Origin: Patescibacteria group bacterium | GTDB lineage: Bacteria > Patescibacteriota > Minisyncoccia > Phycocordibacterales > Phycocordibacteraceae | Assembly: GCA_018971265.1 (NCBI GenBank) | Contig: JAGXBE010000004.1 | Span: 1 to 32,964 of the forward strand | Direction: 5' to 3' | Length of the DNA: 32,964 nt | Shown: in pieces, positions 1-32,964 of the stretch | Position numbering within the stretch: position 1 is the first letter of the stretch | Layout of the letters: every line of letters starts with the position of its first letter | Program-made: the position numbers and the translations under genes | The notes under the pieces: generated by a model | The model's input: only the letters and a program-made list of their open reading frames with translations | Told to the model about the DNA's origin: nothing | Database searches by the model: none

Positions 1-782
1 GCCGCCTCCGCGTGTGCACTGTCGCATTCGACCCATGCGACCCCGCCCGGAGTAAGGCGCTGCGGCAGCTCCTCTGCAATACGGCTGATGAGGGAGAGCC
101 CATCCGTGCCCGCGCGGAGCGCAAGTGCGGGCTCATAGCCAGTAACGCTTTCGGGAAGCATGCGGTTTTCAGGAACATAAGGCGGATTTGTGGCGATAAC
201 ATCGAATTTCATGTCACCGAAAGGGGCGAAAAGGTCGCCGATGCGAATGTCCGCGCGCCCCGTTAGAGACAAGGCGTCTCCGACGCCTGGCCCGCTTGCA
301 GCGGGCGTCTCTAACGGGGCGCGCGCCGCATCAAGACCATTCTCGCGAATATTCTTTCGTATCGTCGCATCATGTGCAGGGTCGAGTTCGCCGAAATACA
401 CGCGAGCTTCCGGCAGTCGTGCAAGCGCCGCGCAGCCGACAGCACCCGATCCTGCGCACAAATCTAGAAATCGGAAATGCCCCGCGCCTTTCGCAAATGT
501 CCCCGGACTTTCTCGCTGCGCTCGGCCAGACCGTTCGCTCACGGCGCGGAGCATTTCCTCCGTCCACCACTCCGTTTCAGGGCGGGGAATAAGCGGCCGC
601 GAGTCGAGATGGATTTTCAAGCCGAGGAATGGTTGCCAGCCGATGACATACGCCACCGGCTCACCTCCCGCATCGGGACACCCGACGGGGTGCTGAGTAA
701 GTCGGTGCCTATCCGCCTCAAATTCCGACGTTTTCTTCCCAGCGTACTTTTCTTTTAAGAGCCGCTCCTCGTCTTTCGTCAT
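1..782 (-). CDS. prmC: Peptide chain release factor N5-glutamine methyltransferase (PrmC/HemK), C-terminus runs off the left edge
   Basis: Minus-strand frame open from ATG at 782 (MTKDEERLLKEKYAGKKTSEFEADRH...PVAYVIGWQPFLGLKIHLDSRPLIPRPETEWW...) through FLDLCAGSGAVGCAALA and FDVIATNPPYVPENR (NPPY catalytic motif). Not in the ORF track because there is no stop inside the window. Confidence 0.93.
   Translation of the reverse strand, partial: MTKDEERLLKEKYAGKKTSEFEADRHRLTQHPVGCPDAGGEPVAYVIGWQPFLGLKIHLDSRPLIPRPETEWWTEEMLRAVSERSGRAQRESPGTFAKGAGHFRFLDLCAGSGAVGCAALARLPEARVYFGELDPAHDATIRKNIRENGLDAARAPLETPAASGPGVGDALSLTGRADIRIGDLFAPFGDMKFDVIATNPPYVPENRMLPESVTGYEPALALRAGTDGLSLISRIAEELPQRLTPGGVAWVECDSAHAEA
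252..325. repeat. Palindromic element: 19-bp outer inverted repeat enclosing two 7-bp hairpins (three-way junction), inside the prmC reading frame
   Basis: Outer arms 252-270 (cgcgcgccccgttagagac) and 307-325 (gtctctaacggggcgcgcg) are perfect reverse complements. Inner hairpins: aggcgtc(272-278)/gacgcct(282-288) and gcccgct(290-296)/agcgggc(300-306). Confidence 0.93.
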
Positions 783-804
783 GTAAAGAACGCTACCATA
801 TAAC

Positions 805-835
805 AAAATCGCCCGCGCAGAGCGCGGGCGATTTT
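805..835. terminator. Bidirectional intrinsic terminator
   Basis: Perfect 14-bp stem aaaatcgcccgcgc-aga-gcgcgggcgatttt between the RRM gene stop and prmC start. Confidence 0.85.
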
Positions 836-851
836 GGTTCCGGCGAGGGAA

Positions 852-1205
852 TTAATATCCGCGATTGTAGTCGCCGCCGAAGCCACCGCGATCACCGCCT
901 CCGAAACCGCCTTCGCGGCGCGGAGGACGATCACCTTGCGGGCGGGCAAAAGAGACCGAGAGCGTGCGCCCATCCATCTCCTTGCCATCCCAACGATCGA
1001 TGGCCGCCTGGGCCTCCGCTTCGGAGGCCATCTCGACGAAGCCGAAGCCGCGCGAGCGGCCTGTCATACGGTCGCTAATGATGCTCGCGGAAACAACCGA
1101 ACCGGCCTCACCAAAGGCCTTCTTCAAGTCATCCTCCGTCGAACGATAGGGAATGCCGCCTACGTAAAGCTTGTTTCCCTGCACTGACTGCTGCTGATTA
1201 TCCAT
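852..1205 (-). CDS. RRM-type RNA-binding protein with Gly/Arg-rich tail
   Basis: MDNQQQSVQGNKLYVGGIPYRSTEDDLKKAFGEAGSVVSASIISDRMTGRSRGFGFVEMAS...: RNP2 (LYVGGI) and RNP1 (RGFGFVEM) motifs, C-terminal GGFGGGDRGGFGG. Start placed at ATG 1205 because upstream ORF sequence is not RRM-like. Confidence 0.92.
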   Translation of the reverse strand: MDNQQQSVQGNKLYVGGIPYRSTEDDLKKAFGEAGSVVSASIISDRMTGRSRGFGFVEMASEAEAQAAIDRWDGKEMDGRTLSVSFARPQGDRPPRREGGFGGGDRGGFGGDYNRGY

Positions 1206-1503
1206 GTGTAGATCTAAACCGGTTAATCTCGCCGAAACTGAAAACTTTGCTTGCTCTTTTAGAGTGCGAAGCTCGAATACTCTGCGAGTTTCAGCAGTAT
1301 GACAGAAATATGCGAAGGCCGCAAGAAGCGCTGGGGATAGTGCGGGGAGCGTGGTTGCGTACCACTTGGCACGGAATCCATTTTTATAACAAAACAATAC
1401 TATCCACAGCCATTAAATCCGGAGAAACACAGAAGGATGTTTCTCGGGATGGTTCTCGTTCTTTTAATCAAGCGCAGTGGCTTGACCTTGCGACGACAGC
1501 TTC

Positions 1504-1596
1504 CTAGTGCGTGCTGGACATGAAGGCAGGGAAAAAGAGTCCGATCATGCCGAGCGCCAAAAGTGCGACGATGATTATGGCAAAAACGCGTTTCAT
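1504..1596 (-). CDS. 30-aa single-TM small peptide (hypothetical)
   Basis: MKRVFAIIIVALLALGMIGLFFPAFMSSTH*; below the ORF-track length cutoff. Confidence 0.45.
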   Translation of the reverse strand: MKRVFAIIIVALLALGMIGLFFPAFMSSTH

Positions 1597-1628
1597 AGAG
1601 CGAGGATACCAGAAATCTCGCAAGTGCG

Positions 1629-2702
1629 TTAGAGCACCGGTTCGCGGCCGCCCCGCTTGAAGAAGCGTCCCTCAAGGCTGTACTTGTCGTATCCGTAGAA
1701 GATGAAGGCGATGGGGATGCCGATAAGGACAACGTGCGGCCAGACCGCTTCGCCGAAGTAGAGGAGCGAGAGCGAAAGCCAGAAAAGGAGGAAGAGAGAA
1801 GTGAATCGTATTTCGATTCCGAGAATAAAGAACGCAGCGATGAGTATCTCGACTATCGCCGCACCGAGCACGAGAAAGTGCGGCTCAAAGCCGAATACCT
1901 GCGCGAGACTGCTTGTGTGCCCGGCAAGCGGGAGACTCGCCACCATGAGTGCAAGGTTGTTGTAAAGAATCTTTGCATAGAAGGAGGCGTAAAAAAGCGA
2001 GATGCCGAAAGTGATGCGGAGGACGAGGAACGCATAAGGTGTAAACCTCTTCTTGACGCGGCGGAGCCATCCGGGCAATCGCTCTGCATCGTGGTGCTTG
2101 TTGTGGAAGGAGAGCTGGTGCGCGCCGAGAATAAGGAGCAAAATGAGCTCGCCGAGATAGTTGGCATAGGTAAGCATGTAGATGCCGTGCGCCCATAGTT
2201 CAATGCCGAAGAAGGAGAACGCGACGAGCGCAGCGATACGCGCATAAAAACCGAACGTAATCATGAGACCGGCGATGAGGAGGAGAGCGGTCGCAATGCT
2301 CGTGTAAGCGCCGAAGGTCGCCGAAAGCGGGAGTTCCGGTCCGAAGAGCGCCTGGTGATAGCTTGCGGCAATGAGAGCAATGCCTATGGTGACGCGGGTT
2401 ATGACCGGTGCATAAGGCGGCAGTTTTGCGAGAAAGGGACCGAAGAGTCGTTCAAGCCGTCTCGAGATAGAGACGAAAAAGACGATGAAGATGAGCAGCG
2501 CCGCGATAAAACCCCAGAACAAGAATTGATTCAAGTTGGCGAAAATCGTCTGCCACTCGGAAAATGCCGGCATCTGGAGTGCGCGCCGTATAGCGTCCTG
2601 CGGAAGCACGTACACCTCGTGCGCGAAGGCGGATGCGGGTGCCAAGAGTGCGACGAAAAACGCGAGCGTGCGGAGGAGGGAAGAGCGCATCGTTCTTTCC
2701 AT
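1629..2702 (-). CDS. Polytopic membrane protein, DoxX-like, with N-terminal signal sequence
   Basis: 357-aa ORF with signal peptide (LLRTLAFFVALLAPASAFAHEVYVLPQDA) and multiple TM helices; repeated DoxX-like segments (LVLRITFGISLFYASFYAKIL; FLVLGAAIVEILIAAFFILGIEIRF). Confidence 0.75.
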   Translation of the reverse strand: MERTMRSSLLRTLAFFVALLAPASAFAHEVYVLPQDAIRRALQMPAFSEWQTIFANLNQFLFWGFIAALLIFIVFFVSISRRLERLFGPFLAKLPPYAPVITRVTIGIALIAASYHQALFGPELPLSATFGAYTSIATALLLIAGLMITFGFYARIAALVAFSFFGIELWAHGIYMLTYANYLGELILLLILGAHQLSFHNKHHDAERLPGWLRRVKKRFTPYAFLVLRITFGISLFYASFYAKILYNNLALMVASLPLAGHTSSLAQVFGFEPHFLVLGAAIVEILIAAFFILGIEIRFTSLFLLFWLSLSLLYFGEAVWPHVVLIGIPIAFIFYGYDKYSLEGRFFKRGGREPVL

Positions 2703-2706
2703 TGTA

Positions 2707-4365
2707 TCATCCGGTAATCATGTCTCTCTTAATATCGGCGAAACCCCCACCGACTTTTTTCCCGGGGTTGAATATGTTCTGCGGATCGAAAATCTCTTTC
2801 GTTTCCGCAAAAAGCGCGACCATCTCCGGTCCGAAGAGCATCGGGAGGTATGGGGTGCGGATGATTCCGTCGTTGTGCTCGCCCGTGGTCGTGCCGCCCT
2901 CCTGTATCACAAGCTCGTAGACCTTCGGTGCGAGCTCGAGAATAACGTTTCGGTTTTCTTCTTTGGAGAGGTCCATGAGCGGGATGATGTGGAAATTGCC
3001 GTTGCCGATGTGGCCGGCGATAGTGTAAATGAAGTGTGATTTGTATTCATCAAGAAGCGCGTTCAATTTCGGCAGGAATTCCGGATAACTTGCGGGGGGA
3101 ACGACAAAGTCGTCAATGAAGGGCGATGCGTACCTACCGTGGAGATTCTTGCGCAAGAGCGAAAAGCTCTCGCGGCGTATAATCCAGTACTTCTCGGATT
3201 CTTTCTCATTCTTCTCTATCCTCGTCTGCACATGGAGGTCGGCGAGAGCCTTTTTCGCCGCGAGCGCTTTCCGATCCGCCTCGGCCACCGTGTCCTCGGC
3301 GAATTCCGCCATAAGGATCATCTTCGGCACGCCGCCGGTTGCGATCATCGCCGCCTCGGCTACGAAACTGATGCCGAGCCGAGCCGCCTTGGCAAAACCC
3401 ATCTGCAGGAGCATCTCGGGGAGGAACTTCACTGCGAGCTCGAACGTGTGATTGTCATAGGATTCGAACGATTCCGGGTCCTGAAGAAGCACGCGCCGTA
3501 CTATCTCTGGAAGAATGTCGAGATCGTAGAGGAAAATGACGAGCATTGCGCGATGCTCCTTCGGCTTCACGAGGGCGAGCTTTGCCTTCGTCCAGAGCGC
3601 GAGCGTTCCCTGCGAGCCGCAGACGAGCTTCGCGAGATTAAACGTGCCTGCCGCGTCGTCGCGCACACTCCAGAGCGCATAACCGGCTGAATTCTTCGAT
3701 ACTTTCGGTTTGTGCGCGCGAATAAGAGCAGCATTCTCAAGAAGAAGCGCGTCCATGGCACGGTAAATGCGGCCCTCAAACGTTTCAAGCTTCTTCTTTT
3801 TCGCGAGTTCCGGCAAAGTGAGCGACTTGAAGGTGCACTGCGAGCCATCGGAGAGGACCACATCGAGTTCTTCGACGTATTTCTCAGTTTTGCCGTACTT
3901 GAGGGTGCGTTCGCCGCCAGAATTATTCGCGATTATGCCGCCCATAGCTGCCAATTCGCGGCTCGCCGGGTAGGAGGGGAGGATGAGCCCTTTCGCAAGC
4001 GTCGCTTTCTCGAAATCACGGTAGTAGACCCCGGGTTCGGTGACGGCATAATCGTCACCCACTTCAAGCAGGTGGTTCATGTGCTCCGTAAAGGAGATCA
4101 CCACGCCGTCCGTGAGTGGGCCGCCGGACATATCGGTTCCCGCGGCGCGCGCCGCAAGAGCGACAGATGCGCCGCCGTCTGCGGCGGCGCGAACTTCTTT
4201 TACTGCCGCACTCACGTCGTCTGCGTTTTTTGGATACACGACGAGTTCCGGCATCCGCATGAAGAGGGAAGTATCGCGGCTCGCTGCTTTGCGCGCGAGC
4301 ACATCGTCCGTCACTTCGCCCCGCAGGGCGCGCTTGAGCACAGTCTTCAAGTCGCCAATATTCAT
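2707..4365 (-). CDS. FAD-linked oxidase / D-lactate (glycolate) dehydrogenase family (GlcD-like)
   Basis: 552 aa; PELVVYPKNADDVSAAVKEV, ARAAGTDMSGGPLTDGVVISF, GGIIANNSGGERTLKYGKTEKYVEELDVVLSDG, GHIGNGNFHIIPL, EHNDGIIRTPYLP, IFDPQNIFNPGKK. Confidence 0.92.
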   Translation of the reverse strand: MNIGDLKTVLKRALRGEVTDDVLARKAASRDTSLFMRMPELVVYPKNADDVSAAVKEVRAAADGGASVALAARAAGTDMSGGPLTDGVVISFTEHMNHLLEVGDDYAVTEPGVYYRDFEKATLAKGLILPSYPASRELAAMGGIIANNSGGERTLKYGKTEKYVEELDVVLSDGSQCTFKSLTLPELAKKKKLETFEGRIYRAMDALLLENAALIRAHKPKVSKNSAGYALWSVRDDAAGTFNLAKLVCGSQGTLALWTKAKLALVKPKEHRAMLVIFLYDLDILPEIVRRVLLQDPESFESYDNHTFELAVKFLPEMLLQMGFAKAARLGISFVAEAAMIATGGVPKMILMAEFAEDTVAEADRKALAAKKALADLHVQTRIEKNEKESEKYWIIRRESFSLLRKNLHGRYASPFIDDFVVPPASYPEFLPKLNALLDEYKSHFIYTIAGHIGNGNFHIIPLMDLSKEENRNVILELAPKVYELVIQEGGTTTGEHNDGIIRTPYLPMLFGPEMVALFAETKEIFDPQNIFNPGKKVGGGFADIKRDMITG

Positions 4366-4385
4366 CGAATACAGTATACCCCCAC

Positions 4386-7300
4386 ATGAGACGTCTTAGT
4401 GCTACCATGGAGACAATGCGCGCTCGCTCGCTCATTGGGCTGTTCTCTGTTGCCACGTCATTTTGCGTGCCAGCGTTTGTCCATGCCTCTACCATCTGGA
4501 GTTCTGCCGCAATTCACCCTGACGAAGTTCTCGTCTACACCCCAAGTTTAACCAACCCTTGGTATGGCGGAACTTCAACTTCAAGCATTATTCAGATAGG
4601 AACATGGAGCCAGCCAGATTTCACTACCGATGCAAGTACCACCATCCATATCTGGGCGCGCTGGAATGGGCAGGTGAGTCCGGTGCTCGATATTCTCATG
4701 GCCGCAACCGATCCGGCGACCAATCCATATGACACAAATCAAAACATAATCCAGCATCCGAATGGTGACATCTATCGACTCAATGTATACGCCACTTCCT
4801 CACTGCAGGAATACGTACTCCCCACAATCCCCGCTAAAACTCTCAGTACCGGCGATGCGGTTAATTTTTGGGTATGGTTCTACCCTTCGTGGGCGGCATA
4901 CGGAGCGGATCATTGGCTCGGTTCAAATGGTACGCTGCCCTATGTAGAAATATGCGAAGTGCAGTGTACCGGCAACGACTCGTCTCCTTCAATTGTCATT
5001 CTCGGTAATGCAACCACGACTGTTGAATTCGGTTCCGCTTTTATCGACCCTGGTGCCACAGCACATGACAGCATTGACGGAGACATTACGAGTGCGGTTC
5101 AGGTCACAGGATCTGTAAATACCGATACTCTAGGCACCACCACTCTTACATATTCGGTCACCAACTCGCGCGGACTTACCTCATCAGCATCGCGTACGGT
5201 TGTCGTCGCATGTACGCATAACTGTGTTTCAAGCGTTCTTTTCCTGCCAGGCATCGAGGGGAGTCGGTTGTATGAGAGTACCGGCTGCGGTAAGTCGGCC
5301 GAGGAGAAATTGTGGGAGCCGTATGATGGATTGTGGAGTGCCGCGTGGGGTGCTGGAGATAAAAAGGTGGCTGACCTTTCACTCAATTCGAACGGAGAAA
5401 GCTCATGTTCAGATATTTATACGAAGGAAGGAGACATCCTTGACTCGGCCGGCGGCGGCAACATCTACCGATCGTTCATCGACGAGATGAACGCCCTCAA
5501 GTCAGGCGGCACGATTAATGACTGGAATCCGGTCGCGTATGATTGGCGCCTCTCGCTTCCCGATCTGCTCACCAGGGGCGTCGAGCGCAATGGCAAGATT
5601 TACTATGAAGAGGCGACGGATACGCCTTATATTGAGCAGACGCTTCGCCAACTCGCGGCAAGCTCGAAGACGGGCAAGGTCACCATCGTCGCACACAGCA
5701 ACGGCGGTCTCGTCGCCAAGGCGCTCATGCAAAAACTCGGCGCGACTACGACGGCAGAACTCGTCGACAAGGTCATTATGGTTGCGGTACCGCAGAGCGG
5801 CGCGCCTTACGCCGTCGGCGCATTGCTCGTGGGAGATAATGCCGGCATTTATTCGCACGGCATTCAGATTGTCTCAAACCAGGCGGCTCGCACCTTCTCC
5901 CAGAACTCGCCGATGGCGTACCACCTGCTCCCATCCCAGACCTATTTCGACAGTATCATGTACGACCCGGCTCATCCAGTCGCACGTTTTGAGGGCGATG
6001 GGTACGCAACCGAGCGTGCCGCGTATGGCGGCGTTATCGGGACAGAGTCCGAACTAGACGATTTCCTTCTTGCCAAGGATGGCGGACGCACACAAGCCGC
6101 TGATGGAGATCTTTCTGCAGCGAAGATATTGAATCCGGTACTCGTCAGCTACGCCACAAGCACTCACGACGCTCTCGACTCTTGGACACCTCCCGCGGGC
6201 ATTACGGTAGACCAGATCGCCGGCTGGGGAGTTGATACGGTCGCGGGTATCGACTTTTACTCGCAGCAGTCGTGGTTACTCGGCACCCAACGGCTTTATA
6301 GGCCAATTCCTATCGAAGACGGAGACGGTACCGTCCCTGTGCCAAGTGTGTTTCTGGTGACGTCGAGCACGAGCGTGAAGGATTATTGGGTGGATTTGAA
6401 TTCCTACTATAATGCTACAAAAATAAAACGCACGCATTCAGATCTGTTTGAAGTCCCCTCCCTTCAAGCTTTCATCAAGAACCTCATCGAAAATAGTACG
6501 AGTACGCTTCCGTCATATATTCAAACCACGCGGCCATTGCCCAATGACATAACGAAGAAGCTCACATACTTCCTCCATTCACCTCTCACGCTCCAGCTCA
6601 CCGATGGCTCGGGCAATGTCACGGGCATGAGCCCCGATGGCTCGGTTACCGAAAATATCCCCGGCTCGACCTATGGCGAATTCGGCGAGGTGAAGTACGT
6701 CACCCTTCCCGAAGGGAATGTGTACCAGCTCACGATGCACGGGCTTTCAAGCGGCGTGTTCTCGCTCGATATGCAGGAGAGAGCCGGCGACACCGTTACC
6801 GCCTCGAGCACCGTCGCAGATGTCCCGACAACCGCGAGCACCACGGTCACCATGATGGTACCAACCGATGTCTCGATGCTGTCGCCCATGAATGTTGATG
6901 AAAACGGAGACGGGACGATTGATAGCGTCATCACGCCGAAGCTCGGCGACACCATTGTCTTCGACAGAGTACCGCCGGAGCTACATCTGACGTTTAGCAC
7001 TACTACACAATCGCTCGCCATTACCGGCACCGACGACCAGGGCCCCGTAACACTTACCTCTACTACCGCACAGCCGGCCCGCTTTGTGAAAAAACAAAAA
7101 GGGCGCGCAGAAGACGGGCGAGACTCGCACGAAGCAGTCACGACCACCATTGCGCGCGACATGGCAGGGAACACGACCGCTGTCTCTTACACGACCGCGC
7201 TGTCGTACGAAGGCAGTCTCTCTATAGACGTGCTTTCACTCGCGTACAACGGAGCAACGACCACACTGCCCGAGACAACGCTCACATTCAACTGGGGAAG

Positions 7301-7541
7301 ATCGCACACCGGTGACTACAAAACTCTCGAGTCGGTCTTGCATACCGCAACGACAACCATCACTGCCCGCTATCAGTCTAAACCGGATCGAACGATTATT
7401 ACGACGAGTACGCAGACTGAGAAAAGGAACAGGCGCGGCGATGAAAAAGAACACCTTGTTCACGACACGCGCGAAGTTGTTCCCGGGATGGTGATACCCT
7501 ATATGACAACGGAGACGGGGAACATACTTATCAGCCACTAG
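4386..7541 (+). CDS. Large secreted lipase/esterase of LCAT-like alpha/beta-hydrolase fold with an Ig-like (DUF5011-type) domain
   Basis: 1051 aa; signal peptide; GNATTTVEFGSAFIDPGATAHDSIDGDITSAVQVTGSVNTDTLGTTTLTYSVTNSRGLTSSASRTVVV (DUF5011-like); VLFLPGIEGSRLYE; nucleophile elbow VAHSNGGLVAKALM; EDGDGTVPVPSV; KRTHSDLF. Start may be ATG 4410 rather than 4386. Confidence 0.85.
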   Translation: MRRLSATMETMRARSLIGLFSVATSFCVPAFVHASTIWSSAAIHPDEVLVYTPSLTNPWYGGTSTSSIIQIGTWSQPDFTTDASTTIHIWARWNGQVSPVLDILMAATDPATNPYDTNQNIIQHPNGDIYRLNVYATSSLQEYVLPTIPAKTLSTGDAVNFWVWFYPSWAAYGADHWLGSNGTLPYVEICEVQCTGNDSSPSIVILGNATTTVEFGSAFIDPGATAHDSIDGDITSAVQVTGSVNTDTLGTTTLTYSVTNSRGLTSSASRTVVVACTHNCVSSVLFLPGIEGSRLYESTGCGKSAEEKLWEPYDGLWSAAWGAGDKKVADLSLNSNGESSCSDIYTKEGDILDSAGGGNIYRSFIDEMNALKSGGTINDWNPVAYDWRLSLPDLLTRGVERNGKIYYEEATDTPYIEQTLRQLAASSKTGKVTIVAHSNGGLVAKALMQKLGATTTAELVDKVIMVAVPQSGAPYAVGALLVGDNAGIYSHGIQIVSNQAARTFSQNSPMAYHLLPSQTYFDSIMYDPAHPVARFEGDGYATERAAYGGVIGTESELDDFLLAKDGGRTQAADGDLSAAKILNPVLVSYATSTHDALDSWTPPAGITVDQIAGWGVDTVAGIDFYSQQSWLLGTQRLYRPIPIEDGDGTVPVPSVFLVTSSTSVKDYWVDLNSYYNATKIKRTHSDLFEVPSLQAFIKNLIENSTSTLPSYIQTTRPLPNDITKKLTYFLHSPLTLQLTDGSGNVTGMSPDGSVTENIPGSTYGEFGEVKYVTLPEGNVYQLTMHGLSSGVFSLDMQERAGDTVTASSTVADVPTTASTTVTMMVPTDVSMLSPMNVDENGDGTIDSVITPKLGDTIVFDRVPPELHLTFSTTTQSLAITGTDDQGPVTLTSTTAQPARFVKKQKGRAEDGRDSHEAVTTTIARDMAGNTTAVSYTTALSYEGSLSIDVLSLAYNGATTTLPETTLTFNWGRSHTGDYKTLESVLHTATTTITARYQSKPDRTIITTSTQTEKRNRRGDEKEHLVHDTREVVPGMVIPYMTTETGNILISH

Positions 7542-7549
7542 CTTCCAAA

Positions 7550-7966
7550 ATGAAAAAAAAACTTACTCAAAGTATTCCGGTAGTACTTGTGCTTCTGGTA
7601 GTCGGATTTGGGAATTTTAGTCAGTGGTGTTCTGCCGATGGCCATATCTGCAATCGGACTGTATTAGACCGGATGATTCCTTATGTGACTTACCCCCTCT
7701 ACTTCTTCGCCCTTTACCTCCTTCCCATCACCATCATCCTTGTTTTCGTCTCCAATCCTGTCTTCAAATCGTGGCTTAAGCTCGCGGTATGGGCAGTACC
7801 ACTTCTGCTTATCTTTATATCAACACAGCCGGTTGTGGGTTCATTCTTGTCGACCAATCGAGACGATACTGCGCGCCTGGCAGGAGAAATCTTCACCGTT
7901 CTCAGTTTCGTCCTCATCACTTGGAAGTACTACACCTCCCGTCGGGCGAATTCCGTGAAAGTCTGA
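7550..7966 (+). CDS. Hypothetical multi-TM membrane protein
   Basis: 138-aa ORF with about 4 hydrophobic segments directly downstream of the lipase gene. Confidence 0.65.
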   Translation: MKKKLTQSIPVVLVLLVVGFGNFSQWCSADGHICNRTVLDRMIPYVTYPLYFFALYLLPITIILVFVSNPVFKSWLKLAVWAVPLLLIFISTQPVVGSFLSTNRDDTARLAGEIFTVLSFVLITWKYYTSRRANSVKV

Positions 7967-8064
7967 CTTTCACAAGCCGGTAACATTAGAGAGTTTGAAG
8001 AAAAAGCAATGGTGGTAGTAATAGCATCTCCCAAGATGCCATCGACAAGTGCTATGCTTACCGC

Positions 8065-8604
8065 ATGAAAAGGTATGCGATAGGCCTTGGTGCGCTTGTG
8101 TTGGCAGCTGCTATAGCGCTGTGGGTATGGGACGTACGCATCGCGAAGGCGCCGACGGGCACTCAAGGATGCACGCAGGAAGCGAAGCTCTGTCCCGACG
8201 GCTCTTCAGTTGGGCGCACGGGACCCAATTGTGAATACGCAGCCTGTCCTGGGTCGGATACAGCAACCGGTACCGGCAACAGCATTCTGCCCTACGATTC
8301 GGGCGTGCAAGGCATAGTTTCGCTTGGTCCGACGTGTCCGGTCGAGCGCATACCACCCGACCCCTCATGTGCCGACAAGCCATACGCAACCGCCATCGCC
8401 GTCTACCATACCGGTTCGCAATCGGTATTCCTCATGGGGAATTCTGATGCAAGCGGCGCATTCAAGTTTTCGCTCCCACCCGGCGCCTACACACTCCAGG
8501 CGACAAACGGCAAGACCTTTCCGCGTTGTACGGCGGTGACTGTTTCGGTCCCCGCAAGCGGGTACGCTTCGACCACCATCTCCTGCGATACGGGTATCCG
8601 CTAG
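8065..8604 (+). CDS. Hypothetical membrane-anchored/secreted protein with Cys motif and carboxypeptidase-regulatory-like domain
   Basis: 179 aa; N-terminal TM; CTQEAKLCPDGSSVGRTGPNCEYAACP; GAFKFSLPPGAYTLQATNGKTFPRCTAVTVSVPASGYASTTISC. Confidence 0.75.
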   Translation: MKRYAIGLGALVLAAAIALWVWDVRIAKAPTGTQGCTQEAKLCPDGSSVGRTGPNCEYAACPGSDTATGTGNSILPYDSGVQGIVSLGPTCPVERIPPDPSCADKPYATAIAVYHTGSQSVFLMGNSDASGAFKFSLPPGAYTLQATNGKTFPRCTAVTVSVPASGYASTTISCDTGIR

Positions 8605-8635
8605 CAACTAATTTCTTCTCGAAAGAGAAAGTACG

Positions 8636-9358
8636 ATGAAGCAAAATATGAGAAACAAAAGCTCTTGGCTCGTACTTGGTGCACTCGTACTAGCTGGAAT
8701 CGGTCTCGCGTATTATTTCGAGGGCAAAGGCGCACCCGCTTCTACCGCGCCCGCAAAAACATCAACAGCGACCTCAACGTCGCCAATCGCGAGCATCACG
8801 ACTCCGCAGGGCGTGAGCTTCACGTATTCGACGGAAAAGTATGGACTTGCGACAACCCCCGACCAGGTGCTCACTCTTTCCTACATTCCACCCTGTGAAG
8901 AGGATTTCGACTACTGCCTGTACAACAAGAGCCCAGACTTTTCTGGGACCAATTTCGAAAGCGCGGGGCTGCGCATCAAAGCACGCGGCGACCTCGCCTC
9001 TAAACAGTCTTGTCTTACTACGCCACCTGCCGGTCGCTCCAGCCCCCCGACGACTACTTCTTCAGGTACCGTCTACGCCACAAGCGCCTTCCCGGTGGAC
9101 GGCGCCGCAGCAGGCCACTATGCATCCGGCACGCTTTATCGCCTCTATGCCGCCGGCCACTGTACGGAGTTTGAAACGCGCATCGGCGAGTCGCAGTATG
9201 CGAATTTTCCTGCCGGTTCGATACAAAAATTCACCGACGCCGATCGCACACGGGTGGAAGCGGAGTTGATGTCAATCCTTGCGAGCGTGAGCGTCTCGGG
9301 CGTGTCCGTCGTCTTTCAGATTCCTGCGCCGCCTGCGGGTGTATACTTATCGCATTAA
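8636..9358 (+). CDS. Hypothetical membrane-anchored extracytoplasmic protein
   Basis: 240-aa ORF, N-terminal TM (SWLVLGALVLAGIGLAYYFEG) followed by a Ser/Thr/Pro-rich linker. Confidence 0.65.
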   Translation: MKQNMRNKSSWLVLGALVLAGIGLAYYFEGKGAPASTAPAKTSTATSTSPIASITTPQGVSFTYSTEKYGLATTPDQVLTLSYIPPCEEDFDYCLYNKSPDFSGTNFESAGLRIKARGDLASKQSCLTTPPAGRSSPPTTTSSGTVYATSAFPVDGAAAGHYASGTLYRLYAAGHCTEFETRIGESQYANFPAGSIQKFTDADRTRVEAELMSILASVSVSGVSVVFQIPAPPAGVYLSH

Positions 9359-9379
9359 CCGGATGATAATAATATCGCT

Positions 9380-9646
9380 ATGAACCAGCTGAATCCTCGT
9401 CGTGCAGGTCTTGCCGTCGGTGTATTTGCCGGTGGCGCGCATCTTATCTGGGCAGTTCTTGTCGCGTTTGGGTGGGCGCAGGCACTTGTAAATTTCATCC
9501 TATGGGCGCACATGATGAGCACGTCCTACATCGTGGCACCCTTTGACCTCACCGCGGCCGCTACGCTCGTCATCCTGACGACCATCATTGGATATGTCGC
9601 AGGGGATATTTTCGCGCTCATCTGGAACCGAATGCATCGCGCATAG
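9380..9646 (+). CDS. Small membrane protein (two TM)
   Basis: 88 aa; MNQLNPRRAGLAVGVFAGGAHLIWAVLVAFGWAQALVNFILWAHMMSTSYIVAPFDLTAAATLVILTTIIGYVAGDIFALIWNRMHRA. Confidence 0.75.
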   Translation: MNQLNPRRAGLAVGVFAGGAHLIWAVLVAFGWAQALVNFILWAHMMSTSYIVAPFDLTAAATLVILTTIIGYVAGDIFALIWNRMHRA

Positions 9647-9652
9647 ATAACC

Positions 9653-9949
9653 ATGGCCATCGAATGGAATAAGGTGACGTGGTATTCGAAGCTTGCCGCG
9701 GTGGCGGTGTTCCTCGCAACCTTTCTCGTCGCGTTCAACTTGGGCGTTCTCTGGGAACAAACACATATAGAAACGGCGCTCTCCGAGACTCCGGTCGCAC
9801 CGGACGGGCAGGCGGGTAGCCAGTCGTCTGTCGGTGGCGCGGGCGCCTCCTGCGGCGGGTTCATCCGGAATGCGCCCACCTGTAGGGCAGGATTCCATTG
9901 CAAGCTCGGCGCAATTGCCGACAAGGGCGGAGTGTGTGTACCGAACTAA
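9653..9949 (+). CDS. Hypothetical membrane-anchored Cys-rich protein
   Basis: 98 aa; N-terminal TM, then CGGFIRNAPTCRAGFHCKLGAIADKGGVCVPN. Confidence 0.7.
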   Translation: MAIEWNKVTWYSKLAAVAVFLATFLVAFNLGVLWEQTHIETALSETPVAPDGQAGSQSSVGGAGASCGGFIRNAPTCRAGFHCKLGAIADKGGVCVPN

Positions 9950-9974
9950 TACCCCTCTCTGGTAGAGTGTGAGG

Positions 9975-11648
9975 ATGACCCAGGCAGAGGCGCTCACAAT
10001 ATTGAAGACGGGTGCGAATGTGTATCTGACCGGCGAGCCGGGCAGCGGCAAGACGTACACGATAAACGAGTTCATTGCGTGGCTGCGCGCCTCGGGCATC
10101 GAGCCCTCGGTGACGGCGGCGACAGGCATTGCGGCGACGCATGTCGCGGGCATGACGCTCCATGCGTGGAGCGGCATCGGCGTGAGCACGGCGCTCTCCG
10201 CTGCGGAAGTAGATCACATCGCCGGTAAGGAACACATCGCACGGCGCATTCAGAAAGCAAAGGTACTTATCATCGAAGAAATCTCGATGCTCTCAGCGAC
10301 GACTTTCCAGATGGCCGATGCCGTCTGCCGCGAAGTGCGGCGCGTCGATGAGCCGTTCGGCGGAATCACCGTCGTCCTCGTGGGTGATTTTTTCCAGCTG
10401 CCGCCGGTCTCGCGGAACTCCGACGCCGCCTTTGCGTACGGTTCCTCGACGTGGCGCGAACTCAATCCGATTACGTGTTATCTCACCGAGCAGTACCGGC
10501 AGGACGATAGCGAATTTCTCGGCGTGCTTTCCGCAATGCGCGAAGGACGTGTCGCAAAACCTCATCGAGAACTGCTCATGACGCGCCATACTGATACGGC
10601 TGCGCTTCCTCCCGACGCGCCGAAACTCTTTTCGCACAATGCGGACGTCGACCGCATCAATGCGGACGAGCTCGCGAAGCTTCCCGGCCTCCCAAGGAGG
10701 TTTCTTATGACGAGCAAAGGAAAAGATTCGCTCGTGGCAGGACTCGTACGCGGGTGTCTTTCGCCTGAAATCTTGGAGTTGAAGAAAGGTGCGGCGGTGA
10801 TGTTTACCAAAAACTCTCCGCAAGGGAAGTTCGTTAACGGCACGCTCGGTGTCGTATACGAATTTGATGCAGGAGGAATGCCGATAATCGAGACGAGAGG
10901 GGGGATCAGAATAACGGCGGAGCCGATGGAGTGGCAGCTCGAGGAGCAGGGGAAAGTGAGGGCAAGCATCTCCCAGCTGCCGCTGCGGCTTAGCTACGCG
11001 ATGACGGTGCACAAAAGCCAGGGCATGAGCATGGACGCGGCGATCATAGATCTCTCGAGAGCATTTGAATACGGGCAGGGATATGTCGCGCTTTCGCGCG
11101 TGCGCCGGCTTTCCGGCGTGCATCTCACGGGCATCAACGAGCGCGCGTTTTTGGTGCATCCGGAGATCTTGGAAAAAGATCACGAGTTCCGCGCCGCATC
11201 CGATGCGGCACAAGAAGCGTTCAGAGCCATCTCCGAGAAAGAGGTAATAGAAATGCAGAAAAAGTTCGTAAAGGCGATGGGCGGGGCGTGGGTGGAAAAA
11301 GCCGGGCGCGGCAAAGAAAAGAGCGCGAGCTGGAAGTTGGAAACGGCGCTGCCGGGGAGATTGGCAGAAACCTTGGAGACAGTGCGGAATACGCCGAGTT
11401 TGGCGGACGCGGCGAAGGCGCGCAGACTTGCCGTCTCAACCATCGTGAAGCACCTCGAAGAGCTTGCCTCGATAGGAAAGCTCACGCGCGCGGATTTCGC
11501 GCACCTCTTGCCGGCGACGGACGCGTCCGAAGAAATACACGAGGCGCTCGCCGCTTCGCAGGACGAGCGCCTCTCGCCCGTTTTCCATGCGCTTCAAAAC
11601 CGCTACTCTTTCGAGACGATTCGTCTCGTGCGGCTCACTCGCGTATAA
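9975..11648 (+). CDS. Pif1/RecD-like SF1 DNA helicase with C-terminal helix-turn-helix region
   Basis: Walker A TGEPGSGKTYTINEF, ATGIAATHVAGMTLHAWSGIG, Walker B VLIIEEISML, VLVGDFFQLPPV, LTEQYRQDDSEF, LRLSYAMTVHKSQGMSMDAAIIDLSRAFEYGQGYVALSRVRRLSGVHL. The track start at 9969 (GTG) is also possible. Confidence 0.93.
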   Translation: MTQAEALTILKTGANVYLTGEPGSGKTYTINEFIAWLRASGIEPSVTAATGIAATHVAGMTLHAWSGIGVSTALSAAEVDHIAGKEHIARRIQKAKVLIIEEISMLSATTFQMADAVCREVRRVDEPFGGITVVLVGDFFQLPPVSRNSDAAFAYGSSTWRELNPITCYLTEQYRQDDSEFLGVLSAMREGRVAKPHRELLMTRHTDTAALPPDAPKLFSHNADVDRINADELAKLPGLPRRFLMTSKGKDSLVAGLVRGCLSPEILELKKGAAVMFTKNSPQGKFVNGTLGVVYEFDAGGMPIIETRGGIRITAEPMEWQLEEQGKVRASISQLPLRLSYAMTVHKSQGMSMDAAIIDLSRAFEYGQGYVALSRVRRLSGVHLTGINERAFLVHPEILEKDHEFRAASDAAQEAFRAISEKEVIEMQKKFVKAMGGAWVEKAGRGKEKSASWKLETALPGRLAETLETVRNTPSLADAAKARRLAVSTIVKHLEELASIGKLTRADFAHLLPATDASEEIHEALAASQDERLSPVFHALQNRYSFETIRLVRLTRV

Positions 11649-11695
11649 AGGAGGATCGATTCAGAAAACACCCGCTGTCTTCTGAATCAATACGA

Positions 11696-12442
11696 CTAGG
11701 ACGTGAACAAGGCCTCTATGACCCGTCGCGTATCCTCGGGACCGGAGACGGCATTTGTCCGTACAGCGGTCTTAAAGACCGCTTCGTCGTTGCCGCCCGC
11801 AATAAGCTCGTCGCCGACGTAGAGCGCGTCCGCCTCACTGATGCCGAGCCGCTCGCAAAGCTTCCGGACACCGTATGCTTTATCGATACCTCGTTTGGTT
11901 ACGTCAATCGAAGTCGAACCGCCCATCGATACCGAAAATCCCTGCAGCCGATCGGCGACTGCCGCTTGAAGCATCCGGCGTTTAACATGGTCGGCATCCC
12001 ATACTTTCTTTAGAGCGAAAGGCGCTTGCTGTCCAAGTGCCGAAAAGGTCACCTGGCTGCCGCGATATTCGATGCGTTCCCCATAGGCGGGCTTTGAGAG
12101 GTCAACAACTTCGGTTTCCGCAACGGCGGAAAGTATTGCCCTCTTAATGAGGAGCGCTTCCTCTTCCGAGAGGCGCTCTTCGTATACCTTGCTCCAAGCG
12201 CCCTTGTGCCACTCGTAAAGCATGGCGCCAGAAGTGGGAAGAAGGTACAGGTTTTCAAAGGGTGCATTCTCGGGGAGTTTTTCAACAACCTGCTTCAGAA
12301 ATTGCGGCAGGGCGCCGCCGGAAATGAGCGCTACTTTGGTAGCGGCGAGAAGACGCGCAAGAAGCGTCGCCATTTCCTCCGTGAGCGGCTGCTTGCTCTC
12401 GGTGAGCGTTCCGTCGATGTCGAAAAATATAAGTTTAGGCAT
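11696..12442 (-). CDS. HAD-superfamily phosphatase (IIB / eukaryotic phosphomannomutase-like)
   Basis: MPKLIFFDIDGTLTESKQPLTEEMATLLARLL (DxDGT), ALISGG, SIDVTKRGIDKAYGVRKLCERLGISEADALYVGDEL. Confidence 0.88.
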   Translation of the reverse strand: MPKLIFFDIDGTLTESKQPLTEEMATLLARLLAATKVALISGGALPQFLKQVVEKLPENAPFENLYLLPTSGAMLYEWHKGAWSKVYEERLSEEEALLIKRAILSAVAETEVVDLSKPAYGERIEYRGSQVTFSALGQQAPFALKKVWDADHVKRRMLQAAVADRLQGFSVSMGGSTSIDVTKRGIDKAYGVRKLCERLGISEADALYVGDELIAGGNDEAVFKTAVRTNAVSGPEDTRRVIEALFTS

Positions 12443-14357
12443 ACGAAAGCGCGCCGAGGATGCGTGCGAGCGAGCTGGTTGCGACGCCGACTACCTTGTC
12501 CGCACCGCCGTAGTAAAGGAAGAGCGTGTCGCCTCGGACGACGACGCCGCAAGGAAACACGACATTTGCGACTTCTCCTTCTTTCTCGTAGCGTTCGACT
12601 GGTTCAAAAATAGGGTCGGCAGTGCGTGCGAGCACGGACGTACCGGAAGAATCGAGCCGCGCCGCTCCGATACGGTATGTCCCTTGTTCCGAAACTCCGT
12701 GATACAGCATAAGCCAGTCCGCACCGATTTTAATAGGTGGCGCGGCGATACCGACCTTGAGCCCGTCCCACATTCCTCGGCGGGGCTGTACAACCTCGAT
12801 ACAGCGAGAGACGCGCTTGCCCGAGGCGATGTCGGGGAGGAGATCCGCGCATATCTGATTATTGATGCGGTGGTAGAGCAGGTAATTCCCTTTAACCTTT
12901 TCCGGCAGAAGCGCGAGATCTTTGTCGTCAATGCCGTCGGGCGTGAGGAGAAAGGGCGCGCTCCACTTTTCGAATCGCCGTGCAAGGAAATCGTCGACGC
13001 TGATGGAGGAGACGGCACCCAAAGGCGCGTGCACGCCGTCGTAGGCGGTGTAGGTCAGGTACAAGATGTCGTCGATACGCACGATGCGCGGGTCTTCGCA
13101 GCCGGAGTTACCGGTTGGGCCGCCGTGTTTCTGTTCAAACTCCGCCCGTGGCGCATAGATCGGCTCTTGCAGATGTTCATCGATGGTGACGCCGTCTTTT
13201 GAAATCGCGAGGCCGATAGTTGAAGTATTTGCCGCATCCATTGCGCGATAGAGGATGTACACCGAGCCGTTGATATCGATACTGGCGGGATTAAAAACCG
13301 CGCGGCTCTCGAAGCCGGCACCGCGCGGCTCGAGTATCGGGTTTTCTTTCGCGCGCAGGAACGGGTGTGCCGATTCTTCGGGGTCGAGTGCGCGCAGGAG
13401 ATCGGCAATCCTCACGCTCGCTTTCGCGCAGACAGTGTCCGCCGCACCGTACCAGATTTCAAGCTGGCCATCTTTGCCAACGGTCGCACCCGTGGGGAAG
13501 ACGATGTTTGGCACGATACCGTACCGTTCGTAGATTTCCTCCGGAACAAGAAATGACTTTGTGCGCGAGATAATCCTTTGAGAATCATTCACCTCAAGCA
13601 ATGCCGCCTCGACGGAGAAGATACGTTTATGTTCGTCATAGTAGTCATGAATGTATGAATAAACAAGCAACCACCCTTTCTCGGTTTTAATCGGCGCGCC
13701 ACCGACCTCGATATGGTCGCCATCGTTCCTGCGCATTTCGGGGAGCGCGTGGTCGGCAAGACGCTCGTGCCAACGGCGCCAATACTCGGGGTCGAAAAAA
13801 TCCTCAATCTGTTTCGCGCGTGCGAGCGCGATTGTCGGTCGCGGATGCTCCGCCGTCCAGTCGGTATGCGCGGTGAGCAGTAGCACGACATCTCCTTGCA
13901 CGCGCTCGGGGAAAAGAGTCGCGGCTTTTGCGTTAAAAGGGGTGATGAGATGGCGTTCGGTAAAATGGTCGGGAGCATCCCCAATCGCGACGGCAACCTT
14001 AATATTATCGGGACCGAAAGGATAGCCGCCAAGCGCGGTATAGAAGCAATACCAGCGACCCTCAAAAAAGGTCGCGCGCGGATCTTCGCAGCCAAAGCGG
14101 TCCCAATCGGTTTCCGGTGCGATTACCTGCTGCCGCGAATGGAAATGCACGCCGTCTTCGGAGAACGCGGTGCCGATGCTTGAGAGACCGTTATACGGTG
14201 TTTGCACCGCCTGCGAATTCCCGAGCGCGCGATAGTAGAGCCGCGCGCCTTCTTGCGTACGCACAACCGAAGGATTGAAGGCCGCAAGAGCTTCCCACGG
14301 CCGCTCGCGTCTCGGGGCAAGTATCGGGTTATGCGGTTCTCGGCGGACGATGAACAT
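12435..14357 (-). CDS. Tandem-domain glycoside hydrolase family 130 (mannosylglycan phosphorylase-like) protein
   Basis: 640 aa with two GH130-like halves: EPHNPILAPRRERPWEALAAFNPSVVR...FGCEDPRATFFEGRWY...; ENPILEPRGAGFESRAVFNPASIDINGSVYILYRAMD...NSGCEDPRIVRIDDILYLTYTAYD...FPCGVVVRGDTLFLYYGGADKVVGVA. Confidence 0.88.
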   Translation of the reverse strand: MFIVRREPHNPILAPRRERPWEALAAFNPSVVRTQEGARLYYRALGNSQAVQTPYNGLSSIGTAFSEDGVHFHSRQQVIAPETDWDRFGCEDPRATFFEGRWYCFYTALGGYPFGPDNIKVAVAIGDAPDHFTERHLITPFNAKAATLFPERVQGDVVLLLTAHTDWTAEHPRPTIALARAKQIEDFFDPEYWRRWHERLADHALPEMRRNDGDHIEVGGAPIKTEKGWLLVYSYIHDYYDEHKRIFSVEAALLEVNDSQRIISRTKSFLVPEEIYERYGIVPNIVFPTGATVGKDGQLEIWYGAADTVCAKASVRIADLLRALDPEESAHPFLRAKENPILEPRGAGFESRAVFNPASIDINGSVYILYRAMDAANTSTIGLAISKDGVTIDEHLQEPIYAPRAEFEQKHGGPTGNSGCEDPRIVRIDDILYLTYTAYDGVHAPLGAVSSISVDDFLARRFEKWSAPFLLTPDGIDDKDLALLPEKVKGNYLLYHRINNQICADLLPDIASGKRVSRCIEVVQPRRGMWDGLKVGIAAPPIKIGADWLMLYHGVSEQGTYRIGAARLDSSGTSVLARTADPIFEPVERYEKEGEVANVVFPCGVVVRGDTLFLYYGGADKVVGVATSSLARILGALSYA

Positions 14358-14366
14358 AGGATTAGC

Positions 14367-15524
14367 TTAAACGGTTTGCGCACTCCGCGACTCGAGTGAA
14401 GGGTTGCCCCCTTCGATAAGAGCGTCAAGGAAAGAACCAAGCGGCGCGGTCGCGACGCAAACGACCCTGTCCGCGCCGCCGTAATAGACAAAAAGCGTCC
14501 CGTCGCGCACAACCGCGCCGCATGCGTAGACGATGCCCGGCTTGCCGTTGTTCTCGTAGTGTTCGTCGGGCGAAAGGATGGGCAGCGCCGCGCGGTGAAG
14601 CACTTTTGTCGGGTCCGAAAGATCGAGCAGCAGCGCGCCGAGCTTATAGCGGCCCGGGTCATGTTCGTCGATTGCGTGGTAGAGGAGCAGCCATCCGCGG
14701 TCGGTCTTCACCGGCGGAGGTCCCGCACTCCGGATGAAGCTATCCCAGGTATTTTCGCGCGCGGGTAGCCCGCCGCGCGCTCCGACCCAGCTCTCGATAA
14801 AGGATTCTTCCGTACCGATGCCCTCAATCGAGTCGCGATATGCGATTTCTATTTCCGGTGCAATGCTGTGGAGAATGGCAAACCTGCCGTTTATCTTTTC
14901 CGGGAAAAGCACCCAGTTTTTATGGATCTCTCCCGGGCGCGACAGGATGTGCGGTCCTTTCCATTCTCCGAACCGGTGCGCAATGAAGTCGTCTTGCGCG
15001 ATTGAAATAGCGGCGACCCGTATGAAATCCCAGCCGTCGAACATATTGAAGGTGATATACACGCGGTCTTCGAGAGCGACCGCCCGCGGATCCTCGCAGC
15101 CGCCCCAACTCCCTCCGGAGGGATAGAGGATGGGGGAATATCGGCGCATATGGTCGGGGAGATTGCGCGGATTTTGCGCGACATATACCGGGTAGGGAAG
15201 CTGCGCATCAAAAACAACTCCGTCTGCGCTTCCTGCGTAGCCGAGCCGGGAGACGCCATCCATACCTACGGCACGGTATATGAGATGAGTTCGGTTGGCG
15301 AGAACGACCGCTGCAGGATTCATGACCGCTTCGGCAGTCCATGGGTTTTTCCCCGGCGCAAGAATCGGATTACGATCTGATTTTGCAAGCAGCAACCGTT
15401 GTAAATGGAGAACCTCTACCAGTCTTTTACGAAACGGCTTGGAGAAGAGGGCACCAAAAAGAGCCCCGACAACGAAGAAAGAAAAGAGCAGTGCGAGAAT
15501 GTTCGCTAAGAGAGACAAGCTCAT
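14367..15524 (-). CDS. Membrane-anchored GH130 family protein
   Basis: N-terminal TM (MSLSLLANILALLFSFFVVGALFGALF), then DRNPILAPGKNPWTAEAVMNPAAVVL...GGCEDPRAVALEDRVYITFNMFDGW...VYACGAVVRDGTLFVYYGGADRVVCVATAPL. Start set at ATG 15524 rather than the longer track ORF. Confidence 0.88.
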   Translation of the reverse strand: MSLSLLANILALLFSFFVVGALFGALFSKPFRKRLVEVLHLQRLLLAKSDRNPILAPGKNPWTAEAVMNPAAVVLANRTHLIYRAVGMDGVSRLGYAGSADGVVFDAQLPYPVYVAQNPRNLPDHMRRYSPILYPSGGSWGGCEDPRAVALEDRVYITFNMFDGWDFIRVAAISIAQDDFIAHRFGEWKGPHILSRPGEIHKNWVLFPEKINGRFAILHSIAPEIEIAYRDSIEGIGTEESFIESWVGARGGLPARENTWDSFIRSAGPPPVKTDRGWLLLYHAIDEHDPGRYKLGALLLDLSDPTKVLHRAALPILSPDEHYENNGKPGIVYACGAVVRDGTLFVYYGGADRVVCVATAPLGSFLDALIEGGNPSLESRSAQTV

Positions 15525-15607
15525 GAACGGAAAGTGAACTCCTTTACAATACCACCAGTATGCCGGAAATTTTGTTGTGAAAAATGCGCATGGGGTATAA
15601 TGATCGG

Positions 15608-15985
15608 ATGCTGATAAATGTCTGTATCGCAAAACTGCACCGGGCGACGGTCACGGACGCCGACCTTAACTACATCGGTTCTGTCACGATAGATGAGGCG
15701 CTCTTAGAGGCGGCGGGGCTTCTGCCGGGGCAAATGGTGCAGATTACAAACGTTTCAAACGCCGTTCTTTGGCGCACCTATATCGTGAAAGGAGAGAAAG
15801 GAAAAGGGCAAATTATCCTCAACGGTCCGCCGGCGCGGCTCTTTCAAAGGGGCGACAAGGTAATTATCCTCGGCGAAGCGTGGGTTCCTATGGTGGACGC
15901 CGTGAAGATGAGCCCGACAGTCGTTTTTATGGACGAAAATAATAAAATTACTGAAATAAAAAAAGGTTGGCGGCCGAGCGAATAA
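15608..15985 (+). CDS. panD: Aspartate 1-decarboxylase (pyruvoyl, self-cleaving)
   Basis: MLINVCIAKLHRATVTDADLNYIGSVTIDEALLEAAGLLPGQMVQITNVSN...; Gly-Ser self-cleavage site (YIGSVTID); KIHRATVT-like N-terminus; GDKVIIL. Confidence 0.93.
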   Translation: MLINVCIAKLHRATVTDADLNYIGSVTIDEALLEAAGLLPGQMVQITNVSNAVLWRTYIVKGEKGKGQIILNGPPARLFQRGDKVIILGEAWVPMVDAVKMSPTVVFMDENNKITEIKKGWRPSE

Positions 15986-16004
15986 AAGGTATGCTCTGAC
16001 CGGA

Positions 16005-16025
16005 AGCCCTTTCACGGAAAGGGCT
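16005..16025. terminator. Hairpin between panD and the PLP-fold gene (possible terminator)
   Basis: agccctttc-acg-gaaagggct perfect 9-bp stem; no strong U-tract. Confidence 0.5.
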
Positions 16026-16054
16026 CGATCATTTCTCACTCCAGGAGATACATA

Positions 16055-17044
16055 ATGAGCCAGTCGTCATGCGACCAGATTCTCGCTCACCCGATCGTCC
16101 ACGCGTTAAACCCGCACACGCAAGATTTCGTCTCGGTGCGTTGGCTCTCATCCCGTCTGAATCCTTATCGAGACAGGTGCGCTATCGAGATAGGTGCCGC
16201 GATTGCCTTCATGAATCTTCCGCACATCAAGATAGTCGCGGCTTTTGGCATGATAATGGAAGATTATGAAAACGGCATATACCGCGGTATCGATACGCTC
16301 GTAGTGCCTTCAAGCGGCAATACCGCGCATGGAGTCGCCCTGCTTGCCCCGGCTTTCGGTATTTCGCGCGTGAAGGTAGTCATGGCGAGCGATACGCCGG
16401 AAGCTAAAAAGAATATCATCACGATGATTCCCTGGGCGCGCCTTATCTGCCCGGAAGGGGCAAGGAAGGTCGAGGACGTCGCTCTCGAAGAAGCCAGTCA
16501 GCCGGGTAGCCATCTCCTCGACCAATACAAACATCTCGGGAATATGCGTATTCATGAAAAATGTACGGGCCCGAAGTTGTTGCGAGCCGCAGGAGAAAAT
16601 CTCGGTCTTGTCGCAGTGGGGATGGGTTCGGGCGGCACGGTGACCGGCGTATCCCGCTATCTCAAGAGCGTTCGCCCGGACATTATTGTGCTCGGAGTTC
16701 GACCGAAACGGGGCAAACGCATCCCGGGAGTGCGTGATGCCGAGCAGATGGACGCAGTAGTGACTCTCCCGTACAAATCGGCTGTAGACGCCATTGTCGA
16801 AATCGGGCGCAACGAGTCGTTCCTCAAAACACGCGAACTTTTGAGCGAGGTGCAACCACAAGTCGGTCCATCCTCGGGTCTTGCCTGCGTCGGGCTGTTG
16901 CAATTTCTTGCCGATTCTCCCGATGCACGCGAACTTCTTCGCGGGAAGCGGGCCGTGTTCATTAGTCCAGATGATGGTCGATTTTACCCGGGGCCCACGA
17001 TAGCTGAGCTCGATCCCGACCAGGGGCTCACCGGCCTCCTGTAA
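16055..17044 (+). CDS. Cysteine synthase/PLP fold-type II family protein, apparently lacking the PLP lysine
   Basis: SD AGGAG 5' of ATG. VVPSSGNTAHGVALLAPAFG, GMGSGGTVTGVSRYLKSVRPD, VGPSSGLACVGLLQ are family motifs; the canonical NPxxSxKDR segment reads NPYRDR. Confidence 0.85.
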   Translation: MSQSSCDQILAHPIVHALNPHTQDFVSVRWLSSRLNPYRDRCAIEIGAAIAFMNLPHIKIVAAFGMIMEDYENGIYRGIDTLVVPSSGNTAHGVALLAPAFGISRVKVVMASDTPEAKKNIITMIPWARLICPEGARKVEDVALEEASQPGSHLLDQYKHLGNMRIHEKCTGPKLLRAAGENLGLVAVGMGSGGTVTGVSRYLKSVRPDIIVLGVRPKRGKRIPGVRDAEQMDAVVTLPYKSAVDAIVEIGRNESFLKTRELLSEVQPQVGPSSGLACVGLLQFLADSPDARELLRGKRAVFISPDDGRFYPGPTIAELDPDQGLTGLL

Positions 17045-17122
17045 GTTTTACTCGCTTCGGCCAGAACGCCCCGGAGCAAAGCTACAGGAAAATAGGACGG
17101 TCAGCTCATTTACAAGCCCTCC

Positions 17123-17164
17123 AGCCCTCTAATTATGCTCACGCACAATTAGAGGGCTTTCTTT
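17123..17164 (+). terminator. Intrinsic terminator
   Basis: agccctctaatt (17123-17134) / aattagagggct (17147-17158) followed by ttctttaa. Confidence 0.8.
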
Positions 17165-17194
17165 AATCTCTGCTGCAAGCGACGATACGCGTCA

Positions 17195-17223
17195 TTGACA
17201 GCGAGTTGCCAATGTGCTAGTAT
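17195..17223 (+). promoter_or_regulatory. Sigma70-type promoter for the 3D-domain gene
   Basis: TTGACA (17195-17200), 17-bp spacer, TAGTAT (17218-17223). Confidence 0.7.
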
Positions 17224-17268
17224 CCTAAATAACGAGGCAGTTGCTTACTGTTTCGCTAACCCAAATCA

Positions 17269-17826
17269 ATGCCTATTTTAGGAGCCCTTATGGGCTTTTT
17301 CCTTTTCTCCAGCGCGTTCGCGGCGCTGCCTGCGCAGGCAGTTGCGCCGACAGCGTTCGCGCCGCAGATGCGTTCGGTAACGCTCACCGGCTATAACGCC
17401 GTACCGGAGCAGACCGACAGTAATCCCCTCGAGACCGCCTCGGGCGCATATTCCAATCCGGAGATTATCGCCGCGCGCTCGCAGGATCTTGCGCACGAAC
17501 TCCCCTTCGGAACCATTATCGAGGTGCGAGGCCCCTCTGCCAAGGAACATTCCTGCGGGTACGGTATCGTGTCGCCAGTTATCGGCTATCGCGTTATCGC
17601 CGATACGATGAATGCGCGGTATACGAATCGCATCGATGTCCTTTTCAGTACGAAATCAAATTACATTCTGGCGGATGGCAGCGAAAAGAATGCGGCAACG
17701 ATACTCGGCATCTGCAGCGGCGCGAGCATCCGCGTCGTTGGCCATGTCGCCATAAACAATCTTCCGAAGACGCAAGCCGAACTTGCGGATATTGTGAGCG
17801 GCGGCAACGCACTGGCGCTTAAATAG
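17269..17826 (+). CDS. Secreted 3D-domain (double-psi beta-barrel) protein
   Basis: 185 aa; signal sequence; VTLTGYNAVPEQTDSNPLETASGAYSNPEIIAARSQDLAHELPFGTIIEV...YRVIADTMNARYTNRIDVLF. Confidence 0.85.
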   Translation: MPILGALMGFFLFSSAFAALPAQAVAPTAFAPQMRSVTLTGYNAVPEQTDSNPLETASGAYSNPEIIAARSQDLAHELPFGTIIEVRGPSAKEHSCGYGIVSPVIGYRVIADTMNARYTNRIDVLFSTKSNYILADGSEKNAATILGICSGASIRVVGHVAINNLPKTQAELADIVSGGNALALK

Positions 17827-18547
17827 CGCCTGTTTTGCGGACGACAAGGAATGGCGTCATTTCGCTATCTTGTCCGGCAGGGTTGTCGCGCAGGAGTTCG
17901 CGGATAAATCTTTCAGAAATCGTCGGAGTTGATTTCCCGAGCGAAAAAGCGCCGCGATAATTAGCGTCGACGATAACCGTCTCGGCGCTGAAGCGGTCGC
18001 GGATCTCGCGTGCCACTTTACCCGGTTCGTGCGGCGCGCGTTTGGCATACTCCGTATAGGGCGCGAGCGTGAAGGACATCGGACAGTCGATAGATTTCGC
18101 CTGTTTGCCGACCAGATAATAGAAGGCGCCCTTGATGCCGAGCGGGCGGGTGAGGGCGGCTATTGCCGCCGCAAAGAGAACGCGGGGAACTCCGGCCTCC
18201 TCGATAAGGAGCTGCATTGCCGGAGCGGTGCCGTGTCCGAAGCCGCGGAATTTCGGTGTTCCGACATGGTTGCGCACCTTACCGGCAAGAAAGCGCGCGA
18301 GCGGCGTTGTCGCGACGTCTTTGATGGGTACCATGCGGCCCTGGGTAATGCACACGATCTTTTCGCTTACGAAGAGCAGGTCGCCCGGCAGGAGGTGCGG
18401 GGCGGCATACTCCGCAAGCAGCGCAAAAAGATCATCCCCGGCCCCTATGAGCCGCGTTTTGACAGGAAGGCGCACATAGCGGACGCCACCCACCGCAGCT
18501 TCAAGCGATTTCCCTTTATTTGCGTTCGGTTCAAGGACGGTAGGCAT
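17819..18547 (-). CDS. Coenzyme F420-0:L-glutamate ligase (CofE)-like protein
   Basis: VRYVRLPVKTRLIGAGDDLFALLAEYAAPHLLPGDLLFVSEKIVCITQGR; convergent 8-bp overlap with the 3D-domain gene. Confidence 0.75.
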   Translation of the reverse strand: MPTVLEPNANKGKSLEAAVGGVRYVRLPVKTRLIGAGDDLFALLAEYAAPHLLPGDLLFVSEKIVCITQGRMVPIKDVATTPLARFLAGKVRNHVGTPKFRGFGHGTAPAMQLLIEEAGVPRVLFAAAIAALTRPLGIKGAFYYLVGKQAKSIDCPMSFTLAPYTEYAKRAPHEPGKVAREIRDRFSAETVIVDANYRGAFSLGKSTPTISERFIRELLRDNPAGQDSEMTPFLVVRKTGAI

Positions 18548-18591
18548 AGATACGGAAGCGCATTCAAGAGAGTATACTATACGCGTTACCC

Positions 18592-19176
18592 ATGGATTTT
18601 TTTACCATACTCGTCGCGTTTCTGGAGAGTTCGAAATACGCTCTGATTTTTCTCGGCTCCTTCTTCGAGGGGTCGGCGGTGATGATGGCGACCGGTCTTC
18701 TCTGGCATGTCGGCGCGGTGGAGTTTTGGCCCGCCTACGGCGCGCTCATGGCCGGCGATGTTCTTTCGGACATCACGTGGTATCTCATCGGGTATTTTGC
18801 CGCACGTCCGTTCTTTGCTCGCTTCGGGCACTTTATACATGCGACGCCGGAAGTCATCGGGAAAATCGAGCGGCGGTTTCATCAGTATCACCTGCGCATT
18901 CTCATCATCTCGAAGCTCACCATGGGGCTCGGGCTCGCGGCGCTCATTCTGACCGTCGCCGGCATGCTGCGCGTGTCGTTTGTGCGCTACGTCACCATCA
19001 ACGTGCTCGGCGGCATCGTATGGGTCCTGTTCCTCATGGGCGTCGGCTACTACTTCGGCAACCTGCTGCAGTACGTCCCGAAAGATTTCAAAATAGCCCT
19101 TGCCATCGCGCTACCGTTCCTTTTCTTCTTCGCACTGCGCGCTCTTAACAAAAAGCTCGCGACGCTCGACTGGTGA
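18592..19176 (+). CDS. DedA family (VTT domain) membrane protein
   Basis: FFEGSAVMMATGLLWHVG...ALMAGDVLSDITWYLIGYFAARPFFARFG...TMGLGLAALILTVAGMLRVSFVRYVTINVLGGIVWVLFLMGVGYYFG. Confidence 0.85.
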   Translation: MDFFTILVAFLESSKYALIFLGSFFEGSAVMMATGLLWHVGAVEFWPAYGALMAGDVLSDITWYLIGYFAARPFFARFGHFIHATPEVIGKIERRFHQYHLRILIISKLTMGLGLAALILTVAGMLRVSFVRYVTINVLGGIVWVLFLMGVGYYFGNLLQYVPKDFKIALAIALPFLFFFALRALNKKLATLDW

Positions 19177-19178
19177 AT

Positions 19179-19901
19179 ATGACGCTCTCCATCATCATCC
19201 CGACGCGCGAAGAGGAAAAAACCATCGCCGCCACCATACACGAGTTGCGCGACGAACTCACCATCCCGCACGAAGTCATCGTCTCGGACGCTCGGAGTTC
19301 GGACCGTACGGCAGAGATAGCTCGGGAGCACGCCCATGTGGTCGTCGTGTTCGAGGGCGACAAGCACACTGCCGGCATCGGCAGAAACGACGGCGCGAAG
19401 GCGGCTCACGGCGATTTCCTCGCGTTTGTCGACGCCGACGTGCACATTCCAGACCCGAACGCGTTTTTCCGCCGCGCGCTCGCACACTTTGAAAAAAATC
19501 CGAACCTTGTCGGCGTTACGGGGCCGCAGCGCGCACTTGCGGCTGTGGAGACCTGGGCCGATCGGGCTTCTTTCGGCTACTTGAATGCCGTCGTCCGGTT
19601 CCAGAACAATGTGCTCCACCGCGGGGAAGGGTCGGGAAAGTTTATGCTCGTGCGGCGCGACGCCTTTGAGAAAGTGCGTGGCTTTCGCGAAGATCTCGTC
19701 ACGCGCGAAGACGGCGACTTTTTTTACCGCCTTTCAAAAATCGGCCGCACGTATTTTGATCCGAAGCTCGTGGTGTACCATGGCGCGCGCCGTGCTCACC
19801 GTATCGGCTGGGCACGCCTGTGGTGGATCTGGACCGTCAATACCATCAGCGTGACGCTCTTCGACAAGGCCGTCGCGGACGACTGGACTCCGATCCGCTA
19901 G
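19179..19901 (+). CDS. Family 2 glycosyltransferase
   Basis: MTLSIIIPTREEEKTIAATIHEL...VIVSDARSSDRTAEIA...GDFLAFVDADVHIPD...REDGDFFYRLSKIG. The track start at 19173 is also possible. Confidence 0.9.
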   Translation: MTLSIIIPTREEEKTIAATIHELRDELTIPHEVIVSDARSSDRTAEIAREHAHVVVVFEGDKHTAGIGRNDGAKAAHGDFLAFVDADVHIPDPNAFFRRALAHFEKNPNLVGVTGPQRALAAVETWADRASFGYLNAVVRFQNNVLHRGEGSGKFMLVRRDAFEKVRGFREDLVTREDGDFFYRLSKIGRTYFDPKLVVYHGARRAHRIGWARLWWIWTVNTISVTLFDKAVADDWTPIR

Positions 19902-19973
19902 TCGGAATCGTTTCTAAAAACAGGCACATTGCGCGCGGCGCCTTTCTTACATACAATTCGCGTAACGGCGAAT

Positions 19974-20747
19974 ATGCGAATCAGCTTCGTCATTCCGGCG
20001 TATAACGAAGAACGGCGTTTATCCGCGTGTCTTGAAGCGGTGGAGCGCGAGCTTGCCCGAACGCCCTCTGACGCGGAGGTCATCGTCGTCAACAATGCGA
20101 GCACCGATCGCACGAGTGAGATAGCGCGCGGGTACGCGCGGGTACGCGTGGTCGACGAACCGGAGAAAGGGCTCGTGCGCGCGCGCCATGCAGGTTTTAT
20201 GGCCTCCACGGGCGATCTCGTTGCAAATATCGATGCCGACACGATGTTGCCGGAAGGATGGCTCGCGACCGTGCTCGCCGAATTCGGACGCGACGAAAAG
20301 CTCGCGGCGCTCAGCGGACCGTTTATTTATCACGACTTGTCATATTTCCAGCGCGCGCTCGTGCGTATTTTTTATTTGTTCGGCTATCTTTCGCATCTCG
20401 TAAATCAGCACATTTTCCATAAGGGCGCGATGCTGCAGGGCGGCAATTTCGTGGTGCGCAGGACATTTCTTGAACAGGCGGGAGGGTTTGACACTTCGAT
20501 CGAATTCTATGGCGAAGACACGGACGTTGCACGCCGCATTAGCAAGGTGGGAAGGGTAAAGTGGACCTTCGCTCTGCCGATGTATGCCTCGGGTCGGCGG
20601 CTCGCGAAGGAGGGCATCATCACGAGCGGGTTGCGGTATGCCGGGAATTATCTTTACACGCTCGTGCGCGGAAGGCCGCTTACGGCTACCCACACCGACA
20701 TCCGCGACGACATACAGGAAAAATATGATAAGATGAAAGGCAAATGA
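19974..20747 (+). CDS. Family 2 glycosyltransferase
   Basis: MRISFVIPAYNEERRLSACLEAVERE...VIVVNNASTDRTSEIARGYARVRVVDEPEKGLVRARHAGFMASTGDLVANIDADTMLPEGW...EFYGEDTDVARRISKVG. Confidence 0.92.
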   Translation: MRISFVIPAYNEERRLSACLEAVERELARTPSDAEVIVVNNASTDRTSEIARGYARVRVVDEPEKGLVRARHAGFMASTGDLVANIDADTMLPEGWLATVLAEFGRDEKLAALSGPFIYHDLSYFQRALVRIFYLFGYLSHLVNQHIFHKGAMLQGGNFVVRRTFLEQAGGFDTSIEFYGEDTDVARRISKVGRVKWTFALPMYASGRRLAKEGIITSGLRYAGNYLYTLVRGRPLTATHTDIRDDIQEKYDKMKGK

Positions 20748-21133
20748 AAGGATTCTTAGTAAACATTGAGCAGGCCACGAAAGAAAACGCCGATTATCGC
20801 CGTGTTCTTTATACCGCGAAGCACAGCCAGCTCGTGCTCATGAGCATAGCGCCGGGCGGGGAAATAGGAGAAGAAGTGCATCATCTGGATCAGTTCATCC
20901 GTTTTGAAGCGGGGGAAGGGAAGGCCGTGCTCGACGGGGTCTCGCACGCCGTCAAGGCGGATGACGCGATAGTGATACCCGAGGGCACGCGGCACAACAT
21001 CATCAACACCGGCGCGGAGCACCTGAAGCTCTATACGATTTATGCGCCGCCGGAACACAAAGACGGTACGGTAGAGGCGACAAAAGCGGACGAGCACGAA
21101 GAGCATTTCGACGGTGTAATCAGCGAAAGCTAG
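20744..21133 (+). CDS. Cupin-domain protein
   Basis: 129 aa; GEEVHHLDQFIRFEAGEGKAVLDG...DDAIVIPEGTRHNIINTGAEHLKLYTIYAPPEHKDGTV. Confidence 0.88.
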   Translation: MKGFLVNIEQATKENADYRRVLYTAKHSQLVLMSIAPGGEIGEEVHHLDQFIRFEAGEGKAVLDGVSHAVKADDAIVIPEGTRHNIINTGAEHLKLYTIYAPPEHKDGTVEATKADEHEEHFDGVISES

Positions 21134-21146
21134 AAGTGCGAGGCGT

Positions 21147-21551
21147 ATGCGAAAGAAGAAACCGGCATACCCGGAGAGCGTGGTCGTGAAGCGTGCAAGC
21201 GCCGGACTCGGACTCTTTGCGAAGCGTCCTTTCAAGAAGGGCGAGCGCATCATTGAGTATTTCGGCCGCACCATATCTACCACCGAGGCATACACAAGCC
21301 GCAGCAAGTATCTTTTCGAAGTGAATTCCAGGAAGACGATCGACGGCTCGGCGCGCGAAAACACGGCGCGCTACATCAATCACTCCTGCCGTCCGAACTG
21401 CGAGCCGGAAATCGAACGCGGACGCGTTTTCATAGACGCAATCCGGAACATCAAGGCCGGAGAAGAGCTTTCTTACGACTACGGTGAGGAATATTTCGAC
21501 GAGCATATCAAGCCGCATGGCTGTCGCTGCCCGAAGCACCTCAAGAAATGA
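21147..21551 (+). CDS. SET-domain (lysine methyltransferase-like) protein
   Basis: SAGLGLFAKRPFKKGERIIEYFG; NTARYINHSCRPNCEPEIERGRVFIDAIRNIKAGEELSYDYGEEYF; C-terminal HGCRCPKHLKK. Confidence 0.9.
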   Translation: MRKKKPAYPESVVVKRASAGLGLFAKRPFKKGERIIEYFGRTISTTEAYTSRSKYLFEVNSRKTIDGSARENTARYINHSCRPNCEPEIERGRVFIDAIRNIKAGEELSYDYGEEYFDEHIKPHGCRCPKHLKK

Positions 21552-21579
21552 AAACGCCCCGCTAAAAGCGGGGCGTTTT
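21551..21579. terminator. Bidirectional intrinsic terminator
   Basis: aaaacgccccgct-aaa-agcggggcgtttt, between convergent SET and cold-shock genes. Confidence 0.9.
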
Positions 21580-21592
21580 CTGCTCGATCTTA

Positions 21593-21793
21593 TTAGATCT
21601 TGCTGACGTTGAGCGCGTTCGGGCCCTTCGGGCTGTCCCCGACCTCGAACGAGACTTTGTCTCCTTCCTGGAGTTCGTCGAACGAAATGTTCTTGAGCTC
21701 GTTGGAATGGAAGAAAAGGTCTTTGCTCTCACCATCACGTTTGATGAAGCCGAAGCCCTTCTCATTCTTTTTGATGACTATTCCTTCTTGCAT
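21593..21793 (-). CDS. Cold-shock-domain protein (CspA family)
   Basis: MQEGIVIKKNEKGFGFIKRDGESKDLFFHSNELKNISFDELQEGDKVSFEVGDSPKGPNALNVSKI: KGFGFI and DLFFH RNP motifs. Confidence 0.95.
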   Translation of the reverse strand: MQEGIVIKKNEKGFGFIKRDGESKDLFFHSNELKNISFDELQEGDKVSFEVGDSPKGPNALNVSKI

Positions 21794-21919
21794 ACTGCTA
21801 GAGATAGATTGTGTGACTAATGTATCAAATCAGTAGCCGAAGATAGAAGCTCGATCCCACTTCTCTGGATCCAGCGCTGGTTGATGCCCACAGCATAGCA
21901 ATTCCCCGTTTTTCTGTCA

Positions 21920-22624
21920 ATGGCGGATGCGCATGCTACACTCATGCGTATTACTGCCATGGACGCGCTTCACGACCAAGGTTCTTTTACGCACAGGGAT
22001 CTTTTCAGGGGGGAACGGCTCTTCTCGCTCGTCAGCGCGTTTGCGCTGCTCGGCATCGCGTTTCTTTTCGAGCATTTCGCCTCCGCGTACGCGCTCGTGT
22101 ATTCGCTCCGCCCCTCTTCTACCTACGTGGGGGATCTTCTTCTGGATAACATACCGGTTATCAATATGGATTTCGTCATCGTCGAGTGGGCTTTGACCGG
22201 TATCGTGCTCGGGACGCTTTTCGTGCTTTCGAAGCCGCGCCACATCCTTTTTACTCTCAAGACCGTCGCCCTTTTTATTGCGATTCGCGCGTTTTTCATC
22301 TCGCTTACGCACATAGGCATCTACCCCGACCACGTTAATATCGTGGGCACGGGGTTCCTCGACGAGATTTATCTGTACCTCAATTTCCAGACCGGATTCT
22401 TTTTCTCCGGGCACACCGGCTTGCCGTTTTTGATGGCGCTTATCTTCTGGAAGGAGCGGCTTCCGCGCCGGATACTTTTATCCCTCTCTTTTATTTTTGC
22501 CGTTGCGGTTCTCGTGTCGCACATCCACTATTCAATTGACGTCTTCGCGGCGCCGTTCATGGCCTATGGCATATTCACAATCGCCAAAAAGCTCTTCCCG
22601 CGCGACTACGCGCTCATCGAGTAA
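21920..22624 (+). CDS. PAP2/sphingomyelin-synthase-like membrane phosphatase-related protein
   Basis: Multi-TM; FFFSGHTGLPFLMALIFWKERLPRR...AVLVSHIHYSIDVFAAPFMAYGIF (SGHT and HxxxxxD motifs). Confidence 0.8.
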   Translation: MADAHATLMRITAMDALHDQGSFTHRDLFRGERLFSLVSAFALLGIAFLFEHFASAYALVYSLRPSSTYVGDLLLDNIPVINMDFVIVEWALTGIVLGTLFVLSKPRHILFTLKTVALFIAIRAFFISLTHIGIYPDHVNIVGTGFLDEIYLYLNFQTGFFFSGHTGLPFLMALIFWKERLPRRILLSLSFIFAVAVLVSHIHYSIDVFAAPFMAYGIFTIAKKLFPRDYALIE

Positions 22625-22629
22625 AAAGT

Positions 22630-23652
22630 ATGGTGCCACTCGACCGAAATGAGAGTTATTGGCTGCTCGATGACGAGCTTGCGGGAGCGGTGCGTGCGCC
22701 GAGCCCGAACGAACTCTCGACGTATCCCGACTATGATGAACTGAAAGATGCGCTCGCGAAATACTCGGGTGTCGCCCCGGAGCAGGTGCTCGTTACTCCC
22801 GGTTCTGACGCCGCAATAGAACACGTCGCGCATGCCTATACGAGCGGCGGGGGAATAATCTTACCGGTGCCGACCTTCTACGGGTATGAATCCATCCTTA
22901 AACGGGCGAATGCGAAGATTACGACTATTTTGTACGAAGAGCGGAACGGTCGTTTCGTGTTTCCGCTTTCGAAAACGATTGAAACGCTCGCGAGCGGCTC
23001 CGCAAAGATGCTTTTCCTCTGTCATCCGAACAATCCGCTCGGCTGTCCTTTGTCAGATGAAGACATTTCGGCGCTTGTCGTGGCCGCTCGCGGAAGCGAG
23101 ACAACGCTCGTTTGCGACGAGGCCTATTTCGAGTTTTCGTCCGGTACGACTTTTCTTCCATACCTCGCCGCGTTGCCGAACTTGATAATCATCCGCACAC
23201 TCTCGAAATCTTTCGCACTTTCGGGCGCGCGCATCGGCTACATGATCGCCGCCCCGGAGATTGTAAAGAGAGTCGAACAGCTCATGTTGCCGTGGCCGGT
23301 CGCCCATCCGAGCGTCGCGGCGGCACTCGCGCTTATCGCTCGGGCGGATGAAGTGAGAACACGGCGCGAGGTCGTCATCGCCGCGCGCGAGCGTTTTATA
23401 CAAGCGTTGCACGAAATCCCCGGTGTTACCGCGTATCCGTCCGAAACCAATTTCGTTCTCGTACGCATCGCGAACGCCAACCGCGTTCGCGATGTGTTTC
23501 TCGCGCAAGGCATACGTGTCGCGCTCGGCGAGTCGATGAGCCGTTTCCCTGGTGTCCAAGCCCTGCTAAAAAATACTCTGCGTATTGCCGTACCCGCGCC
23601 CGATGATTCCCCGCTCGTTATCGATATCCTCGCGCACTTATTCACAACTTAG
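22630..23652 (+). CDS. Class I/II aminotransferase, HisC-like
   Basis: LDRNESYWLLDDEL...VLVTPGSDAAIEHVAHAYTSGGGIILPVPTFYGYESILKRA...LCHPNNPLG...VCDEAYFEFS...RTLSKSFALSGARIGYM (PLP lysine). Confidence 0.9.
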   Translation: MVPLDRNESYWLLDDELAGAVRAPSPNELSTYPDYDELKDALAKYSGVAPEQVLVTPGSDAAIEHVAHAYTSGGGIILPVPTFYGYESILKRANAKITTILYEERNGRFVFPLSKTIETLASGSAKMLFLCHPNNPLGCPLSDEDISALVVAARGSETTLVCDEAYFEFSSGTTFLPYLAALPNLIIIRTLSKSFALSGARIGYMIAAPEIVKRVEQLMLPWPVAHPSVAAALALIARADEVRTRREVVIAARERFIQALHEIPGVTAYPSETNFVLVRIANANRVRDVFLAQGIRVALGESMSRFPGVQALLKNTLRIAVPAPDDSPLVIDILAHLFTT

Positions 23653-23678
23653 GGTTTGTGTGGTAGGGTGTGCCCACC

Positions 23679-25238
23679 ATGCGCCTTCGCCGCTCGTCGG
23701 CCCGCGTAATCAAGAAAAAGACCCCCGCACGGCCTCGGTCTTTTACGGTTTCTCCCTCCTTTATTGCGAAACTGCGCACGAACGAGAGCGCGGATTGGTC
23801 GCGGGCGACTTCCACCGCCATCCTCAAACGCTTCAAAGATGCGTACAAGAATGTTTCGGCATACCGGCACTTTCTTGAGCGTCTGGACATCGACCCAGTT
23901 TCCATACGTACGAGCAAAGACGTAAAACGCATTCCACCCATAACCAAGGAAAATTATTTGCGCGTGCATCCCTGGGAAAAACTTTGCGTCGCCGGTGCAC
24001 TCGCAGAGGAACCGCTCGTTCTCACGGCGACCTCCGGCTCGACCGGCCAGCCCTTCTATATCCCGCGCACCGACGAGGTACACGATTCCTCGATGGTTTT
24101 CCATCGGCTTTTCATGGAGCGCAGCGGTCTCGACCCCGCAAAGTCGACGCTCGTTGTGGTTGCGTTTGGGATGGGCGTTTGGATTGGCGGCATCCTCACC
24201 TACGAAGCGCTCCGACGCATCTCGGAACACGGTTGGCCGCTCACCGTTATCACGCCCGGCGTGAACAAAAAGGAAATTTTCGAGGCGCTCACGCATGTCG
24301 CATCGGCCTACGAACAAGTTGTCCTCTGCGGCTACCCACCTTTTGTGAAAGATCTTATCGATGACGCCCCGGAGCACGGTATTGAGTGGAAGCAGTGGGA
24401 CATTCGCATCGTTTGCGCCGCCGAAGCGTTTTCGGAACATTTCCGAGAATATCTCATGCAGAAGACCGGCATGAAAGACCCTTACCGCAGCGTTATGAAC
24501 ATCTACGGCAGTGCCGAGCTCGGTACTATGGCGACCGAGACACCGCTCTCGATATTGCTTCGTCGCCTTGCGCTGAAGCATGAAGCGCTGTACCGCAAGC
24601 TCTTCAGCGAAGCGCACCGTTTGCCGACGTTGGCGCAATTCATTCCTGATTTCGTATCGTTTGAGGCGGGAACGAGCGGCGAGGTTTACGCGACCGGCGG
24701 TACCGCTCTGCCGTTCATCCGGTATGATATCGGCGACCAGGGAGGCGTCTTTTCCTATGCGGATGCCGTGCGCATGTGCACCGAAGTCGGCATCGATCTT
24801 ATCGCGGAGGCAAAGCGCACGGGCATCGGTGACACCGTCATGGAGTTGCCGTTCGTGTATCTCTATGAGCGTGCGGACCTCTCGGTCAAGCTCTATGGTG
24901 CCATCATCTATCCCGAACACGTAAAAATTGGCCTGCAAAATCCCGCACTCGAGAAATTCATTACGGGCCGCTTCACTATGACGACCGAGCATGACGCAAA
25001 ACATAACGAGTACCTTGAAATCAATATCGAACTCCAGCGTGGCGTGAAAGACGGCGAACCGATACAAGCAGCTCTCGTCGAGAGTGTAGTGAAGAGTCTC
25101 TCAGCTTCAAGCGGCGAATATCAAAACAATCATGTAAACATGGGTGATCGTGTTTTCCCGCGAATTGTCTTCTGGCCGCATGGGCATCCAAAGTATTTCC
25201 ACCCTGGCATCAAGCAAAAATGGGTCATGTCATCGTAG
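23679..25238 (+). CDS. Phenylacetate-CoA-ligase-like adenylating enzyme (ANL superfamily)
   Basis: LVLTATSGSTGQPFYIPR (P-loop), YGSAELGTMATETP, GEVYATGGTALPFIRYDIGDQG. The track start at 23670 is also possible. Confidence 0.85.
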   Translation: MRLRRSSARVIKKKTPARPRSFTVSPSFIAKLRTNESADWSRATSTAILKRFKDAYKNVSAYRHFLERLDIDPVSIRTSKDVKRIPPITKENYLRVHPWEKLCVAGALAEEPLVLTATSGSTGQPFYIPRTDEVHDSSMVFHRLFMERSGLDPAKSTLVVVAFGMGVWIGGILTYEALRRISEHGWPLTVITPGVNKKEIFEALTHVASAYEQVVLCGYPPFVKDLIDDAPEHGIEWKQWDIRIVCAAEAFSEHFREYLMQKTGMKDPYRSVMNIYGSAELGTMATETPLSILLRRLALKHEALYRKLFSEAHRLPTLAQFIPDFVSFEAGTSGEVYATGGTALPFIRYDIGDQGGVFSYADAVRMCTEVGIDLIAEAKRTGIGDTVMELPFVYLYERADLSVKLYGAIIYPEHVKIGLQNPALEKFITGRFTMTTEHDAKHNEYLEINIELQRGVKDGEPIQAALVESVVKSLSASSGEYQNNHVNMGDRVFPRIVFWPHGHPKYFHPGIKQKWVMSS

Positions 25239-25248
25239 TCTTAAATAG

Positions 25249-26451
25249 GTGCCCTTAACCCAGAAAGATATGGATACGGAAAAAACTCTCGACATGCTTC
25301 GCCGCCGAGAAACCGCGTCAAGACCATCGATTTTCGACCTTTCGAAGAGCGGAGATCGCGCTCGTTTTGAAACTCTCCTGAAAGAAGGCGCTATCAAGCA
25401 AATTTCAGACGATTACGAAGAACAGCAGCGGGAGCTTTTTGGCATCAAAAATCCTTCACGCGTGTATGCGCCCGGCTTCGAAGAAGCATTTCAAGAACAC
25501 TATCACTCACTCTCTGCGGGAAAGTCGCTTTCGGAGCACGGCCGCTGGGCCTATTTCCCTTGGCGCTATCTCGCCGCGCACATTCTGCCGGAGGAGGAGT
25601 ATTGGCTCGTGCGTACGGCGCGCAATCAAAATCTCATCACGAAGGAGGAGCAAGAGAAATTTTACAATGCCACCGTCGGCATCGCTGGGCTTTCCGTCGG
25701 TTCAAGCGTAGCGCTCGCCCTGGTGCTTCAAGGGGGGCCGAAACATCTCAAGCTTGCTGATATGGATCGACTTGCCCTTTCAAACACGAATCGAATTGTT
25801 GCGGGGGCGGACCGGCTCGGTATGCTGAAGGTGGAAATGGCGGCTCGGACGCTCTACGAGATAAACCCGTACGCGGAGCTCGAGCTATATTCAGACGGGC
25901 TAACCCCCGAAAACATAGATGCATTTTGCGAAGGGTTGGATCTCATCATCGATGAGATTGATAATCTCGCGGTGAAATATTTGATACGCAAACAGGCACA
26001 AAAAAGAAAAATAGCGGTCGTTATGGCCGCAGATAATGGCGATAATGCCGTCGTCGACATTGAACGCCAAGACATTGATCCGCAACCGGAATTTTTCCAC
26101 GGGCGCATGGGTAGGGTTTCGTATGAGACGCTTTCAAAACTTGATAAATTTGGTATCGGCAAAATGATTACGAAATTAGTCGGGCCGGAAAATGTGACCG
26201 AGCGCATGCAGCAGTCTTTGACGCAGATGGGGAAGACGATCGTCTCGTGGCCGCAGCTCGGCGGCGCGGCGCTCATAAACGGCGCGGCGGTTGCCTACTG
26301 CGTCCGCAAGATCCTGAACGGCCAGCCGCTTGAAAGCAATCGCGCGCTCGTTTCTCTCGACGAAAAACTCATTCCCGACTACACCACTCCCGCGGCCGCC
26401 GCGCGTCGGCAGAAAATCTCCGACGATTTCGCGAAAGGATTCGGTTTATAG
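25249..26451 (+). CDS. ThiF/MoeB (E1-like) adenylyltransferase-family protein
   Basis: YNATVGIAGLSVGSSVALALVLQGGPKHLKLADMDRLALSNTNRIVAGADRLGMLKVEMAARTLYEINPYAELELYSDGLT...DLIIDEIDNLAVKYLIRKQA. Start GTG 25249 or ATG 25270. Confidence 0.88.
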   Translation: MPLTQKDMDTEKTLDMLRRRETASRPSIFDLSKSGDRARFETLLKEGAIKQISDDYEEQQRELFGIKNPSRVYAPGFEEAFQEHYHSLSAGKSLSEHGRWAYFPWRYLAAHILPEEEYWLVRTARNQNLITKEEQEKFYNATVGIAGLSVGSSVALALVLQGGPKHLKLADMDRLALSNTNRIVAGADRLGMLKVEMAARTLYEINPYAELELYSDGLTPENIDAFCEGLDLIIDEIDNLAVKYLIRKQAQKRKIAVVMAADNGDNAVVDIERQDIDPQPEFFHGRMGRVSYETLSKLDKFGIGKMITKLVGPENVTERMQQSLTQMGKTIVSWPQLGGAALINGAAVAYCVRKILNGQPLESNRALVSLDEKLIPDYTTPAAAARRQKISDDFAKGFGL

Positions 26452-26591
26452 GGGAAATGTTTTCAATAAGGTTCGAGAAGGGAAAACGAATCGCGTTCTT
26501 GTTGAGAGTATTCTAGATTGGTACGGCGTACATCAAGCGTCAAATCTAGCAAAACCAATAACAACGTTGACGCATGATATCCTATTAAGAA

Positions 26592-27890
26592 TTAGAAAAC
26601 GACTGCACGCTCCAGCTTTTCTTGATTGAGTACAACAGTTTCTCCAAAGATAATCAAATTCATTTTCTCCTTGTCGAATATCTTCTGAGTCATCGCACGT
26701 ATATCACTTTCACTCACGGACGCAATCATTTTCTTGACCGTTTTGTGACTCGGGATATCCTTTTGGTCTAAGATGAATCTTGTCAAGATGTTAAAACGTC
26801 CTTCGTTGTTTCGCCAAGATACCAACATGTCGCCAGCCCGCTTCTTTTTTGTCTTTTTTAACAGGAGAAGATCGAGTTTACCTTTTTTTAATTCGCGAAT
26901 CATACCACTGACCATTTCTACCCACGGCACAACCTGCTCTTTATTTAAATGGCTCTGTATAGAGAGATAGCCATTATAAATACCTTGACTATAAGCAACA
27001 CTGAAATCGTATATTCCCGCCTCTCTGATCTTTTGCCTAATCCCTTTTCTTTCTTTGTCCCGCATGACCTCAGCCATCAGCTCAAAGATCATATTATCTC
27101 TAAGACTTTCTGATCGACCAATGGACGGGAACGTCATTGCCACATAGTTGCCAGACATATCCGGTTCGTCGCTAATCTGTACTTGGAAGCCCGAATACGC
27201 TGGTTTTGGAAAATTCACAGACCCATTTGGCAGGTTTAGTTGGCCCAATTTATCGTTGATAACATCACAAACCCTGGGGTTTAGCTTGGTTGACGACACG
27301 AATACTTTTAGATTTTCTTTTGTGAAGATTTTCTTGTGATATGCAGCGATATCCTCGATTTTCAAATATTTCAATCTTGGAAGGTGATCCACGAATGATC
27401 GCCTGTTCGGTTCATCGGAGTATCTTGTTCTTTCAATCAGTCTTTCCAACTTCAATTCAGTATCGTTTTTTTCATTCTCCAACTCATTGATAATTGATTT
27501 CTTTTCGTAGTCGAATATCTCTTGACGGCTGAAATCTGGATTCGCAATGGTCTCAAAGAATTTCTCGATAGCGCAGATAAGGTTTTTATTATCACTTGAT
27601 TCAAGATAAAAGACGATGTAGTAATCGTTGATTCTCGCCTCAAACCTCACATCGTCCGGAAGCCCTTTATTTACAAGTTCGGAGATATAATGTTCTAGGA
27701 GATGCCCGATGCCGACTAGCTCTTCTTTTTCCGACAATGCCCCGGCCTTTATATAGATATCAACAAAGGTCTTTTCAGTATATCTTGGCAAATACAAAAA
27801 GTAACAATCGGGCTCTCTATTGAAATTCGTTACCAGTTTCCTATCCTTGAAGTACCAATACAAATCCGATAATTTCTTGTTGAAATTCAT
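26592..27890 (-). CDS. M16-family zinc peptidase (cytosolic, about 430 aa)
   Basis: HLLEH = HxxEH zinc motif (LVGIGHLLEHYISELV), downstream NELENEKND glutamate, no signal peptide. Confidence 0.82.
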   Translation of the reverse strand: MNFNKKLSDLYWYFKDRKLVTNFNREPDCYFLYLPRYTEKTFVDIYIKAGALSEKEELVGIGHLLEHYISELVNKGLPDDVRFEARINDYYIVFYLESSDNKNLICAIEKFFETIANPDFSRQEIFDYEKKSIINELENEKNDTELKLERLIERTRYSDEPNRRSFVDHLPRLKYLKIEDIAAYHKKIFTKENLKVFVSSTKLNPRVCDVINDKLGQLNLPNGSVNFPKPAYSGFQVQISDEPDMSGNYVAMTFPSIGRSESLRDNMIFELMAEVMRDKERKGIRQKIREAGIYDFSVAYSQGIYNGYLSIQSHLNKEQVVPWVEMVSGMIRELKKGKLDLLLLKKTKKKRAGDMLVSWRNNEGRFNILTRFILDQKDIPSHKTVKKMIASVSESDIRAMTQKIFDKEKMNLIIFGETVVLNQEKLERAVVF

Positions 27891-27911
27891 AGTGTCTATT
27901 GTAAAAAGAAT

Positions 27912-27945
27912 GGTGAGTAATGTCTATCGCTGGACATTACTCACC
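27912..27945 (-). terminator. Attenuator/terminator hairpin between the 69-aa peptide gene and the M16 peptidase gene
   Basis: Minus strand: GGTGAGTAATGTC-cagcgata-GACATTACTCACC-ATTCTTTTT; perfect 13-bp stem followed by a T-run. Confidence 0.8.
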
Positions 27946-27958
27946 GGAATGCGCTGGA

Positions 27959-28168
27959 TTATTTACCGCTGTCATCACTTCCGCGGTTTCCGGAGGTGCC
28001 TGCCTTGGATCCGTGCCAGCCTTCTTTGTGTTGTCCGTCGGTACCGGTCTTCGACCATGTATGCTCGTGGCTACTGGAACCGCCGTGTTCGACACGATCC
28101 GAGGAGACATTCCCGCGGCCGTCCGTACCGCTACGAAAGGTTCCACTGCTGTCGCTGAATTTGCCCAC
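27959..28168 (-). CDS. 69-aa Gly/Ser/Thr/His-rich hydrophilic peptide, candidate precursor peptide
   Basis: GTG start at 28168 preceded by AAGGAGGTG (28175-28183) at about 8-nt spacing: MGKFSDSSGTFRSGTDGRGNVSSDRVEHGGSSSHEHTWSKTGTDGQHKEGWHGSKAGTSGNRGSDDSGK*. Confidence 0.65.
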   Translation of the reverse strand: MGKFSDSSGTFRSGTDGRGNVSSDRVEHGGSSSHEHTWSKTGTDGQHKEGWHGSKAGTSGNRGSDDSGK

Positions 28169-28215
28169 TGATCTCACCTCCTTCAGATTGAGAATGAACC
28201 ACCTAAACCGTCTGT

Positions 28216-28244
28216 ATTCAAGCAGAACGATATCGACTTGTCAA
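28216..28244 (-). promoter_or_regulatory. Sigma70-type promoter for the 69-aa peptide gene, within the 3' end of the GNAT gene
   Basis: Minus strand TTGACA (28244-28239), 17-bp spacer, TTGAAT (28221-28216). Confidence 0.6.
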
Positions 28245-28787
28245 CTTTTTTACGAGTGGCGCGAAGTCTTCCACCTGACTCTCAAAAAACGCCATTCGTA
28301 TAAGATCATGCCTCTCACCCTGATACAATCGATGTCCTCGGAATCTTCCTTCCTCAACAAATCTCCCGCTTGTTAGAGCACGAAGAGATTTGAGGTTATA
28401 GGAATAAACCTCGGCATACACTTTGTAGAGTCTGTATTCCCGAAAAAGATATTCGAGAAATACGATCATCGCTTCAGCTCCATATCCCTTATCTCGCCAC
28501 CCTTCTGCAATAAAAATTGTTGCAAAGGCGTGGCCGTCGGTTCGATTCAGATTATAGGAATACAGAGTGCCGATGTATTCATCTTTCCTCACAATCATAA
28601 ACTGAAGATGTCTGTCACGGCTGAAGTCGGACTGCAGTTCCTTTTTGAATTCGTCAAGAGAAACAACATTGCGTCGAGTTGAACAAAGTCCCATGAAATC
28701 GTCCGAATTGCGCCACAGGAAAAGTATCGGCAAGTGCTCTTTCTGTAATTCGTGAAGCTCTAAGGAAGCTTCTTTTAAGATTCGCAT
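28218..28787 (-). CDS. GNAT-family N-acetyltransferase (RimJ/RimL-like)
   Basis: MRILKEASLELHELQKEHLPILFLWRNSDDFMGL...YIGTLYSYNLNRTDGHAFATIFIAEGWRDKGYGAEAMIVFLEYLFREYRLYKVYAEVYSYNLKSLRAL; SD AAAGGAGAGTGTG before ATG 28787. Confidence 0.88.
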   Translation of the reverse strand: MRILKEASLELHELQKEHLPILFLWRNSDDFMGLCSTRRNVVSLDEFKKELQSDFSRDRHLQFMIVRKDEYIGTLYSYNLNRTDGHAFATIFIAEGWRDKGYGAEAMIVFLEYLFREYRLYKVYAEVYSYNLKSLRALTSGRFVEEGRFRGHRLYQGERHDLIRMAFFESQVEDFAPLVKKLTSRYRSA

Positions 28788-28913
28788 CACACTCTCCTTT
28801 GAAAGATCAGCTAATCCTGATTGAATAGCACCTGCCCTCATTATATCGTACTTTCGAACTAAATCAAACTGAACGATTTAATTTTTCAGGATGCTATACT
28901 CTACTCAAGAGGT

Positions 28914-29993
28914 ATGGACGAGAAAATTACTCCCGATCTCGAGCGCGTCCTTGAAGCGGGGAACAGCGCGCCTTCGGGCGAAAACTGCCAGCCGTGGCAT
29001 TTTGTCGTACACGGCTCCACGATTGAAGTCCATCTTTTGCCCGAGCGCGATCAATCGCCCTATGGGTGGGGCCAGCGTGCTTCGTATCTCGCAAATGGCG
29101 CGGTGATAGAGAACATAGTCATCGCGGCATCGGCAGAACAGTACCGCGCCGAAGTGCATTATTTCCCAAACCCGAGCGATGAGTGGCACGTCGCAACGAT
29201 TGTGCTTACCAAAGATTCGACCATCGAATCCGACCCGCTCGCATCGTACATCACCAAACGCATTTCAAATCGCAAACCCTATAAGAAAGATCAACTCACT
29301 GGTGAGGAGCGCAAGACGCTCGCAAACGCCGCCGCACACGGGGGATACGGCATGTTTGCTCTCGCTGAGGCGCCAGAGGAGGTGGGTCGTCTCGGGCGAG
29401 TCGGCTCGACCAATGAGGAAGTGATGCTGGCGAACCGCTCTTTGCATGATTTTTTCTTTAGTCATGTAAGCTGGACGAAAGAAGAGGATGACGAGAAAAA
29501 AGCGGGTTTTTATATCAAGACGCTTGAGCTACCGCCGCCCGCAAAACTTATGTTTAAAATATTCCGCAACTGGCCCATCATGCGCGTTCTCGGCACCATC
29601 GGTTTTAATCGCATTGTGGCAAAACAGAATGCGGCGACAAATGCGTCCGCATCCGCCATTGGCGCTTTCATGATTGCTCGCACCGAGCCGCTCGACTTTG
29701 TGAAGATAGGCCGCGCGGTGGAGCGGCTCTGGCTTACCGCGACTTCTCTCGGGCTATCGCTCCAGCCGCTCACTGGCGTGCTTTTCTTTAAGCTTAGATT
29801 TGACGGCGGGGAGAGGGATGGATTTTCGTCGCATGAGCAAAAACTCGTCATCGATGCCTACCAAGAGGCCTCTCGGATATTTCATGCAGACGGCAAGCAC
29901 ATCGCCTTCACGTTCCGCATCGGCCGGGGCGACGCTCCCTCAGCGCACGCAATTCGTTTTCCGCTTGCGGAGGCAGTGACGATACAGTCCTGA
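28914..29993 (+). CDS. Nitroreductase-like flavoprotein
   Basis: VLEAGNSAPSGENCQPWHFVV; RISNRKPYKKDQLT; IGRAVERLWLTATSLGLSLQPLTGVLFF. Extended -10 (tgctatact) shortly upstream. Confidence 0.82.
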   Translation: MDEKITPDLERVLEAGNSAPSGENCQPWHFVVHGSTIEVHLLPERDQSPYGWGQRASYLANGAVIENIVIAASAEQYRAEVHYFPNPSDEWHVATIVLTKDSTIESDPLASYITKRISNRKPYKKDQLTGEERKTLANAAAHGGYGMFALAEAPEEVGRLGRVGSTNEEVMLANRSLHDFFFSHVSWTKEEDDEKKAGFYIKTLELPPPAKLMFKIFRNWPIMRVLGTIGFNRIVAKQNAATNASASAIGAFMIARTEPLDFVKIGRAVERLWLTATSLGLSLQPLTGVLFFKLRFDGGERDGFSSHEQKLVIDAYQEASRIFHADGKHIAFTFRIGRGDAPSAHAIRFPLAEAVTIQS

Positions 29994-30154
29994 AATTTTC
30001 GCACCCAACTCTCATATAAATCACTGATTTCCGTCGCAGTCACACAAGGGCGGTTCTTTTCTGGACGAAGCGCGGAAATTGAGCTAAAGATAAAGTAAGC
30101 ACTCTAAACACTTAGGTAGTGCAGTTGATGCTATAATTCATCCACTATAAAAAC

Positions 30155-30175
30155 ACCACCGCTAGGAGCGGTGGT
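30155..30175 (-). terminator. Intrinsic terminator of the frameshifted GNAT gene
   Basis: Minus strand ACCACCGCT-cct-AGCGGTGGT-GTTTTTA. Confidence 0.75.
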
Positions 30176-30193
30176 TAGAGGTTCGTTTCTGCA

Positions 30194-30783
30194 TCATAAA
30201 ACCAGTTTCTTCCGGAGTTTCTGCCATTTGGAAGCGCCAACCGAAAATATACACTCATCAATATAATTGTCCTGGCAAAAGTATCGCTCAGGGAGCGTCG
30301 CCTCAAGCTCATATCCGTATTTCTGAAATGACGACAACTGCGCCGATTTGCAGTGAGAACGCGCGCGTAGATCTTACGGAGGTTTAGGGTGTTGAAGGCA
30401 TACTCAAGCAGAAGTGATTCGGCTTCCGTTGCGTATCCGTTTCCCCAGCATTCCTTTTCGCCAATAGTGATGCCAATCGTAGCGACACGATTCGCCACCT
30501 CTATGTCACGGATACCCAGTACTCCGATAGGGCAATCTTTTTCTAGTGATGTGTTTTTCCGGACAATTGTTAATACAACCCGGTCGTCCCTTTCTTCGGG
30601 GTCTCGGCGGATCCATTGCGCCTCATCCTCTATTGTCGTTGGATACCGTGTCGACATATAGGCAGTGACCTCAGGATCATTGAACCACCGAAGAAAATAC
30701 ACCACATCAGATTCATGCCGAGGTCGTAGGTACAATCGCTTGCCGCCAAGGAACACAATCCGCTTTTTCGATGTGCTACCCAT
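30194..30783 (-). pseudogene. Frameshifted GNAT-family acetyltransferase (RimJ/RimL-like)
   Basis: Frame 0 codes MGSTSKKRIVFLGGKRLYLRPRHESDVVYFLRWFNDPEV...LEYAFNTLNLRKIYARVLTANRRSCRH. The GNAT C-terminus continues in the -1 frame: FQKYGYELEATLPERYFCQDNYIDECIFSVGASKWQKLRKKLVL* (stop 30194-30196). SD GAGGAGG before ATG. Confidence 0.82.
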
Positions 30784-30873
30784 AAGTCCTCCTCTAGGAA
30801 GAACTACAAGCAGGAACTATTTCCTGTTGGGAATGGATAATACATTGGTTATTAAAAAATACAAGAATAGACC

Positions 30874-30902
30874 TTGTCATAAATTAGCATCCGTGGTATA
30901 GA
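30874..30902 (+). promoter_or_regulatory. Sigma70-type promoter for the ATP-grasp gene
   Basis: TTGTCA (30874-30879), 17-bp spacer, TATAGA (30897-30902). Confidence 0.7.
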
Positions 30903-30936
30903 TGTGCCCAGACAACTTCTTTGAATGGAGAATCAC

Positions 30937-31860
30937 ATGGCAGAGAAAACCTTCTTAATAGTGAGCAACTCAAATGATGCGCACGTTCATTCGGTCGTAC
31001 GCAGACTTAACGAACGTTCGATACGGGCACATCAGCTGAACAGTGATATGTTCGTTTCAATTCCTCGAAAATGGAGCATTTCTCAAAACGAAAGTAAGAT
31101 TTCCTCCACGTTGTTTGTGCCGGAAGTCGATGCTGTCTGGTATCGGAAAGTTCTGTTTCCAGAAGCAACGACCGCAGTGCAGTCGTTCATTCGGCAGGAA
31201 CTCGAAGGATTATTCGATTCCATCCTTGCTCAGTATGAGAATTGTCGTTGGGTGAACTCAAGAACTTGTATATCTGCAGCGCGACCGAAGATTTCCCAAC
31301 TGCAACGTGCTAAAGAACTCGGGTTCCGTATTCCTGACACGCTCATAACGAATGACGTTGAGGAACTAAGGAGGTTTGCTTCCTCGCATCAAGGTCGGAT
31401 TGTGGCGAAACCGATTCGGGCACAAGTCGTTGAATCAGAAGGAGAATTCTCTGTCATCGGAACACGGAGCTTAACCCCCGAACATTATGAATCTGCAACT
31501 AACTCTTGCCCTGGATATTTTCAAGAACGATTACCACTCAAGTCAGAAATACGAGTAATCGTCTTCGGGAAGCGTATATATCCATTTCGTCTTACGCCGC
31601 AGAAAGAGGCCGATGACATAAAGCAGCTCGCTCTAGAGGATATTAAGCACGAACGGTGTCGGTTAGACGAGAGTATCTCGGATAAGATTGAGGCACTCTT
31701 GTCTTCTTACGCTCTAGAGTTTGGAGCGATAGATCTTGCTGATATTGACGATGGCGAACCCATGTTCTTCGAGCTCAACCCTAACGGCCAGTGGCTGTGG
31801 CTACAGCACGTGACGGGTGAAAATCTCATCGATCCGTTTATAGATCTGCTTTGTTCTTAA
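30937..31860 (+). CDS. MvdD/MdnB/C-like ATP-grasp ligase (putative graspetide/omega-ester peptide maturase)
   Basis: MAEKTFLIVSNSNDAHVHSVVRRLNE...VDAVWYRKVLFPE...QRAKELGFRIPDTLITNDVEELRRFASSHQGRIVAKPIR...CPGYFQERLPLKSEIRVIVFGKRIYPFRL...LEFGAIDLADIDDGEPMFFELNPNGQWLWLQHVTGENLIDPFIDLL. GGAG SD 6 nt before ATG 30937; the track start is 30925. Confidence 0.88.
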   Translation: MAEKTFLIVSNSNDAHVHSVVRRLNERSIRAHQLNSDMFVSIPRKWSISQNESKISSTLFVPEVDAVWYRKVLFPEATTAVQSFIRQELEGLFDSILAQYENCRWVNSRTCISAARPKISQLQRAKELGFRIPDTLITNDVEELRRFASSHQGRIVAKPIRAQVVESEGEFSVIGTRSLTPEHYESATNSCPGYFQERLPLKSEIRVIVFGKRIYPFRLTPQKEADDIKQLALEDIKHERCRLDESISDKIEALLSSYALEFGAIDLADIDDGEPMFFELNPNGQWLWLQHVTGENLIDPFIDLLCS

Positions 31861-31870
31861 GTCGAGACTA

Positions 31871-31903
31871 GAAGCCTGCCAAGATATGGCAGGCTTCCTT
31901 TTT
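31871..31903 (+). terminator. Intrinsic terminator after the ATP-grasp gene
   Basis: gaagcctgcca-agata-tggcaggcttc followed by cttttta. Confidence 0.88.
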
Positions 31904-31926
31904 ACATATTACAATTGACACCAGCT

Positions 31927-32655
31927 ATGTCTGAGTCGACCTTCAGTCCACCTAACACTCTTTTCGCTACATTGCCGCAGGGGCCTGATTTCGTTGTTGT
32001 TGGCGAAATGCACGGCTCGAGACAGAATGCCGCTTTAGTCAGGAGCGTGGCGCAATTCCTTCTTGATAACGAAAGAAAAATTACACTCGCTTTCGAATGG
32101 GTGCTCAGCGGCACAGAACTTGAGGAGCTTCAGGGATATGTGACAGGGGGCCGCGTACCAGAACATTTGCCAACATTCTTCCTCCACTCCGACGGGCGCT
32201 TCACGTATGAACACGTGGCGCTCCTGAAGTGGATTCGAGCATGCAATCTACAAGGGAAGAAGATGGATATTTATACGTTTGACAGAAATGATCCCCCTGC
32301 TTCAGATAAGGATATGGCCGATATCCTGCTTTCATATAAAGAAAATCATCCAGAATCCGTCATTTTGGTTGAGACAGGGAATAGGCACGCGAGAAACTCG
32401 AGTTATTCTTTTGAGGGTGTGGAGCAAGTGCCTATGGCCTCGATTTTAAAAGAAAGCGGTACGATATTTTCAATCTTCTGTAGGTACAAGGAAGGCTCTA
32501 TAAACGTAGATGGAACATCGAGAGATGTTACAAATGCTGTGTCTCAGATTGAGGGGCCGGGGGCATATTTTGATGCGGTGTTGGAGGTGCCCTTCTCAGT
32601 AGCGGCAGAGAATATAAGAAGTTTGACAAGCATCTCAGGAATGCTTACTATTTGA
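31927..32655 (+). CDS. ChaN/TIKI/EreA-like superfamily protein
   Basis: DFVVVGEMHGSRQNAALVRSVAQFLLDNERKITLAFEWVLSGTELEELQGYV...LVETGNRHARNSSYSF; GExHG motif followed by an FEW segment. Start ATG 31927 or TTG 31915. Confidence 0.6.
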   Translation: MSESTFSPPNTLFATLPQGPDFVVVGEMHGSRQNAALVRSVAQFLLDNERKITLAFEWVLSGTELEELQGYVTGGRVPEHLPTFFLHSDGRFTYEHVALLKWIRACNLQGKKMDIYTFDRNDPPASDKDMADILLSYKENHPESVILVETGNRHARNSSYSFEGVEQVPMASILKESGTIFSIFCRYKEGSINVDGTSRDVTNAVSQIEGPGAYFDAVLEVPFSVAAENIRSLTSISGMLTI

Positions 32656-32699
32656 CACGGCAATCTCGCCAAGTTCGTACCCTCACAGGAGTAGTGATT

Positions 32700-32855
32700 A
32701 TGAAACAAGATGCTGTAGTAGTACCGTTCCTTCTGCAATTTGCCGATAAACCAGACCTTGATCGTCAAGATAATAAGGTCAGTTCTCGGTGGGGTGAGGA
32801 AGATCCGAACATATTCCACACCCGGTGCGGCCATCCACGACATATCGATGACTAA
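32700..32855 (+). CDS. 51-aa candidate graspetide precursor peptide
   Basis: MKQDAVVVPFLLQFADKPDLDRQDNKVSSRWGEEDPNIFHTRCGHPRHIDD*; AGGAG 8-9 nt before ATG; microviridin-leader-like VPFLLQFAD; core with K/S/S/T nucleophiles and E/E/D...D/D acceptors; terminator follows. Confidence 0.72.
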   Translation: MKQDAVVVPFLLQFADKPDLDRQDNKVSSRWGEEDPNIFHTRCGHPRHIDD

Positions 32856-32884
32856 ATGTCTCTCGGTGGTACCCTTCGAGACTT

Positions 32885-32911
32885 AAGCACCCGGCCAACG
32901 GTCGGGTGCTT
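32885..32911 (+). terminator. Intrinsic terminator/hairpin after the 51-aa peptide gene
   Basis: aagcacccggcc-aac-ggtcgggtgctt stem (one G-T wobble). Confidence 0.75.
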
Positions 32912-32924
32912 CTCAATATTAGAA

Positions 32925-32964
32925 ATGGAAATGAGGATATGTGTTATTTCCAAAAAATATTCAA
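32925..32964 (+). CDS. Possible start of a further CDS running off the right edge
   Basis: Open frame MEMRICVISKKYS... to the window end, just after the terminator. Too short to assign. Confidence 0.35.
   Translation, partial: MEMRICVISKKYS

Follow-up and report, generated by a model that had tools for sequence, protein, structure and literature searches.

A Probable Graspetide Cassette With a TIKI/Ere-Like Hydrolase Gene and a Conserved Precursor Core in Patescibacteria

Three Genes Near the End of a Patescibacteria Contig

The window analyzed here comprises 32,964 nucleotides and represents the whole of contig C8 from a Patescibacteria genome of 556 kb, which is 97% complete. Near the contig end, three genes on the plus strand encode an ATP-grasp ligase (30937–31860), a TIKI/ChaN-like protein (31927–32655), and a short ORF of 51 aa (32700–32855). 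A previous reading of the sequence alone had proposed a complete or near-complete graspetide cassette at this site; the three ORFs and the ligase motifs VWYRK and FFELNPNGQWLWLQHVTG that it listed were all found in the sequence, and the proposal itself is supported by the ligase identity, the conserved precursor, and the recurrence of the gene trio. The small size of the genome supports its placement in Patescibacteria, which the same reading had suspected from the gene content.

An alignment-based contig scan yielded four closer relatives, which by ligase identity are L089 (69%), L090 (57%), L091 (46%), and L092 (39%), the last one from Kaiserbacteria. Including the window, ligase gene, TIKI-like gene, and precursor gene are present in identical order in five loci. 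Thus, the neighborhood survey suggested in the sequence-only reading showed that the trio recurs and that the short ORF is kept beside homologous ligases. A single-protein scan of genome contigs found no relatives, and nothing was found in the viral contigs scanned. Plasmids contained only distant ligases (approximately 26–33% identity among the matches listed), whereas the TIKI-like gene was not found in them.

The GC content of the cassette is below that of the remainder of the window, and the cassette is absent from all nine other genomes of the host's family that were searched. For these two reasons, horizontal transfer of the cassette is plausible.

Some further genes of the window were recorded. 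The final 6.5 kb of the contig are mostly of lower GC and resemble a variable region; an M16-type peptidase gene located there (26595–27890, minus strand) has a GC content of 39.5% in a contig of 54% GC. This peptidase was considered as a leader peptidase and set aside, being encoded on the opposite strand at a distance of approximately 3 kb and having no counterpart, as judged by eye, among the larger ORFs of L089–L092. Genes for an AMP-ligase-like protein (23670–25238, no Pfam match), a ThiF/E1-like protein (25249–26451), and an Acg/Rv1355c-type nitroreductase (28914–29993) lie close to each other. The window encodes ThiF and nitroreductase by separate genes, whereas PRK14851/Rv1355c-type proteins combine both parts in one fused chain. 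Finally, the 1051-aa protein encoded at 4386–7541 combines an Ig-like surface domain with an alpha/beta hydrolase domain of the LCAT/PGAP1 type.

The ATP-Grasp Protein Is a Graspetide Ligase

The ligase has a length of 307 aa when read from the ATG at 30937 and of 311 aa when read from the start of the longest ORF at 30925. The former start is preferred because it is preceded by a Shine-Dalgarno sequence (GGAG, 30927–30930) and because homologues start at this position. The protein matched the NCBIfam models TIGR04187 (E-value 2.5e-53), TIGR04185 (6.4e-39), and TIGR04184 (1.1e-36), in each case under the strict NCBIfam cut-offs, and it scored 0.3 bits below the own cut-off of PF21068. The match to rimK_fam was weak (9e-8), so that the graspetide maturase models far outscore the RimK model. 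Solved relatives in the PDB are MdnB, CdnC, AMdnB, MdnC, PruB, and PsnB. The predicted structure has a pLDDT of 91, and in a Foldseek search with this model the best 32 chains were all graspetide ligases, with LysX/ArgX and RimK appearing only after them.

A tree was calculated by a quick method from 117 ligases, which included several long-branch rows and four RimK-type rows as an outgroup. The window ligase clusters with those of L089–L092 (SH-aLRT 99), with a Brennerbacteria ligase adjoining (96). This five-locus clade is positioned among the graspetide ligases. Three RimK-type rows lie on the opposite side; the fourth one, which has a very long branch, was placed elsewhere, and the outgroup is therefore not clean. 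The HMM search and the tree, which had both been proposed as checks, consequently group the protein with graspetide ligases and not with RimK, and the predicted-fold matches agree. By sequence, tree, and predicted fold, the ATP-grasp protein is a microviridin/graspetide (MvdC/MvdD-type) ligase.

The ligase family is patchily distributed in the phylum: some match was obtained in 20 of 380 genomes at phylum level, in 29 of 384 at class level, and in 18 of 197 at order level. The phylum and class searches gave no ligase match in other genomes of the host's genus or family. As a separate observation, eight CPR ligases (L049, L054, L068, L070, L076, L077, L078, and L080) form a clade with an SH-aLRT of 100; in the short ORFs of these loci, a PF[IV] leader is combined with a core rich in Thr/Ser and in Asp, such as TTSGT[YW]..[IV]D or TSTGYWND.D.

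The Middle Gene Encodes a Predicted TIKI/Ere/ChaN-Superfamily Hydrolase

The second gene (31927–32655, plus strand) encodes a protein of 242 aa, in which the E-x-H motif, a Glu, and a second His (2His/2Glu) are intact. Its match to PF04187 (3.4e-5) is below the cut-off, and 9 of 12 homologues match this family. GExHG, the Glu, and GNxHA (or a close variant) are invariant in the 12 homologues. The His-to-Glu spacing amounts to 28 residues, the same as in BcR135 (H85/E113) and RRSP (H3902/E3930) (PMC6254334), whereby the 2His/2Glu residues were assigned by motif and spacing and not by superposition. The structural model has a pLDDT of 89.9 and is nearest in Foldseek to BcR135, EreC, HopBA1, and ChaN (E-values from 8.7e-7 to 3e-4). 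The fold matches of the model and the invariant residues confirm the ChaN/TIKI/EreA-like class that had been read from the sequence, and the predicted structure places the protein in the TIKI/Ere/ChaN superfamily with its catalytic residues intact.

Homologues of this hydrolase adjoin such ligases in 15 other loci, namely the four cassettes and eleven more, which as far as named belong to Patescibacteria or DPANN archaea. The eleven further loci include Wolfebacteria, Brennerbacteria, Woesebacteria, Woesearchaeota, and Pacearchaeota, and most of them carry a short, SD-preceded ORF of their own, frequently with a DD end (e.g., FWTKCKDKKGKSTDD, SWTGQGSxKHxDD, and T[YW]KG[ST]D[PR]DDSD). Within the class, close hydrolase homologues were present in 3 other genomes of 384, two of them beside such a ligase and the third at a contig edge. 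Two of the archaeal loci, L157:3744–5630 (Woesearchaeota) and L134:2089–3658 (Pacearchaeota), each combine a graspetide ligase with a TIKI-like gene, and in L157 a 75-aa ORF that contains PFGANYF and ends in DD is also present.

The 51-aa ORF Encodes a Conserved Graspetide Precursor

The short ORF (32700–32855, plus strand) is preceded by a Shine-Dalgarno sequence, AGGAG, at 32687–32691. Residues 6–16 (VVVPFLLQFAD, 32715–32747) constitute a leader recognition element with the Phhx(1,2)h motif described previously (PMC8939145). In 21 of 36 other CPR ligase loci, a nearby SD-preceded short ORF with a P-h-h-x-x-h leader was found, and most of these ORFs end in an Asp-rich tail. A leader profile was built from these 21 precursors, leaving out the 51-aa ORF of the window. 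Among the 74 SD-preceded short ORFs in the window, the 51-aa ORF scored 20.2 bits, compared to 6.5 bits for the runner-up, and none of 20,000 residue shuffles reached its score. Since the 21 sequences were picked by motif, this result indicates that the ORF of the window shares their motif and their setting; it does not imply that all 21 are proven precursors.

Homologous ORFs of 47–49 aa are present at the same position in the four independent loci L089–L092 (phmmer E-values 6e-14, 1e-13, 2e-11, and 3e-7). All five precursors have the PFL leader in common, followed by a hypervariable linker that aligns poorly, and all five end in the C-terminal core FH[TS]RCGHPR[HA]xDD, which in the window is the predicted core FHTRCGHPRHIDD (residues 39–51, 32814–32852). 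Pairwise comparison of the 13 core codons gave 4–9 synonymous and 0–3 non-synonymous differences. Because the changes are mostly synonymous, the conservation reflects purifying selection and not recent copying; leader and core are both shown to be under purifying selection. The profile score, the shuffles, and the homologues beside related ligases all favor the earlier suggestion that the short ORF is the substrate, and we conclude that it is a real precursor.

A Thr/Ser donor and DD acceptors, as in a graspetide core, are conserved in all five precursors; in the window, Thr41 is the predicted donor and Asp50/Asp51 are the predicted acceptors. Apart from the core Thr, the L089 and L091 precursors contain no Ser/Thr/Lys downstream of the leader, and therefore the product of these loci is limited to one crosslink. 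Instead of the several crosslinks (n × H2O) that the sequence-only reading had allowed for, these single-donor precursors predict one, and a single Thr/Ser–Asp macrolactone (one shift of -18 Da) is the likely product. The precursors showed neither a conserved Gly-Gly nor any other evident cleavage site, and a search for a second precursor in the window and the genome did not find any.

Expression Signals

A promoter-like sequence, TTGTCA-17-TATAGA, is located upstream of the ligase gene (30874–30902, plus strand). It agrees with the notion that the ligase has its own promoter at the level of the consensus but not above chance, as the region contains three such sites compared to 3.1 in shuffled sequences. 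The ligase terminator claimed in the same reading is a good one: between the ligase and the TIKI-like gene lies an intrinsic terminator (31871–31903, hairpin proper 31871–31897, plus strand) of -20.7 kcal/mol. A hairpin occurs at this position in all five loci, each time with unrelated sequence. The ATG of the TIKI-like gene lacks a Shine-Dalgarno sequence, and a -10-like box, TACAAT (31910–31915, plus strand), lies 11 nt in front of it; such a box before the SD-less TIKI start is present in the window and in several relatives. TACAAT is a possible own promoter of the TIKI-like gene with a near-leaderless start. The conserved intergenic hairpin and the -10-like box thus suggest that the ligase is transcribed separately from the TIKI-like gene and the precursor. 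Downstream of the precursor, a strong 12-bp hairpin (32885–32911, plus strand) is present at the position of the proposed final terminator, but it has no T-run.

Proposed Maturation Pathway and Alternative Explanations

Taken together, the locus is almost certainly a graspetide cassette. In the proposed pathway, the ligase would bind the 51-aa precursor at its PFLLQF leader and, with ATP, would activate a side-chain carboxylate in the C-terminal core. This carboxylate, most likely that of Asp50 or Asp51, would then be esterified with Thr41, the sole Thr of the core, so that one macrolactone closes around the Cys/His-containing RCGHPRH. Subsequently, the TIKI/Ere-type hydrolase would most likely remove the leader and the linker, giving a peptide close to FHTRCGHPRHIDD. 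We infer the single ester, its partners, and the role and site of the cleavage. As a whole, this explanation (a complete cassette, a single ester, and a hydrolase trimming the leader) is held with good confidence, whereas for the assignment of the hydrolase as leader peptidase the chances are about even. TIKI/Ere proteins span peptidases as well as esterases, and the nearest solved structures to the model are of the Ere family, so that leader cleavage is a tentative assignment.

Erythromycin esterases open the macrolide lactone. By analogy, the TIKI/Ere-like protein of the same cassette could be an esterase that reopens the macrolactone for self-protection or turnover. This would fit the best Foldseek matches, which are the Ere-family proteins BcR135 and EreC, as well as the predicted ester bond, and a resistance role has been considered where other graspetide loci encode an Ere homologue (Makarova et al., PMC8939145). 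We nevertheless regard it as rather unlikely, as TIKI relatives include endopeptidases (PMC6254334), the cassette contains no other candidate leader peptidase, and the TIKI-like protein accompanies several different cores, which fits better to a general processing step. Even less probable is that the protein is no active hydrolase but a scaffold or partner on which ligation depends. Partner-protein-dependent graspetide synthesis is known from rosaritide with MirC (PMC13097080), but the four catalytic residues, which a scaffold would not need, are all invariant, and many related ligases have no TIKI neighbor. The ATP-grasp protein might also be a RimK/LysX-type amino-acid ligase acting on a protein tail, with the short ORF being unrelated. 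Apart from the weak rimK_fam match, the evidence argues against this: matches to graspetide models and structures are much stronger, the leader motif and the conserved adjacent precursor speak for a graspetide ligase, and the NCBIfam scores, the tree, and the Foldseek ranking rule out a RimK-like identity of the ligase. This last explanation is therefore highly improbable, and leader removal by the hydrolase remains our preferred reading.

Relation to Known Systems and Significance

A graspetide pathway in CPR had been regarded as unusual and the TIKI-like partner as an unfamiliar accessory. Both have precedents, as a 2022 study described graspetide loci in CPR and, for part of the branch 2 loci, Tiki/TraB genes (Makarova et al., PMC8939145). 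With the CPR loci of ATP-grasp branches 1 and 2 in that study, the present cassette shares the ligase, the short precursor with a Phhx(1,2)h leader, and the CPR host, and with some branch 2 loci also the Tiki/TraB gene. According to the main text, precursors were not confidently identified for most branch 2 loci, whereas here a precursor was found, with a near-invariant core and a fixed gene order in five loci. By comparison with the main text, overlap with the reported loci is possible, e.g., with the Kaiserbacteria locus MFMT01000039.1. Another study describes 43 groups, some of them from candidate phyla, and does not name TraB (PMC13097080).

The microviridin systems (MdnA with MdnB/MdnC, AMdnB) have the same ligase family and fold and a similar leader (PFFARFL, compared to PFLLQFA here). 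However, microviridins involve two ligases, and their tricyclic cores have several Thr/Ser/Lys donors, whereas the present cassette has one ligase and a core with one donor and conserved Cys and His residues; it is thus not a microviridin system proper. The best NCBIfam match connects the window ligase to actinobacterial graspetide ligases (TIGR04187/TgmB, PruB), but the cassette lacks a PIMT-type methyltransferase and its core is unrelated. The hydrolase shares the fold and the 2His/2Glu residues with EreC, BcR135, HopBA1, ChaN, and RRSP, and differs from other members of the superfamily in being a compact protein of 242 aa linked to graspetide ligases. No paper with the core string turned up in a literature search of main texts. 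As far as checked in main texts, there is no description of the precursor family, of its near-invariant Cys/His core with a single nucleophile, or of the fixed order of the three genes.

Many CPR graspetide loci have been left without a precursor, whereas leader, linker, and core can here be read from five aligned homologues. The ligase–TIKI pairing is extended to DPANN archaea, and a TIKI/Ere-type hydrolase is tied to graspetide maturation, for which the leader-removing enzyme is often not known. Whereas graspetide cores change rapidly in many loci, the near-invariance of this core suggests a single conserved target. Speculatively, and with low probability in our view, the product could be a conserved metal- or cofactor-binding macrolactone with H-x2-C-x-H-x2-H in one ring, being neither a variable weapon nor a protease inhibitor, for whose synthesis and trimming the ligase and the TIKI hydrolase would be dedicated enzymes. 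If so, such a macrolactone would serve these very small symbionts in metal or haem handling or in host signaling.
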